Assembly: GCA_025059775.1 (NCBI GenBank)
Contig: JANXCW010000009.1
Location: 1 to 64,000 of the forward strand
Direction: 5' to 3'
Source of the DNA: Armatimonadota bacterium
GTDB lineage: Bacteria > Sysuimicrobiota > Sysuimicrobiia > Sysuimicrobiales > Sysuimicrobiaceae
Length of the DNA: 64,000 nucleotides
The position numbers and the translations under genes are program-made. Shown here one piece after another: positions 1 to 64,000 of the stretch. Position 1 is the stretch's first letter; each line of letters starts with the position of its first letter. A model generated the notes under the pieces. The model was given only the letters and a program-made list of their open reading frames with translations, made no database searches and was not told the origin of the DNA.

Positions 1-733
1 CCCGCGCGTGTTCTGCTTCCTCGAGCGGAACCCTGTCCGGAGGTGCCCCGCCGTAGCAGGCCGCAAGGGCGCGGAAGCGCTGCTCCAGGGCGCGGACCAG
101 GTGGTGGAAGCGGACCGGGTAGATCAGGTCGCCGCCCAAGTCCAGGCGCACGGGAGAGGCGAACCGGACGGTGACGCGGGTGCGGTCTGGCAGAGCCGGT
201 TCGCCTACCAGCTGCTGCAGCGTCAGCGTAGGAGCGTCGGTCCGGAGCGTCCCGTCCGAGGCGTAAACGGGTAGAAAGCGGCTTCCGTCCCAGGCCTCGA
301 CCTGCTCCAGCCGGAGGCGGTGGCGGTTGGGTCCCAGGCCGATCCGGCCGAGGTCAGCCAGCGCCAGCACGTAGTAGGGCAGGTCCAGGTTGGCCCGTCC
401 TACCAAGACCATCTCGAACTCCACGGGCTCCCCAGGCCTGAGCTCGGGCCGCCAGGGCCTCCCGAAGGGTACCCGCAACACGAACGGCACCGGCATGCGC
501 CCGTAACGTCCACCCTCGGAGGAGGGCTCCCGCGCGAACGGCTGGAAAAGGACGGGGTAGGCGCACCGGAACCGCAGGAGGCAGGCGGCACAGTCCGGCA
601 GCCGGGTCACGCAGACCATGCGGCGCAGGACGTGGCCCAACCCGCCCCGGAGGGTGGGTCCCAGGAACCTAGGGAGCCGCCCGCCTTCCTCCGACACCCA
701 CCGGAACCGGTACAGCCCGACCTCGAACGCCAT
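1..733 (-). CDS. cas6: Cas6 pre-crRNA processing endoribonuclease, 3' end cut off by window edge
   Basis: From an ATG at 733 the frame stays open for 244 codons to position 1, so the C-terminal part is missing. The protein has the Cas6 (RAMP, COG5551/PF10040) layout: LRGGLGHVLRRMVC at residues 28-41, a cysteine cluster at 41, 48, 51 and 57 followed by a Tyr-Pro pair and LFQPF, a PGEPVEFEMVLVG strand near 100-112, and GLGPNRHRLRL near 132-142. Cas6 cuts the CRISPR precursor RNA within its repeats. Only the family is called: the active-site residues and the Gly-rich loop would be in the missing part. It starts 7 bp after the stop of the small secreted gene, so the two may be co-transcribed. The CRISPR locus must continue to the left. 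Confidence 0.82.
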   Translation of the reverse strand, partial: MAFEVGLYRFRWVSEEGGRLPRFLGPTLRGGLGHVLRRMVCVTRLPDCAACLLRFRCAYPVLFQPFAREPSSEGGRYGRMPVPFVLRVPFGRPWRPELRPGEPVEFEMVLVGRANLDLPYYVLALADLGRIGLGPNRHRLRLEQVEAWDGSRFLPVYASDGTLRTDAPTLTLQQLVGEPALPDRTRVTVRFASPVRLDLGGDLIYPVRFHHLVRALEQRFRALAACYGGAPPDRVPLEEAEHAR

Positions 734-740
734 CACCCCC

Positions 741-1088
741 TCACTTGAGTGAGTACAGGACCGACACGACCGGCGTGTTCGCGGGCATGTACTGGCACCC
801 CGCGTCTACGAGGTGCCGGTAAGTCACGGCGCTCAGTGGAAGCCGTACGGCCTGGTCCATCTCGTAGTCCAGCCGATCCGAGGCGTACAGGGTGTCCGCG
901 AGTGCGATGACCCCGAGGATGTAGGCCGTTCGCTCGCTGGTGGGCATAAACCGCCAGATGTCACACGTGTAGCCACGAACGGCGCCTGCGTAGTAGGTGG
1001 CCGTCATGGCGATAGGGTTCCCCGGCTCCGCCAGGGCCGAACCTCCCACCAGCAGCGCCGCAACGGGCAGCAGGATCCAGTACCGCAT
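741..1088 (-). CDS. Small secreted protein of unknown function
   Basis: A 115-residue protein with an N-terminal signal peptide (MRYWILLPVAALLVGGSALA, cleavage expected after ALA). The ATG at 1088 is chosen because GGGAGG lies 9 bases upstream; an in-frame extension to 1151 has no such support. The mature part has two Cys (in YTCDIW and AGCQYM) that could form a disulfide after export, and a patch SERTAYILGVIALADTLYA that recalls, only loosely, small periplasmic immunity proteins of the Rap1a/Tai type. No family is recognised with confidence. It sits between the LuxR-type gene (37 bp away) and cas6 (7 bp away), an odd place for an exported protein. Confidence 0.7.
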   Translation of the reverse strand: MRYWILLPVAALLVGGSALAEPGNPIAMTATYYAGAVRGYTCDIWRFMPTSERTAYILGVIALADTLYASDRLDYEMDQAVRLPLSAVTYRHLVDAGCQYMPANTPVVSVLYSLK

Positions 1089-1125
1089 GGTCTCGTACCT
1101 CCCGACAGATGTGTTCGGGAGGAGA

Positions 1126-1698
1126 TTAACCGCTCCGCGACCTCCGCGCATGAGAAGCGTTTCCCTTTCTGCTTAGTGAGCGGTTCCCGACACCGGTTTG
1201 GGGGTTTGCGACGAGCTCGAAATAAGGAACGAGTTCTGCGAGAAGCACGGCCCGGTTGGCCGGCGGCTCCGGAAACCCCAGCCAGTCCTCCAGCTTGTCG
1301 TAGACCGCGCTCAGCTGATTGGCCACAGTCCTGGAACTGCGGCCCAGGCGGCGGGCGATGGCGGCGTTGTCCAGTCCCTGACAGGCCAGGCGGGCCACGT
1401 CCCGCTCGGCCTTCGTGAGCCAGCGCTCCGCGAACTCCCGCCTCCGGCGCATCCGCTCGCCCCGGACGATCTCCTCGTAGCGACGGATCGCCTCCGCTGG
1501 GTCATTCAGCTCTGCCATGGCCTCCAGCATTACCCGGGAATCTGTCCACCGGAGCACAGGCACCGATACGAGCCATACCTCCTCTCCCGGATCCAGGTGC
1601 ATGCACCGCTCTATTCCCGGGGCCCACCCCTCGGTGAGCAGGTGCCACACATGGTCCTCTGGGCCAAAGAGAAGCTGTGCGACGACCATGGCCGCCAC
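1126..1698 (-). CDS. LuxR/GerE-type helix-turn-helix protein, probably 5'-frameshifted
   Basis: 190 residues from a GTG at 1698; an ATG at 1689 is equally possible. Residues about 94-142 form a GerE-type HTH, with LTKAERDVARLACQGLDNAA leading into IARRLGRSSRTVANQLSAVY, typical of the DNA-binding end of LuxR/NarL regulators. The N-terminal 90 residues match no receiver domain I recognise. Upstream, the reading frame from ATG 1852 (beginning MATTVGTSDQWMPRPADVQV) looks like real coding sequence but runs into the next frame at a run of six G near 1690. The span 1852-1126 is 727 bases, one more than a multiple of three, so dropping one G would fuse both parts into a 241-residue protein. This may be a sequencing or assembly indel, a true frameshift, or two coupled genes. 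Confidence 0.65.
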   Translation of the reverse strand: MAAMVVAQLLFGPEDHVWHLLTEGWAPGIERCMHLDPGEEVWLVSVPVLRWTDSRVMLEAMAELNDPAEAIRRYEEIVRGERMRRRREFAERWLTKAERDVARLACQGLDNAAIARRLGRSSRTVANQLSAVYDKLEDWLGFPEPPANRAVLLAELVPYFELVANPQTGVGNRSLSRKGNASHARRSRSG

Positions 1699-2008
1699 CC
1701 CCCATCACCTTCCGACCGCCTGCAATGGAGGGGTGCACGATTTTTCCCGCTCGCTTGAGATCCCGAACGAGGCAGTAGAGGACCCGCAGGAGGACCTGTA
1801 CGTCGGCCGGGCGGGGCATCCATTGGTCCGAGGTCCCGACCGTGGTAGCCATGGTCAACGGACAGGAACGGCCCGGCGAGGGCTGAACGACCGTGTAAAG
1901 CCTTCGGTTGAGCCCTCGGGTCGTAGGTTGTCTATGCCTGAACGAAGATCCACGGCTCACCCAGGGGAGACCGTATCAGGGGGGCACCGTCGAGGGAACA
2001 GAGACCAC
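1699..2008. other. Stretch without a complete gene (possible lost N-terminus of the LuxR-type gene)
   Basis: Positions 1699-1852 hold the upstream minus-strand frame that would join the LuxR-type gene after a one-base correction. From 1853 to 2008 I see no convincing coding frame, repeat or terminator. The open frames crossing it on both strands lack family signal and overlap the tRNA, so they are treated as shadows. Confidence 0.5.
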
Positions 2009-2083
2009 TGGAGCCGGCGGCGGGATTCGAACCCGCAACCCGCGGATTACAAATCCGCTGCTCTTCCCTTGAGCTACGCCGGC
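2009..2083 (-). tRNA. tRNA-Thr (anticodon UGU)
   Basis: The reverse complement folds as a cloverleaf. The acceptor stem GCCGGCG pairs with CGCCGGC, the T arm is GCGGG-TTCGAAT-CCCGC, and the anticodon stem GCGGA/TCCGC closes loop TTTGTAA, giving anticodon TGT (Thr). The discriminator is T and the 3' CCA is encoded. Just upstream on the same strand, TGCTAGACT (around 2092-2100) looks like an extended -10 promoter element. Confidence 0.95.
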
Positions 2084-2150
2084 CCGTAGACAGTCTAGCA
2101 TGGGCCAGATGGGCTCTTCTGCTCCCCGAAAGGGCCGCATCGGTCCGCCC

Positions 2151-2188
2151 TTTACACTCCCCCCCCACCATCGGTATGGTGGAGGGGG
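2151..2188 (+). promoter_or_regulatory. Candidate promoter overlapped by an inverted repeat
   Basis: TTTACA (2151-2156), an 18-bp spacer and TATGGT (2175-2180) form a sigma-70-like promoter just before the ribosome binding site of the TT1561-like gene. An inverted repeat, CCACCAT-CGGT-ATGGTGG (2165-2182), extended by five further G:C pairs after one mismatch (2159-2188), covers the -10 region. This is the arrangement expected of a repressor operator or of a hairpin at the transcript start. Confidence 0.45.
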
Positions 2189-2204
2189 ACCTGGAGGTGC
2201 AGAC

Positions 2205-2897
2205 GTGCGGAGGATCCTCCGATACGTGATGCTTGCCGCTGAGCCTCGGGGCGATGTGGACGCGGTCCACCGTCTCGTGAGATCCGCGACAGAGGCGGAG
2301 GCAGACGCCATTGCGGTAGTGGGCGACCTCACCGGCCCGAATCCCACCGCAGAGACCCTCGCGGCCCTCTTCAAGATCCTGGGTTCCGCCAATCTCCCCA
2401 CCTATCACGTTCCAGGACCGGACGACGCGCCCATCGTGGACTACCTCCGGGAGGCTTACAACGTCGAGCTCGTCTACCCCTACATGCACAGCGTACATGG
2501 CACCTTCTCCATTGGACCTGGGCATGTGGTCTTTGCCGGCATGGGCGGGGAGATCGTGGACGAAAGGGTCCGCGCCCGGGAGGAGGTCACCCGGCTGCGC
2601 TACGAGGCCTGGGAGGTGGAGTACCGCCTGAAGGTGTTGCAGGAGCTGAAGGACTCCCTCAAGGTGTTCCTCTTTACGACCCCGCCCGCCCATCGGGGCC
2701 TCGGAGAAACCGGCAGTCAGGAGCTCGCCCAACTCATCAAGACGTACAACCCGCAGCTGGTGGTGGTTCGCACTCCGGAGCTGCGCACGGAGCTGCTCGG
2801 AACCTCCCTCGTGGTGAGCCCGGGGTACCTCACACGGGGATCCGCGGCCCTCTTTGATTTCCGGGAGCGTCGGACGGAGCGTCTTGCCCTGGGCTGA
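2205..2897 (+). CDS. Calcineurin-like phosphoesterase-superfamily protein, orthologue of T. thermophilus TT1561
   Basis: 230 residues from GTG 2205, which follows GGAGGTGCAGAC; the upstream in-frame ATG at 2100 has no such site and lies before the promoter. The sequence closely resembles Thermus thermophilus TT1561 (structure 1UF3) as I remember it, including VPGPDDAP, YLREAYNVELV, MGGEI and LQELKDSLKVFLF. The fold is metallophosphoesterase, but the metal-binding signatures are worn down: the N-terminal D-x-H is absent (AAEPRGDVDAV), GD remains (VVGDL), GNHD has become GPDD, and the C-terminal G-H-x-H is missing. A normal two-metal phosphatase activity is therefore doubtful. No function is proven for the family. 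The gene stands alone, convergent with the metal-uptake operon. Confidence 0.85.
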   Translation: MRRILRYVMLAAEPRGDVDAVHRLVRSATEAEADAIAVVGDLTGPNPTAETLAALFKILGSANLPTYHVPGPDDAPIVDYLREAYNVELVYPYMHSVHGTFSIGPGHVVFAGMGGEIVDERVRAREEVTRLRYEAWEVEYRLKVLQELKDSLKVFLFTTPPAHRGLGETGSQELAQLIKTYNPQLVVVRTPELRTELLGTSLVVSPGYLTRGSAALFDFRERRTERLALG

Positions 2898-3016
2898 CTC
2901 CATACCCGCTCCTCGAACCGGACCGCGACCATCAGCCACGGACCCAGGTCCTCTGCTCGGATCGGAACCAAGCCGTCCCGGAGATGGGGGTAGCCTACCC
3001 CGACCCTTCCGCCACC

Positions 3017-3059
3017 GCAGTCCTCACCGCCATGCTCAATCCGCGGCGGTGAGGACTGC
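3017..3059. repeat. Perfect 15-bp inverted repeat at the 3' end of the metal permease gene
   Basis: GCAGTCCTCACCGCC (3017-3031) is exactly complementary to GGCGGTGAGGACTGC (3045-3059), with a 13-base loop that contains the permease stop codon. The right arm encodes the last residues of the permease-repressor fusion. Neither side has a T-run, so it is not a classical intrinsic terminator. It could protect the 3' end of the mRNA, stop transcription from both convergent genes, or be a small inverted duplication. Confidence 0.7.
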
Positions 3060-4526
3060 CGTCGCCAGATCCGGCTCCAGCATCTCCTCCCGGTCGTCCA
3101 CCCGAATCCGCACGCCCTCCGGATGCACCTCCAGCACTTCAAGGCGGACGCCCGGGAGGATCCCCTTCTCCGAAAGGCGACGCAGGACCTCCGGATCCTC
3201 GTCCTCCACCTCCAGGACGTCCACCGTCTCGCCGCTTTGTCGCTCCACAAGCCGGCGGACCGGCTCCCAGGATTCCCGCTCGTCCCGGGGAATGCGGGCG
3301 CCGTGAGGGTCCCGAGCCGGGCGTCCCAGGGCTTCGTCCAGCTCCGCTGCGAGCTCCCGGGGAGAGAGGTGTTCCAGGCGCTCCGCCTCCGCGTGCACGT
3401 CCGTCCACGGTACGCCTCCGCGGTCTACCAGGTACCGCTCCCAGAGCCGATGGGAGCGCACCAGGGCCACCGCCTGCTCCCGGCCCCGGTCGGTGAGCAG
3501 GATTCCACCGTCCCGGAGCTGCACCAGCCCCTCCCGCGCGAGGCGCCGGACAAGGGCGAGGACCGCGGTGGGCGCCAGGCCCAGGCGTCGGGCGAGGTGG
3601 TGGACGGAGATCCCCCTGCCGCGGTCCGCGAGGTAGGCCTGCTTCAACAGGTCCTCCAGCGCCACCCGTCGGGCAGTCCGACGTCTCCGCATGGCATTCC
3701 ACAGCATCCCCTCCCGGGGACCCAGGAGCATGGCGAGGAGGAAGAGGGCGGTGGCTACGAGCACCATGGTGGGACCGGAGGCCACGTTCAGGTGGTAGGA
3801 GAGGTAGAGACCGCTCAGGCCCGAGGCCACCCCTACCGCGACCGCCAGGGGGATCATGCGGGACATGCGGTCCACCAGGAGGTAAGCGGTGGCGCCCGGG
3901 GTAATCAGCATGGCCACCACCAGCACGATTCCCACCGCCTGCAGGGACGCCACGATGGTCACGGAGAGCAACAGCATGAGGGTGTAGTGGAGGGCCGCCA
4001 CGGGGACCCCCATGGCGCTCGCCGCGGTGGGGTCAAACGTCCACAGCACCAGCTCCTTGTAGAAGAGCGCCACCACCCCGAGCACCACGACCCCCGTGGC
4101 CGCGGTGAGCAGGAGGTCGGTGTCCGATACGCCCAGCACGTTGCCGAACAGGATGTGGAAGAGGTCTATGGCACGGCTGCGGATGCGGCTGATGAGCACG
4201 AATCCGAGGGCGAAGGCACCCGTGAAGAGGATCCCCATGGCGGAGTCCTCTTTGATACGGGAGTGCCGCTCCACCGCGGAGATTCCCAGGGCCGTCGCCA
4301 TCCCCGTCCCCACGGCCCCGAGGAAGAAGGGAAGATGGAACAGGTAGGCAAGGGCCACCCCGGGCAGCACCGCATGGGAGATGGCGTCCCCCAGCAGGGC
4401 CCACCGCTTCACGAGGAGAAAGCAGCTCAGAACCGCGCAGATCCCTCCCACCATCACCGCGGCCAGGAGGGCCCGCTGCATGAACGCGTACTGCAGGGGA
4501 GCTATGAAGATCTCCGAAAGGGTCAT
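3036..4526 (-). CDS. Mn/Zn ABC transporter permease fused to a DtxR/MntR-like metal repressor
   Basis: 496 residues. Residues 1-270 are a ZnuB/MntB/TroC-type permease with about eight membrane helices (family blocks KRWALLGDAISHAVLPGVAL and GIVLVVAMLITPGATAYLL). After a basic linker (RRRRTARR, 278-286) come a winged helix (about 288-355), the DtxR-family metal-binding and dimerisation helices (SHRLWERYL; H378-AEAERLE-H386; DPHGARIP) and a C-terminal FeoA/SH3-like domain (425-496). The residues equivalent to MntR ligands His77, Glu99, Glu102 and His103 appear kept. Separate permeases and repressors are the norm; the fusion would place a metal-sensing DNA-binding domain on the cytoplasmic face of its own transporter. 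Start ATG 4526 overlaps the ATPase stop (ATGA). Confidence 0.93.
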   Translation of the reverse strand: MTLSEIFIAPLQYAFMQRALLAAVMVGGICAVLSCFLLVKRWALLGDAISHAVLPGVALAYLFHLPFFLGAVGTGMATALGISAVERHSRIKEDSAMGILFTGAFALGFVLISRIRSRAIDLFHILFGNVLGVSDTDLLLTAATGVVVLGVVALFYKELVLWTFDPTAASAMGVPVAALHYTLMLLLSVTIVASLQAVGIVLVVAMLITPGATAYLLVDRMSRMIPLAVAVGVASGLSGLYLSYHLNVASGPTMVLVATALFLLAMLLGPREGMLWNAMRRRRTARRVALEDLLKQAYLADRGRGISVHHLARRLGLAPTAVLALVRRLAREGLVQLRDGGILLTDRGREQAVALVRSHRLWERYLVDRGGVPWTDVHAEAERLEHLSPRELAAELDEALGRPARDPHGARIPRDERESWEPVRRLVERQSGETVDVLEVEDEDPEVLRRLSEKGILPGVRLEVLEVHPEGVRIRVDDREEMLEPDLATAVLTAAD

Positions 4527-5281
4527 GGCGACTTCCCCCTTCTCCGATCCGCAATTTCCAGCAGGGTGAGGCGGCCCCCATAGGTGCGCTGCAGGAGGGC
4601 CGGCGTGAAGACCCGCTCCGGCGGTCCGTAGGCCACCAGCACCTGATTGAGGAGCAGGAGACGATCGAAGGCGGTCTGTGCCCGGCTGAGGTCGTGGGTG
4701 GCCACCACCACGGTCCGCCCCTCCTGCTGCAGGCGGCGCAGCAGGGCGTAGATGGTCTCCTCCGTGGCCGCATCCACCCCCACGAAGGGCTCATCCAACA
4801 GCAGCACCCGGGCCTCCTGGGCCAGGGCCCGGGCGAGGAAGACCCGCTGCTGCTGGCCGCCCGAGAGCTGTCCGATCTGGCGATCCGCAAACCCTTCCAT
4901 CCCCACCTGCTGAAGGGCCTTGCGGCTCAACTGTCGGTCCTCAAACCTCGGCCTCCGGATCAGTCCCAGATGGACGAACCGCCCCATGAGGACCACCTCC
5001 TCTACCACGATGGGGTAGTCCCAGTCCACCTCGCTGCGCTGGGGTACATACGCCACCAGGCGCCGGGCCTGCGGGGCGGGCTGTCCGAAGATCCGCACGG
5101 ATCCCGTGTCGGGAACGGCCAGCCCCACCAGGGCCTTGAGGAGGGTGGACTTCCCGGCCCCGTTGGGGCCCACGAGGCCCACGAGAAGGCCTGGCTCGAT
5201 CTGGAAGGAGACATTGCGGAGGGCGGGCTGCCCCCGGTAGGAGACCGTGAGGTTGCGCACCTCGATGGCCATTTCCCTCAT
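4523..5281 (-). CDS. Metal ABC transporter ATP-binding protein (ZnuC/MntA type)
   Basis: 252 residues with all ABC ATPase motifs: Walker A GPNGAGKST, the Q-loop in YVPQRSEVDWDYPI (typical of Mn/Zn ATPases), signature LSGGQQQR, Walker B VLLLDEPFVGVD and the switch histidine in VVVATHD. It energises import of Mn2+, Zn2+ or Fe2+ with the neighbouring permease and binding lipoprotein. ATG 5281 is chosen over ATG 5272 because GGAGG lies 7 bases upstream and the start overlaps the binding-protein stop by four bases (ATGA). Third gene of a four-gene operon read leftwards. Confidence 0.93.
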   Translation of the reverse strand: MREMAIEVRNLTVSYRGQPALRNVSFQIEPGLLVGLVGPNGAGKSTLLKALVGLAVPDTGSVRIFGQPAPQARRLVAYVPQRSEVDWDYPIVVEEVVLMGRFVHLGLIRRPRFEDRQLSRKALQQVGMEGFADRQIGQLSGGQQQRVFLARALAQEARVLLLDEPFVGVDAATEETIYALLRRLQQEGRTVVVATHDLSRAQTAFDRLLLLNQVLVAYGPPERVFTPALLQRTYGGRLTLLEIADRRRGKSP

Positions 5282-6171
5282 CGCAAGGCCTCCACCAGCA
5301 CCCCGACGTTGTGCCGCATCATCCCGAGGTAGGTGTCGGCTCCGCTCCCGGGCGGCCCCAGGGAGTCCCCGTAGAGCCTGCCACCGATGCGCACCCCCGC
5401 CTCCCGGGCCACCCGCTCCATGAGCTTCGGGTTGATGGTGGTCTCCACGAACACCGCGGGTACCCGCTCCTGCCGGATACGGTCCACGAGGCGTGCGATC
5501 TCCTGAGCGGAAGGCTCGTCCTCTGTGCTGATCCCCCAGATGGTCCCCACCACCCGAAGACCGTAGCGGTGCCCGAAGTAGCGGAAGGCATCGTGGGTGG
5601 TCACGAGCTTCCGATGGGCAGGCGGTATCTGCTGGATCTGCTCCCGGATCCATCGGTCCAGCTGCACGAGCTCCCGGAGGTACCGCTCCGCGTTCGCCCG
5701 GTAGACCATGCGCCCCGCGGGATCGAAGGCCTCCAGGGCATCGCGGATGTTCCGGACGTACGCCTGTGCGAACACGGGATCCACCCAGAGATGCGGGTCT
5801 GGATCGCCCCGATCCAGGCCGGCTTCCTGGACCGCGGGCCGTAGCCCTCGGGTGGCCTCCACCAGGACGAACCGGCCGCCCGCATTCTCCACGAGCTTCT
5901 CCAGCCACTTCTCCAGCTGGAGGCCGTTGTAGATCACCACCTGCGCTTCCGCAATGCGCTGTACGTCCCGAGGGACGGGCTCGTAGGTGTGGGGATCCGT
6001 GCCCACGGGAAGGAGGCTGGTAACCAGCAGGCGGCTCCCCGCCACCTGACGCGTGAAGTCCGCGAGGATGCTGATGGTGGCCACCACGTGGGGTTTGTCC
6101 GAGCCCGGATTCCCCGCGGGCGCCGTGCAGGCGGCCAGGAGGATTCCGAAGAAGGGGAGGAGTCGCCTCAC
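5278..6171 (-). CDS. Metal-binding lipoprotein of the ABC importer (ZnuA/TroA/MntC family)
   Basis: 297 residues from GTG 6171, which overlaps the repressor stop (GTGA). The N-terminus is a lipoprotein signal with lipobox LAAC (cysteine near residue 15). Family signatures are present: VVATISILADFTRQVAG, the first ligand in GTDPHTYEP, DPDPHLWVDP, HDAFRYFGHRYGL and ETTINPKL. The His, His, His and acidic ligands expected of cluster A-I (TroA-like) proteins can be seen. There is no long His-rich loop, a feature often linked with Zn-specific ZnuA, so Mn or Fe is as likely as Zn. It captures the metal outside the membrane. Confidence 0.93.
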   Translation of the reverse strand: MRRLLPFFGILLAACTAPAGNPGSDKPHVVATISILADFTRQVAGSRLLVTSLLPVGTDPHTYEPVPRDVQRIAEAQVVIYNGLQLEKWLEKLVENAGGRFVLVEATRGLRPAVQEAGLDRGDPDPHLWVDPVFAQAYVRNIRDALEAFDPAGRMVYRANAERYLRELVQLDRWIREQIQQIPPAHRKLVTTHDAFRYFGHRYGLRVVGTIWGISTEDEPSAQEIARLVDRIRQERVPAVFVETTINPKLMERVAREAGVRIGGRLYGDSLGPPGSGADTYLGMMRHNVGVLVEALR

Positions 6172-6818
6172 AGCTCGGTCTCCACGAAGACGCTCTCCGC
6201 CACCCGCCGGGCCAGCCGCACCACGGCCCCGGAGGAGAGTTGCACCTCCACCCGGCCATCCGGGCGCCGCCCCAGGATCCAAGCCCGCTCTCCGGGGAGC
6301 AGCCCCAGGCGTGCCACCTGTCGCAGGGTGCGGGCGTCGCTGTCCCGCACCCGGGCCACACAGACCGCGCCCGGGGAGACCTCGCTGAGGCGCGGGAACC
6401 GTTGTTCCCGGAGCCGTCCCTCCCGGGTGGGGATAGGATCCCCGTGGGGGTCGAACCGAGGGTCGCCCAGGGAGGCCGCGATGCGCTCCGCGAGCAGATC
6501 GGAAAGCACATGCTCCAGGCGCTCCGCCTCCGCGTGCACCGCTTCCACCGGTAGCCCCAGGCGGTCCGCCAAATACCGCTCCACAAGCCGATGGTGCCGA
6601 ATCACCTCCAGGGCCGCCCGCTCGCCCTTCGGGGTGAGCCGCACTCCGCGATAGGGGGTATGGGTGACAAGCCCGCGGGCGCTCAGGCGTTTGAGCATCT
6701 TGGTGACGGAGGCGGGAGCCACCCGCATGCGCCGGGCGATGGCGTTGGTGCTCACCCACCCGCCCTGTGCCAGCTTGTAGATCACCTTCAGGTAGTCCTG
6801 GATGGCCGCGGTGGTCAT
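6168..6818 (-). CDS. Stand-alone DtxR/MntR-family metal-dependent repressor
   Basis: 216 residues, first gene of the metal-uptake operon, with GGAGG before ATG 6818. The N-terminal winged helix (TTAAIQDYLKVIYKLAQGGW, then an HTH ending VTKMLKRLSARGLVTHTPY) is followed by the metal-binding/dimerisation region (HHRLVERYLADRLG; HAEAERLEH; FDPHGDPIP) and a FeoA/SH3-like C-terminal domain. With metal bound it should dimerise and block its promoter. The dimerisation region resembles the C-terminal half of the fused permease encoded by the same operon, so the two may have arisen by duplication. A tandem operator-like repeat lies directly upstream. Confidence 0.93.
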   Translation of the reverse strand: MTTAAIQDYLKVIYKLAQGGWVSTNAIARRMRVAPASVTKMLKRLSARGLVTHTPYRGVRLTPKGERAALEVIRHHRLVERYLADRLGLPVEAVHAEAERLEHVLSDLLAERIAASLGDPRFDPHGDPIPTREGRLREQRFPRLSEVSPGAVCVARVRDSDARTLRQVARLGLLPGERAWILGRRPDGRVEVQLSSGAVVRLARRVAESVFVETEL

Positions 6819-6847
6819 GGGTTCCCCTCCATGCGGAGGAGGTTGGA

Positions 6848-6883
6848 TTTAGCTCCTGCTAATTTTGCTCCGGCTAAAATTTT
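6848..6883 (-). promoter_or_regulatory. Tandem operator-like repeat before the metal-uptake operon
   Basis: In otherwise GC-rich DNA this short A/T-rich stretch, read on the minus strand, carries two near-identical units, TTAGCCGGAGCAAAA and TTAGCAGGAGCTAAA. Each is itself an inverted repeat; the promoter-proximal one (6849-6862) is perfect, TTAGC-TCCT-GCTAA. The repeat ends about 30 bases before the repressor start codon. It is the obvious candidate binding site for the DtxR-like protein, and perhaps also for the fused copy. Confidence 0.65.
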
Positions 6884-6893
6884 ACCCCACCCG

Positions 6894-7874
6894 TCAAGCG
6901 CGCTCCCGGGACTCCAGAATGCCGGAGTCGTCCCTTCCGGGCGCAGGGCCTGCCCCTGCCCGAATGGGGGGGCACCGGGGACACGCGGGGCCGCACGGCT
7001 CCACGTGGATGGTGATGTCCGCGTCCGGCAGCTCCCCGCGGATGTCCTCCTCCAGGCGGTCGCAGAGGGTATGGGCCTCCCCCACGGGGAGGGTCCGGTG
7101 GAGGACCAGGTGAAGATCGACAAAGCGCTGCGGTCCCACCCTGCGGGTCCGCAGGGCGTGGTAGTCCACGATCTCGTCCCGGTGCGCATCCAGGATGGCC
7201 CGGATCCTCGCCTCCTCCGGAGGCGGAAGCGATTGGTCCATGAGGCCTCCGAGGGCCTCCCGGTACACCCCGGCGCCCATCCGCACGATGTGCAGGCCTA
7301 CAGCCCCGCCCACCACCGGATCCAGCCACTCCAGGCCCGTGAGCCGGACCAGGCCCACACCCCCGAGGGCGGCGAGGGAGGTCAACACGTCCGCCAGCAG
7401 GTGCCTGGCGTCCGCCTCCAGAGCCAGGGATCGCACCTCGCGCGAGATGCGCAGGAGGAACCGGGCGGTCAGGTAGTTCGCGAGGGTCGCGAGGGCCACC
7501 AATCCGAGTCCCCAGTCCAGGGCCTGCAGGGGTACGGGACGCAGGAGGCGCCGGAGGGCGGTGAACACCACCCACCCACCGGCCACGGCCACCAGGGCGC
7601 CCTCCGTGGCCCCGCTGATGTACTCCGCCTTCCCGTGGCCGTACGGGTGTCCGGCGTCCGGAGGTCTTGTGGCCACCGCCAGGGCCACCAGGGCGATGTT
7701 CGCCGCCACCACGTTCACCACGGACTCCGCGGCGTCCGAGAGAAAGGCCACGGAGCCCGTGAGGAGGTAGGCGGCGGCCTTGAGGCCGAGGATCCCCACG
7801 CTCACGCTCACGGAGACGAGAGCGGCCCGCACCTGCGGCGTCCTGAGGCCCAGGTGGTGTGGAAAGCGCGACAT
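6894..7874 (-). CDS. Cation diffusion facilitator (CDF) metal exporter
   Basis: 326 residues from ATG 7874, which has GGAGG ten bases upstream; an extension to 7982 overlaps the preceding gene and lacks family similarity. Six membrane helices carry the CDF metal site: FLSDAAESVVNVVAANIAL in helix 2 and LEADARHLLADVLTSLAAL in helix 5. A GHPYGHGKAEY loop precedes helix 3, and a cytoplasmic ferredoxin-like domain holds HLVLHRTLPVGEAH. Proteins of this family export Zn2+, Mn2+ or Fe2+ in exchange for protons. The gene ends 11 bp before the tandem operator of the uptake operon, so export and import genes sit together. Confidence 0.92.
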   Translation of the reverse strand: MSRFPHHLGLRTPQVRAALVSVSVSVGILGLKAAAYLLTGSVAFLSDAAESVVNVVAANIALVALAVATRPPDAGHPYGHGKAEYISGATEGALVAVAGGWVVFTALRRLLRPVPLQALDWGLGLVALATLANYLTARFLLRISREVRSLALEADARHLLADVLTSLAALGGVGLVRLTGLEWLDPVVGGAVGLHIVRMGAGVYREALGGLMDQSLPPPEEARIRAILDAHRDEIVDYHALRTRRVGPQRFVDLHLVLHRTLPVGEAHTLCDRLEEDIRGELPDADITIHVEPCGPACPRCPPIRAGAGPAPGRDDSGILESRERA

Positions 7875-7930
7875 CCCTGGAGTGCCTCCAAAGGCCGTGG
7901 GAGGTTCCGGGCCTCCGGACCCTCTCCCTG

Positions 7931-8938
7931 CTACAACCACAGCATCCCCGGGATCCGGCGCCAGCGGCGGTCCAGTCGCCACAGCCCGGCTTCCCGGGCG
8001 TACCGGTATGCCTGTTCCAGTTCCTCCGGGAAGATGCGGCGGTTGATGTCCCGGTACTTGGGATCCATCTTGGCCTTCCAGGCGGGGTAGTACTGATCCA
8101 TGACGTTCACGTAGGTATCGGGGGACAACCGCCCCAGCCAGTGCAGGATCTCCCGGGTGTCCTCCAGCATGCCCGGCATCACCAAGTGCCGCACCAGGAG
8201 CCCCCGCAGGGCGATTCCGTCCTCGTTCGCCATGAGGTCGCCCACCTGGGCGTGCATGGCGGCGATCACCTGGCGGGCCACCTCTGGGTAATCGGGAGCC
8301 AGGAGGTAGCGGCGGGCCCGTTCCTTATTCCAGAGCTTGAAGTCCGGCATGTAGATGTCCACCACCCCGTCCATGAGCCGGATGGAGTGAAGGCTGTCGT
8401 AGGCGCTGGTGTTGTACACGATGGGAATCCGTAGCCCTTTCCCGATGGCATACGGAAGCGCCTCCAGGATCTGCGGCACCACGTGCTCTGGGGTCACGAG
8501 GTTGATGTTGTGACACCCCAGCTCCTGCAGTCGCAGCATCATGGCCGCAAGCTCCTGCGGCGTCACATCCACCCCTTCCCCGATCTGGCTCGTTTCGAAG
8601 TTCTGGCAGAAGACGCAGCGCAGGTTGCACCACGAGAAGAAGATGGTCCCAGACCCCCGCCAGCCCCGCAGCGCATCCTCCTCCCCGAAGTGCGGGAAGA
8701 AGGCGGAGACCCGGGCGTACCGGCCCACCCGGCACACCGCAAACCGGTTCTCCAGTCGGTTCACGTGGCAGTTCCGGGGGCAGAGGGTGCAGTCGCGCAT
8801 CGCCTCCAGGGCCTCCTCCACCTTCTCCCGCAGCCGCCCCTCCTCGTAGGTCCGGAGGTAGGCAGGGGTGAACTCCCGGAGCACAAACCGACCGTCCCCG
8901 TGGACCTCCCGGGGAATTCCACGCTGTGCGAGCAACAC
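7931..8938 (-). CDS. Radical SAM protein of the PflX/PflA-like group (COG1313)
   Basis: 335 residues from GTG 8938, preceded by a GGAGGGGAGGGG stretch. The radical SAM cluster motif is C104-NLR-C108-VF-C111. An additional upstream cysteine set (CTLCPRNC at 50-57, then C69) is typical of the PflX-like group and may bind a second iron-sulfur cluster. NLVTPEHVVPQI and VYNTSAYD are family blocks. The substrate is unknown; some relatives activate a glycyl-radical enzyme or modify a partner protein, but no such partner is visible nearby. Its start lies 64 bp beyond the stop of the murein hydrolase gene, so it may be the last gene of that operon. Confidence 0.88.
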   Translation of the reverse strand: MLLAQRGIPREVHGDGRFVLREFTPAYLRTYEEGRLREKVEEALEAMRDCTLCPRNCHVNRLENRFAVCRVGRYARVSAFFPHFGEEDALRGWRGSGTIFFSWCNLRCVFCQNFETSQIGEGVDVTPQELAAMMLRLQELGCHNINLVTPEHVVPQILEALPYAIGKGLRIPIVYNTSAYDSLHSIRLMDGVVDIYMPDFKLWNKERARRYLLAPDYPEVARQVIAAMHAQVGDLMANEDGIALRGLLVRHLVMPGMLEDTREILHWLGRLSPDTYVNVMDQYYPAWKAKMDPKYRDINRRIFPEELEQAYRYAREAGLWRLDRRWRRIPGMLWL

Positions 8939-9002
8939 ACCAATCCCCTCCCCTCCATTCTCGACGGGCAAGGACACCCCCGGCAAGGCCCACGGAACGG
9001 GC

Positions 9003-10145
9003 TTACGGACCCAGGGGATCCACGGGGCGTCCCCCGATGCGCACCTCGAAGTGCAGGTGGGGGCCCGTGGTGTATCCCGTGGTCCCCACCCGCCCGAGCA
9101 GGAAGCCGGCCCGGACTTGCTGACCCGGGGAGACCAGGATGGCGGAGAGATGCCCGTACAGGGTGCTGACCCCTCCCCCATGGTCGAGGAGCACGATCTT
9201 CCCGTATCCCCCGAACCAACCCGTGTACAGCACGGTGCCCGGGGCCGCGGCGTAGACCGGGCTCCCCCAGGGTGCGGCGATGTCCACGCCCGTGTGCATC
9301 CTCCGGATCCGGAAGAGGGGGTGCAGACGGAACCCGAACCCGGAGACCACCGATCCCCGGGCCGGCCAGACAAGTCCTGCCCGGATGCGCAGGCCGATCC
9401 GGGTAGCCGCGGCGTTGCCCTGCAACCGGCGGATCAGGGCTTCCAGGCGCCGGGAATCCTCTTCCAGTTCCTCCACGGCCCGCTCGTACAGGGCGCGCTC
9501 CCGGGAGATGCGGTCGAGGAGCAGCCGTTTGCTTCGCTCGTGCTCTCGAAGGGCCCGGGCCCGAGCCACCATGGCCTGCGCGAGGACTTCTATCTCCCGG
9601 CGCTGGGCCGCCAGCTTCGCCCGGAGATCCCGCCACGCCTCGTATTCCCGGCGCGTTCGTTTAAGGAGTCCCACGTCCGCCTGCACGATGCGGCTCAGGA
9701 ACCGGAAGCGGTTGAGGAGCTCCGGGAAGGTGCTGGCTCCCAGGAGCACATCCACGTATCCGGCCCTGCCGGTCCTGTAGAGGTCCCGAAGCCGTTTCGC
9801 GAGCCTAGCCCTGCTCCGTCCCAGGAGCACTTCCGCGGCCTCAAGGTGGGCCCGCGTGCGGCGTTCCTGCGCGCGGAGGTGCTGGAGCCGAGCCTCCAAC
9901 ACCTCCCGCTCCCGCTCCACGGCTTCCCGGGCCCGCTCGATGCGCTCCAGCTCAGCCAGAACCCGGCGCTCCCGGGCCCGGCTGAGCTGCAGGGCCCGCC
10001 GCTTCTGAGACAATGCCTCCCGGAGTCCCCGCAGCTCCTGCTGCTTCCGGTCCACAACCACCGGAAACCCTGGGGCTGGCGTGGCCACGAGCAGCCCCAC
10101 CAGGAGGCCCAGAGCTCCCCGAAACCCGTTCCGCGCCGGTCTCAC
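9003..10145 (-). CDS. EnvC-like murein hydrolase or hydrolase activator: signal peptide, coiled coil, M23 peptidase domain
   Basis: 380 residues from GTG 10145, overlapping the ftsX stop. Residues 1-26 look like a signal peptide. About 30-230 is a long charged coiled coil (repeated R/E/L heptads). The C-terminal part is an M23 (LytM) domain with the zinc-ligand blocks MHTGVDIAAPWG and GPHLHFEV, so it may cut cross-bridge peptides itself, unlike degenerate EnvC. Known FtsEX partners such as EnvC and PcsB have the same coiled-coil plus hydrolase design and are switched on by FtsX. Direct coupling to ftsE-ftsX supports that role here. Confidence 0.9.
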   Translation of the reverse strand: MRPARNGFRGALGLLVGLLVATPAPGFPVVVDRKQQELRGLREALSQKRRALQLSRARERRVLAELERIERAREAVEREREVLEARLQHLRAQERRTRAHLEAAEVLLGRSRARLAKRLRDLYRTGRAGYVDVLLGASTFPELLNRFRFLSRIVQADVGLLKRTRREYEAWRDLRAKLAAQRREIEVLAQAMVARARALREHERSKRLLLDRISRERALYERAVEELEEDSRRLEALIRRLQGNAAATRIGLRIRAGLVWPARGSVVSGFGFRLHPLFRIRRMHTGVDIAAPWGSPVYAAAPGTVLYTGWFGGYGKIVLLDHGGGVSTLYGHLSAILVSPGQQVRAGFLLGRVGTTGYTTGPHLHFEVRIGGRPVDPLGP

Positions 10146-11068
10146 GGCCGCAAGAACCTCAGGGTGGTTAGCGCGCTTGCTCCCCCCGCGATCCCCACCC
10201 CGCTCGCCAGGAGCACCGCGGCCAGGAGCGGAAGGGCCTTCTGGGGTGGGACCACGGGCCAGATGGGCCAAGCGGATGTAAGGAGCCGTACCCCGAGGCT
10301 GTACCCCGCCCCCAGCACTCCCAGGGCCAGCAACGCGGCCAGCCCTCCGTGGAGGATCCCCTCCACGAGGAACGGGGCCCGGATGAACCCGCCCCCGGCT
10401 CCCACCAGCCGCATGATCTCGATCTCCTGCCGTCGGGCGTGGATGGTGAGGCGCACGGTGTTCATGATCACCACCACGGCCACCATCCCCAGCACCGCGG
10501 TAGCCCCCCCTCCCACCCACCGCACCAGGCGGGTCACCGCCAGTATCCGCTCCACCACGTCTCCGCCGTGGACCACCTCCTCGACTCCGGGAACGGACCG
10601 CAGGGCCCGGGAGATGCGCGGGAGGTCCCCGGGGTGAGCGGGGTATACCTCCAGGGTGTCCGGAAGGGGATTGGTCTGCACCACATCCCGGAGGTCCAGC
10701 CCCAGGGATTCCTGGAGCCTGCGGAGGGCTTCCTCCTTGGGGACGAACACGGCCCGCTGGCCTATGCGTCCCGCGGCCTCCACCGCTTGCTGGATCTGTC
10801 TGGGGCTTAACCCTTCCCGCAGGTAGGCCACCACCACGACCTGGGCTTCCACGTGGGCGGTCAGACGCTGGAGATTGAGGAGCACGAGGAACGAACCTCC
10901 CAGGGCGAGGAGCGCCGCCAGGAGGGTGGTCACGGAGGCCATGCTCATCACCCCGTGCCGCCGGCTCCCTTGCCACCCGGCAAGCAGGGCGTAGCCTGCG
11001 GTAGCAAGGGCCGCCGTGATCCTCTGCCGGAACCCCAAGGACCCAGGCTCCCCGGCGACCCCGCTCAC
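10142..11068 (-). CDS. ftsX: Cell division permease-like protein FtsX
   Basis: 308 residues from GTG 11068, seven bases after the ftsE stop. No strong ribosome binding site is visible; an upstream in-frame start at 11134 would overlap ftsE, and a later start before MSMASVTT is possible. The order is one membrane helix, an extracytoplasmic domain (about 75-175, including VVVVAYLREGLSPRQI), then three helices carrying the FtsX/MacB signature (NTVRLTIHARRQEIEIMRLV). FtsX forms a mechanotransmission complex with FtsE that controls a septal peptidoglycan hydrolase, probably the next gene. Confidence 0.92.
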   Translation of the reverse strand: MSGVAGEPGSLGFRQRITAALATAGYALLAGWQGSRRHGVMSMASVTTLLAALLALGGSFLVLLNLQRLTAHVEAQVVVVAYLREGLSPRQIQQAVEAAGRIGQRAVFVPKEEALRRLQESLGLDLRDVVQTNPLPDTLEVYPAHPGDLPRISRALRSVPGVEEVVHGGDVVERILAVTRLVRWVGGGATAVLGMVAVVVIMNTVRLTIHARRQEIEIMRLVGAGGGFIRAPFLVEGILHGGLAALLALGVLGAGYSLGVRLLTSAWPIWPVVPPQKALPLLAAVLLASGVGIAGGASALTTLRFLRP

Positions 11069-11075
11069 CGAGAAT

Positions 11076-11768
11076 TCATGAACCCCCGAGGTATCCACCC
11101 CACGCCTCGTCCCGTACCACCTGACCCTCCGCAAGCTCCACCACCCGGCGGCGGAGGATGTCCACGAGGAGTCGGTTGTGGGTAGCCATCACCACCGTGG
11201 TCCCCTGGAGGTGAATGCGCACCAGCAGCCGCATGATCTCCCACGAGGTCTCGGGGTCCAGGTTTCCCGTGGGCTCGTCCGCGAGAAGGAGCCCTGGGCG
11301 GAGGGCAATGGCCCGGGCAATGGCCACCCGTTGCTGCTCTCCCCCCGAAAGCTCGTGAGGGAAGGCGTCCGCCCGGTCCAGGAGGCCTACCGTCTCCAGT
11401 GCCCACCGGATCCGGGGGGGGATCCAATCGGGAGGCGTCCCCGTCACCCGGAGGACGAAACCCACGTTCTCCGCCACGGTCCGGTCCCGGAGCAACTTGA
11501 AGTCTTGGAACACCACCCCGATCCGCCGCCGCAGGCGGGGCACCTCCCGCGGCCGGAGCCGGTTGACCTCCACCCCGTCCACCCACACAGCGCCCTCCGT
11601 GGGGACCTCCGCCCGGTACAGGAGGCGCAGGAGGGTGGACTTGCCAGCCCCCGAGGATCCCACCAGGAACACGAACTCCCCGGGCTCGATGGAGAGGGAG
11701 ACTCCCCGGAGGGCCACGATGCCGTTCGGGTATACCTTCGTTACCTTCTGGAGAACCACGCGCGCCAT
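11076..11768 (-). CDS. ftsE: Cell division ATP-binding protein FtsE
   Basis: 230 residues with Walker [11 protein letters not shown]-loop VFQDFKLL (the QDF form typical of FtsE), signature [14 protein letters not shown], Walker [14 protein letters not shown] and the switch His in VVMATHN. It drives the FtsEX complex by ATP hydrolysis at the division site. It is the first gene of an ftsE-ftsX-M23 operon; a 17-bp inverted repeat lies about 50 bp upstream. Confidence 0.96.
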
Positions 11769-11814
11769 GGCCTGCCGGGGCCCTCGGAGGGCACCCCTCT
11801 GTTTGAGTTATCCG

Positions 11815-11831
11815 GGAATTTCCGAAATTCC
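11815..11831. repeat. Perfect inverted repeat upstream of ftsE
   Basis: GGAATTT-CCG-AAATTCC is a perfect 7-bp inverted repeat with a 3-base centre, 46 bp before the ftsE start and 24 bp after the cutA stop. It is A/T-rich for this genome. It may be an operator or a small hairpin between the transcription units; no T-run follows on the minus strand. Confidence 0.4.
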
Positions 11832-11855
11832 TCTTGGTTGGGGGAATTCGGGGCC

Positions 11856-12176
11856 CTACGAGTGGGCAGCCACGGAATCCACAAGCCAGGCGAGGTAGTC
11901 GGGGTTTCCTCCCTCGATGGAGAGCGCCACGACCTCGGGCACCGTATAGGCGTGGAGGGCCCGGACCCGGTCCACGAGGGCGGGGAGGCGCTCCCGGGTG
12001 GTCTTCACCAGCAGCAGCGCCTCCTCCGCCTCCTCCACCGCGCCCTTCCACCAGTAGATGGAGTGGAGACCATGGATGAGGTTCACGCAGGCCGCGAGGC
12101 GCTCGTGCACCAGGGCCCGAGCGATCCGCAGGGCTTCCTCCTTGCTCGAGCAGGTGATGAGGCAGACGAGGGGCAT
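11856..12176 (-). CDS. cutA: CutA family divalent-cation tolerance protein
   Basis: 106 residues, full length for CutA, a small trimeric protein with a ferredoxin-like fold. Hallmarks are LVCLITCSSKEEA at the start, ERLAACVNLI, the YWWKG block (family YRWEG) and LLLVKTTRERL. CutA has been linked with copper tolerance but its role is unsettled. It directly abuts the HEAT-repeat gene (stop then ATG with no gap), so the two are translationally coupled. Confidence 0.95.
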   Translation of the reverse strand: MPLVCLITCSSKEEALRIARALVHERLAACVNLIHGLHSIYWWKGAVEEAEEALLLVKTTRERLPALVDRVRALHAYTVPEVVALSIEGGNPDYLAWLVDSVAAHS

Positions 12177-13355
12177 TCAGTCCTGCTCCCGCCACCAATC
12201 CGCGGAGACATCCCGCCCCTTGAACACGCGGACTGTGGGTTTGGCAGGTGCTCCGGCCCGCTCCCGGGCAACCCGGGAGCGGAGCGCCTCATACTCCCGC
12301 AGATCCGTGAGGACCTTGAGGGTGTTCCAGATCACCTCCTCCAGCTGCCCCGCCCCCTTCGTGAGCAGGGCGATGAGGGGCTCGATCACGCTCTTGTCGT
12401 GGAGCTTTCCGAGGAGCTTGACGGCGATCCGGCGCACATCTAGGTCCTCGTCCTCCAGCAGCCGCAGCAGCTCCTCCTTCGCCCGGGCTCCCGCCACCTC
12501 ATAGAGGGCCCGCATGGCGAACTTCCGCACCTTGGGATTCGGATGCCTCAGGACGGCCCGGAGGCTTTCCTCCGTCTCCGGCGAGGCCAGCTTGCGGAAC
12601 GCGGCGGCCACCTGGGGTGGCAGCTGCGCCTCCCGATCCCCGTGCGGAGGCTCAATCACCCCTCGCTCCTCCAGCCGGGGCAGGTGGTTCACCACCGCCT
12701 CCTGCATCCGGGGGTCCGTGAGGAACAGGCGCACCAGGGGTTCTACCACCCGCTCATCCCCCAGCCGGCACAGCAGGGCGATGGCGGACTCCCGGATGTG
12801 GACGTTCTCGTCCTGCAGGGCCGCGAGGAGCGGCTCCACCGCCCGGCCACGGAGGTCCATGATGATGCGGAGGGCCAGGTTCTGCACCCGGCGCCGGGTG
12901 CCGCGGTCCCGGAGGGTCTCCAGCAGGGGGCGGACCGCGGCGGGCCCGGCGCGCTTGAGGGCGTCCACCGCCGCAGCCTGCAGATTTCGCTCGCGCCTGC
13001 CCAGCACCCGCACCAGGCCGGTTACCGCCCCTGGATCGGGAGCCTGGAGGATTTGGTTAAGGGCCTCCTGCACCACCTGCTCGGACCGATCTCCCAGGGC
13101 GAACCGGATGCCCTCCAGGGCCCGGGGATCCCGGTGCCGCAGGCGCCCCAGGGCGTGCACCGCGCTCTTGCGCACGTACTCGTCGGGGTCGTCCAGGATG
13201 CGGCTGAGGGCCTCGATGGCCCGCCCTACAAGCTCCGCCGGCGCTTCTGGGACCTCCAGCTTGCCCAGGGTGAGGGCCGCGTCGCTGCGTACCGCCGCAT
13301 CGGGGCTACGCAGGTTCTCCAGCGCGCGCTCTACCATGCCTTCCCAGTTGGCCAT
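12177..13355 (-). CDS. HEAT-repeat protein of unknown function
   Basis: 392 residues made almost wholly of HEAT/Armadillo-type helical repeats of about 30-35 residues, for example DPDEYVRKSAVHALGRL, DENVHIRESAIALLCRL, HPNPKVRKFAMRALYEV and DEDLDVRRIAVKLLGKL. There is no signal peptide and no catalytic motif. Such solenoids are protein-binding scaffolds; PBS-lyase-type HEAT proteins of this kind are common in thermophiles. ATG 13355 is preceded by GGGAGG. The C-terminal 40 residues are not repeat-like. Confidence 0.85.
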   Translation of the reverse strand: MANWEGMVERALENLRSPDAAVRSDAALTLGKLEVPEAPAELVGRAIEALSRILDDPDEYVRKSAVHALGRLRHRDPRALEGIRFALGDRSEQVVQEALNQILQAPDPGAVTGLVRVLGRRERNLQAAAVDALKRAGPAAVRPLLETLRDRGTRRRVQNLALRIIMDLRGRAVEPLLAALQDENVHIRESAIALLCRLGDERVVEPLVRLFLTDPRMQEAVVNHLPRLEERGVIEPPHGDREAQLPPQVAAAFRKLASPETEESLRAVLRHPNPKVRKFAMRALYEVAGARAKEELLRLLEDEDLDVRRIAVKLLGKLHDKSVIEPLIALLTKGAGQLEEVIWNTLKVLTDLREYEALRSRVARERAGAPAKPTVRVFKGRDVSADWWREQD

Positions 13356-13426
13356 TGAGATCGTCCTCCCTTTGGGCCTGACTCAATTCTCGCATGGGGC
13401 CTTTGCACCAGGCAAACGTCCTCGGG

Positions 13427-13455
13427 TTGCCAGGGGCTTTGCATCCGGGTACATA
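13427..13455 (+). promoter_or_regulatory. Promoter for the PD-(D/E)XK-like/hpt pair
   Basis: TTGCCA (13427-13432), a 17-bp spacer and TACATA (13450-13455) make a good sigma-70-type promoter on the plus strand. Transcription would begin near 13462, which supports GTG 13473 rather than ATG 13455 as the start of the following gene. Confidence 0.6.
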
Positions 13456-13472
13456 TGGGGGGGGTGAACTCT

Positions 13473-13817
13473 GTGCCTTCTGCGCCGAGCCGAACCGCGC
13501 CGCCCAAGTTCGCGAACGCCGCGGAGGCGGCGTTCGCCCGGATCCTGGACTACTACGGGATCCGGTGGGAGTACGAGCCCCGCTCCTTCGTCCTGGCGTG
13601 GGACAAGGAGGGACGTCCTACGGAGCGGTTCACCCCCGACTTCTACCTCCCGGACTTCGACCTGTACATCGAGCTCACCACCCTCAAGCAGCGGCTGGTG
13701 ACCCGCAAGAACCGGAAGCTCCGGCGGCTGCGGGCTCTCTATCCGGACGTCCGGATCCAGCTCTGGTACGCCCGGGACATTCAGAACCTCCTCCGTAAGT
13801 ACGGCCTCATCCCATGA
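13473..13817 (+). CDS. Small PD-(D/E)XK-like (VSR/restriction-endonuclease-fold) protein
   Basis: 114 residues from GTG 13473, with a G-rich site eight bases upstream; the in-frame ATG at 13455 overlaps the predicted -10 box. The core FTPDFYLPDFDLYIELTT followed by a Lys-rich helix (LVTRKNRKLRRLRALYP) has the D..E-x-T/K spacing of restriction-endonuclease-like nucleases, with a conserved-looking Glu in the first helix (NAAEAAFARIL). Small VSR-like proteins of this type are widespread but mostly uncharacterised. Its TGA overlaps the hpt ATG by four bases. A nuclease activity is inference. Confidence 0.75.
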   Translation: MPSAPSRTAPPKFANAAEAAFARILDYYGIRWEYEPRSFVLAWDKEGRPTERFTPDFYLPDFDLYIELTTLKQRLVTRKNRKLRRLRALYPDVRIQLWYARDIQNLLRKYGLIP

Positions 13818-14407
13818 GCACCCCTCTCGAGGCCGACATCGCGGAGATCCTGATCCCATCCGACCGGCTCCAGCAGCGGGTCCGAGAGCTCGCGCGGGAG
13901 ATCGAGCGGGACTACCGGGAGCTCCGTCCCATTCTGGTCGGGGTCCTTCGCGGCTCCGTGTACTTCCTCACGGACCTTACCCGCCACCTCCGCATCCCGC
14001 ACGAGATCGACTTCATGGCCATCGCCGCCTACGGAACCCGCCACGCCACCACGGGGGCCGTGCGTCTCCTCAAGGACCTGGAGGACGAGGTCACGGACCG
14101 CCACGTGATCCTGGTGGAGGACATCGTGGACACCGGCCTCACCGCGGCGTACCTCACGCGCCTGCTGCGCGCCCGCAGGCCCGCCAGCTTCACCATCTGC
14201 GTCCTGCTGGACAAGCGGGCCCGCAGGATCGCAGAGAACCTCCCCCTGGGCTACATTGGATTCGAGATCCCCGACCGGTTCGTGGTCGGCTACGGGCTCG
14301 ATTTCCGCCAGCTGTACCGGAACCTGCCCTTTGTGGGTGTGCTGCGGGAGGAGGTCCTCACCCAGGAGTCCCCTACTCCCCCTGAACCCCAACCGCCTCA
14401 CGCTTGA
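13814..14407 (+). CDS. hpt: Hypoxanthine phosphoribosyltransferase
   Basis: 197 residues. The PRPP-binding motif [13 protein letters not shown] is exact for hypoxanthine-guanine phosphoribosyltransferases, and [13 protein letters not shown] supplies the pyrophosphate-binding loop. The C-terminal [20 protein letters not shown] holds the purine-binding end. It salvages hypoxanthine and guanine to IMP and GMP in the cytosol. A Pro-rich tail ([13 protein letters not shown]) is longer than usual and lies over the end of the convergent clpC gene: the two coding regions overlap by 35 bp. Confidence 0.95.
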
Positions 14408-16832
14408 GCTCAAAGCGCAACCGGCCCTCCGTCACATCCACCACCACGGTGTTCCCGCTCGTGAACCGGCCACGGAGGATCTCGTCGGAGAGAGGATCCT
14501 CCACCAGCCGCTGGATGGCCCGCCGCAGGGGCCGGGCGCCGTAGGTGGGATCGAAGCCCTCCTGCACCAGCAGATCCTTGGCAGCATCCGTGAAGTCCAG
14601 CTCGATCCCGTGCGTCCGCACCTCCCGCTGGACCCGGTCCAGCATGATGTCCACGATGGCCCGCATCTGCTCCTTGGTGAGGGGCCGGAACACGATGACC
14701 TCATCGATGCGGTTGAGGAACTCGGGTCGGAAGGTCCGCTTGAGCTCCTCCAGCACCTGCTCCCGCATCCGCTCGTAGCTGCGCTCCTGCTCTGCCTTCT
14801 CGTCCGTGATAGCCCGGAATCCGAGGGTCGGCACGGACCGCTCAATCTGGGGGGCACCGATGTTGCTGGTCATGATGATGACGCAGTTCTTGAAGTCCAC
14901 GGTCCGGCCCTGGGCGTCCGTGAGACGCCCGTCGTCCAGGATCTGTAGAAGCACGTTGAAGATCTCCGGATGCGCCTTCTCGATCTCGTCCAGCAGGACC
15001 ACGCTGTAGGGACGCCGACGCACCGCCTCCGTGAGCTGTCCCCCCTCCTCATACCCCACGTATCCCGGGGGTGCCCCTACAAGACGGGAGACGGTGTGCC
15101 GCTCGCTGTACTCCGACATGTCGATCCGGATGAGGGCGTTCTCGTCCCCGAAGAGGAACTCCGCCAAGGCCCGGGCCAGCTCCGTCTTCCCCACGCCCGT
15201 GGGCCCCAGGAAGATGAAGGAACCGATGGGCCTCCGGGGATCCTTGAGACCCGCCCGGGCCCGGCGTACGGCCCGGGAGACGGCCGCCACCGCGTCCTCC
15301 TGCCCCACGATCCGCCGGTGGAGGGCCTCCTCCATCTTCAGCAGCTTCTGGGTCTCCGCCTCCACCAGCTTCGTCACCGGGATCCCGGTCCAGCTGCTGA
15401 CCACCTCCGCGATGTCCTCCGCGGTCACCACATTGAAGTCCCGGCGGTGCTGGGCCCGCCAGCTGGCCTCCAGCTCCTCCAGCTTCTGGCGCTGCACCCG
15501 CTCTCGGTCCCGCAGCAGCGCGGCCCGCTCGAAGTCCTGGTTGCGGATGGCCTCCTCCTTCTCCCTCCGGACCCGCTCCACCCGCTCCTGGGCCTGCCGC
15601 AGCTCCGTGGGCAGGAAGGAGGCCTGGATGCGGATCTTGCTCGCGGCCTCATCCATGAGGTCAATGGCCTTATCCGGGAGGTAGCGGTCCGTGATGTATC
15701 GGTGTGCCAGCTGCGCCGCGGCCACCAGAGCCTCGTCGCTGATCTTTACCTTGTGGTGCGCCTCGTAGCGCTCCCGCAGGCCACGGAGGATCTCGATGGT
15801 CTGCTCCACGGTGGGCTCGCTGACGAGGATGGGTGCGAACCGACGCTCCAGGGCTGCATCCCGCTCGATGTACTTCCGGAACTCGTCCAGGGTGGTGGCG
15901 CCGATGCACTGCATCTCCCCCCGGGCCAGGGCGGGCTTGAGGATGTTGCTGGCGTCGATGGCGCCCTCCGCGGCTCCCGCGCCCACCAGGGTGTGCAGTT
16001 CGTCCACGAAGAGGATCACCTCTCCCTGGGCCCGGCGGATCTCGTCCATCACCTTCTTCATCCGCTCCTCAAATTCACCCCGGTACTTGGTTCCCGCCAC
16101 CAGGGCCGGGAGATCCAGCTGCACCACGCGCTTGCCGCGCAGGATCTCCGGAACCTCCCCGCGCACGATCCGCTGGGCCAAGCCCTCCACGATGGCGGTC
16201 TTGCCCACCCCGGGCTCTCCGATGAGGGCGGGGTTGTTTTTCGTGCGGCGGCTCAGGATCTGGATGACCCGTTCAATCTCCTTCTCTCGTCCGATGACGG
16301 GATCCAGCTTCCCCTCTCGCGCCATCTTGGTAAGGTCGCGGCCGAACTCGTCCAGGGTCGGGGTCTTGCTCGCGGGACGCGTGTACGGAGTCGTCCCCTC
16401 CTCCCCGAGGAGGTAGACCACCTGGGCCCGAACCCGCTCCAGGTCCGCGCCCATGGCCTCCAGCACCCGGGCCGCCACGCCCTCGCCCTCCCGGATGAGG
16501 CCCAGGAGGAGATGCTCGGTACCGATGTAGTTGTGGCCGAGCCTCCGAGCCTCGTCCAGGGCCAGCTCCAGCACCTTCTTGGCCCGGGGGGTGAAGGCCA
16601 CCTCCTCGTAGGGGGCCCGGTCTCCCCGGCCGATGGCTGCCTCGATCTCCACCCGGATGCGATCCAGGGAAATCCCCAGGCTCTCGAGGACCTTGCTGGC
16701 CACTCCCTCCCCCTCCCGCACGATCCCCAGGAGGATGTGCTCGGTGCCCACCGCGCTGTGGTTGAGCCGCTTGGCCTCGTCCTGGGCCAGGATGATCACG
16801 CGCCGCGCGCGCTCCGTGAAGCGTTCAAACAT
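14373..16832 (-). CDS. clpC: ClpC-type AAA+ chaperone, ATPase subunit of the Clp protease
   Basis: 819 residues from ATG 16832 ([11 protein letters not shown]); ATG 16838 two codons earlier is possible but too close to GGGAG. The order is two Clp-N repeats (1-140), AAA-1 with Walker A GEPGVGKT and Walker [12 protein letters not shown], the ClpC middle domain with a UVR-like segment ([15 protein letters not shown]), and AAA-2 with [10 protein letters not shown] and [13 protein letters not shown]. It unfolds proteins for ClpP. No ctsR, mcsA or mcsB lies beside it, unlike typical Firmicutes operons; instead a perfect inverted repeat stands in the promoter region. Confidence 0.97.
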
Positions 16833-16902
16833 CGCCATCTGCTCCCTGCCCTTCTCCCCTCACCGGATCCCTCGCCCGCACTCTCCGCATCCTATCCCTC
16901 CT

Positions 16903-16920
16903 ATGCATTCCCCGTGCCAG
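16903..16920 (-). promoter_or_regulatory. Candidate sigma-54-type promoter upstream of clpC
   Basis: On the minus strand CTGGCACGGGGAATGCAT matches the -24/-12 sigma-54 pattern (YTGGCACGRNNNTTGCW) with one mismatch. The diagnostic GG and GC dinucleotides are 10 bases apart. It ends about 70 bases before the clpC start codon. A chance match is possible, and I cannot tell whether this organism has RpoN. Confidence 0.35.
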
Positions 16921-16948
16921 TCCCTTCTCCCTCGGACCTCTCACCCGG

Positions 16949-16974
16949 AGAAACGAGCCTGTCAGCTCGTTTCT
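16949..16974. repeat. Perfect 10-bp inverted repeat in the clpC upstream region
   Basis: AGAAACGAGC (16949-16958) and GCTCGTTTCT (16965-16974) are exact complements with a 6-base loop, about 117 bp before clpC and just after the greA terminator. It does not match the CIRCE element or the CtsR direct repeat. It could be a heat-shock operator of another kind, an activator site for the sigma-54-like promoter, or a second hairpin. Confidence 0.6.
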
Positions 16975-16985
16975 GCCCACCGCCA

Positions 16986-17016
16986 CAAAACAGAAACCGC
17001 CGGAGTTCCCGGCGGC
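16986..17016 (-). terminator. Rho-independent terminator of greA
   Basis: On the minus strand, stem CCGCCGG - GAACT - CCGGCGG is followed by TTTCTGTTTTG. It begins about 30 bp after the greA stop. Confidence 0.85.
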
Positions 17017-17047
17017 AGGACCTCCCTCCTCACATCTCCCCGCGCCC

Positions 17048-17515
17048 TCAGGTCAGGATCTGGATGATCTCGTAGACCGCCCTGCCGCCGGGGGTCTGGA
17101 CCTCCACCACCTCCCCGGGCCGCCGCCCGAGCACGGCCTGCCCCACGGGGGACTTATGGGAGATGCGGTTCTGCATGGGGTCCGCCTCCGCGGACCCGAC
17201 GATCTGGAACTCGAACTCCTCTCCCGTACCGAGCTCCCGCAACCGCACTCGCGAACCGATCTCCACGGTACCGTTGGAACCGTTCTCCGCAATCACCCGG
17301 GCGTTCCGGAGGAGTGCTTCCAGCTCCCGGATCCTCCCTTCCACGAAGGCCTGCTCGTTCTTCGCGTCCTCGTATTCCGAGTTCTCACTGAGGTCCCCAA
17401 ACTCCTTGGCCTGCCGGATCCGCTCGGCCACCTCCCGACGCCGGACCGTCCGGAGATACTCCAGCTCCTCCTCCAGCTTCCTGAATCCCACGGGCGTGAG
17501 GAAGATCTCCTCCAT
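17048..17515 (-). CDS. greA: Transcription elongation factor GreA
   Basis: 155 residues. The N-terminal coiled coil ends in the catalytic acidic tip (FGDLSENSEYEDAK, with the conserved acidic pair), and the C-terminal FKBP-like domain ends in PGGRAVYEI. GreA enters the RNA polymerase secondary channel and stimulates cleavage of backtracked RNA. ATG 17515 is preceded by GAGGTG at a spacing of 6; a GTG at 17524 would overlap that site. A terminator follows the gene. Confidence 0.97.
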   Translation of the reverse strand: MEEIFLTPVGFRKLEEELEYLRTVRRREVAERIRQAKEFGDLSENSEYEDAKNEQAFVEGRIRELEALLRNARVIAENGSNGTVEIGSRVRLRELGTGEEFEFQIVGSAEADPMQNRISHKSPVGQAVLGRRPGEVVEVQTPGGRAVYEIIQILT

Positions 17516-17532
17516 CCGCGTCACCTCACCCG

Positions 17533-17570
17533 GAAAAGAAACACCGTGGACGATCCTCGTCCACAGTGTT
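17533..17570 (-). terminator. Rho-independent terminator after the acyl-ACP-reductase-like gene
   Basis: AACACTGTGGACGA pairs with TCGTCCACGGTGTT around a GGA loop; one U-G pair makes the helix complete only in the minus-strand transcript. A T-rich tail (TCTTTTCC) follows. It closes the long cofactor run that begins near 24.9 kb. Confidence 0.85.
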
Positions 17571-17574
17571 GGCG

Positions 17575-18702
17575 TTACCCCCTGGTGGACCGGGCTGTCC
17601 CCATTATAGGGGAGCGGGAAGACCCTGCCAAGCCCACCCCCCGGGCCCGATCCCGGATGCGATCCACCTCCTCCTCCGGAAGGGTCCGTTCGAGCCGGCG
17701 GAAGGCCGCGAGCCGGAACCCGTGCTTGTTCGCCAGACGCGCGATCTCCTGGACCTGCTCCACCGTGAGGTCTCGCCCCAAACTGAAGCTCTCGTAGCGA
17801 CCCTCCAGGGCCAGGATCATGGTCTCCGCCATGCAGGCCTCACAGGTGCGCGGTGGGTACCCGAAATCGAATCCGAACTCCGCCTCCCCCGGAACCTCGA
17901 TCACGCTCCCGTCGATCACCAGCACGTCGTCCCGGTGCTGGTACACGGCCTGGGAGACGTTACGGGGACGCGCCACATCGCACACCACGGCTCCGGGCTT
18001 GAGATCATCAGGTTCCAGCAGGACCCGGGGAGCGCTGGTAACCGCGAGGATGATGTCCGCGTCCCCCACCGCGGTGCGGGGGTCCATGCTCACCGTTACC
18101 TCCACCTGGGCCTCCCCCAGAATCCGCTCCCGGAGGGCTTCCAGGCGCTTACGGTTGCGGGCTACGAGCACCAGGGAAGGGACCTGGCGGGCCAGGATGC
18201 GGGCGCACACGGACCCGATGGCCCCCGTGGCCCCCACAACCGCGGCCCTGGCTTCCGAGAGGGAGATCCCCATGCGGTCCGCGGCCCGCAGGGCCCCCTC
18301 GATGGCGGTGGCCGCGGTGTAGGAGTTGCCCGTGGTGACCGCAAGGCGGGTGTTTGCGGCCACCGTCACCCCCGCATCCCCCACCACCTTCGTGAAGGCC
18401 CCCAGACCCAGGATCCTCGCGCCCAACCGCTCCGCGAGCCGGGCACACTGGATGAGCCGGTGGTACACGAACCGGAGGTCGGATTCCAGGAGCGTGCGAG
18501 GGGTGAGCGGAAGTCCGATGAGCCACCCCTCCGCCTGGGACCCCACGGGCGAGCGGATGCCCGTGATGTGGGAGAGCTCCATGGGCGGGAGGAGCTTGAA
18601 GACCTCCTCCACCCAGCGGGGCGGGAACCAGCGGGTGAACGCGAACCGCCAGCTGAAGTGCACGGGCTCCAGCGGATGGAGGACGAACGCGAACCGCTCC
18701 AT
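17575..18702 (-). CDS. Acyl-ACP-reductase-like / 'predicted amino acid dehydrogenase' family oxidoreductase (COG5322)
   Basis: 375 residues from ATG 18702; a start at 18726 would overlap the neighbouring stop. The central Rossmann motif is VVGATGAIGSVCARIL. Upstream blocks ITGIRSPVGSQAEGWLIGLP and LGAFTKVVGDAGVTVA, and the downstream RTCEACMAETMILALEGR with a candidate nucleophilic Cys, match the family that includes cyanobacterial fatty acyl-ACP reductase (AAR), which makes aldehydes for alkane synthesis. No aldehyde-deformylating oxygenase is nearby, so alkane production is not implied. The substrate is unknown. It lies two bases beyond the stop of its partner gene and ends at a clear terminator. 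Confidence 0.75.
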   Translation of the reverse strand: MERFAFVLHPLEPVHFSWRFAFTRWFPPRWVEEVFKLLPPMELSHITGIRSPVGSQAEGWLIGLPLTPRTLLESDLRFVYHRLIQCARLAERLGARILGLGAFTKVVGDAGVTVAANTRLAVTTGNSYTAATAIEGALRAADRMGISLSEARAAVVGATGAIGSVCARILARQVPSLVLVARNRKRLEALRERILGEAQVEVTVSMDPRTAVGDADIILAVTSAPRVLLEPDDLKPGAVVCDVARPRNVSQAVYQHRDDVLVIDGSVIEVPGEAEFGFDFGYPPRTCEACMAETMILALEGRYESFSLGRDLTVEQVQEIARLANKHGFRLAAFRRLERTLPEEEVDRIRDRARGVGLAGSSRSPIMGTARSTRG

Positions 18703-18727
18703 GGAAGACCCGGACCTCCTCTCCATC

Positions 18728-19696
18728 CTAGCGCTCCACGGGCATGGCCTGCGCGCCTCTCCACGCCTTCCGGAGGTGGTCAGACCGGGGCGCGTTGAGC
18801 CAGCTCACCCGGGGCCGGAAGCCGAACCGGTGCATCCACGTCATGTACTCCTCGGGGGAGATGGCCTCTGGATCCTTTCCGGCAAAAGCCACCACCAGGG
18901 CCTGGAGCACATTGGTGGCGAAGGAGCGCCCCCCGAGCTCCGGCCCCGTGGTCACCAGCAGTGCCACCCCCCGACGCCGCAGGTCCTCCACGTCCTCCGG
19001 GGTGACGGTTTGCGTCAGCACCACCCGATCGGGGAGCTGGTGGGGCATGTAGCGCCGGATGTAGTGGAAGTCCCCGCACACCACCTCCGCCCACCGGAAG
19101 GCCCAACCGAATCGTGGCGTGCTGCGCTCCTGCTTCCGCCCGGTAGGGTAGAACCACCGGAAGGGGAGGCGGGAGATCACGGGGAGGAGCAGAGCTCCCA
19201 GGATCTGGACGCTGCACAGGGAGCGGAGGGGAATGGGAAGCCCCAGGGCGAAGAGAAAGTCGCCGTACAGGACCCGCGCCCCGACCTCGAACAGGGCCTC
19301 GGCCATTCCATATCGATCCACGGAGTTCACCTGGAGCACCCTCCGGCCCGTCAGGGGAAGCCCTACCTCCCGCGGCAGGAACTCCTTGATCAGATACCGT
19401 TCCCACGTGTGCTTGATGCCGTTTCCGTCCACCACGGGGGTGCGCCGGACGTCGCACACCAAACGTACGATGTCCCGGATGTAGTAGCGCCGGCAGCCGG
19501 TTTCCACGAAGAGATCCGCACCCCCGATCCCGATGGCGTCCACCCTTCCGTCCAACTCCCGGAGCCACTCGCGGAACCGCGCGTAATCTCCATCCGTCCC
19601 GATGCGCTCGATGCGCACCCGCTCCCCCAGCAGCTCCAGCTCCACCCGGGCATCCCTCCGGGAAGAGCCCAGGCTCAGGCTCACCACCCGCTTCAT
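18728..19696 (-). CDS. Conserved protein of the family labelled 'quinate 5-dehydrogenase'; function unproven
   Basis: 322 residues. Full-length homologues in Moorella-like and other thermophilic bacteria carry the name quinate 5-dehydrogenase, but I see no clear cofactor-binding signature to support it. Distinct blocks are RVVSLSLGSSRRD, GIGGADLF, TPVVDGNGIKHTWER, VNSVDRYGMAEAL, GDFHYIRRYMP and LVTTGPELGGRSFATNVLQA. Two hydrophobic stretches (GDFLFALGLPIPL and ILGALLLPVISRLPF) might touch a membrane. The last residues run right up to the acyl-ACP-reductase-like gene, and such pairs recur in related genomes as far as I recall, so the two probably act together. Confidence 0.6.
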   Translation of the reverse strand: MKRVVSLSLGSSRRDARVELELLGERVRIERIGTDGDYARFREWLRELDGRVDAIGIGGADLFVETGCRRYYIRDIVRLVCDVRRTPVVDGNGIKHTWERYLIKEFLPREVGLPLTGRRVLQVNSVDRYGMAEALFEVGARVLYGDFLFALGLPIPLRSLCSVQILGALLLPVISRLPFRWFYPTGRKQERSTPRFGWAFRWAEVVCGDFHYIRRYMPHQLPDRVVLTQTVTPEDVEDLRRRGVALLVTTGPELGGRSFATNVLQALVVAFAGKDPEAISPEEYMTWMHRFGFRPRVSWLNAPRSDHLRKAWRGAQAMPVER

Positions 19697-19743
19697 CCTG
19701 GGAGTAGGGTAACACGGTTCCCCTCCCGCGGGAGGGGAAGGAG

Positions 19744-20538
19744 TTAGGGAACGCGGAGTTCCGCGCGATTACGCAGGTACAGGATGCGCAGGCCCTCCAG
19801 GGTGAGGAGGGGGTCGTGGTGGTCGATGCAGGAGGCATCGTGGAGGACGAGCTCCGCCCATCCGCCCGTGGCCACCACCGTGGTCCCTCCGCCCAGCTCC
19901 GCCTTCATGCGGGCCACGATCCCCTCCACCAGGCCCACCGCGCCCCAGAAGATCCCTGCCTGCATGGCGGCCACCGTGCTGCGGCCGATCACGCTCCTGG
20001 GACGGACGAACTCCACCCGGCGTAGCTGCGCTGCGTGCTCCACCAAGGCCTCCGCGGAGACCCTGATCCCGGGTGCGATGGCGCCGCCCAGGAAGTCGCC
20101 CTCCCGGGAGACCGCGGTGAAAGTGGTGGCGGTCCCCAAATCCACCACGATGGTGGGTCCTCCGTACCGGGCGTAGGCGGCTACCGCGTTGCAGATGCGG
20201 TCCGCGCCCACCTCCCGGGGGTTCTCGTACAGGATGCGCATCCCGGTCCGGATCCCAGGCCCCACCATGAGGGGCGCACATCCGAAGTACTTGTCGCTCA
20301 GCCGCTCCATGGTGTCCACGAGGGGCGGGACCACACACGCCACCGCCACGTGCTGGACATCCCGGATTTGGAGGCCGTGGTGGCGGAAGAGGGCGTCCAG
20401 CAGCATCCCGTATTCGTCCTCGGTCCGGGCAGGGTCCGTGGCGATCCGCCAGTGCACAAGAGGGGAGCCTTCCCGCTCGGGCCGGTCGTAGACCGCGGCC
20501 TTGATCAGGGTGTTGTTCACGTTGAGCGCGAGCAGCAT
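19744..20538 (-). CDS. coaX: Type III pantothenate kinase (CoaX) with altered N-terminal loop
   Basis: 264 residues of the ASKHA fold. Family motifs are GADRICNAVAAY, VVDLGTATTFTAV and GGAIAPGI. CoaX phosphorylates pantothenate, the first committed step to CoA, in the cytosol. The N-terminal phosphate loop, normally D-x-G-N-T, reads LNVNNTLIK here: the usual Asp is Asn (residue 6) and the Gly is Asn (residue 8). The codons are clearly AAC, so this is not an ambiguous read. The start codon follows the ECF S-component stop by one base, tying pantothenate uptake to its phosphorylation. Confidence 0.9.
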   Translation of the reverse strand: MLLALNVNNTLIKAAVYDRPEREGSPLVHWRIATDPARTEDEYGMLLDALFRHHGLQIRDVQHVAVACVVPPLVDTMERLSDKYFGCAPLMVGPGIRTGMRILYENPREVGADRICNAVAAYARYGGPTIVVDLGTATTFTAVSREGDFLGGAIAPGIRVSAEALVEHAAQLRRVEFVRPRSVIGRSTVAAMQAGIFWGAVGLVEGIVARMKAELGGGTTVVATGGWAELVLHDASCIDHHDPLLTLEGLRILYLRNRAELRVP

Positions 20539-20539
20539 C

Positions 20540-21328
20540 CTACACCAGCCGCGCCGCCCGGAGTGCCCGGTACACGGGCACGGTCACCACCACCGCCAGC
20601 AGGGCTTCCGGAAGCCCGTGGGTGGCTCCCACCACCACCGCGGCTCCTGGAGGCATGAGCTGAGGGAACCGCCACACGATCAACCCCAGCACCCCCACGG
20701 TATTCGTGAGCGTGCCCACCACCGCCGCGGCCGCCACGGGAGCCGCCTCCCCCCGGAGCAACCAGTACGCCAGGGTGGCCACTCCCACCCCGCCCAGGAG
20801 GGACACGATCGGGTGACTCACGGCTGCGGAGGCCACCGTGTGGTAGAGGTTCACGAGCCAGCTGGGCTGGACCTTTCCCACCCGGAAGGCCGCCTCGAAG
20901 GCCTGGGCCCCCGGCCCCAGCACCGCGTACACCGCGGCCCCGCACGCCAGACACGCGACCCCGCGGGCGGCGCGGCGGCTCAGGACCGCGAAGGCGTAGG
21001 AGGCAAGCACCCCGATGAGGATCCTGGGCCCGAAGGCGATGAGGGGATCCTTGAAAAAGGGCAGGGTGGCGCGGCTGAAGCTGAAGAATCCGAACACCGC
21101 ACCCACCAGCGCCCCGGCCACCGGCCCCCTGGCGATGCCCGCGAGGATGGCGGGGAGGTGCATGGTAGTGGCAGCACCCGCGGGGGTGGGTGCGGGGATG
21201 AAGCCGATTCCGGGGACGAGTCCCATCACCGCGCTGAGGGCACCCAGAACCCCGACCATGGTGAGATCCCTCGCCTGCAAACGAAACCCCCTCCGCACCC
21301 GCGGAGAGGGCAGGCTTCCGGCTCCCAT
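20540..21328 (-). CDS. ECF transporter S-component, probably for pantothenate
   Basis: 262 residues, about six membrane helices, from ATG 21328 with GGAGGTGGAGT just upstream. ATTMHLPAILAGIARGPVAG is the typical substrate-binding loop/helix region of ECF S-components, which capture a vitamin and work with a shared EcfA-EcfT energising module (not in this window). Coupling to coaX makes a PanT-like pantothenate role the best guess; folate or biotin precursors are alternatives given folP and birA upstream. A leader of about 100 bases precedes it. Confidence 0.8.
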   Translation of the reverse strand: MGAGSLPSPRVRRGFRLQARDLTMVGVLGALSAVMGLVPGIGFIPAPTPAGAATTMHLPAILAGIARGPVAGALVGAVFGFFSFSRATLPFFKDPLIAFGPRILIGVLASYAFAVLSRRAARGVACLACGAAVYAVLGPGAQAFEAAFRVGKVQPSWLVNLYHTVASAAVSHPIVSLLGGVGVATLAYWLLRGEAAPVAAAAVVGTLTNTVGVLGLIVWRFPQLMPPGAAVVVGATHGLPEALLAVVVTVPVYRALRAARLV

Positions 21329-21433
21329 ACTCCACCTCCGTTCCAGTCTGGATCCCCCAGTACCGGACGGACCGAAAGGTCTTCGGCTCGCCGGGTCCGG
21401 CTCCTCCGGAAGGATACCGGCCAGTTCAGCCCC

Positions 21434-21462
21434 AGAGTACCACCGAGCCGGAGTGGAAGCAA
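21434..21462 (-). promoter_or_regulatory. Promoter for the ECF S-component/coaX transcript
   Basis: On the minus strand TTGCTT (21462-21457), 17 bp, TACTCT (21439-21434). It leaves a G/C-rich leader of roughly 100 bases before the start codon, with several short complementary stretches (GGCCGG, CCGGAGGAGCCGG, CCGAAGACCTTTCGG). No known riboswitch was recognised by eye. Confidence 0.5.
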
Positions 21463-21486
21463 GCAGATGCACGCGGAGGCCCTCGC

Positions 21487-22431
21487 CTACCCATCCGCGA
21501 GCCCGGGGACCCCGTGCAGACCCCGGGCCAGCCGGACGGCCCTGCGGATGGCCTCCGCCACCACGTCTGGGACCGCCGCGGCCACCGCCTCGTAACTGCC
21601 CTCCACGGCCCCCGTGGCGAGGACGAAGACCACGTCCCCGTCCAGGGAGGTGTGCGAGGGGGAGACGGCCCGGCTGATGCCATGGTGGGCTAAGCGGGCA
21701 AGGCGATTCGTTGCCGCTTTGTCTAACCGGGCGTTCGTCGCCACCACACCGATCACGGTGTTCCCGAGAGGCCGGAACCCCCCGCCCCGCCCCAGGAGGG
21801 AGCGAGAGCCCACGAACGCTCCAGTCAGCGGATCCCGGGTGCCCGCGAGGATCGTCCCGTCCTCCGCCACCACGTCCCCCACCGCGTTCACCACCATGAG
21901 GGCACCCACCAGGACGCCCTCAGCAAGCCGCACCGACCAGCTTCCCACCCCGCCCTTCATGGCTCCCGCAGGCCCGAGGAGCTTCCCTACCGTGGCCCCG
22001 GTTCCCGCCCCCACGCTTCCCTCCTCCACGGGCCCGGAGGTCGCAGCCACACACGCCCGGTAGCCCATCTCTGGGCCCGGCCGGACGTCCGGCCGGCCCA
22101 GGAGGAGGTCGTAGATCACCGCCGCGGGCACGATGGGCACCCGTGCCACCCCCGTCTCAAACCCCACCCCTCGCTCCTCAAGATACCGCATCACGCCGTC
22201 CGCCGCGGCGAGCCCGAATGCGCTCCCCCCCGTAAGGAGCACCGCGTGCACCTCCTGCACCGTGGCGAGGGGGTGCAAGAGGTCGGTCTCCCGGGTACCG
22301 GGCGCAAAGCCCCGCACCTCCACCCCTCCCACCGCGCCTTCCCCGCACAGCACCACGGTGCAGCCGGTGGCCGCCGCGAGGTCCGTGGCGTGCCCCACGC
22401 GGATCCCCTCCACCTCCGTGAGGCCCGGCAT
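21487..22431 (-). CDS. P1 family peptidase (DmpA/L-aminopeptidase-like N-terminal nucleophile hydrolase)
   Basis: 314 residues from ATG 22431 with GGGAGGGG six bases upstream; a longer frame to 22632 has no family similarity. Typical S58/P1 blocks are GIRVGHATD, GCTVVLC, RGFAPGTRETDLL, LLTGGSAFGLAAADGVMRYL, GAGTGATVGK, VNAVGDV and TNARLDKAATNRLARLAHHG. The family self-cleaves and releases N-terminal residues or beta-peptides. It is sandwiched between birA (1-bp gap) and the ECF/coaX genes, so it shares the transcript, but no vitamin role is known for it. Confidence 0.92.
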   Translation of the reverse strand: MPGLTEVEGIRVGHATDLAAATGCTVVLCGEGAVGGVEVRGFAPGTRETDLLHPLATVQEVHAVLLTGGSAFGLAAADGVMRYLEERGVGFETGVARVPIVPAAVIYDLLLGRPDVRPGPEMGYRACVAATSGPVEEGSVGAGTGATVGKLLGPAGAMKGGVGSWSVRLAEGVLVGALMVVNAVGDVVAEDGTILAGTRDPLTGAFVGSRSLLGRGGGFRPLGNTVIGVVATNARLDKAATNRLARLAHHGISRAVSPSHTSLDGDVVFVLATGAVEGSYEAVAAAVPDVVAEAIRRAVRLARGLHGVPGLADG

Positions 22432-22432
22432 C

Positions 22433-23194
22433 TCAATCCCCTCCCGGAGCCAGCTCTCCTGCCACGATGCGCTTTGCAGAGCCATCCGGAAGCCGCAGGA
22501 TGAGAGTTCCATCCTCATCCACGGTCTCCGCGATCCCCTCGTAGGTACCGCTGGGCAGGTAGACCCGCACCCATCGCCCCAGGGTGGTGCTGCGTTCCCG
22601 CCACCACCGGAGGACGGTGGCGAAGTCGTCACCCCGGAACGCCTCGTACACGATCTCCAGCTCCGCGCATACCGCGCAGAACAGGTCCCCCAAGTCCACG
22701 GGGGTGCCGAGCTCCGCGGCGAGGGAGGTGGCTCCCTCCGGAAGGCCCGGGACCGCGTGGACGTTGAGGCCGATCCCCAGGATCACCCACCACGCGTCCG
22801 GTCCCGCCTCCGCGAGCACGCCCCCCACCTTCCTCCCATTCACCACCAGGTCATTCGGCCATCGCAGTCCCACCGCAACCCGGCACACCCGCTCGATGGC
22901 CCGGGCCGCAGACAGCCCGCCCACCAAGCTCAGCTTGGGAACCTCCGGAGGGGAGACGAGGGGGCGGAGGACCACGGAGAGGTAGAGCCCGCCCGGAGGA
23001 GAGATCCAGGTCCGGCCTAGGCGGCCCCGGCCCGCGGTCTGCGCCTCCGCCACCACCACGGTGCCCTCCGGGGCCCCTTTGATGGCCAGATGGCGGGCCA
23101 CGTCCTGGGTAGAGGAGACCCGCTCAAAGGTGTGGAGGAAACGTCCAATGTACCGGGTGCGCAGCCGGTCCCGGAGTTCCGCGGGGAAGCTCAT
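22433..23194 (-). CDS. birA: Biotin-[acetyl-CoA-carboxylase] ligase
   Basis: 253 residues. The catalytic core is present: VSSTQDVAR, AEAQTAGRGRLGRTWISPPG (biotinyl-AMP loop), RWPNDLVVNGRKVGGVL and WWVILGIGLNVH. The C-terminal SH3-like domain ends DGSAKRIVAGEL. There is no N-terminal HTH, so it is a group I ligase without repressor function. It attaches biotin to carboxylase carrier proteins. ATG 23194 overlaps the folB stop by four bases. Confidence 0.95.
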   Translation of the reverse strand: MSFPAELRDRLRTRYIGRFLHTFERVSSTQDVARHLAIKGAPEGTVVVAEAQTAGRGRLGRTWISPPGGLYLSVVLRPLVSPPEVPKLSLVGGLSAARAIERVCRVAVGLRWPNDLVVNGRKVGGVLAEAGPDAWWVILGIGLNVHAVPGLPEGATSLAAELGTPVDLGDLFCAVCAELEIVYEAFRGDDFATVLRWWRERSTTLGRWVRVYLPSGTYEGIAETVDEDGTLILRLPDGSAKRIVAGELAPGGD

Positions 23195-23574
23195 GGCCCA
23201 GGCTCCGACCCCCCGGATTCCTTCCATCGCTCCACCCGCACCCCGGCATATCCCAGGGCCCCTCCCAGCCGCACGTGCGGTTTACGGACCTCCACCTGTA
23301 CCCCTCGGACCTTTCCCAGCGCCAGCAGCCGCCGGGCGATCTCCTCCGCCACCGTCTCCAGCAGCTGCCGCGGCGGCCCCTCCACCACCTCCCGCACGAT
23401 CCCATAGACCTCCCGGTAGTCCAGGGTGTCCCCCAACCGGTCGGAGGCACCAGGCAGTCGGAGATCACACAGCACCTCCACGTCTACAAAGAAGGGCTGG
23501 CCGCGCTCGCGTTCCTCCGGCTGGACCCCGTGGAACCCGTAGAAGGCCATGTCCTTGAGGAGGATCCGATCCAC
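23191..23574 (-). CDS. folB: Dihydroneopterin aldolase
   Basis: 127 residues from GTG 23574, which follows GGAGGTGTGAG, one base after the folP stop. Blocks typical of FolB are DRILLKDMAFYGFHGVQPEE (catalytic Tyr and Glu), DRLGDTLDYREVY and LLETVAEEIARRLL. VRKPHVRLGGALGYAGVRV carries the conserved catalytic-region K-P. It converts dihydroneopterin to hydroxymethyl-dihydropterin for folate synthesis. FolK is not next to it, unlike in many operons. Confidence 0.94.
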   Translation of the reverse strand: MDRILLKDMAFYGFHGVQPEERERGQPFFVDVEVLCDLRLPGASDRLGDTLDYREVYGIVREVVEGPPRQLLETVAEEIARRLLALGKVRGVQVEVRKPHVRLGGALGYAGVRVERWKESGGSEPGP

Positions 23575-23575
23575 C

Positions 23576-24454
23576 TCACACCTCCGGATCCCGCCAGCCT
23601 CGGAGGACCGCGTCCGCCACCCGCATGGCCCGGACCACCGCTTGAACGTCATGCACGCGCACGAGATCGGCCCCCGCCGCCGCGGACAGGACGCAGAGGG
23701 CAATGGTCCCCTCCACCCGCTCCCTGGGAGGCGCGCCCTGGAGGATCCGGCCAATGGTGGACTTGCGGGAGGGGCCTATGAGGATGGGACACTCCAGGGT
23801 CTGCAGCTCCGCAAGGCGCCGGACCACCTCCAGATTGTGCTCGGGCCGCTTGCCGAATCCGAACCCCGGATCGACCACGATGCGTTCCCGGGGGATGCCG
23901 TGGCGCTGCGCGAAGGCGATGCGCTCCGCGAGGAACGCCCGGACCTCCCCCACAACGTCCCCGTACCGGGGATCCCGCTGCATGTCCTTCGGGGTCCCCT
24001 TCATGTGCATGAGGACCACGGGGCACCCGAACTCCGCCACCACCCGGACCATCTCGGGGTCCGCCCGGAGGGCGCTCGTGTCGTTCACCATCCACGCCCC
24101 CGCCCGGAGCGCCCTCCGGGCCACCTCGGACTTCTGGGTGTCCACGCTAATGGGGACGTCCACGGCCGTGGAGAGAGCCTCGATCACGGGGATTACCCGC
24201 CGGAGCTCCTCCTCTAGGGGCACCGGGTCCGCACCGGGCCGGGTGGACTCACCGCCCACGTCCAGGAGATCCGCGCCCGCGGCCACCATGTCCTGTGCCC
24301 GGCTCAGGGCGGCCTCCACGGGATCGGGGTGACGAAGCAGGCCGTCCCCGCTGAAGGAATCCGGGGTCACGTTCAGGATCCCCATCACAAGGGTCCGCTC
24401 CCCCAACCGCAACCGGTACCGGCCGTAAGTGAGCTCCCGCACGGTTTTGAGCAT
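23576..24454 (-). CDS. folP: Dihydropteroate synthase
   Basis: 292 residues. VMGILNVTPDSFSGDG, DLLDVGGESTRPGADPV, PISVDTQKSEVA, MVNDTSAL, VVDPGFGFGKRPEHNLEVV, GPSRKSTIG and VRVHDVQ are diagnostic of DHPS. It joins p-aminobenzoate to the pterin pyrophosphate. ATG 24454 has GGAGG only four bases upstream; a GTG four codons later is possible. It is followed at once by folB. Confidence 0.95.
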   Translation of the reverse strand: MLKTVRELTYGRYRLRLGERTLVMGILNVTPDSFSGDGLLRHPDPVEAALSRAQDMVAAGADLLDVGGESTRPGADPVPLEEELRRVIPVIEALSTAVDVPISVDTQKSEVARRALRAGAWMVNDTSALRADPEMVRVVAEFGCPVVLMHMKGTPKDMQRDPRYGDVVGEVRAFLAERIAFAQRHGIPRERIVVDPGFGFGKRPEHNLEVVRRLAELQTLECPILIGPSRKSTIGRILQGAPPRERVEGTIALCVLSAAAGADLVRVHDVQAVVRAMRVADAVLRGWRDPEV

Positions 24455-24522
24455 CCTCCCTCCCCACTCGGTGGATGGGCATGCGGATCCACGGGATCCC
24501 CGTGCAGCCCGGGCGGGAGGCC

Positions 24523-24870
24523 TCACTCGCGAATGGGGGAGAAGTGCACCACGGTAACCCAGTCGTCCAGGGTGATGGGCCGACCGTAGATGGCAGAGAG
24601 GAACTCCAGGAGTTCCTCGTGCCGCCGGAACTCAGGGTTCTCCCGCTCGATCTCCCGGGGGGTGAGATCCCGGATCTGCTTGTACTCCGTCCGATCGATG
24701 ACCGCGCAGAAGATCTTCTGTCGTTCCCCGAATTTCCGTCCCACGGTCACCCAGACTACCTGGCCCTCCCGGTACTTGTCCCGCTTGTCGCCGAGACGCA
24801 CGGTAGCCGTCTTGCGTCCCTGGCGCAGCTGCTGCGCGAACACGGGGGAATAGAAGTTGAGCGCGTACAC
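24523..24870 (-). CDS. ASCH domain protein
   Basis: 115 residues from GTG 24870, two bases after the stop of the membrane-anchored gene. ALNFYSPVFAQQLRQGRKTATVRLGDKRDKY and VVWVTVGRKFGERQKI are typical of ASCH domains, a PUA-like beta-barrel thought to bind RNA or modified nucleotides. The C-terminal half (LTPREIERENPEFRRHEEL and later DDWVTVVHF) is also standard for the family. Exact function unknown; some ASCH proteins are RNases or base-editing helpers. Confidence 0.85.
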   Translation of the reverse strand: MYALNFYSPVFAQQLRQGRKTATVRLGDKRDKYREGQVVWVTVGRKFGERQKIFCAVIDRTEYKQIRDLTPREIERENPEFRRHEELLEFLSAIYGRPITLDDWVTVVHFSPIRE

Positions 24871-24872
24871 GG

Positions 24873-25334
24873 CTACGGCCCTACCAGGGTGACGTTGGCT
24901 TGGCGTTGGGTCCGCTTCCGCTCTCCCACCGCTACCTCCCTTCCCTTCAGGTGGTACCGCACCCGGACCGTCTGGATCTCCGGTGGATCCGAGGTGAGGA
25001 GCGGAAGAATTTGAAACACCTGTTCGGCAATCCCCTGCGTCGCGCTTGCCAGGAAAGCCCGCCACCGCCCGCGGTCCTGGGGAACCGCTTTGACCCCGTC
25101 CAGGGCGACTTGGAATTCCGCGACATGCGCCTGCAGGCGCACCTCCCGCACCGCACCCTCTCCCACCACTCCCTCCGCCAACCGCTTCGCCGCCACCTCC
25201 GGGGGTGGAGGACGCCGGGCCTGTTCATAGCGGATCTGCCAGACCGTGACCACCACGCCCAGGAGAACCACCGCCGCGGCGTATACCGCGGCGGCGCGCC
25301 ACGGGACACCGGATCTGGGGGATCTTTTCGGCAA
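24873..25334 (-). CDS. Membrane-anchored protein of unknown function
   Basis: 153 residues from TTG 25334, preceded by GGAGGTG; a GTG at 25361 upstream is possible but lies before that site. One membrane helix (AAAVYAAAVVLLGVVVTVW, about residues 13-31) leaves most of the protein outside the cytoplasm: a mixed alpha/beta segment rich in Val and Arg ending ERKRTQRQANVTLVGP. The pattern resembles small 'GerMN/anchored' envelope proteins only superficially; no family is claimed. Divergent from pncA. Confidence 0.6.
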   Translation of the reverse strand: MPKRSPRSGVPWRAAAVYAAAVVLLGVVVTVWQIRYEQARRPPPPEVAAKRLAEGVVGEGAVREVRLQAHVAEFQVALDGVKAVPQDRGRWRAFLASATQGIAEQVFQILPLLTSDPPEIQTVRVRYHLKGREVAVGERKRTQRQANVTLVGP

Positions 25335-25415
25335 CTGGGCACCTCCGTCCAACCCAGACACCCACTATACTACAGGCAGAAACGCCTGCGGAATCTCATC
25401 GGAGGGGGTGGCAGC

Positions 25416-25994
25416 ATGGAGCGCGGCGCGCTCATCATCGTGGACCTCCAGAACGATTTCTGCCCTGGGGGAGCGCTCCCCGTGCCCGGCGGACATGACA
25501 TCGTGCCCGTGGTGAACGCGCTCTCCCTGCACTTCCAGGAGGCAGGTTGCCCCGTCATCGCCACGCAGGACTGGCATCCCGCGGATCACATCTCCTTCCA
25601 GACCCGCGGAGGCCCCTGGCCCGTGCACTGCGTGCAGGGGACTCCGGGCGCAGATCTCCATCCGCTCCTCCGTCGGGAGCCCATCACGCACGTGGTCCGG
25701 AAGGCGTACCGTCGGGATGAGGAGGCGTACTCGGGCTTCCAGGGAACGGGACTTGCGGAGCTCTTGCGGGCCCTGGGAGTGGAGGAGGTGTACGTCTGCG
25801 GGCTCGCCATGGACGTATGTGTGAACTTCACCGCTCTGGACGCGGCGCGGGCGGGATTCCGCACCATCCTTCTGGAGGACGCCACCCGTCCCGTGTTCCC
25901 CGAGCAGCTACCGGAGAAGCGCCGGGCGTGGCAGGAGGCCGGGGTGGCGGTGCGGCAGGCACAGGATCTGCTGGGGGTGTCTGTAGGAGGATAG
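25416..25994 (+). CDS. pncA: Nicotinamidase / isochorismatase-family hydrolase
   Basis: 192 residues from ATG 25416 after GGAGGGGG. The catalytic triad is visible: Asp in IIVDLQNDFCPGGAL, Lys in VVRKAY, and Cys in LAMDVCVNFTA; the metal-site histidines lie in TQDWHPADHISF. WPVHCVQGTPGA is a strong nicotinamidase signature. It converts nicotinamide to nicotinate for NAD salvage. The leader contains a small hairpin (CAGGC-AGAAAC-GCCTG). A DUF72 gene follows nine bases later. Confidence 0.93.
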   Translation: MERGALIIVDLQNDFCPGGALPVPGGHDIVPVVNALSLHFQEAGCPVIATQDWHPADHISFQTRGGPWPVHCVQGTPGADLHPLLRREPITHVVRKAYRRDEEAYSGFQGTGLAELLRALGVEEVYVCGLAMDVCVNFTALDAARAGFRTILLEDATRPVFPEQLPEKRRAWQEAGVAVRQAQDLLGVSVGG

Positions 25995-26003
25995 GAACCG
26001 GGA

Positions 26004-26717
26004 ATGGAGGAGATCCGGGTCGGCTGCTGCGGGCTTCCCCGCGGGCTGGTGGAGTATTCCCGCAGCTTCCCGGTGGTGGAGATCCAGCAGACCTTCTACC
26101 GTCCCCCGCTCCCGAAGACCGCAGCCCGATGGCGGGCGCAGGTACCCGAGGAATTCGAGTTCACCGTGAAGGCGTGGCAGCTGATCACCCATCCACCCAC
26201 AAGTCCCACGTACCGGCGCCTGCGCCAGCCCATCCCTGCAGGGAGCCAGGAGCGATATGGGTTTTTTGCGCCCACCCAGGAGGTCCGGCAGGCCTGGGAT
26301 CGAACCCGGGAGATCGCGGAGGTGCTCCGGGCCCGCATCGTGGTGTTCCAGTGCCCGGCCCGGTTTACACCCGATCCGTCGCACCTCCATAACCTGCGGT
26401 CCTTCTTCACCCGGCTGGACCGGGGAGGGATCCGGTGTGCGTGGGAAGTGAGGGGGGCGTGGCCTACGGAGCTGGTGGCGCAGCTGTGTCAGGAGCTGGA
26501 TCTCCTCCACTGCGTGGATCCCTTCGTCACGCCTCCCGTATACGGGCAACCCAGATACTTCCGGCTCCATGGCCGCCACGGATATCGCTCCCGGTACACG
26601 GACGAGGACCTCCAGATCCTCCGGAGCATGTGTTCCGGAGCCACCTACGTGCTGTTCAACAACGCGTACATGTGGGAGGATGGCCTCCGGTTCCAGGCCC
26701 TCCTGCAGGCCGCCTGA
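26004..26717 (+). CDS. DUF72 (YecE-like) protein
   Basis: 237 residues with the TIM-barrel DUF72 blocks: IRVGCCGLPRG at the start, VVEIQQTFYRPP, FEFTVKAWQLITH, FQCPARFTP and YFRLHGRHGYRSRYTDEDL, ending with VLFNNAYMWEDGLRFQALL. The family is widespread, with no proven reaction; the fold and conserved polar residues suggest an enzyme. It forms a two-gene unit with pncA and its end is only nine bases from the convergent ruvB stop. Confidence 0.92.
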   Translation: MEEIRVGCCGLPRGLVEYSRSFPVVEIQQTFYRPPLPKTAARWRAQVPEEFEFTVKAWQLITHPPTSPTYRRLRQPIPAGSQERYGFFAPTQEVRQAWDRTREIAEVLRARIVVFQCPARFTPDPSHLHNLRSFFTRLDRGGIRCAWEVRGAWPTELVAQLCQELDLLHCVDPFVTPPVYGQPRYFRLHGRHGYRSRYTDEDLQILRSMCSGATYVLFNNAYMWEDGLRFQALLQAA

Positions 26718-26726
26718 CGGGCCACC

Positions 26727-27743
26727 TCACAGAAGCTCTCCGCTCCTCCGAAGGGAGAGCCCCAGGTGCGCGCAGGCCGCGGGCGTAACACGGCGCCCCG
26801 CAGGGGTACGTACGAGGAAGCCGATCTTGAGGAGGTAGGGTTCCACCACTTCCACCAGGGTGTCCGGCTCCTCCTGGAGCGAGGCGGCGATGGCCTCAAT
26901 CCCTACGGGCCCTCCCCCGTACACCTCCGCGATCACCCGAAGGAAATCCCGATCCAGGGCATCCAGGCCCAGATCGTCCACGCCCTCGAAGGCGAGGGCC
27001 TCCGCGGCCACCTCCCGGGTGATCCGGCCGTCCGAGCGGATCTGCGCGAAGTCCCGCACGCGCCGCAGCAGGCGGTTCGCGATACGGGGTGTACCCCTCG
27101 AACGGCGGGCGATCTCCGCGGCCCCTTCCTCCGTGATCTCTACCCCGAGGATGCGGGCCGACCGCCGCACCACCTGGGTGAGCTCCTCCGGGGTGTAGAA
27201 GTCCAGGTGGAAGAAGATCCCGAACCGCTCCCGAAGGGGTGCACTCAGCATCCCAACCCGGGTGGTGGCGCCGATGAGGGTGAAGGGACGCAGCCGGTAC
27301 CGGAGGGTGCGGGCATGCACGCCCCGGTCCAGCACGAAGTGCACGCAGTAGTCCTCCATGGCGGGGTAGAGCAGCTCCTCCACCGCCCGGCCGAGCCGGT
27401 GGATCTCATCGATGAAGAGGATGTCCCCCTCCTCCAGGTTCGTGAGAATACCCATGAGATCCCCACCCCGCTCCAGGGCCGGACCGGAGGCCTGCACGAG
27501 GTTGGCGTGCATCTCCGCGGCGATCACGTGGGCCAGCGTGGTCTTCCCCAGGCCCGGAGGCCCGTGCAGGAGGATGTGGTCCAGGGCCTCCTTCCGCGCC
27601 CGCGCGGCCTGGATGGCGATGCGCAGGCCCTCCCGGACCCGGGACTGCCCCACGCACTCGTCCAGGGTGCGGGGCCGGAGGGAGCGCAGGAACGTCGTCT
27701 CCTCCGGAGGCACGCTAGCGCCCGCGAACCGCTCCCGGCTCAC
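26727..27743 (-). CDS. ruvB: Holliday junction branch-migration ATPase RuvB
   Basis: 338 residues from GTG 27743, overlapping the ruvA stop (GTGA). [12 protein letters not shown], Walker [12 protein letters not shown], Walker [12 protein letters not shown], sensor [18 protein letters not shown] and a C-terminal winged helix with [10 protein letters not shown] are all typical. RuvB hexamers pump DNA through Holliday junctions. Confidence 0.98.
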
Positions 27744-28354
27744 GACCTAGCCTCCCGCTGCACCCGGTACACCTCCTGGAAGAGCTCCTCCGCGCTGCGG
27801 ACGGTGGGGTTGCGGCGGAGGGCTGCCTCCACCATGCGCCGGGCTTCCCCGGGGCGGTGTCCGAGCTGTTTGGTGAGGATCTCCAGCACCTCCTCCCGGA
27901 AGTCCACCTCCTGGGGCGCCGCCGGAACCTCCGCCCGCAGCAGGGCGAACTTCCCCATCTTCCCGTGCAGGGCCGCGATGACCTTCTCCGCGGTGCGCGC
28001 CCCTAGGCCCGGGAGCCGTTTGAGAAAGCCCACGTCGCGCCGCTCGATGGCATCCGCGATCTCGTGCACGGGACAGGCCATGGCCCGGACCGCCCGGGCA
28101 GGGCCAAGGCCATCCACGGTGATGAACCGTTCGAAGAACTCCCGCTCCACCCAGGTCCGGAATCCCACCAACATGGGCTTGGGCTGGTTCGGGCTCGCCT
28201 GGTACGAGATGTACAGGGCCACCTCCGCTCCCTCCCGCATCTCCGCATCCGCGAGGTAGGCGGGGAGTACCACCTCGTAGCCCACCCCCCCGCACTCCAC
28301 CACCACCCCTCCCTCCATCCGGTGCAGGACCTTTCCCCGCAGGTAGCTGATCAT
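27740..28354 (-). CDS. ruvA: Holliday junction DNA-binding protein RuvA
   Basis: 204 residues from ATG 28354, overlapping the ruvC stop (ATGA). [12 protein letters not shown] begins the OB domain, [11 protein letters not shown] and [13 protein letters not shown] are the two helix-hairpin-helix motifs, and the C-terminal RuvB-binding three-helix domain ends the chain. One HhH reads GLGPARA rather than the usual GVGPK(L/M)A. RuvA tetramers hold the junction for RuvB. Confidence 0.96.
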
Positions 28355-28833
28355 GCACGCCGCTCCCCGAGCCGTCCCAGCAGCGCCAGGGCCAGGGCTA
28401 TGGCATCCGCGGCGTGATGCGGGAGGGATCCCTCGAACCCCAACCGGGCGCATACGGTGGCCTGCACCTGAGCCTTTGGGGCTCGTCCGTTGCCGGTAAT
28501 GGCCCGCTTTACCTCCGCGGGTGGGAGGGAGGCGACCCGCACCCCCGCATGCGCGGCTGCCAGGAACAACACCCCCAGCACGTGCCCGATGCGGAGCCCC
28601 GCACGGGGGAACCGGAGATGGCTGAAGACATCTTCCAGAACCACCACCTCCGGCCGGGCTTCCTCCAGAAGAGCCCGGGCATCCGTATAGATCTCCTCCA
28701 GGCGTACCTCCAGGGGCCCGTCCGGGCGCGCACGGATCACTCCGGCCTCCACCAGCACCGGCCCCGCTTCCCCCGTCCGGACCACCGCGTAGCCCGTGGC
28801 CCGCAGCCCTGGATCGAACCCCACCACGGTCAT
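28351..28833 (-). CDS. ruvC: Holliday junction resolvase RuvC
   Basis: 160 residues from ATG 28833. The RNase H-like active site is seen as VVGFDPGLRATGYAVV (Asp), VVVLEDVF (Glu) and the terminal HHAADAIALAL (Asp). VKRAITGNGRAPKAQVQ is the DNA-contact region. RuvC cuts Holliday junctions processed by RuvAB; the three genes form a ruvC-ruvA-ruvB unit downstream of yebC. Confidence 0.97.
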   Translation of the reverse strand: MTVVGFDPGLRATGYAVVRTGEAGPVLVEAGVIRARPDGPLEVRLEEIYTDARALLEEARPEVVVLEDVFSHLRFPRAGLRIGHVLGVLFLAAAHAGVRVASLPPAEVKRAITGNGRAPKAQVQATVCARLGFEGSLPHHAADAIALALALLGRLGERRA

Positions 28834-28895
28834 GGCCGGATGGGCGAACCTCTGTTTGATTCTCCCGCCAATGAGATCTCCCTGCAAGGGGAGGA

Positions 28896-29642
28896 TTAAC
28901 TCACCCGCTGGAGGATCTCTTCGGGGATGTCGAAGTTCGCATAGACCTGCTGGACGTCGTCCAGCTCCTCCAAGGCTTCCAGGAGCCGTAGAACGCGTTC
29001 GGCCTCCGGACCGTCCAGCGGGACGGTGGATTTCGGAAGGAGGGTGATCTCCACCCGGCCGATCTCAATCCCGGCTTGGGCGAGGGCTTCCCGAACCCGG
29101 TTCAGGTCTTCCGGAGCCGTGATCACCTCGTACACGCCGTCGTCCGGCCGGACGTCCTCCGCCCCCGCTTCGAGGGCCACCAGCAGGAGGTCGTCCTCGG
29201 AGATCCGGCCTCGGTCCACCTGAATGACGCCCTTCCGGTTGAACATCCACGCCACCGCGCCCGCCTCCGCCATGCTGCCCCCCAGGCGGTGGAAAACGGA
29301 GCGGATCTCCGCGGCGGTACGGTTCCGGTTGTCCGTGGCGGCCCGTACCAGGATGGCCACCCCTCCCGGCCCGTAGCCCTCGTAGGTGACCTCCTCATAG
29401 TGCTCTCCGCCCCCGGCTCCGGCGCCCCGGGTGATGGCCCGCTGGATGTTCTCGTTGGGCATCCCGGCTTCTCGGGCCCGCTCGATGGCGCTGCGCAGCC
29501 GTGGGTTCGCGTCCGGGTTACTCCCCCCCTCGCGGGCGGCCACGATGATCTCCCGCGTGAGCTTGCTGAAGAGCTTGCCGCGCACGCGGTCCATCTTCTC
29601 CTTCTTGATCCGGATGTTGTGCCACCTGGAGTGTCCCGCCAT
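28896..29642 (-). CDS. yebC: YebC/PmpR-family protein (TACO1-like)
   Basis: 248 residues beginning MAGHSRWHNI, the family signature, with KGKLFSKLTREI-like and MPNENIQRAI segments, YEGYGPGGVAILV and NRNRTAAEIRSVF. In bacteria the family was first described as transcription regulators and more recently as a translation factor that eases ribosome stalling. Its place directly upstream of ruvCAB is a widely conserved gene order. Confidence 0.97.
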   Translation of the reverse strand: MAGHSRWHNIRIKKEKMDRVRGKLFSKLTREIIVAAREGGSNPDANPRLRSAIERAREAGMPNENIQRAITRGAGAGGGEHYEEVTYEGYGPGGVAILVRAATDNRNRTAAEIRSVFHRLGGSMAEAGAVAWMFNRKGVIQVDRGRISEDDLLLVALEAGAEDVRPDDGVYEVITAPEDLNRVREALAQAGIEIGRVEITLLPKSTVPLDGPEAERVLRLLEALEELDDVQQVYANFDIPEEILQRVS

Positions 29643-29690
29643 GGCCCTAAACCCCTTCTCCTCCTGGGCTCAAGACCATTGTAGCGCCTG

Positions 29691-31922
29691 CTACCGCTCC
29701 GTGACCGTGACCCGGGTCGTGGCCAGCATGCCCCCGGGGCTGTAGGCGGTCACCACGATCGCGTACCGGGCTCCCACAAACCGCAGGGGGGACTCTACGG
29801 TGAGGCGGAAGGTCCCGTCGGGCCCGGCCAGGAGCCACTCGTCCCGCACCGGCACGGGCGCAGCTCCCTCCTCCAGGGAGACGACCACCCGCACCCGGCT
29901 TCCGGGCGTAGTCCTCCCCGCGATCTCGAAGGGAGACATGACGAGTCCCCCCGCGGCGGGGAGGTCGAGTTTGACCGTGTGCCCCGGACTCTCCTCCGAC
30001 CCCGCACGGCCGCCCATCGAGCCCGGCTCCCCGGAGGCCGCGGGGGGAGCCGGAGAAGCCCCTTCGGGGCGCGCGAAGTCGACCGGGGGCCTGTCTCCCA
30101 GGGCTTCCCGCATGAACCGGGCCCACAGGCGGGCGGGGACGGTCCCTCCCACCACCTTGCGCATGGGCGTGTTGTCGTCATTGCCCACCCACACCGCCAC
30201 CGCGAGGTCCGGGGTATAGCCCACGAACCAGGCGTTTCGGTAGTCGTCCGTGGTCCCCGTCTTCCCCGCGGCCGGGCGGCCGATATCGGCCGCCCGGCCG
30301 GTTCCGCGGAGGATCACCCCCCGGAGGATGTCCGTCATGGTGTACGCCACCTCCGGCCGGAGGGCGAGGCGACGCTCCGGGGTGAATTCGTCCAGCACGC
30401 GGCCCGCCGCATCCGTCACCCGGGTGATGGCCACGGGCTCGGTGTAGACGCCGTTGGCCGCCAGGGTGGCGTAGGCGGAGGCCATCTCCAGCACGGTGAC
30501 CTCCGAGGTACCCAGGGCGAGGGAGAGATTGGGCTGAAGGGTGCTGCGGATCCCCATGCGGCGGGCAGTCTCGATCACCGCCTGTGGCCCCAGCTCCGCC
30601 AGCACCCGGACCGCGGGCACGTTCCGGGAGTGCTCCACCGCCCGCCGGAGCGTGAGGGGACCCCAGTATGTCCGATCGTAGTTCTTCGGCTGCCACTCGC
30701 CGAATCCCGGGACGCGATATCGGACGGGCAGATCCAGGAGGATGTCTTCCGGGGAAGCTCCGTGTGCCAGCGCGGTGACGTAGATGAAGGGCTTGAAGGC
30801 GCTCCCGGGCTGGCGGCGGGCCTGCCACGCCCGGTTGAACTGCGACCGGAGGAAGTTCACCCCACCCACCATGGCCTTGATGTGGCCGGTACGCGGATCC
30901 AGGGCTACAAGGGCTCCCTGGGAGACCCGGCTTGCTCGGGCTTCCGCCACGCCCCGCGCGATGACCCGCTGCGCCAGCTCCTGAAGACGCACGTCCAGGG
31001 TGGTGTAGACCCGCAGCCCTCCTCTGTACACCCGCTCCTCCCCGTAGCGCTGGACGAGGAAGGGGAGGAGGTAGGAGACAAAGTACGGAGCCCGGATTCC
31101 CACCAGGCCCGCGTTGATCGGGGCGCGGCGAAGCCTCAGGGGAGCCCGCAGGGCGGCCTGCGCCTGCTCCGGGGAGATAAAGTCCAGCTCCACCATCTTG
31201 CGCAGCACCTGCTCCTGCCGGCGCTTTGCAGCTGGGAAGTTCCGGAAAGGATCGTAGCGGCTCGGTGCCTGGATCAACCCGGCCAACAGGCTCGCTTCAG
31301 GCAGACCGAGTTCTCCCACGGGCCTGTTGAAGTACACCTGGGCTGCCATCTCCACGCCGTACGCACCGTTCCCGAAGTATACCTGGTTCAGGTAGCGCTC
31401 GAGGATCTCGTCCTTGGTGAGGTGGCGCTCCATCTCCAGGGCGAGCAGCATCTCGTGCAGCTTGCGGATCAGGGTACGCTCGGGGGTCAAAAAGAGGGTC
31501 CGTGCCAGCTGCTGGGTGATGGTGCTCCCGCCCTCCAGGATCCGGTTCCGGGTGAGGTTCACCCAGAGTGCCCGCGCTACTCCGACGACGTCCACGCCCC
31601 GGTGCTGGTAGAACCGCTCGTCCTCGATGGCGATCACCGCCTCCTGTAGGACCCGGGGGATGGCGGAGAGGGGCACGTAGATGCGGTTCTCGCGGTAAAG
31701 GCTCGCGATCAGTTCCCCGTTGGCCGCATAGATGCGGGTGGCCTGACTGGGCGGGTGATAAAGGACGGAGACGTCCGGGAGGGCGGCCCGGGCCGCCAGG
31801 AGGAGGGCGGCCGCTCCCGTAAGAAGCGCCACGGAGAGACCGGCGAGCGCGGCAGAGCCCACCACCAGCCACCGCCCTCCCCGAGGGGGCCGCTTCCGGG
31901 AGGACGAGCCAGGGCCTTTCAT
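29691..31922 (-). CDS. Class A penicillin-binding protein (PBP1A): glycosyltransferase plus transpeptidase
   Basis: 743 residues from ATG 31922, seven bases after GGGAG; longer starts at 31952 or 32015 lack a site. Order: basic cytoplasmic tail, one membrane helix, GT51 glycosyltransferase (AVIAIEDERFYQHRGVD, GGSTITQQLAR, RKLHEMLLALEMER, YLNQVYFGNGAYGVEMAA), then the transpeptidase with PGSAFKPF (SxxK), HSRN (SxN) and AGKTGTTDD (KTG). A Pro/Gly-rich linker leads to a C-terminal Ig-like beta-sandwich of about 95 residues. It polymerises and cross-links peptidoglycan outside the membrane. Confidence 0.96.
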   Translation of the reverse strand: MKGPGSSSRKRPPRGGRWLVVGSAALAGLSVALLTGAAALLLAARAALPDVSVLYHPPSQATRIYAANGELIASLYRENRIYVPLSAIPRVLQEAVIAIEDERFYQHRGVDVVGVARALWVNLTRNRILEGGSTITQQLARTLFLTPERTLIRKLHEMLLALEMERHLTKDEILERYLNQVYFGNGAYGVEMAAQVYFNRPVGELGLPEASLLAGLIQAPSRYDPFRNFPAAKRRQEQVLRKMVELDFISPEQAQAALRAPLRLRRAPINAGLVGIRAPYFVSYLLPFLVQRYGEERVYRGGLRVYTTLDVRLQELAQRVIARGVAEARASRVSQGALVALDPRTGHIKAMVGGVNFLRSQFNRAWQARRQPGSAFKPFIYVTALAHGASPEDILLDLPVRYRVPGFGEWQPKNYDRTYWGPLTLRRAVEHSRNVPAVRVLAELGPQAVIETARRMGIRSTLQPNLSLALGTSEVTVLEMASAYATLAANGVYTEPVAITRVTDAAGRVLDEFTPERRLALRPEVAYTMTDILRGVILRGTGRAADIGRPAAGKTGTTDDYRNAWFVGYTPDLAVAVWVGNDDNTPMRKVVGGTVPARLWARFMREALGDRPPVDFARPEGASPAPPAASGEPGSMGGRAGSEESPGHTVKLDLPAAGGLVMSPFEIAGRTTPGSRVRVVVSLEEGAAPVPVRDEWLLAGPDGTFRLTVESPLRFVGARYAIVVTAYSPGGMLATTRVTVTER

Positions 31923-32066
31923 CCCGAATCTCCCCGATCCACGCGTCCCCATGGTACCAGCCAAACAATTCCGACGCCTACCCCGGGTCCACGGGGACGA
32001 CGGGGAATGTGGCACGGGAGTTGCTTATGCAAGCCCGGAGAGGGGAATGCGGGCCACAGGCTTCCC

Positions 32067-32142
32067 TGGTGGAGACGAGCGGATTCGAACCGCCGACCTC
32101 CGCGTTGCGAACGCGGCGCTCTCCCAACTGAGCTACGTCCCC
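32067..32142 (-). tRNA. tRNA-Ala (anticodon CGC)
   Basis: The reverse complement gives a 76-base cloverleaf. Acceptor GGGGACG pairs with CGTCTCC and contains the G3:U70 pair that identifies alanine tRNA. Anticodon stem CCGCG/CGCGG closes loop TTCGCAA, so the anticodon is CGC. The T arm holds GGTTCGAATCC, the discriminator is A, and CCA is encoded. Confidence 0.97.
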
Positions 32143-32154
32143 ACGCCTCCCGTG

Positions 32155-32183
32155 ATTTTACCGAACCCCCAGGAATCCCGCAA
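32155..32183 (-). promoter_or_regulatory. Promoter of tRNA-Ala
   Basis: On the minus strand TTGCGG (32183-32178), a 17-bp spacer and TAAAAT (32160-32155), 12 bp before the first tRNA base. Confidence 0.7.
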
Positions 32184-32202
32184 CGCCCCCGGAACAACCT
32201 CC

Positions 32203-32227
32203 CCTTCCTTCCCGTTTGGAAGGAAGG
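32203..32227. repeat. Perfect 10-bp inverted repeat upstream of the GH130 gene
   Basis: CCTTCCTTCC (32203-32212) and GGAAGGAAGG (32218-32227) with a 5-base loop. It lies between the divergent tRNA-Ala promoter and the GH130 gene, about 80 bp before the latter. A TGTTATGCT extended -10 element follows at 32261-32269. It may be an operator; there is no T-run for termination. Confidence 0.5.
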
Positions 32228-32304
32228 TGCGGACGGTCTTCGCGAACCCCGTGCCTCCCGTGTTATGCTGGGGGCTTGGTAATAGCCGGGAGGAGGCAGA
32301 CGCC

Positions 32305-33321
32305 ATGAACCCTTCTGCCGCGCGGGTCGTCACCTTGAGCGCTCCCCGCCTGGAGCGCCACCCGGAGAACCCCATCCTCCAGCCCACTACCCACTGGTGG
32401 GAGTGCCGGTGGGTGTTCAACCCCGGTGCCGCGGTCCACAGGGGCCGGGTTCACCTCCTGTACCGGGCCCAGGGAGAGGACTGGATCTCCCGGCTCGGGC
32501 TGGCCATCCTGGAGGAGGACGGGGTTCGGGTGGCGTACCGGAGCCCCCTCCCGGTGTTCGAACCGGACGTGAACAACCCCTGGGAACGGCTGGGGGTGGA
32601 GGATCCCCGGATCACCCGCATCGCGGACCAGTACTACGTGTGCTATACCGCCGCGAGCCTTTACCCCGCCCTTAAGCCCCGCACGTACCGGCGTCCCAGC
32701 CCCTTCACGGATGCCGGGGTGCCGTGGCGAACCCGGATCGCCATCGCCACCACCCGGGACTTCCGGAATTTCCGGCGGCGCGGACTCGCCTTCGCGCAGT
32801 GGGAGAACAAGAACGGTGCCCTCTTCCCCGTCCGGTTCGAGGGACGGTACTTGCTGCTGCACCGGATCTTCCCGGACATCCACCTGGGATCGAGCAAGGA
32901 TCTGCGCCACTGGCACAATTACGGGCCCATCCTCCGACCCCGGCCCGGCATGTGGGACAGCAACCGGGTGGGGGCAGGAGGCCCACCGCTCCGGACCCCG
33001 TACGGGTGGCTTCTGATCTACCACGGGGTAGACGACAACCGGGTCTACCGGCTCGGCGCGGCCCTGCTGGATCCGCTGAACCCCAGGCGGATCCTGGGAC
33101 GCTCCACCGACCCCATCCTGGAGCCGGAGGAGCCGTACGAGCGGGAAGGGCTGGTGCCCAACGTGGTCTTCACCTGCGGCGCCGTCTTCTACCGGGGCCG
33201 GCTGATGGTGTACTACGGAGGCGCGGATCAGGTGGTGGCCGTGGCCTCCGTGCCGAAGGAGAAGGTCCTGGCCTGGGCCCGGAAAGTGGCCCTCCGATCC
33301 CAACGGGACGGTCAGGACTAG
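32305..33321 (+). CDS. GH130 family mannoside phosphorylase/hydrolase
   Basis: 338 residues from ATG 32305 after GGGAGGAGG. The five-bladed beta-propeller family GH130 is recognised from HPENPILQP, VFNPGAAVHRGRVHLLYRA, GVEDPRITRI (with the catalytic Asp), KNGALFPVRFEGRYLLLHR, MWDSNRVGAGGPPLRTPYGWLLIYHG and PNVVFTCGAVFYRGRLMVYYGGAD. Most members phosphorolyse beta-mannosides to mannose 1-phosphate. Its neighbours are GT4 glycosyltransferases on the other strand, suggesting turnover of an oligosaccharide made by them. Its TAG shares CTAG with the convergent glycosyltransferase stop. Confidence 0.9.
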   Translation: MNPSAARVVTLSAPRLERHPENPILQPTTHWWECRWVFNPGAAVHRGRVHLLYRAQGEDWISRLGLAILEEDGVRVAYRSPLPVFEPDVNNPWERLGVEDPRITRIADQYYVCYTAASLYPALKPRTYRRPSPFTDAGVPWRTRIAIATTRDFRNFRRRGLAFAQWENKNGALFPVRFEGRYLLLHRIFPDIHLGSSKDLRHWHNYGPILRPRPGMWDSNRVGAGGPPLRTPYGWLLIYHGVDDNRVYRLGAALLDPLNPRRILGRSTDPILEPEEPYEREGLVPNVVFTCGAVFYRGRLMVYYGGADQVVAVASVPKEKVLAWARKVALRSQRDGQD

Positions 33322-34358
33322 ATCGGGCGCGCCTCGCGCAGGACCCGCTCGTAGGCTCGGAGGTGGTCCTGCACCATCCGCTGGGCGCTGAAGTGCTCCT
33401 GCACCCAGGCGCGGCAGGCCTCCCGGGAGATCTCCCGGATCCGTTCCACCGCCTCCACGGCTCCCTCTAGATCCTCCACCACGAAGCCCGTGCGGCCGTG
33501 GGCCACCACCTCCGGGACCGCGCCCCGCCGGGTCCCGATCACCGGGAGGCCACAGGCCATGGCTTCGATCATGGTGAGTCCGAAGGCCTCCTCGTACTCC
33601 ACGAGGTGCACAAAGGCCAGGGCCTGGCAGCTGAGCCGGTTGCGCTCCTCCGCGGTCACGGGGCCGATGAACCGCACGAGCTTCCCGTCCAGATGGGGTT
33701 CCACCTCCCGCACGAAGTACTCCTCCTCTTCCGGCGGCACGATTCCCCCGATCACGAGAGGAGTTCGGGTGCGGCGCGCGAGGGCGATGGTGGTGTGCAC
33801 CCCCTTCACCCGGGCGATGCGTCCCACGAAGAGCAGGAAGTCCCCGGGGGTTTCGCTGTAAGGGAAACGCTCCACCTCCACTCCATGGTGGATGGTGGCC
33901 ACGTAGCGGAGCTCCGGGAGAAGACGGCGCTCCGCGTGGCTGATGGCGATGTAGGGCAGGTGGCGGAAGTGCCGGTAGAGGAGGGCGCTATCGGGCTCCG
34001 CGCCCGAGCCATGGAGGGTGGTCACCATGGGGCGCGGCACAAAGGGCGCGTAGGAGACCACAAAGGAGCCCGCGTGGTTGTGCACGAGGTCGAAGGCCTC
34101 CGCCTGCTCCAGGCAGTGCACCGCGTGGAGGATCTCGTACCCTCGGGCGGCCCGTCGGAGCTCCGGATCCTCCATAAGGGGGCGGGGGACAACGCTCCTC
34201 AGCCGTGCCTGGGTGAGGGAGTCCCCGGTGGCGAACAGGGTGACCTCCACCCCGGCCCGGACCAGTCCCTCCACCAGGGTACTGGTGGCCTGCTCCCACC
34301 CTCCGTAGTGCCGGGGTGGGCACCGCCAGGCAATGGGCGCGAGGACGGCCAAGCGCAT
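33318..34358 (-). CDS. Family 4 glycosyltransferase (GT-B)
   Basis: 346 residues from ATG 34358, whose A overlaps the TAA of the upstream gene. The N-terminal RLAVLAPIAWRCPPRHYGGWEQ is typical of a GT4 group, and the donor domain has LLFVGRIARVKGVHTTIALA and the E-x7-E region EYEEAFGLTMIEAMACGLPVI. Donor and acceptor are unknown; GDP-mannose or UDP-glucose are usual. Last gene of a three-gene operon with a toroid-like protein and a second GT4. Confidence 0.9.
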   Translation of the reverse strand: MRLAVLAPIAWRCPPRHYGGWEQATSTLVEGLVRAGVEVTLFATGDSLTQARLRSVVPRPLMEDPELRRAARGYEILHAVHCLEQAEAFDLVHNHAGSFVVSYAPFVPRPMVTTLHGSGAEPDSALLYRHFRHLPYIAISHAERRLLPELRYVATIHHGVEVERFPYSETPGDFLLFVGRIARVKGVHTTIALARRTRTPLVIGGIVPPEEEEYFVREVEPHLDGKLVRFIGPVTAEERNRLSCQALAFVHLVEYEEAFGLTMIEAMACGLPVIGTRRGAVPEVVAHGRTGFVVEDLEGAVEAVERIREISREACRAWVQEHFSAQRMVQDHLRAYERVLREARPI

Positions 34359-35341
34359 TAGGCCTGCAGGCTCAGAGCAGCCAGGAGGTAGGCGAGGCAC
34401 GCCTCGGCCCCCCGATCCTCATTCGGACCGTCTGGACCGAGGCCGTCCCGACAGGATCCGTCCCCGTCCACGAGAGCCACACCCAGGGGATTCGCTCCGA
34501 AGAACCACCCCCACCCGAGGAGCGCGGCCGCACGGTACCGTGGATCCCCTCTCCACCGCCACGCTTCCACGCACGCCTCCACCAAGGCCCCCGGGTCTAT
34601 GGGTTGCTGGTCCCACCGGGCCTTGCGCCCTCCCCTCGGGTACCAGCCTCGGTTTCCTACCGGTACCACGACCCCGTCCTCCAACACCACCTCCAGCAGG
34701 AAGTCCAAGGTGCGCAGGGCCGCATCGGCCCACTCCGGGCGGAGGCAGGCCGCCCGGAGCAGGGCCTGGGGAACCCGCCCCAGTTCGTACGTGAGCACGG
34801 GCTCCGGCCACGGCCAATCCTCCGGGGTATCCCGCAGCTGCCGGTAGAGGGCTTGGCCGACCTCCTCCGCCGCCTCCCAGGCTCCCCCGGCCACCAAGCC
34901 CAACAGGGCATTGGCCCGGCCGCGACAGGTGCGAAGGGCCCGGACGGTAGGCAGAGCCCGGTCGAACAGGACGCGCGCCGCCTGCCGCAGGGAATGCGGC
35001 AGGGAGGAGGCTAGAACCTCGCCCAGGGCCCAGAGGCACCGGCCCTGGCAGTCCTCGGAGACCCCGCAGGGAAGCAGACGGCGATCGCCCCCCCACAGGT
35101 TGTGGAACCAGCCGTCGGGGCGCAGGCTGCGGCGGAGGAAGTCCAGGTAGATCCGGCTCAGGTCCACCTGACCGGTCCGGGCAGCTACCACCAGGCCCCG
35201 CGCGTTGTCGTCCGCGGTGTAGCCGCTTGAGCGGTCCGGCCACCTCCCCCGGGAGAACTGAACGAGCCCGAACCCATCCGTAAGGCGCCGCAGATGTCCC
35301 CACCGGACCGCTACGGGCGTGGTCCGCTCCACCCGGCCCAT
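34358..35341 (-). CDS. Alpha/alpha-toroid glycosidase-like protein associated with glycosyltransferases
   Basis: 327 residues, helical, rich in Trp, with an early TDGFGLVQFSRGRWPDRSSGYTADDNARGLV segment shared by six-hairpin-like proteins found beside or fused to GT4 enzymes. A second marker is WDQQPIDPGALVEACVEAW. The TADDNAR block is family-conserved and the Asp pair could be catalytic. No signal peptide, so it is cytoplasmic. It may trim or bind the glycan made by the flanking transferases; the reaction is unknown. Confidence 0.7.
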   Translation of the reverse strand: MGRVERTTPVAVRWGHLRRLTDGFGLVQFSRGRWPDRSSGYTADDNARGLVVAARTGQVDLSRIYLDFLRRSLRPDGWFHNLWGGDRRLLPCGVSEDCQGRCLWALGEVLASSLPHSLRQAARVLFDRALPTVRALRTCRGRANALLGLVAGGAWEAAEEVGQALYRQLRDTPEDWPWPEPVLTYELGRVPQALLRAACLRPEWADAALRTLDFLLEVVLEDGVVVPVGNRGWYPRGGRKARWDQQPIDPGALVEACVEAWRWRGDPRYRAAALLGWGWFFGANPLGVALVDGDGSCRDGLGPDGPNEDRGAEACLAYLLAALSLQA

Positions 35342-35351
35342 GGGATCCGCC

Positions 35352-36533
35352 CTACACCGCTGCTTCCACCTGCATCTGTCGGGCGACCTCCCGGAAGAGC
35401 GTGGCGTAGGCCTGAGCCACCGCGGGCCAGCGCATCTGCTGGGCGAACCGCCAGGTCCGCTCTCCGATTCGCTCCCGCCGCGCCGGATCCGAGAGGAGGT
35501 CTGTCACCGCGGCCACGATGGCGGCAGGCGATCGGAAGGGCACGAGCACCCCGCGGCCGTCACTGAGCACGTCCTGGGCGTACCGGTACGGGGTACTCAC
35601 CACCGCGCACCCGCACGCGAGAGCCCAGGAGAGGGTGCCGCTCACGATCTGATCGGGGTTGCGGTACGGGGTGAGATAGATGTCCGTGGCCTGAAGATAC
35701 CCGATGAGCTCCCCATCCTCCATGTAGCGGTTCTCGAAGCGCACCAGGTCCTGGATTCCCAGGCGCTGGACCTGCTCCATCAGCATCTCCCGGTACCACT
35801 CCCCTTCCCGACGCCGCAGGTTGGGGTGGGTCTCCCCCAGCACCAGGTACAGGACGTTCGGAAAGACCCGGGCCACGGCGGGCAGGGCATCCAGAACATC
35901 CTCAATGCCCTTTCCGGGGCCTACCAATCCGAAGGTGGTCAGCACCCACCGGTCCCCTAGACCCAGCCGTTCCTTCGCTTCCGCCCGAGGGAGTCTCTCC
36001 ACGACGGGGACCCCGTGCCAGATCATGCGCACCCGACTGCGGCTCACCCCGTACCGCTCCTCCAGGAGGTCCACCGCGGAGGGGCTCAGGACCACCACGG
36101 CCGCGGAGCGGCGGCACAGGGTTCGGATGATCTGCCGGGGCTTGGCGGGCGGATTCGAGAGCACCGTGTGGAGGGTGGTCACCACCGGGCGCTCCAGGTG
36201 ATCCAGGAGCTCCAAGAGCTCCTCTCCCCACTCCCCCCCGAAGATCCCAAACTCGTGCTGGATGTTCACCACTTCCACCCGCTCCCGGTTGAGACGCCAG
36301 GCCGCAGAACGGTAGTCTTCCCGGCAGTTCTCCCGGATCTCCCCCACCACCTCCGGACCATACCGGTACACCCCGTTCTCGTCGTTCATGGCCACCACCA
36401 GGGGATGTACCCCCCACTCCCGGAGCCCCCGGGCCAGATCCCGGCTGAAGGTGGCGATCCCGCATTCCCGGGGAGGGTAGGTGGAAAGGATCGCGACGCT
36501 CAACCGACCCTGGTTCTCCCGCGCGCTGCGCAT
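35352..36533 (-). CDS. Family 4 glycosyltransferase (GT-B)
   Basis: 393 residues from ATG 36533, preceded by GGGGGTGA; an in-frame extension to 36776 crosses the promoter region. The start VAILSTYPPRECGIATFSRD is typical of a GT4 group often found with GH130 and toroid proteins. Further blocks are VVNIQHEFGIFGGEWG, TLHTV, LTTFGLVGPGKGIEDVLDAL, LVLGETHPNLRRREGE and PYRNPDQIVSGTLSWALACGCAVV. First gene of the three-gene minus-strand glycan operon. Confidence 0.9.
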   Translation of the reverse strand: MRSARENQGRLSVAILSTYPPRECGIATFSRDLARGLREWGVHPLVVAMNDENGVYRYGPEVVGEIRENCREDYRSAAWRLNRERVEVVNIQHEFGIFGGEWGEELLELLDHLERPVVTTLHTVLSNPPAKPRQIIRTLCRRSAAVVVLSPSAVDLLEERYGVSRSRVRMIWHGVPVVERLPRAEAKERLGLGDRWVLTTFGLVGPGKGIEDVLDALPAVARVFPNVLYLVLGETHPNLRRREGEWYREMLMEQVQRLGIQDLVRFENRYMEDGELIGYLQATDIYLTPYRNPDQIVSGTLSWALACGCAVVSTPYRYAQDVLSDGRGVLVPFRSPAAIVAAVTDLLSDPARRERIGERTWRFAQQMRWPAVAQAYATLFREVARQMQVEAAV

Positions 36534-36678
36534 GCCTCTCACCCCCTTTGCGAGCCGAGTCCGTAGCCTCGAGTGTCGCAGCGAGGTGTGCGACATCACG
36601 CGGGGGCCGCGGCAACGAGCGCCCTGTCCACTGAAGCAGCCCCATGGACCGACCTCGGACAGATTGAGACGCGTCTTT

Positions 36679-36708
36679 AGTATACCGGAAATGGCGGCCC
36701 GGTGACCA
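36679..36708 (-). promoter_or_regulatory. Candidate promoter of the glycosyltransferase operon
   Basis: On the minus strand TGGTCA (36708-36703), 18 bp, TATACT (36684-36679), leaving a leader of about 140 bases before ATG 36533. The -10 is strong and the -35 weak. The rest of the 36534-36810 gap holds no gene that I can support. Confidence 0.45.
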
Positions 36709-36810
36709 CGGAAGGAGTCGCGCGCAGAATCGTCGAACAACTCCTGCGGGTGATGGATGGAACACATTGCAGACACCGGGTCCTGCTGGATACGAGAGGA
36801 GGAGTGTCCG

Positions 36811-37836
36811 GTGCGGGTCTGCGTGTACTACGAGTACCATCCCTCCCTTCTTCCCAGTGGCGGGATTCGGACCGCATACCGGAACCACATGGAGGCGCTA
36901 CGGCTGGCGGGGGTTGAGGTCGTCCACCGACCCCGGGAACCACACGATCTTCTACACCTCCACTCCACGGGCCCCCTCTCCTTACTCCTTCTGGAACGCA
37001 CCACGGGCATGCGGCCCGTGGTGGTACATGCCCACACCACGGCGGAGGATTTTGCGAACTCCTTCCGGCTGAGCGATACGGTGGCGCCCATGCTGGGACG
37101 CTACCTCCGGTACTTCTACAACCGGGCGGACCTCGTGATCGCCCCGAGCTCCTACACCGCCCGGATCCTCCGGCAGCACGGCGTGCGGGCTCCCGTGGAG
37201 GTGGTGAGCAACGGGGTGGATGTCCGACGGTTCCTCCCGGATCCCCGGCGGCGCCTTCGGGGACGGGCCCGCTACCGCCTCAGCGGCTTTGTGGTGTTCG
37301 CGGTGGGGTTGGTGCTCCTGCGAAAGGGCATTGAGCTGTTCTGCGAGACTGCCCGACGGGTTCCGGAGGCCCGCTTCGTGTGGTTTGGCCCCATCCATAA
37401 GGCGGTGAAGTCCGAGACCCTGCGGGTTCTGGAGCGGGCCCCGGAGAACGTCCGGTTCACGGGGTACGTGGAGAACGTGCTGGAGGCGTACGCCGCGGGA
37501 GACGTATTCTTTTTCCCCAGCACGGTGGAGAACGAAGGGATCGCGGTGCTGGAGGCAGCCGCCTGCGGAAAGCCCCTCCTGCTGCGTGCTGCGGACTGCT
37601 TCCGGGACCGGTTCACCCACGGGGGGAACTGCCTGATGGCCGAGGACCCCGACACCTTCGCCACGTACATCCGCCAGCTGCGAGGCGATCCCGAACTTCG
37701 GGAGCGTCTCGCGCAACAGGCCCGGGCCTTCGCGGAACAGCACCGGCTGGAGGTGGTGGGCGCCCGGCTGCGGGAGCTGTACGAGGGCCTGCTTCTCAAG
37801 CGCACCGATGTCCCCCGCGCGGCTCCGGTTCCCTGA
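36811..37836 (+). CDS. Family 4 glycosyltransferase (GT-B), divergent from the glycan operon
   Basis: 341 residues from GTG 36811 with GGAGG eight bases upstream. VCVYYEYHPSLLPSGGIRTA opens the acceptor domain. HAHTTAEDFANSFRLSD and ADLVIAPSSYTARIL follow, and the donor domain has FAVGLVLLRKGIELFCETAR and PSTVENEGIAVLEAAACGKPLLL. The overall pattern is nearest to GT4 glycolipid glucosyl/galactosyltransferases of the diglucosyl-diacylglycerol type, which is inference. No membrane helix is seen. Confidence 0.88.
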   Translation: MRVCVYYEYHPSLLPSGGIRTAYRNHMEALRLAGVEVVHRPREPHDLLHLHSTGPLSLLLLERTTGMRPVVVHAHTTAEDFANSFRLSDTVAPMLGRYLRYFYNRADLVIAPSSYTARILRQHGVRAPVEVVSNGVDVRRFLPDPRRRLRGRARYRLSGFVVFAVGLVLLRKGIELFCETARRVPEARFVWFGPIHKAVKSETLRVLERAPENVRFTGYVENVLEAYAAGDVFFFPSTVENEGIAVLEAAACGKPLLLRAADCFRDRFTHGGNCLMAEDPDTFATYIRQLRGDPELRERLAQQARAFAEQHRLEVVGARLRELYEGLLLKRTDVPRAAPVP

Positions 37837-37845
37837 GGCCCGCGC

Positions 37846-39336
37846 CTATGTGGACCGGAGCACGAGGGAGGTGTTCCCTTTCTGGATGGCCACGTACCGC
37901 ACCTGAGACTGTGCGCTCAGGCGCTCCAGAAGCGCGGCAAGGGAGTTCCGGGAAGCCCGGGGCGGGCGGGAGCCGTTCCCCTTCACTCCCTGGATCTCCC
38001 CCTCGCCCTTCATGATGCAGTGCAGCAGCAGGGTCTCCTCGTCCGCGTGCACCATTCCCAGCTTCTGCCGGATCACCTCCAGGGGGGCCTCTTCCTCCTC
38101 CCGCAGGGCCTCCAGCTGCGCGGCGATCTCCCGGGCCCGGGCTCGCCCCAGGATCCGGTCCTTCACCTCCGGATCCATCCAGGTATATCCCGAGTCCTCC
38201 CCAAAGGCCCCGAGGGCAAACCGGATCACCTCGTCCGTCACCAGGCGGTACCGCTCCCCCGTCAGCACGTTCAGGGCCGCCTGCGTGGCCACGTGCTGGG
38301 AGTACGGCGTGATCATGATGGGATACCCGAGGTCCGCCCGGACCCGCACGATCTCCTCCAGCACCTCCTGCAACCGGTGTTCCATGCGCAGCTCCTGCAG
38401 CTGGAACCGCAGGTTGGAGATGACCCCTCCCGGCACCTGGTGCACGTACTGGCCGTAGTCGTACTCCACGGGCATCCCCACCGGCCTACCCTCCCTCCGG
38501 GCGAACGCCCACAGCCGGTCCGAGGCCGCCCGCACCGCCTCCTCGTTCACCTGCACCCTCCATCCCAGATACCGGGCGTTCTGCACCACGTTGAAGACGG
38601 ACGGCTGCGAGGACCCGTTGGCGAGTGGGGGGATGGCGGTGTGCACCACCCGGACCCCCAGCTGGATGGCCTCCAGATAGCAGAGGGGAGCCAGCCCTGT
38701 GGTGCAGTGTGAGTGGAGCTCTACCGGGACGTTCCCCGCGGCCTCCAGGATGGCGGGCAGGAGGGTCCGGACCCGGTCCGGCGTCAGCAGTCCCCCCTGA
38801 TCCTTGAGATAGATGGCATCCGGTTGGAAGGCCAGCAGTTCCCGGGTCTTCTCCGAGTAGTACGCGTCCGTGTGGCGGGGGGAGATGGCGTACGAGAGGG
38901 CGAAGACGATCTGGTAATTCAGGGAGCGCAGAAAGGGCACCAGCCACGGGAAGAGCCGCTTGGGCTGGTCCATGGTGTTGGCCGTGAGCTGAACCCGATT
39001 CAACGCCCCGATGGCCGCCACGCGCTCGTAGAACAGCATGGTCAGACAGCGGGGATTGACACCCGCGAAGGGATTGAGGCTCACAGCCCCCATGCACGCC
39101 TTGGGCACGTCCCGGAGCGCCCGCGCCACTACCCGGCACATCTCCCAGGGGTCCTCCCGCAGGTCCCGCACGAACTTCTTGAAGTAAATGGGGTTCACGG
39201 GCACCTCTACCGCCTGGAACTCCGCCCGAACCAGATCCTCGGCCGCCTCCGCGATGAGCCGCGTGGGGATGTCCGAAGCCCACAGGCTCTGGGCGCCGTC
39301 CCGGAGTGTGGTGTCCACCAGCCGTACCGGATCCAT
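37846..39336 (-). CDS. Carboxyltransferase subunit of a biotin-dependent carboxylase/decarboxylase (PycB/OadA type), without biotin domain
   Basis: 496 residues from ATG 39336. The HMGL-like TIM barrel has VDTTLRDGAQS (metal Asp), the carboxyltransferase Lys in IYLKDQGGLLTP, ELHSHCTTGLAPL (metal His) and PPLANGSSQPS. The PYC/OADA conserved domain follows (YGQYVHQVPGGVISNLRFQL). The chain stops where a Pro/Ala linker and biotinyl (AMKM) domain would come, so the carrier must be a separate protein. It is the last gene of the Liv-type operon, 10 bp after livF. Pyruvate, oxaloacetate or methylmalonyl-CoA are possible substrates. Confidence 0.85.
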   Translation of the reverse strand: MDPVRLVDTTLRDGAQSLWASDIPTRLIAEAAEDLVRAEFQAVEVPVNPIYFKKFVRDLREDPWEMCRVVARALRDVPKACMGAVSLNPFAGVNPRCLTMLFYERVAAIGALNRVQLTANTMDQPKRLFPWLVPFLRSLNYQIVFALSYAISPRHTDAYYSEKTRELLAFQPDAIYLKDQGGLLTPDRVRTLLPAILEAAGNVPVELHSHCTTGLAPLCYLEAIQLGVRVVHTAIPPLANGSSQPSVFNVVQNARYLGWRVQVNEEAVRAASDRLWAFARREGRPVGMPVEYDYGQYVHQVPGGVISNLRFQLQELRMEHRLQEVLEEIVRVRADLGYPIMITPYSQHVATQAALNVLTGERYRLVTDEVIRFALGAFGEDSGYTWMDPEVKDRILGRARAREIAAQLEALREEEEAPLEVIRQKLGMVHADEETLLLHCIMKGEGEIQGVKGNGSRPPRASRNSLAALLERLSAQSQVRYVAIQKGNTSLVLRST

Positions 39337-39346
39337 CTTCCTCCCC

Positions 39347-40054
39347 TCACACCGCAAGATAGGCCTGCTTCAACGATTCGTCCGCGAGGAGCGCTTCGTA
39401 GGTACCCTGGAACTGAACCTGGCCCTTATCCAGGATGTAGATCCTCGAGCTGAGGCCCGCGGCGAACCACAGGTTCTGCTCGGACAGCAGGATCGCCAGC
39501 CCCGTCTCCCTGAGCCTCCGGATTTGCTCCCACAGGGCCTGGACCACCAGCGGGGCAAGGCCCTCGGAAGGCTCATCGAGGAGCAGGAGCTCCGGATCCC
39601 CCATAAGGGCCCGGGCGATGGCCAGCATCCGCTGCTCCCCGCCGCTGAGGGATCGCCCAGGCCGATCCTGCAACGGCTTCAGGGCCGGAAAGAGCTCGAA
39701 GACCCTCTCCACCGTCCACCCCTGGTCTCTCTGGGCCTGGGAGCGTCCCTCCGCACCCACCAGCAGGTTCTCCAGAACCGTTAACCCGGGGAAGATGCGG
39801 CGATCCTCCGGTACGTACCCGATTCCCATCCGCCGGATGGCATGGGTGGGACGTCCGATCAGGTTCTGTCCACGGAAGAGGATGCGCCCTTCCACCTGGG
39901 GAACCAGGCCTATGATGGACTTCAGGGTGGTGCTCTTGCCGGCCCCGTTCCGTCCCAGGAGGCACACGACTTCTCCCTCCTGGACGGAGAGGGCCACGTC
40001 CTGCAGCACCCACCCGTGGCCGTACCCCGCGAACACCCGCTCCAGCACCAGCAC
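39347..40054 (-). CDS. livF: Branched-chain amino acid-type ABC transporter ATPase LivF
   Basis: 235 residues: Walker A GRNGAGKST, GIGYVPEDRRIFPGLTVLENL (typical of LivF), signature LSGGEQRMLAIARAL, Walker B LLLLDEPSEGLAP, and QNL in place of the usual switch His region (LLSEQNLWFA), as in other LivF proteins. It pairs with LivG to power import through LivHM. Confidence 0.94.
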   Translation of the reverse strand: MLVLERVFAGYGHGWVLQDVALSVQEGEVVCLLGRNGAGKSTTLKSIIGLVPQVEGRILFRGQNLIGRPTHAIRRMGIGYVPEDRRIFPGLTVLENLLVGAEGRSQAQRDQGWTVERVFELFPALKPLQDRPGRSLSGGEQRMLAIARALMGDPELLLLDEPSEGLAPLVVQALWEQIRRLRETGLAILLSEQNLWFAAGLSSRIYILDKGQVQFQGTYEALLADESLKQAYLAV

Positions 40055-40060
40055 CGTTTC

Positions 40061-40837
40061 CTACCGCCCTATGGGCCTCCAGCTTTCCCGGGTTTCCTCC
40101 CCCAGGTAGACCCGTCGGACCTCCGGATCCCCACGGACCTCCTCCGGGGTTCCCTCCGCGATCACCGTACCCCGGTTCAGCACCGTGATCCGATCCGCTA
40201 CGGAGAACACCACATCCATATCATGCTCGATGAGGAGGGTGGTGATCCCCCGGGCCTCCACCACCCGGCGCACCAGGGCCATGAGCCGGGGACGCTCCGG
40301 GACCGGGATTCCGGAGGTGGGCTCGTCCAGCAGGAGGATCTCCGGCTCGCACGCGAGGGCCAGGGCCAGCTCCAGTTTCTTGCGGTCTCCGTGTGGGAGT
40401 TCCCCTGCCCTCCGGTGCGCCTGCTCCTCCAGGTGCACCTGCCGGAGGATGTCCCACGCCCGTTCCATCTCCACCCGACGGAAGGAGGCGAAGGGCCGCC
40501 ACAGATGACCCCTCAGGACCGCACACGCCAGCTGCACGTTCTCCAGGGCGGTGGCAGTGGGGAAAACGCTCGTGATCTGGAACGTCCGCGCCACCCGCTT
40601 CCGAACCACCCGGTGTGGGGCCAACCCCGTGACCTCCTCCCCCCGGATCCAGATCCGGCCCCGGTCCGGGCGCAGGAACCCCGTGAGCAGGTGAAAGAGG
40701 GTGGTTTTGCCCGCGCCGTTGGGGCCGATGATGGCGTGGATCGTTCCCGCGGGTACCGCGAGGTTCACCCCGGCCACCGCGGCCACTCCTCCGAAGCGCT
40801 TCCACAGGTCCTCAGTGCGCAGGACCCATTCGTGCAA
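40061..40837 (-). CDS. livG: Branched-chain amino acid-type ABC transporter ATPase LivG
   Basis: 258 residues: Walker A GPNGAGKTT, ARTFQITSVFPTATALENVQL, and the weak LivG-type signature LPHGDRKKLELALAL rather than LSGGQ. Walker B is ILLLDEPTSGIPVPE and the switch His is in LLIEHDMDVVFSVADRI. Second ATPase of the operon, seven bases before livF. Confidence 0.93.
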   Translation of the reverse strand: MHEWVLRTEDLWKRFGGVAAVAGVNLAVPAGTIHAIIGPNGAGKTTLFHLLTGFLRPDRGRIWIRGEEVTGLAPHRVVRKRVARTFQITSVFPTATALENVQLACAVLRGHLWRPFASFRRVEMERAWDILRQVHLEEQAHRRAGELPHGDRKKLELALALACEPEILLLDEPTSGIPVPERPRLMALVRRVVEARGITTLLIEHDMDVVFSVADRITVLNRGTVIAEGTPEEVRGDPEVRRVYLGEETRESWRPIGR

Positions 40838-40846
40838 GGCTCTCCC

Positions 40847-41821
40847 TCACCTCCGGCGTCCACCCCGCATCTCCACCAGCCCCCTGGGCGCCAGGAAAGC
40901 CGCCAACACCAGCAACACCCCGAGGAAGAACTGCCAGTACGGCGTGGCCCGAGGGACCAGGAACGCCAGGGTTTTTATCACCACGGCCCCCACCAGGGGC
41001 CCCACGAACCGCTCCGGCCCCCCCAGCACCACCATGAGGGCCGCTTCCGCGGAGCTCTGCCATCCCGCCACCTTGGGGAACATGCTCCCGTGGTGGAAGA
41101 CAAACAGAGCCCCGGCAAGTCCCGCGAGTCCACCCGAGAGGGTAAACGCCGCCCACTGTACCCGCCGCACGGGAATCCCCACGGCCTCCGCCCGATGCGG
41201 GCTATCCCGTACGGCCTTCAGGGCTGCGCCGAAGGGAGACGCACACACCCGCCACAGCCCCCAGAGGGCCAGCCCCACCACCAGCAGCACGAGGTAGTAG
41301 TACACCACGGGATCGGTCCAGGGCGCCGGCGGGAAGACATCCGTGAGGCCGTCGTCGCCGCCCGTCAACTCCTTCCACTTCCAGAACACCGTGTACAGGA
41401 GCTGGCCGAAGGCCAAGGTGAGCATGACGAAGTAGGCTCCCGCAAGCCGGACGCAGAAGTACCCGATCCCCGCGGCCGCGAGGGCCGCCACTACCGTTCC
41501 CACCCCCACGGTGGCGAACCAGGGAATCCCGAGACGTTTCACGAGAATCCCCGCCACGTACCCGCCGACCCCGAAGAAAGCCGCATGCCCGAGGCTGAGC
41601 ATACCGCCGTATCCCACCAGGAGGTTGAGGCTTGCGGCGAGGAGGCACGCGAGCAGCACGTCCACGGCCTGGACCACGTAGGGGGAGGGAAGGAGGAGGG
41701 GGAAGGCGGACAGTCCGCCAATCGCCATCATCCCGATGAGGAGCCGTTCCCAGGCCCTCAGCCGTGCGGCCGCGAGCGTCTGCACGCCCCACAGGCGTTT
41801 GACCTCCACGGCTCCGCCCAC
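40847..41821 (-). CDS. livM: Branched-chain amino acid-type ABC permease LivM
   Basis: 324 residues from GTG 41821 (a GTG four codons later is possible). It has eight to ten membrane helices and the family blocks LLVGYGGMLSLGHAAFFGVGGYVAG, GAYFVMLTLAFGQLLY, ALKAVRDSPHRAEAVGI (cytoplasmic EAA-like loop) and GLAGLAGALFVFHHGSMFP. It follows livH by three bases. Confidence 0.93.
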   Translation of the reverse strand: MGGAVEVKRLWGVQTLAAARLRAWERLLIGMMAIGGLSAFPLLLPSPYVVQAVDVLLACLLAASLNLLVGYGGMLSLGHAAFFGVGGYVAGILVKRLGIPWFATVGVGTVVAALAAAGIGYFCVRLAGAYFVMLTLAFGQLLYTVFWKWKELTGGDDGLTDVFPPAPWTDPVVYYYLVLLVVGLALWGLWRVCASPFGAALKAVRDSPHRAEAVGIPVRRVQWAAFTLSGGLAGLAGALFVFHHGSMFPKVAGWQSSAEAALMVVLGGPERFVGPLVGAVVIKTLAFLVPRATPYWQFFLGVLLVLAAFLAPRGLVEMRGGRRR

Positions 41822-41824
41822 CCC

Positions 41825-42694
41825 TCAGTCCACCCCGAAAAGCCCTTTGGGCCGCACCATGAGCACCAGGGCCATGAGGGCGAAGACGAAGGCGATGGCG
41901 AACTGGGGGAGGACGAGGATACCGAAGGCCTGCGTGAGCCCTACCAGGACCGCGGTGGCCGCGGCACCCAGGATGCTGCCCAGCCCGCCCACCACCACCA
42001 CCACAAAGGCGTCGATCACCGCGCTCACGTCCATTCCCAGGCTTGCCCCGGAGATGGGCACCACCAGGACTCCTGCCAGCCCCGCCAGGGCGGTCCCCAC
42101 CGCGAACACCTGCGTGGCGAGTCGGGATTCATCCACCCCGCACGCGGCCGCCATCTCCCGATCCTGGGCCACGGCCCGCACCAGCCGTCCCCACCGGGTC
42201 CGCTGCACGATCCACCCCAGGGCCAGAGCCACCGATCCACTCACCAGGATCACCACCGCGTAATATCCAGGGAACGTCACCCCTCCGACGGAAACCACAC
42301 CGAACCGCCCCAGGACCGGGATGCTCTTCGGGAACTCGCCCCAGATGTACCGACAGAGGTCGGAGATCATGAAGATCAGTGCCACCATGGGCAGGAGCTG
42401 GACCCGAAGGGGAGCACCGTAGAACCTGCGGATGAGCACACGCTCCAGCACAGCTCCCAGTATCCCCATAAGGGCGGGGATGGTTCCTACGAGGATCCAG
42501 AAGCCCCCTGCCCGGTCCAGGAGGATCTCGCTCAGGGCGTACGCCAGGAACCCCGCGAGCATGAAGAGGGACCCGTGGGCGAGATTGAGGAACCGTGAGA
42601 CGCCGAACACGAGCCACACCCCCGCCGCCAGCAGGAACAGGAAGGAGGCGGAGACCAGGGCACTGATGAACTGCAGGCCCAGGATGGCGTGCAT
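41825..42694 (-). CDS. livH: Branched-chain amino acid-type ABC permease LivH
   Basis: 289 residues, about eight membrane helices. SRFLNLAHGSLFMLAGFLAY, AVAQDREMAAACGVDESRL (the EAA-like loop) and VVVVGGLGSILGAAATAVLVGL are standard LivH blocks. It lies six bases after the end of the broken binding-protein gene and forms the membrane pore with LivM. Confidence 0.93.
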   Translation of the reverse strand: MHAILGLQFISALVSASFLFLLAAGVWLVFGVSRFLNLAHGSLFMLAGFLAYALSEILLDRAGGFWILVGTIPALMGILGAVLERVLIRRFYGAPLRVQLLPMVALIFMISDLCRYIWGEFPKSIPVLGRFGVVSVGGVTFPGYYAVVILVSGSVALALGWIVQRTRWGRLVRAVAQDREMAAACGVDESRLATQVFAVGTALAGLAGVLVVPISGASLGMDVSAVIDAFVVVVVGGLGSILGAAATAVLVGLTQAFGILVLPQFAIAFVFALMALVLMVRPKGLFGVD

Positions 42695-42700
42695 TCCGCG

Positions 42701-43953
42701 CTACCGGCCCAGGGCCCGGAGCCGCTTGATCTGCTCCTCTCCCAACAGGTACTTCTCCCCCTCCACATAATGCGGGTCCGCGAGTCCCGCCCGACCGTAG
42801 GTGGAGTCCCAGGTGAGCCGCCCAAACCACCAGCCCGCAGTGGACTGATTGTCAAAGGGGCGCAGCTTCACCCAGCCGTGGGAGGGGTGGAGGTAGGTCA
42901 TCCCCGGCAGGGCATGGGCCAGGGCCTCCCGGTCCACCCGCTTCGCCTTCTCCAGCCCTGCCTTCAACAGGTACACGGAGGCATACGCGTGCACCGCGGC
43001 TTCCGTGGGCAGGTGGTTCCACCGCCGCCGGTAGGCCTCCACGAAGGCCCGAAGCTCCGGACGCGGAGGCGGATACGGGAGGTCCGAGCCCGTAATAATC
43101 CCCTCCGGGATGTCCTCCCGGCGCAGTCCCGCGCTGTTCCCAGGCATGGCCAGGGTGGGGTGGAGCCCCTGCATCTGCTCGAAGAGCCGGAACGCCTTCG
43201 CCTGCTTCACGAAGGCCTCCCCCGGCAGCGCCACCATTCCCGCAAACAGCAGGGCGTCCGGCTTCTGCCCGAGGACGGCGGTGATGTAGGGGGTGAAGTC
43301 CAGCTGCCCCACGGGGACCCAGTACTGACACCCGGGGAGCACTTCTACGTCCCGGCGGAGGGCCCGAAGGCCGCCCAGGATCTGGGCCGTGCCGCTCCGT
43401 CCGTAGACGAAGTCCACCGCGATGGTGCAGTAGCGGCGGGCCGGCAGCTTCGCGATCATCTCCGCGAAGGCCCGGGTGAAGACCCGCTCGTTCGTAAAGG
43501 TCCGGAAGACGTACGGATGCCCGTCCTTCTCCGTGATCTCCGCGGTGTAGCCCATGTTCACCAGGTACGGGACCCGCATGTCCCGCGCGAGCGGGGAGGC
43601 CGCCAGAACCGTGGCCCCGAAGGAGTGGCCGTGACGGCCACCACCCCCATCCCCACCAGCTCCCGGAACGCCTTCACCCCTTCCTCCCCGGAGGACTTGT
43701 CATCCCGGGTGATGAGCTGCAGCGGTCGGCCCAGCACCCCGCCCTTCGCATTGATCTCCTCCACCGCCAGGGTGGCCCCGTGCTGCCCATGGTGGTGCAC
43801 CGCAAACGCCCCGCTGGCGGAGACGATCTCCCCCACCAGGATGGGCTCCCGTGTCTGGGCCACCGCGCTCCCCACGCGCAGGAGGGGAGCTGTTCCAAAC
43901 CCTAGCACCGCGAGCAGGACGCAAACCGCTATCCACCTCGACATCCGTCGCAT
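42701..43953 (-). pseudogene. Liv-type substrate-binding protein, interrupted by a single-base frameshift
   Basis: Two frames make up one binding protein. The first (from ATG 43953) has a signal peptide (VCVLLAVLGFGTAPLLRVG) and EPILVGEIVSASGAFAVHH through LVGMGVVAVTA. The second, from just after that point, gives SFGATVLAASPLARDMRVPY through YLLGEEQIKRLRALGR. The span is 1253 bases, one short of a multiple of three. Adding one G in the GGCC near 43628-43638 restores VTGHSFGATVL, as expected in the family, and a 417-residue protein. Either the gene is newly broken or the base was lost in sequencing. Intact permeases and ATPases favour an error. Confidence 0.85.
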
Positions 43954-44000
43954 GCTCCCTCGCCTCCTTCCCCTGACGTACTCATACCCCGAGCGAACGA

Positions 44001-44018
44001 CCCAGGAAGCTTCCTGGG
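44001..44018. repeat. Perfect 18-bp palindrome upstream of the Liv operon
   Basis: CCCAGGAAGCTTCCTGGG is its own reverse complement, with no gap, 48 bp before the binding-protein start. An A/T-rich patch that may hold the -10 (TATACAATTCTACAGT, around 44068-44086) lies upstream of it on the minus strand, so a bound protein would block transcription. It is a strong operator candidate. The remaining 43954-44196 gap has no gene. Confidence 0.65.
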
Positions 44019-44196
44019 AACGCACAGATCCACCCCCTTTACCTCAGCCATCCGGTCTGTCTATACAATTCTACAGTACCACCCTACGGAGGGTATCCCC
44101 CTCCGTCAAGCCCTCTGACGCCTGCCGGCCGTGTGACAGGACGAGGTCTCGGAGGTGCTGGGAACCCGCTGGAGCGCCTGTGGGGGGCACCGTTGC

Positions 44197-44271
44197 TGGT
44201 CGGGGCGGCCGGATTTGAACCGGCGACCTTCGGCTCCCAAAGCCGACGCGCTGCCCCTGCGCCACGCCCCG
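44197..44271 (-). tRNA. tRNA-Pro (anticodon UGG)
   Basis: The reverse complement folds with acceptor CGGGGCG/CGCCCCG, anticodon stem TCGGC/GCCGA and loop TTTGGGA, giving anticodon TGG. The T arm contains GGTTCAAATCC, the discriminator is A, and CCA is encoded. Confidence 0.96.
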
Positions 44272-44282
44272 GGGCCGTCCTC

Positions 44283-44312
44283 ACTGTAGCCACCGCCCCT
44301 CGGCGCCGTCAA
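44283..44312 (-). promoter_or_regulatory. Promoter of tRNA-Pro
   Basis: On the minus strand TTGACG (44312-44307), 18 bp, TACAGT (44288-44283), 11 bp before the tRNA. Confidence 0.7.
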
Positions 44313-44381
44313 CGGCCAGGATTTCGCCCCTGCTCCCTCGAACCGCCTGAAAGAGATCCCCGTGGGAGGGAGAGCCAAACC

Positions 44382-46016
44382 GTGTACGGCGATTTCGAGA
44401 CCACGGTGACGGAGATCCTGCAGGCCACCTTCGACTTCTACCCCCTTTGGGCAAGCGGGCTCGGACTCCACGCCTACGACGGGGTAGCCGGGCGGTACGA
44501 CCTGGCCTCCCTGGACGCTCGCCTGCGAGACCTCCGCACCGCGCAGCGGGCGCTGGAGGCGGTGGACCCGAACGCGCTCTCTCCGGAACAGCATCTGGAC
44601 CTACAGGTGCTGCGGGCCGCGGTGGAGAAGGAGCAGTTTGAGATCGCGGAGCTCCGGGAGTTCGAGCGCAATCCCATCCTGTACACCGCTTTCCTCGACA
44701 CGACCCACTACCTCAAGCGCGCCTACGCGCCCCTGGACCAACGCCTGGAGCGCCTGGCGGAGTACCAACGCCAGGTGCCCGGTCTCCTTGAGACGGCCCG
44801 GCGGAACCTGGTGGGGCCCTGCGCGAGGCCGCACGTACAGGTGGCCATGGAGATCTTCGAGGGGATGCTGCGCTACCTGGAGCACAACCTCCCGAGGGCA
44901 GCCGCGGGAGCCTCCCCCGCCGTCCGTTCCCGACTGCTGGAGGCCAACGCCCAGGCCGCGGCCGCGGTCCGGGCCTTTCTGGGATTCCTCCAGGAAGAAG
45001 TCCTGCCGAAGGCTACGGAGGCATTCGCCCTGGGAGCTCCCCTCTACCGCCGGATGCTGTGGGTGGGAGAACGGCTGGACCTGGATCTTCAGGCCCTCCG
45101 GGAGATCGGCGAGCAGGAACTCCTCCGGCTGCGCGAGGCTGTTGAGGAAGCGGGCCGCCGTCTCGCCCCAGGGCGCTCCCCGGCGGAAGTGGTGCGGATG
45201 CTGGCTGAGGAGCATCCCTCCGAGGAGGAGCTGCTCCCTCTCGTGCGTGCCCTGGTGGAGGAGCTCCGGGCCTTTCTGGAGGAGCGGGATGTGGTGACGC
45301 TCCCTGTAGGAGACCGTCTGCACGTGGAGCCCACCCCGCCGTTTTTGCGCTGGGCCTTCGCCCTCATGGACACCGCGGGCCCTTTCGAGGAGACCAGCAC
45401 GGATTCTTACTATTACCTCACCCTCCCGGAGGCGGACTGGTCTCCGCAGCAGAAGGAGGAGTGGATGCGGCGGTTCGACCCGTACACCCTGCGGAACACC
45501 ACCGTGCACGAGGTCTATCCCGGGCACTACGTCCACTTCCTGCACCTGCGCCGCCTGTCCAGCAGGGTCCGGAGGGTGTTCCACGCGTACTCCTTCGTGG
45601 AGGGGTGGGCGCACTACGCGGAGGAGATGCTGGTAGAGCAGGGATACGGAGGGGAAAAGCTTCGGCTCGCGCAGCTCCTGGACGCCCTGCTGCGTGCCGT
45701 GCGGCTCGTGGTGAGCATCGGGATGCACACGGAGGGAATGACGGTGGCTCAGGCGGTGCGGAGGTTTAGGGAAGACGCGTATCTCGAGCCTCTCCCGGCC
45801 TACTGGGAAGCTCAGCGGGGGACCTTCGATCCCGGTTACCTGAACTACACCCTCGGCAAGCTCATGCTCCACAAGCTGCGGCGGGACTACGAGTCCGAAC
45901 GCGGAGGAGCCTTCCGGCTACGGGAGTTCCACGACCGGTTGCTTCAGCTGGGTGCCCCGCCGATCCCAGTGGCCCGTCAGGCCCTGCTCCGAAACCCGGG
46001 GGGATCACTCCTCTGA
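44382..46016 (+). CDS. DUF885-family zinc metallopeptidase-like protein
   Basis: 544 residues from GTG 44382, after GGGAGGGAGAG. The zinc motif appears as H376-EVYPG-H382 (HExxxGH) with TTVHEVYPGHYVHFL, followed by SFVEGWAHYAEEMLVEQGY about 30 residues later, where the Glu is probably the third ligand. DTAGPFEETSTDSYYYL and FDPGYLNYTLGKLML are further family blocks. Helical, no signal peptide, so cytoplasmic. The family resembles M2/M3/M32-type carboxypeptidases and dipeptidases; the substrate is unknown. Confidence 0.92.
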   Translation: MYGDFETTVTEILQATFDFYPLWASGLGLHAYDGVAGRYDLASLDARLRDLRTAQRALEAVDPNALSPEQHLDLQVLRAAVEKEQFEIAELREFERNPILYTAFLDTTHYLKRAYAPLDQRLERLAEYQRQVPGLLETARRNLVGPCARPHVQVAMEIFEGMLRYLEHNLPRAAAGASPAVRSRLLEANAQAAAAVRAFLGFLQEEVLPKATEAFALGAPLYRRMLWVGERLDLDLQALREIGEQELLRLREAVEEAGRRLAPGRSPAEVVRMLAEEHPSEEELLPLVRALVEELRAFLEERDVVTLPVGDRLHVEPTPPFLRWAFALMDTAGPFEETSTDSYYYLTLPEADWSPQQKEEWMRRFDPYTLRNTTVHEVYPGHYVHFLHLRRLSSRVRRVFHAYSFVEGWAHYAEEMLVEQGYGGEKLRLAQLLDALLRAVRLVVSIGMHTEGMTVAQAVRRFREDAYLEPLPAYWEAQRGTFDPGYLNYTLGKLMLHKLRRDYESERGGAFRLREFHDRLLQLGAPPIPVARQALLRNPGGSLL

Positions 46017-46700
46017 GGGAGGGGGTTTGCGGGCCGCGGCCCGGGCCCTGGCCTCCTCGAGGATCCGGCGCCGCTCCGCCGCCCGTGGATCTTCCTCCCC
46101 GGGGTTTGCCGCGGCCGTCTCCGGCGTCCGGACCGATGCCGCGGGAGCGGCCGGGGCCTCCGTCTTAGCCTGCGACCGGGCCTCCCGGGCGAGCTCCGTG
46201 GTGCGCTGCATGGCGGTGGTGTCGCCCAGCCACTCCAGCCGCATGAACCGCTCCAGCCGGTCCTGAACCTCCCGCAGCTTCTCAGCGTCGGAGCGGGCCT
46301 CCTGGGCCAAGGCCTTGTCCAGCCGGTAGCTCACCAGCCGCTGCCCGTCCGTGAGGTGCACGAGGGGGTGTCCCTTGGAGTCCTCGTACACGAGGATGCG
46401 CGCCTGGATTCCCAATTTGCGGGCGATGGGCGCCACCTGGTCGTGGACCCATTGCAGGTGGGGCGGGAGCATGCGGTTTCGGCCGGGATCCAGGGTCTCG
46501 GCCACCGTCTGGTCCGCGAGGGGGTTCTCGAACCGGGGCTGCACCCGGCCGCGCCGCTGCTGGGCCTTCCGCCGGGCCTCCGCCAGCTCCTCCCGAATGT
46601 CCATGCCCGCCACCACGAAGGAGAAGAGATAGATCAGGAAGACCGCGAAGGTCAGGGCCCAGTAGTTCCAGAAGGGATTGTCGAAGAACGCCCGCTCCAT
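46005..46700 (-). CDS. Membrane-anchored cytoplasmic protein of unknown function
   Basis: 231 residues. One N-terminal helix (NYWALTFAVFLIYLFSFVVAG, about 12-32) is followed by a charged, largely helical cytoplasmic region. A middle segment (MLPPHLQWVHDQVAPIARKLGIQARILVYEDSKGHPLVHLTDG) looks like a folded domain. The tail is Ala/Pro/Glu-rich and ends in a long basic helix. No family recognised. It ends the amidase-MBL-rph-rdgB operon and overlaps the convergent DUF885 gene by 12 bp. Confidence 0.75.
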   Translation of the reverse strand: MERAFFDNPFWNYWALTFAVFLIYLFSFVVAGMDIREELAEARRKAQQRRGRVQPRFENPLADQTVAETLDPGRNRMLPPHLQWVHDQVAPIARKLGIQARILVYEDSKGHPLVHLTDGQRLVSYRLDKALAQEARSDAEKLREVQDRLERFMRLEWLGDTTAMQRTTELAREARSQAKTEAPAAPAASVRTPETAAANPGEEDPRAAERRRILEEARARAAARKPPPSEE

Positions 46701-46736
46701 CGTTCCCTCCCTACGCCAGCTCCGGGTAGGATGGTA

Positions 46737-47333
46737 TCATCCCGCGAGGCTCCTGAGGAACTCGCGGGCCCTCGCCATGGCCTTTCCCCGGTGGCTGATG
46801 CGATCCTTCTCGTGGGGCTCCAGCTCCGCCACCGTCCGCCCCAGGTCCGGCACGTAGAAGATGGGGTCGTAGCCGAATCCCTCGCTCCCCCGGGGTGCGA
46901 GGGCGATTCTTCCCTCGCACGTCCCCTCGAACGTCCGCACGGTCCCGTCTGGCAGCGCCACGGCCACCACCGCCCGGTAGCGGGCGGTGCGCCGCTCCCA
47001 GGGCACTCCCGCAAGCCGCCGCAGGATCTCCGCGTTGCGTTCCGCGTCCGTGGCGTTCTCTCCCAGCAGTCGCGCGGAGTAGACGCCGGGATCGCCACCC
47101 AGGGCATCCACCTCGAGCCCCGAATCGTCCGCGAGGGCGATCTCCCCCGTGGCCTGGGCCACGGCGAGGGCCTTGCGCACCGCGTTCTCCGCATAGGTGC
47201 TGCCCTCCTCCGGTACCGGCGGAAGGTGCGGATAGTCCCGGAGAGATCGAACCTGAAAGGGGAGATCCTCCAGCAGACGGGCAAGCTCCCGGAGCTTCCC
47301 CTCGTTGCGGGTGGCCACCACGAGGGTCCTCAT
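46737..47333 (-). CDS. rdgB: XTP/dITP pyrophosphatase (RdgB/HAM1)
   Basis: 198 residues from ATG 47333, overlapping the rph stop. [74 protein letters not shown] and [11 protein letters not shown] are diagnostic. It hydrolyses dITP and XTP to monophosphates and so keeps damaged purines out of DNA and RNA. The rph-rdgB pairing is common in bacteria. Confidence 0.96.
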
Positions 47334-48067
47334 CCGCCCCGTTCCTGGAGGACGGCCTTCTGTACCTCCACCAATCTTCGGATCCCGGCCTCCCCCAGGG
47401 CTAGGAGAAGGTCCAGCTCCTCCCGCCGGAACGGCCGGCCTTCCGCGGTCCCCTGGATCTCCACCAGCTCGCCGGTCTCCGTCATCACCAGGTTCATGTC
47501 CACCTGGGCCCGGACGTCCTCCTCGTAGCTGAGGTCCAGCATGGGGATCCCATCCACGATCCCCACGCTGGTGGCGGCCACGAAGGCCCGCACGGGCCAG
47601 GCATCCAGCGCCTGGGTGCGGTACAGGAGCGAGAGGGCGTCCACCAGAGCCACGAACCCGCCAGTGATGGCGGCGGTCCGGGTTCCTCCGTCCGCCTGGA
47701 TCACATCGCAGTCCAGCCAGATGGTGCGCTCTCCGAGCTTCTTCAGATCCACGGCCGCCCGCAGGGATCGACCGATCATCCGCTGGATCTCCGCGGCCCG
47801 GCCTCCCGGCTTTCCGCCCTCCCGAGGCGTGCGCTCCCGGGTGGAACGGGGGAGCATTCCGTACTCCGCGGTGATCCACCCGGAGCCGGAGCCCCGCAGC
47901 CACACCGGCACCCGTTCCTCCACGGTGGCGGTGCACACCACCCGGGTTTCTCCCAGCTGGATGAGCACGGATCCCTCCGCATGCCTGATGTAGTTCCGGG
48001 TGATGCGCACGGAGCGGAGTTCGCTGGGGGCGCGGCCATCCGCCCGCCGGATCACGGACTCCCGCAT
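47330..48067 (-). CDS. rph: Ribonuclease PH
   Basis: 245 residues from ATG 48067 after [100 protein letters not shown] and [19 protein letters not shown] are standard. It trims the 3' ends of tRNA precursors by phosphorolysis. Its 5' end overlaps the MBL gene by 16 bp. Confidence 0.97.
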
Positions 48068-48831
48068 GGCGCCTCCCAATCCACCTCGTAGGTATGCAGC
48101 TCCTCTGCGCACGCGGTCCGGGGAAAAACCGCCCGTGCCGCGCGGGCCATCTGTTCGGGATCCACGGTGGGGAAGAAGTGGCTGAGGAGCAGTCTGCGCA
48201 CCCGGGCGGAGGTGGCCAGCTCTCCCGCCAAGCGGGGCGTGAGGTGTCCCACCTCCCAGGCCACCTCCTCCATGCCGTCGGGGAAGGTGCACTCCGCCAC
48301 CAGTAGATCCGCTCCCCGGCAGAGGGCCACCACGCCCTCATCGAAGGCGGTATCCGCGGTATAGGCCAGCACCCCACGGGTCCCCTCCAGGCGGACCGCG
48401 TAGGTCTCCAAGGGGTGACGGGTCCGCGCGAACTGGACCCGGAATCCGCAGAACTCCACCTCTTCCCCCGGAGCGATCCGCCGCAAGTCGAACACCCGGA
48501 GGCCCCGCTCTGACTGCATGGCATACGCGAGGTAGCGCTCCGCATCCGTCGGTCCGAAGGTGGTCAGCTGCCCAGTCCAGCGCTCGGGCGGAAAGCAGCT
48601 CCACTCCAGGGCCAACCGCAGGGCGGGGACGTCCGCCACGTGGTCGGGGTGCAGGTGGGTGAGGATGAGCCCGTGGAGGCCGTAGATGTCCATCCGCGCC
48701 AGCAACCGCGAGAGCACCCCGTGGCCACAGTCCAGGAGGATCCGGCGCCCATCCTCCTCCACCAGGTACCCGGAGCAGGCGCCGCCCGCGGGTGGAAAAC
48801 CTCCCCAGCGTCCCAGGACCGTAACCCGCAT
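48052..48831 (-). CDS. Metallo-beta-lactamase-fold hydrolase (RNase Z-like)
   Basis: 259 residues. [14 protein letters not shown] is the HxHxDH zinc motif; [19 protein letters not shown] and [10 protein letters not shown] provide the other ligands, and the C-terminal [11 protein letters not shown] the last His. It resembles the short RNase Z/YhfI-like group that lacks the exosite arm. The overlap with rph, an enzyme of tRNA 3' processing, fits an RNA role but does not prove it. Confidence 0.9.
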
Positions 48832-48865
48832 GCCATTCCCACTCTACCAGGCGTGCCCGTACCCG

Positions 48866-50623
48866 TCACGGTGCCGGAGGGGGCAGGGAGTGCAGGAACC
48901 GCATGATGGCCCGGGCCAGGGCCTGGGCCACCTTCTCCCGGAAATCCGGAGTGCGCAGGAGGGCTTCGTCCACGGGGTTGGTGAGGTAGCCGATCTCCAC
49001 CAGGACCGCGGGGATGGGACTGTCGCGGAGCACCTTGAAGTTCGCGGTACGGATCCCGCGATCCGGAACGCTGAGGCTTCGGCCCAGCTCCTCCTGGACC
49101 AGGATCGCAAGCCGCATCCCATCGGGTTTCAAGTAGTACGTCTCCACTCCCCGAATGACGCTCCGGACGCTGGCGTTCGCGTGAATGCTGACGAACACCG
49201 TAGCTCCCGCCTGCAGGGCGGTGGGAACCCGGGCACCCAGATCCACGGAGACGTCCGTCTCCCGGGTCATCACCACCCGGATTCCCTGACGCTCGAGGAG
49301 CGTCCGGAGCCGGAGGGAGACGTCCAGCACCACGTCCTTCTCCACAAGCCCCGTCACCCCGATGGCGCCGGGATCCGATCCTCCATGGCCGGGGTCGAGG
49401 GCTACCACGTGCCCGGAGGCACGTCCGCGGGAGGTCGGGGCTTCCTGGACCGCGATCACCACCTGGCGTCCCCCGTCCTCCGCGAGGATCCGGTACGGCA
49501 CGGGGGTCCGCCACTGGATCACCACCCGGGTGACCTCTGGGTCCACCTGGAACTGGGCGGCCCGGACCACCTCCACCGGCCCCCCCACCACCAGCTCCTG
49601 CTTGACGGGCACGAATACGCCCGGGAGATCCACCACCAGACGTGGGGGATTCCGCAGGGTAGTTTCCTGGAAGCGTAGGGGTCGGTCCCCCACCACCACG
49701 ATGCGGAACCCGCCCACCTCCCGCACCGCCCGGACCTCCAGGATGCGCGGGGGTTCCTCAGGAGGAGGCCCCGGTGTGGGGGAGGCCTCGGGTGGGGTGG
49801 CGTCCTGCGGGCCCGGGATGGGTTCCCGCGCGGGCGGGGGAGACGAACCCGGCGGCCCTCCGAAGGATCCGCTCCTCGGCCGGAGCAACACCTGTAGATC
49901 AAACCCCGAGCCCGCCCTCACCTCTGCCTCCAGGGGGTCCTCCAGGTCAAGGACCACCCGGGTGATGTACGGTTTAACCTGCAGCTGCCCCACCCGAATC
50001 CGCCGGATCCCGACCTCCCCGATCTCCTGGTCCCGGGTCTCGATCCGCGAGGCCGCGTGGAGGAGATCGAGGACCAAGCGGTCGGGATCCCGCAGCCACG
50101 AGGTCCGGGCCTCCACCGGCCCCGTGGCCTCCACCACCAGCCGCGTACCCGAAAAGGAGCGCTCAAAGACCAGTCGGACCACCTGGGCGGCCACGTGCAG
50201 GGCCTGTTCCCCGGGCTCCCACTTCACCCAGGCCCCCAGGGCCCGGTATACGGACTCCACGGGCACCATCAGACGGTCCTGGAGGACGAAGGGAGCGGCC
50301 GGAAGCCGGTGGAACTCTGCGCCTACGGCGGCAATGGGATCCCCGGCCCGCAGGACCACCGCCTCTCCCCGTCCCCCACGGACCTCTGCCACACGGCGTG
50401 CGGGATCCCAGGTAACCGTGGCCCGGTAAGTGCTGAAGGCCTGGTCCACGGGGGCGAAGACCACCCCCTCCCGCAGGAGTGGGGGTGGGTCGGTGCGTAC
50501 CTCCTCCCCCAGGACCACCAGGCGCAAGGCGCTCTGGCCCAGGGCCGGCGATCCGGAGAGCAGGAGGAGGACAGCGCAGGAGAGCGCGAGCAGGATGGAT
50601 CTGGGAGGCCGATAGGCGACCAT
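48866..50623 (-). CDS. N-acetylmuramoyl-L-alanine amidase with copper-amine-oxidase-N and two AMIN domains
   Basis: 585 residues with a signal peptide (ILLALSCAVLLLLSGSPALG). Order: a copper amine oxidase N-terminal-like domain (about 40-145), one AMIN domain (about 150-245), a Pro-rich linker (about 250-290), a second AMIN domain (about 293-385), and Amidase_3 (about 400-585). The zinc site is seen as VALDPGHGGSDPGAIG, GLVEKDVVLDV and FVSIHANAS, with the catalytic Glu in AVLVEIGYLTN. It cuts the amide between MurNAc and the stem peptide at the septum, a role related to the FtsEX hydrolase at 9-10 kb. Confidence 0.94.
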   Translation of the reverse strand: MVAYRPPRSILLALSCAVLLLLSGSPALGQSALRLVVLGEEVRTDPPPLLREGVVFAPVDQAFSTYRATVTWDPARRVAEVRGGRGEAVVLRAGDPIAAVGAEFHRLPAAPFVLQDRLMVPVESVYRALGAWVKWEPGEQALHVAAQVVRLVFERSFSGTRLVVEATGPVEARTSWLRDPDRLVLDLLHAASRIETRDQEIGEVGIRRIRVGQLQVKPYITRVVLDLEDPLEAEVRAGSGFDLQVLLRPRSGSFGGPPGSSPPPAREPIPGPQDATPPEASPTPGPPPEEPPRILEVRAVREVGGFRIVVVGDRPLRFQETTLRNPPRLVVDLPGVFVPVKQELVVGGPVEVVRAAQFQVDPEVTRVVIQWRTPVPYRILAEDGGRQVVIAVQEAPTSRGRASGHVVALDPGHGGSDPGAIGVTGLVEKDVVLDVSLRLRTLLERQGIRVVMTRETDVSVDLGARVPTALQAGATVFVSIHANASVRSVIRGVETYYLKPDGMRLAILVQEELGRSLSVPDRGIRTANFKVLRDSPIPAVLVEIGYLTNPVDEALLRTPDFREKVAQALARAIMRFLHSLPPPAP

Positions 50624-50708
50624 GGACTGCTACAAGGGCGCTCCCCTCTCCCGGTTCGAGACGGCAGAGCAAAACTCCTGCCGCAAGCTGCGCGATTCAG
50701 AAATTCAG

Positions 50709-50751
50709 GAAAAAAGGAGAAGGGCCCCGGCGGTCCCGGGGCCCTTCTCCT
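50709..50751 (-). terminator. Rho-independent terminator after the ferritin-like gene
   Basis: A perfect 15-bp stem (50716-50730 against 50736-50750; GGAGAAGGGCCCCGG with its complement), 5-base loop, then TTTTTT on the minus strand. The stem begins right at the end of the ferritin-like gene. Confidence 0.93.
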
Positions 50752-51243
50752 TCAGCTGCGGCGGCGCTTGGCGATCAGGGCTTCCAGGAACTCCTCGTGC
50801 CGGACTTCGTCCGCCAGGAGCTCCGTGGCCAGTTTGTAGGTGACGGGGTCCTTTCCGAAGGTCAGCTTCGCAAGGCGGTTGTAGACCTCGATGGCCTGCC
50901 GCTCTGCCCGGATCTGATCCTCCACCATCCCGTCCGCGTCCGCCCAGTCCGCCCGGGGCGCGGTCCACGGGGCATTCGCCCCAGCTTCCCAGTCCTTGGG
51001 GTGCACCACGGGGTCGCCTCCCAGCTCCACGATGCGGAGGGCCAGCTTCTTCGCGTGTTCCAGTTCCTCCCGGGCCTCCTGTTCGAAGTGCTCCACCAGC
51101 TCCTCCCCGTGCCACCCCTCCGCTACCTGCGCGGTGATCCAGTACGAGTAGAAGGCGAGGAGCTCATCGAGATATGCGCTCTTCAGTTCCCGAACGAGCT
51201 GCTCCACATCCAGCTCCACGATGGCGCGACCCTTTTGTCCCAT
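50752..51243 (-). CDS. Ferritin-like (bacterioferritin/DPS-type) protein
   Basis: 163 residues, four long helices. The di-iron ligand pattern is visible: E in LKSAYLDELLAFYSYWITA, E and H in EQEAREELEHAKKLALRI, then E in EDQIRAERQAIEVYNRLA and E plus H in LLADEVRHEEFLEALI. ExxH twice marks a ferroxidase-type centre. It may store or detoxify iron, or be an oxygen-dependent enzyme of the same fold. It has its own strong terminator and stands between the nuclease and amidase genes. Confidence 0.88.
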   Translation of the reverse strand: MGQKGRAIVELDVEQLVRELKSAYLDELLAFYSYWITAQVAEGWHGEELVEHFEQEAREELEHAKKLALRIVELGGDPVVHPKDWEAGANAPWTAPRADWADADGMVEDQIRAERQAIEVYNRLAKLTFGKDPVTYKLATELLADEVRHEEFLEALIAKRRRS

Positions 51244-51318
51244 GGGATCCCTCCTGATTCCGCGTTCTCCTCCCCATCGTCTTACAGATCGGCCGATTAG
51301 GAAAGCCCCACAATCCCA

Positions 51319-52023
51319 TCAGGGTGCTCCTCGGAGGTGGTCCAAAAGCCGCATGAGGGCCTCGCAATCCTGACACCCCGGGTGGCCCCGGGGGGGCGTA
51401 GGGTGTGCCAGGATCTCCCGGACCCGTCGAAGGAGAGGGGGGATGAGGCGGTCGGGATCGAGGCGCACCCGCCGGCGAACCGCCCGGAACAGGAGCGCCA
51501 CCCGGGACCCATCCCGGGTCGTGTGGAACCGTCGAGGCTCCAGGTACACCAGGGAAAGGCCGGAGATGGGCGTGTACCCCAGGTGCTGCGCGATGTACGC
51601 ATACCCGTTGAGCTGCACTTCGTAGGCGGGGAGGGTCAGGTCCTGGTTCTCCGTGAGGCGTGCGGTCTTGTAGTCCACGATGTGGTACGAACCGTCGGCC
51701 AACCGGAAGATCTCGTCGGGCTCCCCCCGCAGCACCAGCCCCAGCCGGCGATCCTCCACCTGGAACACGCGCCACTGAAGCCGGTGCGGGGCCACATACC
51801 CCACCACCCGGCCTAACCGGGGGAACCAACCGGGCAGCATCCCGTACCGATCCATGTGGTCCCGGATGACCTGCTTGGTGGCCCGGTCAATCTCGCCCAG
51901 CACCCCGGGGAAGGGCATCTGGTAGGGAACCGGCAGGTGGTAGGTGATCCAGAAGCAGCGCGGACACCCCCCTTCCATCACCTCCCCCAGGCGCCGCACG
52001 GAGATCCGGATGGGTTCGTGCAT
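51319..52023 (-). CDS. PD-(D/E)XK nuclease (RecB/Cas4-like) with four-cysteine pattern
   Basis: 234 residues. The nuclease core is RGEPDEIFRLADGSYHIVDYKTA (Asp, then D-Y-K), followed by YEVQLNGYAYIAQHLGY, the helix typical of the RecB/Cas4 group. Cysteines come in two pairs, CPRC near residue 20 and CQDC near 219, the split N/C layout that holds a 4Fe-4S cluster in Cas4 and AddB, though those have one N-terminal and three C-terminal Cys. It is likely a single-strand or end-processing nuclease. It follows DUF763 but is separated from it by a terminator. Confidence 0.82.
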   Translation of the reverse strand: MHEPIRISVRRLGEVMEGGCPRCFWITYHLPVPYQMPFPGVLGEIDRATKQVIRDHMDRYGMLPGWFPRLGRVVGYVAPHRLQWRVFQVEDRRLGLVLRGEPDEIFRLADGSYHIVDYKTARLTENQDLTLPAYEVQLNGYAYIAQHLGYTPISGLSLVYLEPRRFHTTRDGSRVALLFRAVRRRVRLDPDRLIPPLLRRVREILAHPTPPRGHPGCQDCEALMRLLDHLRGAP

Positions 52024-52040
52024 CCCCTCCCCTCTGTACC

Positions 52041-52072
52041 AAAAATTCGAACGCCTGTGCGTCCGAATTTTT
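52041..52072. terminator. Rho-independent terminator between DUF763 and the nuclease gene
   Basis: AAAAATTCG and CGAATTTTT flank an inner ACGC-CTGT-GCGT hairpin, giving a 13-bp stem with one mismatch and A/T tracts at both ends, so it could work in both directions. Here it would stop minus-strand transcripts coming from DUF763 and the catabolic island. Confidence 0.8.
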
Positions 52073-52110
52073 CTCCGATCCTGCTCCGGGTTCCTGCCGG
52101 GTGAGGGGAT

Positions 52111-53190
52111 TCAGGGGTTCGCGGGCTGGACGAACCGGTGCAGGCGGCGGAGGGCCTCCAGCCGGTCGGATTCTCCCGTGCGGGCCCGACGCAGCGCGTC
52201 CTCCAGGGTGGCCACGGTGCGGTCGTAGGTGGTCCGATCCACGGGATACGGGTGGCCGTCCTTCCCCCCATGGGCAAAGCTATAGCGGGCCGGATCCCGC
52301 CACGAGAGGGGGACTCCCGTCAGCAGCTCCGAGAGCAGCGCCAGGGCACGCAGGGTCTTGGCGCCCACGCCGGGAATGCCCAGGAGGTGCTCGAAGTCGG
52401 GAGCTTGAGCCTCGTATGTACGGAGGAGGGCGGCGTGCAGCCGGTTGGGGTGTAGATCCTCCAGACGGATCGCGTGCCGTGCAGGCATGACCAGCACCCG
52501 CTGGAATTCCGGCAGGAGCCGCTCCGGGTGCTCCCGGGCTAGGGCGGCCACGGCCTCCCGGACGGGCTCGGCTTCCGCGGCCACCAGGTTCAGGGTGGGT
52601 GTGCGGATGTCACAGCACACCGCGGCGTGGGGCTCGCACACGAACGACCGGACTTCTTCCCCCAACCAGTGGTACCGCCGGGCGGTGCGGTCCACGGGAC
52701 GCATCCCCTGCTGGATCACCGCCCAGGAGCCATCCCGGGCCACGAGGAGGGTGTGGTGGTAGAGCTCGTAGCCGTCCTGGACCGCGCTGCCATCTACCTT
52801 CGCGGTCAGACGACTGACGCGGACCAGTGCCTCCACGTCCACCCCGAATCGGTCCCCGTAGCGCCGCAGCTCCTCGGGGGTGGACCGAGCGGCCTGCCCT
52901 TTGCCTCCCGCCACGAAGAGGCCCAGATCCCCCTCCGCGCCGCGCACCGCCTCCTTGAGGGCCCCGCACACGGTGGTGGTGAGGCCGCTGCTGTGCCAGT
53001 CAAATCCCAGCAGGCACCCGAAGGCCTGAAACCAGAAGGGATCGCTGAGCCGGCGCAGCACGCCGTGGGGGCCGATGTCCTCCACCAGGGCGGCCAGCAC
53101 CGCGCGGCCGAGCCGCACCATACGGGCAAACAGCCAGCGTGGAGCGGAACCGGAGTGGAGGGGGAGCGTGGCGATTCCGGTCCGGTGCAC
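52111..53190 (-). CDS. DUF763 protein
   Basis: 359 residues beginning HRTGIATLPLHSGSAPRWLF, the family hallmark, with GFDWHSSGLTTTVCGALKEA, AGGKGQAARSTPEEL, VDGSAVQDGYELYHHTLLVA, and a helix-hairpin-helix LLGIPGVGAKTLRALALLSE. Members occur mainly in archaea and thermophilic bacteria and may handle nucleic acids, but none has a settled function to my knowledge. It lies 21 bp after the amidohydrolase gene and may be carried on the same transcript. Confidence 0.88.
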   Translation of the reverse strand: MHRTGIATLPLHSGSAPRWLFARMVRLGRAVLAALVEDIGPHGVLRRLSDPFWFQAFGCLLGFDWHSSGLTTTVCGALKEAVRGAEGDLGLFVAGGKGQAARSTPEELRRYGDRFGVDVEALVRVSRLTAKVDGSAVQDGYELYHHTLLVARDGSWAVIQQGMRPVDRTARRYHWLGEEVRSFVCEPHAAVCCDIRTPTLNLVAAEAEPVREAVAALAREHPERLLPEFQRVLVMPARHAIRLEDLHPNRLHAALLRTYEAQAPDFEHLLGIPGVGAKTLRALALLSELLTGVPLSWRDPARYSFAHGGKDGHPYPVDRTTYDRTVATLEDALRRARTGESDRLEALRRLHRFVQPANP

Positions 53191-53211
53191 AGGTCCGCCT
53201 CCACCGGCAGC

Positions 53212-54279
53212 TTAGCGGGTTCCGGCAACTCCTGGGAGGCGGAGGATCCGAAAGGCGTTCCCCGAGAAGATCTGCAGCCTCTCCCCCGGGAAGACAGGGA
53301 GGGCTTCGACGGCATGGACGGCTCCCTGCAGATAGGCCCACCCCTCCTCGGGACCAAACGGCATATCGGATCCAAAGAGCAGGCGCTCCGGCCCGAAGAA
53401 CGCCAGGGCGCACGCGAGGGCTGGGGCATTCCCGAACACCGCGGTGTCCGCGTAGAACATCCGGAGGGTCTCCCAAACCGGCCGCTGCAACCCCTCCCAC
53501 GCCGCGATGTCCTCCGGGGCCTCCGGGTGCAATACTGCTCGCTCCAGCCCGCCGCGGGGTCCCACACGGCCCGCCACGTAGGGCAGAATTCCGCCCGCAT
53601 GGTGTGTGAGGATCTTCAAGCGGGGGAAATGCTCGAAGATCCCGGAGAAGGCCAGACGGATCATGAAGGCCGCGGTTTCGTATGGCCAGCCCAACGCCCA
53701 CCAGATCCCGTACCTCGAGCGCCCCTCCGTGGGGTAATCCGGGACTCCCGGTCCCCGGGTGGGATGGACCCAGATGGGGAGATCGTAGGCAGCCATGCGC
53801 GCAAACAAGGGCAGGAACTCTGGACGGTCCAGGGGTTTTCCGAGCACGTTGGTGAAGATCTGGACCCCCGTGGCCCCCAGCTCCTCTATCGCCCGCTCCG
53901 CTTCCCGCACCGCGGCTTCCACGTCGTCGAGGGGCAAGGACGCCACGAATCCCACGAACCGGTCGGGATAGCGGTCCACCAGCTCCGCCATTCCGTCGTT
54001 TGCCAGCTGCGCCAGCTCCACCGCCCGCCGGCCCCGGGCGAGAACCTCGATAGGGGGGCTCGCCAGGCACAGGACCTGCACATAGGGGTGGAGGCGATCC
54101 ATACACCGGAACCGGGCGTCCAGATCCACCAGGGGTGCCATGCGACGGACCGGAGGCTGAAAGGGCCCGGAGATCCCGCCTTCCCCGAGAATCCGAACCA
54201 GGCGGCGGTAGAAGGCCTCTGGGTAGATGTGGGTGAAGACGTCCACCTTCAACGTTTCCCGCGGACGCCCCCCATCCAT
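53212..54279 (-). CDS. ACMSD-like amidohydrolase (Amidohydrolase_2), possible decarboxylase
   Basis: 355 residues from ATG 54279, overlapping the permease end by 31 bp; TTG or GTG starts a few codons later are possible. Metal-site blocks are VDVFTHIYPE, IWVHPTRGP, LTHHAGGILPYV and LLFGSDMPFG, the order found in ACMSD, gamma-resorcylate decarboxylase and LigW. In the first block the usual H-x-H (or E-x-H) reads F-T-H, so one ligand is changed. Near-neighbours suggest an aromatic carboxylate or a ring-cleavage product as substrate; this is inference. Confidence 0.85.
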   Translation of the reverse strand: MDGGRPRETLKVDVFTHIYPEAFYRRLVRILGEGGISGPFQPPVRRMAPLVDLDARFRCMDRLHPYVQVLCLASPPIEVLARGRRAVELAQLANDGMAELVDRYPDRFVGFVASLPLDDVEAAVREAERAIEELGATGVQIFTNVLGKPLDRPEFLPLFARMAAYDLPIWVHPTRGPGVPDYPTEGRSRYGIWWALGWPYETAAFMIRLAFSGIFEHFPRLKILTHHAGGILPYVAGRVGPRGGLERAVLHPEAPEDIAAWEGLQRPVWETLRMFYADTAVFGNAPALACALAFFGPERLLFGSDMPFGPEEGWAYLQGAVHAVEALPVFPGERLQIFSGNAFRILRLPGVAGTR

Positions 54280-56027
54280 CCGCCTCCCCCCCAGCGGCCC
54301 GCGGCGTACACCCAGGCCAGCAGGATCCCCACCACCAGCAGCCCCAGGGCGCTTGCCTCGCCCATACGGCCCGCGTCGTAGAGCTGCCAGATGCGAACTC
54401 CCGCCACCACGCTCTCCGGCTGGTACAGGAGCAGGGCCAGGGTACTCTCCCGGTAGTGGGCCACGAAGTGCAGCAGCCACCCTCCCAGGATCCCCGGCAG
54501 GATCACGGGGATCAGCACCCGCCGCAGGACCGCGGTCCTGCTCGCGCCGCAGACCCAGGCCGCCTCCTCCAGCTCCTTTCCCACCTGCATCACTGCGGCC
54601 CGGGCGGAGCGGCTTACGATCCCCGTGCGCGCCGCATACACGAGCCCCAGCATCCACACCGTCCCGTAGACCCCCCTCCCCACCCACAGGTACAGCAGCA
54701 TGGCCGCGAGTCCGAGGACCACGGAGGGTAAGGTGACGGAGGAAAGCAGCACGTAATCCATACCGCTCCACACCCTACCCCCCCGGCGCACGTCCAACCA
54801 GGCCACCATCACCCCCAGGCCCATGGCCAAGGTGGCCCCAAGCCCGCTCGCCACGGCACTGTTCGCCAGGGCCTTCCACGTGACCTCCTCCCTCAGCACC
54901 AGCCCCCAGGCCCTCAAATCCCACCGCCCCAGCCGCTCGAAGCCGTTGCTGAAGGCCTCCGGAAAGCAGCTCAGGATCCCCAGGAGGAGGATGGGTGCGA
55001 GGGCGAGCAGCGCCGCAAGGATGCTGAGGTATGTGAGGCCTGCAACCCGTCCCACCGGGCCGAGGCTCACCCCACCTCCCTGGAACCCCTTGCCCCCGAT
55101 GGTGGTATACCGCTCGCTCGCGCCCATCCACCTCCGGAGGCCGGCCAGTGCCACAAACCCCAGGAGGAGCCCCGGGACCGCGAGGGCCGCTACTTTTCCG
55201 TACTCCGGGAGTGCGGAGATGGAGTGCACCGCGAAGTACAGGGTGCTGCTGTACACGCGGATCCCCGCAGGTGCCCCGAGCAGGAGCGGGATCTCGAAGC
55301 TCTCCAGGGCGATGAGGGCGGAGAGGATTCCGGCAGCGCCGATGGCCGGGCGGAGGAGGGGCCAGACGATCCTGCGCAGGGTGCCCGGCACCGTGGCGCC
55401 ACTCACCCACGCAGCCTCCTCCAGGCGCAGGTCCAGCCCTCGGAGAGCGCCGGAGATCAGGATGAACGTCAGGGGCACCAAGCCGAGCCCTTGGGCCAGC
55501 ACCATCCCTGGCAGGCTAAAGGCGTTGAGGAGGCCTCCCGGAATCCCCGCCTTCCGGAAGAGCACATTCAACAGTCCGGTCCCCGGCGCAAAGAGGAGGA
55601 TCCAGCTGATGCTCTGCACCACGGGGGGAACCATGAGGGGAGCCACCATCAGGGCGTAGAAGGCCCGCCGGCCGGGTACGTTCGTGCGCTCCACGAGCCA
55701 CGCGGCGATTCCGCCCGCCAGGAGCGCGACGCCGGTAGCACCTGCCACATACACCGCGGTGTGCCCTAGCATCCGGGCGTAGGCGGAGCCGCCTCCCACC
55801 AGTTCTCGGTAGTTCTCCAACCCCCACCGCGCGGAGGCCTCGAAGGGCAGGACGTTGCTGCCCACCCGCAGGCTGCTGAGGATCAGGGTCACCAAAGGCA
55901 CCAGGAGGAGCCAACCGACCGTGAGGACCACCAGGATCTCGAAGGCCTTCCGACCAAACGCCTCTACCTGGCCCGACCAGTCCGGCCTCGAAACCGCCTC
56001 CTCACGGACCTGGACCCTCAGCTGCAC
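54249..56027 (-). CDS. Iron(III)/thiamine-type ABC transporter permease, two permease domains in one chain
   Basis: 592 residues from GTG 56027, with about twelve membrane helices. Each half has an EAA loop: LEEAAWVSGATVPGTLRRIV in the first and LEEAAWVCGASRTAVLRRVL in the second, as in FbpB/ThiP-like double permeases. It lies 31 bp after a binding-protein gene, but no ATPase gene is seen in the cluster, so it must borrow one. Ferric iron transporters have this design; the catabolic neighbours leave other anions or aromatic compounds open. Confidence 0.92.
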   Translation of the reverse strand: MQLRVQVREEAVSRPDWSGQVEAFGRKAFEILVVLTVGWLLLVPLVTLILSSLRVGSNVLPFEASARWGLENYRELVGGGSAYARMLGHTAVYVAGATGVALLAGGIAAWLVERTNVPGRRAFYALMVAPLMVPPVVQSISWILLFAPGTGLLNVLFRKAGIPGGLLNAFSLPGMVLAQGLGLVPLTFILISGALRGLDLRLEEAAWVSGATVPGTLRRIVWPLLRPAIGAAGILSALIALESFEIPLLLGAPAGIRVYSSTLYFAVHSISALPEYGKVAALAVPGLLLGFVALAGLRRWMGASERYTTIGGKGFQGGGVSLGPVGRVAGLTYLSILAALLALAPILLLGILSCFPEAFSNGFERLGRWDLRAWGLVLREEVTWKALANSAVASGLGATLAMGLGVMVAWLDVRRGGRVWSGMDYVLLSSVTLPSVVLGLAAMLLYLWVGRGVYGTVWMLGLVYAARTGIVSRSARAAVMQVGKELEEAAWVCGASRTAVLRRVLIPVILPGILGGWLLHFVAHYRESTLALLLYQPESVVAGVRIWQLYDAGRMGEASALGLLVVGILLAWVYAAGRWGGGGWMGGVRGKR

Positions 56028-56058
56028 TTCCCGCCCGCTCCCGATCCGTGTTCCGAAC

Positions 56059-57090
56059 TTACCGTTCCTCCCCGAGGACGATCCGGCGGATTCGCTCGAA
56101 GAGCTCCACCCGCCGCAGGGCGCGCCGCTCATCCTCCAGGACGATGCGGATGCCCCGTCGGTCGTAGAGCTTGCGAATGGAAGAGCCGCTCCCCGGAGCC
56201 ACGTCCCAGAACCCCTCCCGCTCCAGGGCTGCCCGGCCTTCCCGGGTCATGTACCAGATGGCGAACAGCCGCGCGGCCTCCGGATGCGGCGAGCCCTGGA
56301 GGATGGCCAGCGCGAACTGGGAGGCATACGTCACGGGACCCACCGGGGCCCACTCCAGGCTCACCCCCGCCATCCTGCGCTGCTCCACCTGGTGGGCGAA
56401 GGCTCCCACCCACAGGTCCCGATCCCCCCGCAGGACGAGCTGCTCCACGGTGGCGGGCTGCGGCACCACCGCGAGCCCCATCTCCCGCAGGCGGCGGGCA
56501 TACTGCAGGGCCCACTCCTCCCCTCGGAGCACCCCCAGGGCCGCGATCCAGTTCCCCACCGCGATGGCGTCTCCCACCAGGCGGTTGCGCCACCGCTCCT
56601 GCAGAAGGTCCTCCCACGTGCGCGGGAGTTCCTCCGTTCGGATCCGCCCCGGGCGGTACGCCACCGCATACACCCCGCTGATGAATCGCAGGCCGTACCC
56701 GTCCAGGGTGAGCACGCCCACGGGCACCCCGTACGGTGCCAGATCCTCCCGGGCCACGTAGGGACGGAGCAGCCCCCGCCCGCGCACCAAGCTCAGTCCT
56801 GGCAGGCTCCAGAGAAGCACATCGTAGTTGCGCCTTCCCACGAGGGCTTCCGCCACCACCCGGCTTGGCGCATTCGGGTCCAACACCAGCCGTACGCCGA
56901 CCCCGGGATTGCCTTCCTCGAATCGCACCTTCAGCGGCTCTCCCAGCTGTGGGACGCTGGTGAGCAGCACCACACTCCCTTCCCTCCGGGCCCGCTCCCG
57001 GAGCTCCTGGAGCGGATCTGGCCCTCCCACGGCCACCCCCCACCCCACGAGGCAGACGATCAACACGCCCAGCCACTTCCGCATACCCAT
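56059..57090 (-). CDS. ABC transporter substrate-binding protein (FbpA-like class)
   Basis: 343 residues with a signal peptide (LGVLIVCLVGWGVAVGG). Features of the class are EGSVVLLTSVPQL, DVLLWSLPGL, YAVAYRPGRIRTEELPRTWEDLL, AIAVGNWIAALG and WYMTREGRAALEREGFWD. The tyrosine pair that binds Fe3+ in FbpA is not obvious, so iron is not assured. It is clearly related to the second binding protein at 57.8 kb, with the shared LWSLPGL and E(E/V)(L/V)PRTW(E/D) blocks. Confidence 0.88.
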   Translation of the reverse strand: MGMRKWLGVLIVCLVGWGVAVGGPDPLQELRERARREGSVVLLTSVPQLGEPLKVRFEEGNPGVGVRLVLDPNAPSRVVAEALVGRRNYDVLLWSLPGLSLVRGRGLLRPYVAREDLAPYGVPVGVLTLDGYGLRFISGVYAVAYRPGRIRTEELPRTWEDLLQERWRNRLVGDAIAVGNWIAALGVLRGEEWALQYARRLREMGLAVVPQPATVEQLVLRGDRDLWVGAFAHQVEQRRMAGVSLEWAPVGPVTYASQFALAILQGSPHPEAARLFAIWYMTREGRAALEREGFWDVAPGSGSSIRKLYDRRGIRIVLEDERRALRRVELFERIRRIVLGEER

Positions 57091-57124
57091 CTCCTCCGTC
57101 GTGGGATCCGGCTGCTCTTACGCC

Positions 57125-57790
57125 TTACGGCACGGGGACCTTCTGCCCCGTCACCGGGTGCGGGTAGTGGAAGGGAACCACGTAGGGCTCCGGCCACATC
57201 CGGGGCGGATCCGCCAGGAGCTCATCGGGACCGTGGGGATCCTCCGGGTAGGTCTTGGTGAACACGAACACGGGCGGATCCGGCCACTGCGCCCATCCCC
57301 GCTCGTAGTTTGCAATCCAGTACGGCCGGTAATCGAGCACCCGGATCTTCCAGATCCCGTTCTCCTTCACGTACTCGTTCTCATACACTCCCCCCTCCCA
57401 CCACTGCCGCCGCACCTGCTCCGCCCTGCCGGGGGGAGTGCTCTCGTGCCGACCGCCCTGTAGGAAACACCGGAACCGTCCCCAGGCCCGGCCCGCGTCC
57501 ACATCCACGTCGATCACGTCCTGCACGATGATGTGGTCCAGGAGCACCCCGTACTGCGGTCCGTTCTTCCCACCCCCGAACCGCTCCCGGAACCGCCCCA
57601 CGTACAGACGGCGGGCACCCTCCTTGCCCAGAAACCGACCGCCCAGAAACCGCACCTCGCAGTCATCCGCGAAGAGGTCCACTACCTCCTCATAGAGGCA
57701 CTTGTCCAGGTAGTACCCGTACACATTCTGGAGGCGGCGCACCGCCTCGATGTCCTCCAGCCGCCGAATGCGCTTCTCCAGGTCCTCCAT
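57125..57790 (-). CDS. SnoaL-like (NTF2-fold) protein, aromatic dioxygenase small-subunit-like
   Basis: 221 residues. EDIEAVRRLQNVYGYYLDKC and EEVVDLFADDCEVRFLGGRFLG are the classic SnoaL_4 opening, followed by RHESTPPGRAEQVRRQWWEGGVYENEYVKENGIWKI. The last 60 residues (Pro-rich, PYVVPFHYPHPVTG) extend beyond the fold. Members include dehydratases, isomerases and ring-hydroxylating helpers acting on small aromatic or polyketide compounds. It sits between two paralogous binding-protein genes. Confidence 0.85.
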   Translation of the reverse strand: MEDLEKRIRRLEDIEAVRRLQNVYGYYLDKCLYEEVVDLFADDCEVRFLGGRFLGKEGARRLYVGRFRERFGGGKNGPQYGVLLDHIIVQDVIDVDVDAGRAWGRFRCFLQGGRHESTPPGRAEQVRRQWWEGGVYENEYVKENGIWKIRVLDYRPYWIANYERGWAQWPDPPVFVFTKTYPEDPHGPDELLADPPRMWPEPYVVPFHYPHPVTGQKVPVP

Positions 57791-57828
57791 GCCCGTTTCC
57801 CCTCCTCAACGGAATCTCGAAGCCCGTG

Positions 57829-58869
57829 CTAGGGCACCCGCCCCTGGAGGATGGCCCGCACGCGCTCCGCGAGGGCCACCCGTTTCCGGGCCGCCTCCAC
57901 GTTCTCCACGAACGGTTTCAGGCGGACCTGCGCCAGCGCGCGTCCCAGGATCCCCTGGGGATCCGCGGCGTCCGACATGAACACCGTCTCCCGCTCCAGA
58001 AGCCGCTTTCCCTCTTCTCCCGCCATCCACATGGCCGCACACCGGGCCGCCGCGTTCTCCGCCCGCCCCCGCAACACGGAGACCGCGATGACGGACCCGT
58101 ACGTGGGCCGCACGGGCGCCCAGTCTATCGGTTCTCCGTACACCTCCCGCCGCTCTAAAATCTCCCCGATCCCGGACCACCAGAGGTCCCGCTCTCCCCG
58201 CAGGATCATCTGGATGGCGGTGGCGGGGTTCGGAACCACGGTGATGCGCACCTCGTCCCGTAGCCGCCGCGCGAACCGCTCCATCCAGGCCTCCCCGAGC
58301 AGGAGCCCAAGCCCGGCGATACTGTTCTCCACCAGGCCCGCGTTGCCCACGACCCGTCCCGACCAACGCGGTTGGACGATCTCATCCCAGGTCCTTGGCA
58401 CCTCCTCCGGCCGGATCCGCTGGCGGTTGTACCCGAGACCGTAGACCGTGGTGTAGACGCGGAGGATCCGGTTCTGCAGCATCCGACTCCCAGCCGGCAC
58501 CCGGAGCGCATCCAACTCCGCGGGGGGAAGATCCGCCAGCAGTCCTCGCTCCGCCAGCACGAGCAATCCCGGCAGGCTCCAGAGCATGAGGTCAAAGCTC
58601 CACCGCCCCGCCTCTGCCTCCGTGATCACCCGGGTGGGTCCCGCGAGATCCGCCACCCCCTCCACCCGCAGGCTCCGCAACCTGTTCTCCAGGACCCGGA
58701 CCACAGGATCCGCCACCAGGGGGACCAGGGTCAGCAGGCGCACCCGTCCACCCCGTTCCACCCCCTGGCAGGGCGAGGAGAGGGTTGCTGCCGAAGTCCC
58801 ACTCCCTCCTCCTAGGGCTCCCACCCCGAGGAGCGCCGCGAGGGCGAGAATTCCCCATCGTCTCAACAT
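57829..58869 (-). CDS. Second ABC substrate-binding protein, paralogue of the 56-kb one
   Basis: 346 residues from ATG 58869, with GGAGG five bases upstream. A signal peptide (WGILALAALLGVGALGGG) leads into GGRVRLLTLVPLVAD, FDLMLWSLPGLLVLAERGLL, VYTTVYGLGYNRQRIRPEEV, PRTWDEIVQPRW and AAMWMAGEEGKRLLERE. It diverges a good deal from its partner yet keeps the same blocks, so the two may recognise related but different ligands for the same permease. Confidence 0.88.
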   Translation of the reverse strand: MLRRWGILALAALLGVGALGGGSGTSAATLSSPCQGVERGGRVRLLTLVPLVADPVVRVLENRLRSLRVEGVADLAGPTRVITEAEAGRWSFDLMLWSLPGLLVLAERGLLADLPPAELDALRVPAGSRMLQNRILRVYTTVYGLGYNRQRIRPEEVPRTWDEIVQPRWSGRVVGNAGLVENSIAGLGLLLGEAWMERFARRLRDEVRITVVPNPATAIQMILRGERDLWWSGIGEILERREVYGEPIDWAPVRPTYGSVIAVSVLRGRAENAAARCAAMWMAGEEGKRLLERETVFMSDAADPQGILGRALAQVRLKPFVENVEAARKRVALAERVRAILQGRVP

Positions 58870-58913
58870 GTCCACCTCCTCCGAATTCCATCACCCGTGG
58901 TTCCGCTGGGTTC

Positions 58914-60395
58914 TCAGTCCCAGCTGCGGTCCTCCTCGAAGCCCGGAATTCGCTCCGCGGGAACCCAACTGCCGTGCAGGCCGGGACGGAGCTTGATGGG
59001 CAGCCGGACCACCGCCACGGGGCCTTCTGCCACCGCCAGGGCGTCGAAGATGAGCAGGTCCGACCGTCGCTCGTCGTAGCGGTTCGCGATGGCAAGAAGG
59101 TACCCATCCCCCTCCACCGTGCTGCCCGGTCGCGGGACAAAGGTGGGTTCCTGGAGGGACGAGGTGGGACCCACGAACCACCGCTCATGGCGCCCTGTCT
59201 GCAGGTCCACATGCCCCAGGCAGTTGAACTGGAAGCCGCTGGCGGACCGGAGCGCGGGATGCGCGGGGAGGTCGGTATCCTGCACCAAGAGGTACCCGTG
59301 CCGGTAGGGCTCCATGAGGTACCGCTCGTCCACCCGCGGGAACTCCCCGACGAACTTGGACATCTCGATGCTCTCGAACCCGTCCCGGGAGCTCTCCGCG
59401 TCCACCACCCACCGCGTAAGTCGTGGGGTGGCCTTCGACCGATCGAATCCCCCTCCGTGGATGTCAGGGAAGAAGGGGAAGAGGTTCCCGGGGGCCACGG
59501 GCGTGTCGATGTAGATGCGGCTGCCCTCGTTGAAGGCGTTCATGATGTGGGAGGCGAACTGGTTGGGCCCCTTGAACCACCGGACGTCCTTACCGTTCCC
59601 GTACCGCGGGAGAACGCCCAGGTAGACCTCCCGGGTGCTGTCCCAGGCGAAGGTCGATAGCCCCCGCTTGGCCCGTTCCATGTCGTACATGATGGGGACG
59701 ATGGGGAAGATCACGTAGTCCCGGGTCACCGCGAAGTCGTGGACCATGGAGGCGTAGGGAGCCCGCAACCAAGCCTCGTGTACGATGTGCCCCTCCGGGC
59801 TGATGACGTAGTAGGCGATGTCCGGAGTCCCGTAGCCCGTGGCGGAGTAGGCAAAAGCGATCATCTCTCCCGTCTGGGGGTCGATCTTGGGATGGGCCGT
59901 GAAGGTCTTGCTGGTCAGCTGCCCCTCGAAATCGTAATAGCCGTAGGTCTTCAGGGTGAGGGGATCCAGCAGGACGGGAGGGCTGTCCTCCTTGAGGGCG
60001 TACAGACGTCCCGCGTGGTACACCACATGGGTGTTGGCCGTCCCACGCCGCAGGCCCCGTACGGACTCATCGTCGAAGTAGGGATTCCGGTACAGCCCGA
60101 ACAGGGCCCGCCGGGCCTGCCGCTCTGCCACGAACTTCTCCGTCCGTACGTACCGGCACCGGAAGTCCACGTGGCCATCCTTGAACCGGAACATGCTCAC
60201 GATCCCGTCCCCGTTGAAGTAGATGTCCTCCCCCAGAAGAGGCGGGTACTGGGGGTCGGGTCGCACATGGTAGTAGATCCCCCGCAGCTCCCGGGGGACC
60301 GTGCCTTCCAAGACCTCCAGGTCGTAGATATCTGCCTCGATGCGGTCCGGGGTGTTGAAGCCGGTGTAGATGGGGAGTTCCGGGAACCGTCGCAT
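58914..60395 (-). CDS. Carotenoid/lignostilbene cleavage dioxygenase
   Basis: 493 residues of the RPE65/CCD beta-propeller family. The four iron-binding histidines are visible: H168 in FTAHPKIDP, H219 in MVHDFAVT, H283 in FASHIMNAF and H474 near the C-terminus in GLHGSWVP. The Glu-supported second shell (EGDGYLLAI, GEDIYFNGDG) is also family-like. CCDs split C=C bonds with O2, either in carotenoids or in stilbenes. No carotenoid gene is seen in the window, and aromatic-pathway neighbours favour a stilbene- or phenylpropanoid-type substrate; this is inference. Confidence 0.93.
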   Translation of the reverse strand: MRRFPELPIYTGFNTPDRIEADIYDLEVLEGTVPRELRGIYYHVRPDPQYPPLLGEDIYFNGDGIVSMFRFKDGHVDFRCRYVRTEKFVAERQARRALFGLYRNPYFDDESVRGLRRGTANTHVVYHAGRLYALKEDSPPVLLDPLTLKTYGYYDFEGQLTSKTFTAHPKIDPQTGEMIAFAYSATGYGTPDIAYYVISPEGHIVHEAWLRAPYASMVHDFAVTRDYVIFPIVPIMYDMERAKRGLSTFAWDSTREVYLGVLPRYGNGKDVRWFKGPNQFASHIMNAFNEGSRIYIDTPVAPGNLFPFFPDIHGGGFDRSKATPRLTRWVVDAESSRDGFESIEMSKFVGEFPRVDERYLMEPYRHGYLLVQDTDLPAHPALRSASGFQFNCLGHVDLQTGRHERWFVGPTSSLQEPTFVPRPGSTVEGDGYLLAIANRYDERRSDLLIFDALAVAEGPVAVVRLPIKLRPGLHGSWVPAERIPGFEEDRSWD

Positions 60396-60544
60396 GGATC
60401 GCCCACCTCCCTCCGCGCAACTTTCCCGGCCGCGGGGCTCCGGAGCCTTCGCCCCACCGCGCCGGAAGCACGTAATCCTGCCCTTCCGGGTGCAGGGTAA
60501 GGGCCCGGGAGGACCCCCTCAAGCCAGGATTTGTCGATCCGGGA

Positions 60545-60557
60545 GTCAAATTTTGAC
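60545..60557. promoter_or_regulatory. Perfect short inverted repeat between the Crp-type gene and the dioxygenase gene
   Basis: GTCAAA-T-TTTGAC, 12 bp after the Crp-type stop and about 150 bp before the dioxygenase start. On the minus strand TTGACT at its edge could serve as a -35. A Crp/Fnr site is a plausible reading, though the consensus (TTGAT-N4-ATCAA or TGTGA-N6-TCACA) is not matched. The rest of the 173-bp gap carries no gene. Confidence 0.4.
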
Positions 60558-60568
60558 CGAGCGCCCCT

Positions 60569-61195
60569 TCACACCGCGGAGGTTTCCACCATCTGCCGCA
60601 GTCCCTCCAGGTCCTTGACGAGGATCCGGGACCGGGACAGGGCGATGAGGTCCCGGGCGCACAGGGCCCGGAGGGCCTTGGCTACCGTGGGGCGGGAGAG
60701 GCCCGTGGCGCAGGCGATCTCCCGGTGCGACAGGCGCAGAGCGGGCACTCCCTCCGTCAGGGGTATGTCCTGGTATGCCATCAGGTCCAGAAGCAGCTGC
60801 GCCACCGCCACCTGGGCCGCGTGGAAGGTCAACGCGTACAACCGGTGGGTCAGGGCACATACCTTCTGGGCCAGGCTCTCCAACAAAAGCCAGCATGCCT
60901 GCGGATGGCGGAGTACCCGGGGGAGTTCCGCGGCGGGGATCACGTAGAGCCGGCTCGCCTCCTGGGTCACCGCGGAGACTCCATACGCGGTCCCCCGGAT
61001 GGCGCCCGCATCTCCCACGAAGTGGCCAGCTCCCAGTACCCCCACCAGGTGCTCCTCCCCCAGTTCGTCCAGGTAGCAGAGCCGTACGGATCCATCCACG
61101 ATGAGGTAGAGCCGGTCTGCGGGATCCCCCTGGGTGAAGACGACACTCCGCGGGGGGTAGGCCACGAGGCGAAAATCCTCAAATGGAAAGGACAC
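60569..61195 (-). CDS. Crp/Fnr-family transcription regulator
   Basis: 208 residues from GTG 61195, which follows GGAGATGGGAA; an extension to 61348 lacks similarity. The cyclic-nucleotide-binding fold has VVFTQGDPADRLYLIVDGSVRL and LGAGHFVGDAGAIRGTAYGVSAVT. The C-terminal winged helix has LRLSHREIACATGLSRPTVAKAL. No Fnr-type N-terminal cysteine set is seen, so it is not an iron-sulfur oxygen sensor. Its place inside the island suggests that it controls it, perhaps sensing cAMP, haem or a metabolite. Confidence 0.92.
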   Translation of the reverse strand: MSFPFEDFRLVAYPPRSVVFTQGDPADRLYLIVDGSVRLCYLDELGEEHLVGVLGAGHFVGDAGAIRGTAYGVSAVTQEASRLYVIPAAELPRVLRHPQACWLLLESLAQKVCALTHRLYALTFHAAQVAVAQLLLDLMAYQDIPLTEGVPALRLSHREIACATGLSRPTVAKALRALCARDLIALSRSRILVKDLEGLRQMVETSAV

Positions 61196-61304
61196 TTCCC
61201 ATCTCCGGAGGCGACCCGAAGGGGCAGAACCCCGGGCCCCCACCGCGGGCGATCCCCACCCTCCTCCGGGCCCTCCGGGAACAAGCACCACCGTCCCTCC
61301 CCTC

Positions 61305-63452
61305 TCAGGAAACGAAAGGTTGTGGACTTTTGTCAACCAAGCCCTCATCCAGGTCCAGCACGCAGAGATCCACCCGGCCGCTTCCCACCAGGGCGTTGGC
61401 CTCGCTCAGGGCAATTCCCCCGCCTGCCAGCACGGGGACTTCCACCTCCAGGCGCACGACCTCCGCATACGGCACCAGATACCCCCGGCCGTAGACGGGG
61501 TTGTCCGCGGGGACGGTCTGGCCTGCGGTGACCTCCACGAGGTCGCAGCCCGCTTCCCGGAAGGCCCGGGCGATGGCGAGGCCTTCCTCCTCCGTGATCC
61601 CGCCCCGGGCCCGGTCCGTGATCGGGAGTGCCACCCCGAGGGGCCCTGCCCAGGCTTCCCGTACGGCCCGGAAGACCTCGAGAGGAAACCGCAGCCGGTT
61701 TTCGAAGCTCCCGCCGTATGCGTCCTCCCGACGGTTGGTGAGGGGCGAGAGGAAGCTGGCCAGGAGATAGCCGCTTGCAAAGTGGAGGTGCAGGAGATCG
61801 AACCCCGCCTGGGCTGCGAGCCGTGCGGCCCGCACGAAGGCATCCCGCACCCGCTCCATGTCCGATGGATCCATGGCTCGGGGGACGGGGCCATCGGGAT
61901 GGTAGGGGATGGCACTGGGAGCCAGGAGCTCCCAGGGCTCCGCCAGGGGAAGGTCCAGACCGAACCGGCGGGGCCGGGTGGCTCCCCGGCGTCCCGCGTG
62001 TCCCAAAACCGCGCCGATCCGGGAGCCCTCCGCGTGCACGGTCGCCACGACTCGCCGCCACGCCTCCGCGTGCTCTCCCCGGTACAGGCCCGCGTCCTCC
62101 GGGGTGATGCGACCCTCCGGGGAGACCGCGAGGATCTCCGTGAGCACGAGCCCCGCGCCCCTAGCCGCGAATCCGCCTAGGATCCGGTGCTGCGCTTCGT
62201 CCGGAAGGCCCTCCAGGGCCCCGCAGGCGCCCGCGGGCCGCAGGACGATCCGGTTCTCCAGTCGCAACCCCCGCAGGACGAACGGCAGGTGGATGGGGGG
62301 CCGGGCCAGCCGTACGTCGTCCCACTCCGAGGCCAGACGGGCTTCCACCCGTTGCACAAAGCGCGCATCCCGCACCCTCAGGTCGTCGTAGGAGACGCGG
62401 CCGCTGCGGGTGAGGAGGTAGAGGGTCAGGCGGTAGGGATCCAGCCGCAGGGCGCGCGGGGTGGTCTCAAAGGTTCGCTGGCTCTGGGCCGCGGCCCGCT
62501 GGAAGGCCTCCACCACGGGTCTGCGTTCCAGCTCGTACGCAGCCAGGGCCATCTCCACATCCTCATGGTCTAGGAGGGCCCGGGCGAGGGCGATGGCGTC
62601 CTCCATGGCCAGCTTCGTGCCGGAGCCGATGGAGAAATGGGCGGTGTGGGCCGCGTCTCCCAGGAGCACTACCCGGCCATGATGCCAGGTAGCGGTGCGC
62701 AGGGTCGGGAACCGGATCCAGCGGGAGTTGTTGGAGAGGAGGGGAGCTCCCCGCAGTACCTCCTCGAAGACCTCCGCACACCGCCGCAGGGTTTGCACCT
62801 CGTTCGCCCCCTCCAGCCCCGCCCGCTTCCAGGTGTCCTCCCCGCACTCCACGATGAAGGTGCTCATGCAGCCCTCATAGGGGTACGCGTGCGCCTGAAA
62901 GAGCCCCCATTCGGTCTGCTGGAAGACGAAGGTGAAAGCCCCAAAGGGACGGGGCGTGCCCAGCCAGATGTACCGTGTGCGGCCCGAGGTGATCCGGGGT
63001 CGGAAGACCTCCGCGTACCAGGACCGGACCACGCTGCCGACCCCATCCGCACCTACCAGGAGGTCGTACGGCGGCAGATCCTCGGGTTGCCGGACCTCCG
63101 TACGGAACCGCAGCACCACCCCCAGCTCCGCGCATCGCCGCTGGAGGATCTGGAGCAACGCGGTGCGGGCGATGCCTGCAAACACATGTCCCCCGCAGCG
63201 CACCCGCTCCCCGTGCACGTAGACGTCGATGGCGTCCCAGAGGACGAACCGCTCCGTGATCTCCCGGTACGTGGGCTCGTCCGCCTCCCGGAACTCCGCC
63301 AGGGTGCGGTCGCTGAACACCACGCCCCACCCGTAGGTGGCGTCTGGGGGGTTGCGCTCCAGCACGGTGATCTCGTGGTGGGGGGTTGCTTTCTTCAGCA
63401 GCAGGGCCAGATATAACCCGGCCGGCCCACCGCCCACGATCACCACACGCAC
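61305..63452 (-). CDS. FAD monooxygenase / old-yellow-enzyme fusion (2-aminobenzoyl-CoA monooxygenase/reductase-like)
   Basis: 715 residues from GTG 63452, seven bases after GGAGG. Residues 1-380 are a class A flavin hydroxylase: VVIVGGGPAGLYLALLL at the start, the DG-type motif in LLVGADGVGSVVRS, and VVLLGDAAHTAHFSIGSGTKL near 280. From about 390 comes an OYE-type FMN barrel (LRLENRIVLRPAG, TEILAVSPEGRI, AGFDLLHLHFASGYLLASFL, GGSFENRLRFPLEV). This design is known from 2-aminobenzoyl-CoA and salicylyl-CoA enzymes, which hydroxylate and then reduce an aromatic CoA ester. No CoA ligase gene lies in the window. The start overlaps the luciferase-like stop. Confidence 0.9.
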   Translation of the reverse strand: MRVVIVGGGPAGLYLALLLKKATPHHEITVLERNPPDATYGWGVVFSDRTLAEFREADEPTYREITERFVLWDAIDVYVHGERVRCGGHVFAGIARTALLQILQRRCAELGVVLRFRTEVRQPEDLPPYDLLVGADGVGSVVRSWYAEVFRPRITSGRTRYIWLGTPRPFGAFTFVFQQTEWGLFQAHAYPYEGCMSTFIVECGEDTWKRAGLEGANEVQTLRRCAEVFEEVLRGAPLLSNNSRWIRFPTLRTATWHHGRVVLLGDAAHTAHFSIGSGTKLAMEDAIALARALLDHEDVEMALAAYELERRPVVEAFQRAAAQSQRTFETTPRALRLDPYRLTLYLLTRSGRVSYDDLRVRDARFVQRVEARLASEWDDVRLARPPIHLPFVLRGLRLENRIVLRPAGACGALEGLPDEAQHRILGGFAARGAGLVLTEILAVSPEGRITPEDAGLYRGEHAEAWRRVVATVHAEGSRIGAVLGHAGRRGATRPRRFGLDLPLAEPWELLAPSAIPYHPDGPVPRAMDPSDMERVRDAFVRAARLAAQAGFDLLHLHFASGYLLASFLSPLTNRREDAYGGSFENRLRFPLEVFRAVREAWAGPLGVALPITDRARGGITEEEGLAIARAFREAGCDLVEVTAGQTVPADNPVYGRGYLVPYAEVVRLEVEVPVLAGGGIALSEANALVGSGRVDLCVLDLDEGLVDKSPQPFVS

Positions 63453-64000
63453 GCCAGGGCCTCCGCCAGGCGATCCACCTGGTCCAGATCGGCCACCGCG
63501 GGCATGAGCACAAGTTCGTCGCAACCGGCGGCCGCATATCCTTCCACGAACTGCACCACGGCCTGCGGGGTCGTCAGGAGCTGCCCGACGATGCGTTCCA
63601 CCATAGGACCCGTAAAGGCATAGTAGTCCCGCATGTACCGGATTCCGCGCTCCCGGGCTTCCTCGCCCAGGACGAAATATCCCTGGCCCCAGAGCTCCGG
63701 CCGGCCCGGCCGGCCAGCTTCAACCCACGCCATGCGGGCAACCTCCGCGGCCCGGGCGAAGGCCCGGGGCGGGCCTCCGCCGTGGAAGTAGCCCTGGGCA
63801 TACCGGGCGGCCCGGGCAAAGGCCTCGTCCGCGAACCCCCCCACGAGGAAGGGCGGGCCTCCCGGTTGGGCCGGCGGCGGACCCACCGTTCCCTCCTCCC
63901 AGATGCGTCGCAGGGCCCGCAGCTGCTCCGTGAGCCGGCTCCCCCTTCCCCGGTGGTCGATCCCGGCCACCAGGTAATCCTCCTCCCGGGCCCCTACCGC
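63440..64000 (-). CDS. Luciferase-like (LLM) flavin/F420-dependent oxidoreductase, 5' end cut off by window edge
   Basis: The frame is open from the edge to the stop at 63440 (186 residues seen), reading REEDYLVAGIDHRGRG, LTEQLRALRRIWEEG, PPFLVGGFADEAFARAARYAQGYF, and QLLTTPQAVVQFVEGYAAAGCDELVLMPAVADLDQVDRLAEAL. These are the standard C-terminal half blocks of bacterial luciferase-like monooxygenases. An ATG at 63970 is internal and not the true start. The gene overlaps the monooxygenase fusion by 13 bp, so it belongs to the same transcript. Confidence 0.88.
   Translation of the reverse strand, partial: AVGAREEDYLVAGIDHRGRGSRLTEQLRALRRIWEEGTVGPPPAQPGGPPFLVGGFADEAFARAARYAQGYFHGGGPPRAFARAAEVARMAWVEAGRPGRPELWGQGYFVLGEEARERGIRYMRDYYAFTGPMVERIVGQLLTTPQAVVQFVEGYAAAGCDELVLMPAVADLDQVDRLAEALACVW

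Follow-up and report, generated by a model that had tools for sequence, protein, structure and literature searches.

Comparative evidence makes it probable that the genes at positions 53212-64000 of the window (the whole stretch of DNA analysed, 64,000 nucleotides) belong to two neighbouring catabolic units. Unit A, comprising a Liv transporter, SDR, CoA ligase, LLM protein and flavin monooxygenase/reductase, is most likely a 2-aminobenzoyl-CoA (anthranilate) route. Unit B, comprising a lignostilbene dioxygenase (LSD) homologue, two substrate-binding proteins (SBP) flanking a 'SnoaL' protein, a permease and an amidohydrolase, is predicted to be a lignin-dimer module performing deformylation to a stilbene followed by C=C cleavage. 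The sequences themselves show the protein families, the catalytic residues, the synteny and that the two units have had separate histories; the enzyme activities of both units are all predictions.

Gene content and organization of the locus

All nine genes are located on the minus strand where the original prediction placed them, and Pfam confirmed every domain call, in the order Bac_luciferase; FAD_binding_3 + Oxidored_FMN fusion; cNMP_binding/HTH_Crp; RPE65; SBP_bac_6; SnoaL_4; SBP_bac_11; two BPD_transp_1 domains; Amidohydro_2. The features are as follows.

63440..64000, minus strand: LLM-class (luciferase-like) oxidoreductase, 3' part (full gene L002:1440-2294, 284 aa; Pfam Bac_luciferase)
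61305..63452, minus strand: flavin monooxygenase/old-yellow-enzyme fusion, predicted 2-aminobenzoyl-CoA monooxygenase/reductase (ACMR-like; FAD_binding_3 + Oxidored_FMN)
60569..61210, minus strand: Crp/Fnr-family transcription regulator, start codon uncertain (cNMP_binding + HTH_Crp_2; 91% identity in G001)
60545..60557, no strand: palindrome GTCAAANTTTGAC, candidate LSD-unit operator, overlapping a TTGACT (-35-like) hexamer
58914..60395, minus strand: lignostilbene-alpha,beta-dioxygenase (LSD) homologue (RPE65 family; 246/482 identical to LSD4, 6xm6)
57829..58875, minus strand: ABC substrate-binding protein a (SBP_bac_6; 40% identity to binding protein b)
57125..57790, minus strand: NTF2/SnoaL-fold gamma-formaldehyde lyase homologue (LdpA/PcfL family; 8abv E=5e-60, 8abt E=1e-56)
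56059..57090, minus strand: ABC substrate-binding protein b (SBP_bac_11/SBP_bac_6)
54249..56027, minus strand: fused two-domain ABC permease (PhnU2/FbpB-like; BPD_transp_1 in two stretches, weak TIGR03262; start placed after a stop present upstream in G001)
53212..54279, minus strand: ACMSD/LigW-superfamily amidohydrolase with altered N-terminal metal motif D-V-F-T-H (Amidohydro_2; sequence and fold both match PDB decarboxylases)
52111..53190: DUF763 gene, ~20 bp downstream of the run, the same follower as in G001

Intergenic gaps measure ~30-40 bp across most of the LSD unit and genes overlap elsewhere; larger gaps are found ahead of the Crp gene (~95-110 bp) and between the Crp and dioxygenase genes (173 bp). 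The window end truncates the LLM gene, and the run continues past it (L002) with six further genes encoding a benzoate-CoA-ligase-family protein, an SDR, a fused LivG-LivF, LivM, LivH and a Liv-type binding protein. This upstream extension supplies the CoA ligase and the ABC ATPase that had been anticipated there; the aldehyde dehydrogenase expected with them is not linked to the locus. The within-genus comparison comprises one congener (G001), in which 15 of 15 genes are collinear at 83-98% protein identity and dN/dS of 0.02-0.20, and the gene order is therefore not due to chance.

The gamma-formaldehyde lyase homologue and its neighbourhoods

The 'SnoaL' protein, a homologue of the LdpA/PcfL gamma-formaldehyde lyases, is predicted to be the key enzyme of unit B and would form the stilbene; the earlier SnoaL-like family call was right and had left the role blank. 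The protein is 45-47% identical to LdpA in a match spanning its whole length, and the SpLdpA/NaLdpA structures (8abv, 8abt) are its top PDB matches by sequence and fold alike, with LdpA chains filling the best seven Foldseek places and the next match at E about 2e-8. His86 corresponds to the catalytic His97 (NaLdpA numbering), the residue altered in the H97Q mutant of NaLdpA crystallised with substrate (8abu), and is invariant in 46 of 46 sequences; the remaining family-invariant residues are also kept.

In the proposed scheme, the ABC permease of unit B and its two related binding proteins would import a lignin-derived aromatic dimer, the LdpA/PcfL-type lyase would strip the gamma carbon as formaldehyde to give a stilbene, and LSD would cleave the stilbene double bond into two aromatic aldehydes. 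The ring aldehyde would then be oxidised and the amidohydrolase would take off the extra ring carboxyl, like LigW in beta-5 catabolism.

The neighbourhoods of lyase genes in other genomes suggest beta-5 chemistry for unit B. An LSD-family gene lies within the examined stretch at 22 of 44 lyase-family loci, within 120 bp at 14 of them; a LigW-like decarboxylase, 46-100% identical to the L036 protein, is found at 14 of the 44, and LSD and amidohydrolase occur together at 10. Twelve of 18 checked genomes without LSD near the lyase carry a strong LSD elsewhere. The lyase-LSD pairing, often with a LigW-like decarboxylase, spans Actinomycetota, Pseudomonadota and Acidobacteriota. The order pcfL-ferD-ligW is repeated in two loci (L036 and L037), and a Terriglobia locus (L005) with the order ALDH-SDR-lyase-MFS-amidohydrolase encodes the nearest relative found of the window amidohydrolase (44%).

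The modelled amidohydrolase (mean pLDDT 75.8) has the fold of ACMSD-like decarboxylases and aligns with structures of gamma-resorcylate decarboxylase and LigW at a TM of about 0.74-0.78. Its N-terminal motif is F-T-H, against E-E-A in the LigW-like neighbours of other lyases and the E-x-A/H expected of LigW, and on this metal motif its identification as LigW was rejected. Of the predicted ACMSD-like decarboxylation, superfamily and fold thus stand, and decarboxylation itself is uncertain because Phe occupies the place of the metal-binding Glu of LigW-type enzymes. No FerD orthologue is linked to the locus, the best aldehyde dehydrogenase of the genome being 40-44% identical and situated on another contig among sugar-type genes. 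The stretch 52111-61348 contains no ATPase gene for the unit B ABC system, and the genome encodes six TOBE_2 ATPases elsewhere. Targeted searches, which constitute the gene inventory of the source genome, detected no LigB and no intradiol ring-cleavage enzyme.

A beta-5 dimer is somewhat favoured over a beta-1 dimer as the substrate, the rest of the likelihood falling to another dimer. Lyase identity does not determine the dimer type, since the window protein is about as similar to known LdpA (47%) as to the PcfL-like L036 protein (48%). A beta-1 (diarylpropane) module like the sphingomonad LdpA-LsdA, with the amidohydrolase serving another aromatic acid, is a less likely reading. LdpA, whose catalytic His the window protein shares, is its only structurally characterised relative, and lyase and LSD, which stand alone at several actinobacterial loci, would suffice to convert a beta-1 dimer into two vanillins. 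The unrooted tree, however, places the window lyase on the PcfL-like L036/L037 side of a long branch (1.11) that parts the two LdpA structures from all other rows, and an amidohydrolase, unneeded for beta-1 chemistry, accompanies the lyase at 16 of 44 loci.

The probable anthranilate module

In unit A, anthranilate would be converted to 2-aminobenzoyl-CoA, the ring of which would then be hydroxylated and reduced. The CoA ligase scores 486.5 bits with TIGR02262, above the curated cut-off of 375, and is of the benzoate/anthranilate type, anthranilate specificity being putative. The LLM protein scores 136 bits with TIGR03619 (F420-dependent LLM), under the cut-off of 167. The best NCBIfam model for the monooxygenase fusion, matched over nearly its full length, is NF006101 (salicylyl-CoA 5-hydroxylase), but the score of 854 bits falls under the cut-off of 1078 and the neighbourhood in relatives indicates anthranilate; the salicylyl-CoA hydroxylase identity was rejected on these two grounds. 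LLM is paired with the monooxygenase in the congener and four relatives (G003, G011, G017, G020). In the latter four, the orthologues adjoin varying subsets of tryptophan 2,3-dioxygenase (TDO), kynureninase, RidA, ECH and ACAD genes, and in G017 the ligase orthologue (67%) immediately follows kynureninase. The adjacency to TDO and kynureninase makes the anthranilate route the most likely one for unit A. In the source genome the tryptophan-side genes are on another contig.

Unit A is family-wide, with LLM and monooxygenase forming part of an anthranilate/tryptophan module that extends across the family and the order. The dioxygenase unit does not extend beyond the genus, lyase and LSD being absent from relatives outside it. 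The single linear pathway originally drawn through all genes is thus not supported: the unit A module exists without the dioxygenase in relatives, and the genus-limited dioxygenase unit has its own palindrome. It is accordingly unlikely that LSD aldehydes are oxidised, CoA-activated and hydroxylated as aryl-CoA in one lignin-to-CoA-ester route, even though the 15 genes share a strand and are collinear in both genus members, and benzoyl-CoA-reductase-like and 4-hydroxybenzoyl-CoA-reductase-like genes in the genome would take such CoA esters. In related genera, unit A enzymes stand beside TDO and kynureninase and unit B is missing; the conserved palindrome and 173-bp gap precede LSD. Known members of the monooxygenase family, the anthraniloyl-CoA and salicylyl-CoA hydroxylases, use an ortho donor group that is missing from LSD products such as vanillin.

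The lignostilbene dioxygenase homologue

The dioxygenase is a close LSD homologue (51% identity to LSD4, E about 1e-171) and no equivalog by the curated NCBIfam NF053778, with 727.5 bits over its full length against a cut-off of 800. Alignment to 6xm6 reveals that all four iron-binding His of LSD4 (His167, 218, 284, 476) are kept, that the phenol-recognition residues Phe59, Tyr101 and Lys134 correspond to F60, Y102 and K135, and that equivalents of Asn120 and Ser283 are also present; the roles of the stilbene-binding residues are described in PMC8191317. With every LSD substrate-binding residue kept, the prediction that the C=C bond of a lignin-type stilbene is cleaved gains support. In the comparison with the congener, purifying selection among the 15 genes is strongest on LSD (dN/dS 0.019) and the lyase (0.055).

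It is improbable that the lyase homologue is unrelated to lignin (acting, for example, in natural-product dehydration) and that its CCD partner acts on a different phenolic stilbene. NTF2-fold proteins have diverse functions, no LSD was found in two Bacillota genomes bearing a lyase homologue (L009, L023), and LSD-family enzymes also cleave resveratrol (PMC8191317); against this, the LdpA catalytic His is conserved family-wide, and pairing with LSD and LigW-like genes recurs across three phyla. Action of the dioxygenase on apocarotenoids, which as its only activity would have contradicted the original prediction, was rejected as highly improbable, because despite the common RPE65 Pfam superfamily all phenol-recognition residues of stilbene-cleaving enzymes are kept and LSD matches better by about 120 orders of magnitude (apocarotenoid oxygenase 1e-40, carotenoid 9,10-dioxygenase 1e-51).

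Relation to known systems

The original prediction knew of no described pathway with this set; this holds for the set as a whole, but lyase and LSD together have been described in sphingomonads (PMC11323797, PMC12997858). What is new is the combination, the lineage and the decarboxylase variant, each component being already known. Like the LdpA-LsdA beta-1 (DGPD) pathway of Sphingobium sp. SYK-6 and Novosphingobium aromaticivorans (PMC12997858), unit B has an NTF2-fold gamma-formaldehyde lyase homologue and a lignostilbene dioxygenase homologue, with the catalytic His and LSD residues kept; unlike it, the lyase is only 45-47% identical, an ABC permease, two binding proteins and an amidohydrolase belong to the same unit, and the locus is not of sphingomonad type. 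With PcfL-LsdD-FerD-LigW, the beta-5 pathway of N. aromaticivorans (PMC11323797), it shares lyase, LSD and a decarboxylase-superfamily amidohydrolase, as well as Ser283 of LSD4, an LSD that acts on DCA-S. It differs in that no FerD is linked, in that the lyase has about 48% identity to the PcfL-like protein of L036, and in that the amidohydrolase is devoid of the metal-binding Glu and has an identity of only about 27% to the LigW-like protein of L036. According to PMC11323797, the complete beta-5 pathway is almost confined to Sphingomonadales.

The 2-aminobenzoyl-CoA pathway of Azoarcus evansii and Arthrobacter sp. Rue61a employs an anthranilate-CoA ligase and a 2-aminobenzoyl-CoA monooxygenase/reductase (PMC3534580). 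Unit A resembles it in its benzoate-family ligase above cut-off, its flavin monooxygenase/OYE fusion and the clustering of relatives with kynureninase, TDO, RidA, ECH and ACAD, and departs from it in the monooxygenase score below the NF006101 cut-off, the LLM partner and the separate contig of the tryptophan-side genes.

Forming a stilbene with release of formaldehyde and then cleaving it with LSD is a route to breaking lignin C-C linkages that has been described recently. Lyase-LSD pairs extend beyond sphingomonads, forming in the source lineage one unit with a dedicated transporter, and the unit B enzymes are testable candidates for lignin upgrading. A more speculative view treats unit B as a lignin-dimer island that lies outside sphingomonads and is self-contained, having an importer, a regulator and an operator of its own. 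After PcfL/LSD cleavage, the place of LigW would be taken in it by a decarboxylase with a new class of metal site (single N-terminal His, no Glu, no HxH), and the island would have been joined to the anthranilate/tryptophan module because both substrate types may be encountered at once, as in plant debris. The unit A comparison yields LLM, ECH, RidA and ACAD as candidates for tryptophan breakdown via anthraniloyl-CoA monooxygenase/reductase, a route omitted from GapMind for want of knowledge (PMC9007349).

Regulatory sequences

The palindrome GTCAAANTTTGAC has one copy in the whole genome and one in the congener, at the same place ahead of the LSD gene, and is not present at the Liv promoter. 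We infer that the adjacent Crp-type regulator may control unit B. A consensus promoter scan of the Crp-LSD gap gave nothing, and read-through from unit A into unit B is possible given the single strand and short gaps throughout. At the Liv promoter, a -35-like TTGACG stretch is conserved.

Organisation and conservation of the locus

All nine genes of the original prediction are present on the minus strand at 53212-64000. The window is the beginning of a 112.6-kb contig, and past its end lie six further co-directional genes, encoding a benzoate-CoA-ligase-family protein, an SDR, a fused LivG-LivF ATPase, LivM, LivH and a Liv-type binding protein, among them the CoA ligase and ABC ATPase that the prediction had sought to the right. 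The resulting 15-gene run is bounded by a divergent MFS gene. In the congener, the sole other member of the genus in the comparison, all 15 genes are collinear, with 83-98% identity and dN/dS of 0.02-0.20; the lowest values belong to the lignostilbene dioxygenase (LSD) homologue (0.019) and the SnoaL-like protein (0.055).

The original claim of one new pathway holds as to the observation and its parts, but the single pathway is replaced by two modules with separate histories. Judged from sequence, the locus consists of a putative lignin-dimer unit, whose chemistry is known but whose lineage and arrangement are new, and a predicted anthranilate-CoA unit. The monooxygenase/reductase fusion of the latter occurs in every searched family member whereas the lyase and LSD homologues are restricted to the genus, and we therefore assign the two units different histories. 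A further gene adjoins the run:

52111-53190, DUF763 gene, ~20 bp downstream of the amidohydrolase gene, same position in the congener; we know of no tie to aromatic metabolism.

The putative lignin-dimer unit

The SnoaL-like protein appears to be the key enzyme of the locus, a homologue of the LdpA/PcfL-family lyases. In the PDB this protein strongly matches only three entries, 8abv, 8abt and 8abu (E 1e-55 to 5e-60), which the fold search labels SpLdpA and NaLdpA and which include an erythro-DGPD complex and an H97Q mutant; a separate publication likewise gives LdpA as the identity of 8ABV. LdpA converts a beta-1 lignin dimer to lignostilbene and formaldehyde, and its relative PcfL performs the equivalent formaldehyde-losing reaction on a beta-5 dimer. 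LdpA His97 is retained as His86, as are the other residues invariant among 46 relatives, and the predicted model has a mean pLDDT of 82.

The dioxygenase shares 51% identity with Sphingobium SYK-6 LSD4 and retains equivalents of its four iron His, Phe59, Tyr101, Asn120, Lys134 and Ser283 (residue roles from PMC8191317); carotenoid enzymes gave far weaker matches than LSDs. By every available test it is a predicted stilbene cleaver, named here an LSD homologue because its score falls under the NCBIfam equivalog cut-off (727.5 against 800).

Sequence and fold comparisons both relate the amidohydrolase to gamma-resorcylate decarboxylase, ACMSD and LigW. Its metal motif is F-T-H in place of the E-E-A of LigW-like neighbours of other lyases; assignment as LigW was accordingly not accepted, and we infer a LigW-like role with an altered metal site. 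Its closest relative in the survey set (44%) lies in a Terriglobia cluster, L005, ordered ALDH-SDR-lyase-MFS-amidohydrolase, so that this unusual subclass accompanies the lyase in two separate lineages. In the unrooted lyase tree the two LdpA structures occupy a long branch away from all others, including the window protein. Tree and amidohydrolase together favour, without proving, beta-5 chemistry.

The survey comprised 44 lyase relatives in bacterial genomes, collected with the lyase as bait, and its figures are therefore linkage counts and not frequencies. An LSD-family gene was found in the surrounding DNA at 22 of the 44 loci, within 120 bp at 14; among 18 genomes checked whose loci had no nearby LSD, 12 carried a strong LSD elsewhere. 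LigW-like decarboxylases accompany 14/44 lyases, and 10/44 loci hold both LSD and amidohydrolase. At two loci (L036, L037) the order lyase-ALDH-LigW matches Saro_0796, Saro_0797 and Saro_0799 (the last being structure 4inf); we take their lyases as PcfL. Two Bacillota MAGs carry lyase homologues 55-61% identical (L009, 9956-10681; L023, 9962-10690), with no LSD found in their genomes.

Regulation, transport and product fate

The 173-bp gap ahead of the LSD gene contains GTCAAANTTTGAC, which overlaps a TTGACT hexamer and occurs once in the genome, as it does, at the identical location, in the congener. The adjacent Crp-type regulator would be the natural candidate to bind it. A consensus promoter scan of this gap found no promoter.

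On either side of the lyase gene lies a gene for a binding protein; the two are paralogues with 40% identity:

57829-58875, minus strand, binding protein
56059-57090, minus strand, binding protein

Neither had matches at the other genomes' lyase loci (0/44) at the cut-off used. The lignin-dimer unit contains no ATPase gene for its ABC system, which six TOBE_2 ATPases elsewhere in the genome could serve.

Searches of the genome found no FerD orthologue, LigB or intradiol dioxygenase. Benzoyl-CoA-reductase-like, 4-hydroxybenzoyl-CoA-reductase-like and meta-cleavage lower-pathway-type genes are present:

Contig C5, L105 12550-20000 and L106 1647-5754: 4-hydroxybenzoyl-CoA-reductase-like Mo enzyme (TIGR03194, 831 bits against a cut-off of 995); also two HGD-D subunits with two BadF/BcrA-type ATPase-like genes, a set that resembles a class I benzoyl-CoA reductase. 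The reductase genes adjoin CoA ligases, and their subunits score under equivalog cut-offs.
Contig C3, L138 2194-6158: FAA-hydrolase-family hydratase/decarboxylase types, DmpG-like aldolase and aldehyde dehydrogenase, meta-cleavage lower-pathway-like.

The predicted anthranilate-CoA unit and its relatives

The luciferase-like oxidoreductase (LLM) gene precedes the fusion in four relatives' genomes (G003, G011, G017, G020). Genes for enoyl-CoA hydratase, RidA and acyl-CoA dehydrogenase accompany the fusion in G011, G017 and G020, those for tryptophan 2,3-dioxygenase (TDO) and kynureninase do so in G003 and G017, and that for TDO in G020; in G017 kynureninase is directly followed by the ligase orthologue. 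Such a set of genes is what one would expect for a route that converts tryptophan, via kynurenine and anthranilate, into 2-aminobenzoyl-CoA. The window's own genome encodes TDO and kynureninase on contig C5.

Order-wide set LLM-monooxygenase/reductase-enoyl-CoA hydratase-RidA-acyl-CoA dehydrogenase, with TDO, kynureninase and CoA ligase
G017: L075 2-5097 and 12588-16181
G020: L079/L080
G011: L081 9530-15306
G003: L069 6597-14867
G005: L072

These genes are candidates for breaking down tryptophan by way of anthraniloyl-CoA, a route in which RidA would fit as the hydrolase of the enamine intermediate. A creatininase-family amidohydrolase repeatedly lies beside TDO/kynureninase (L106 8602-9306, L069 11989-12780, L072 1054-1872) and may substitute for kynurenine formamidase.
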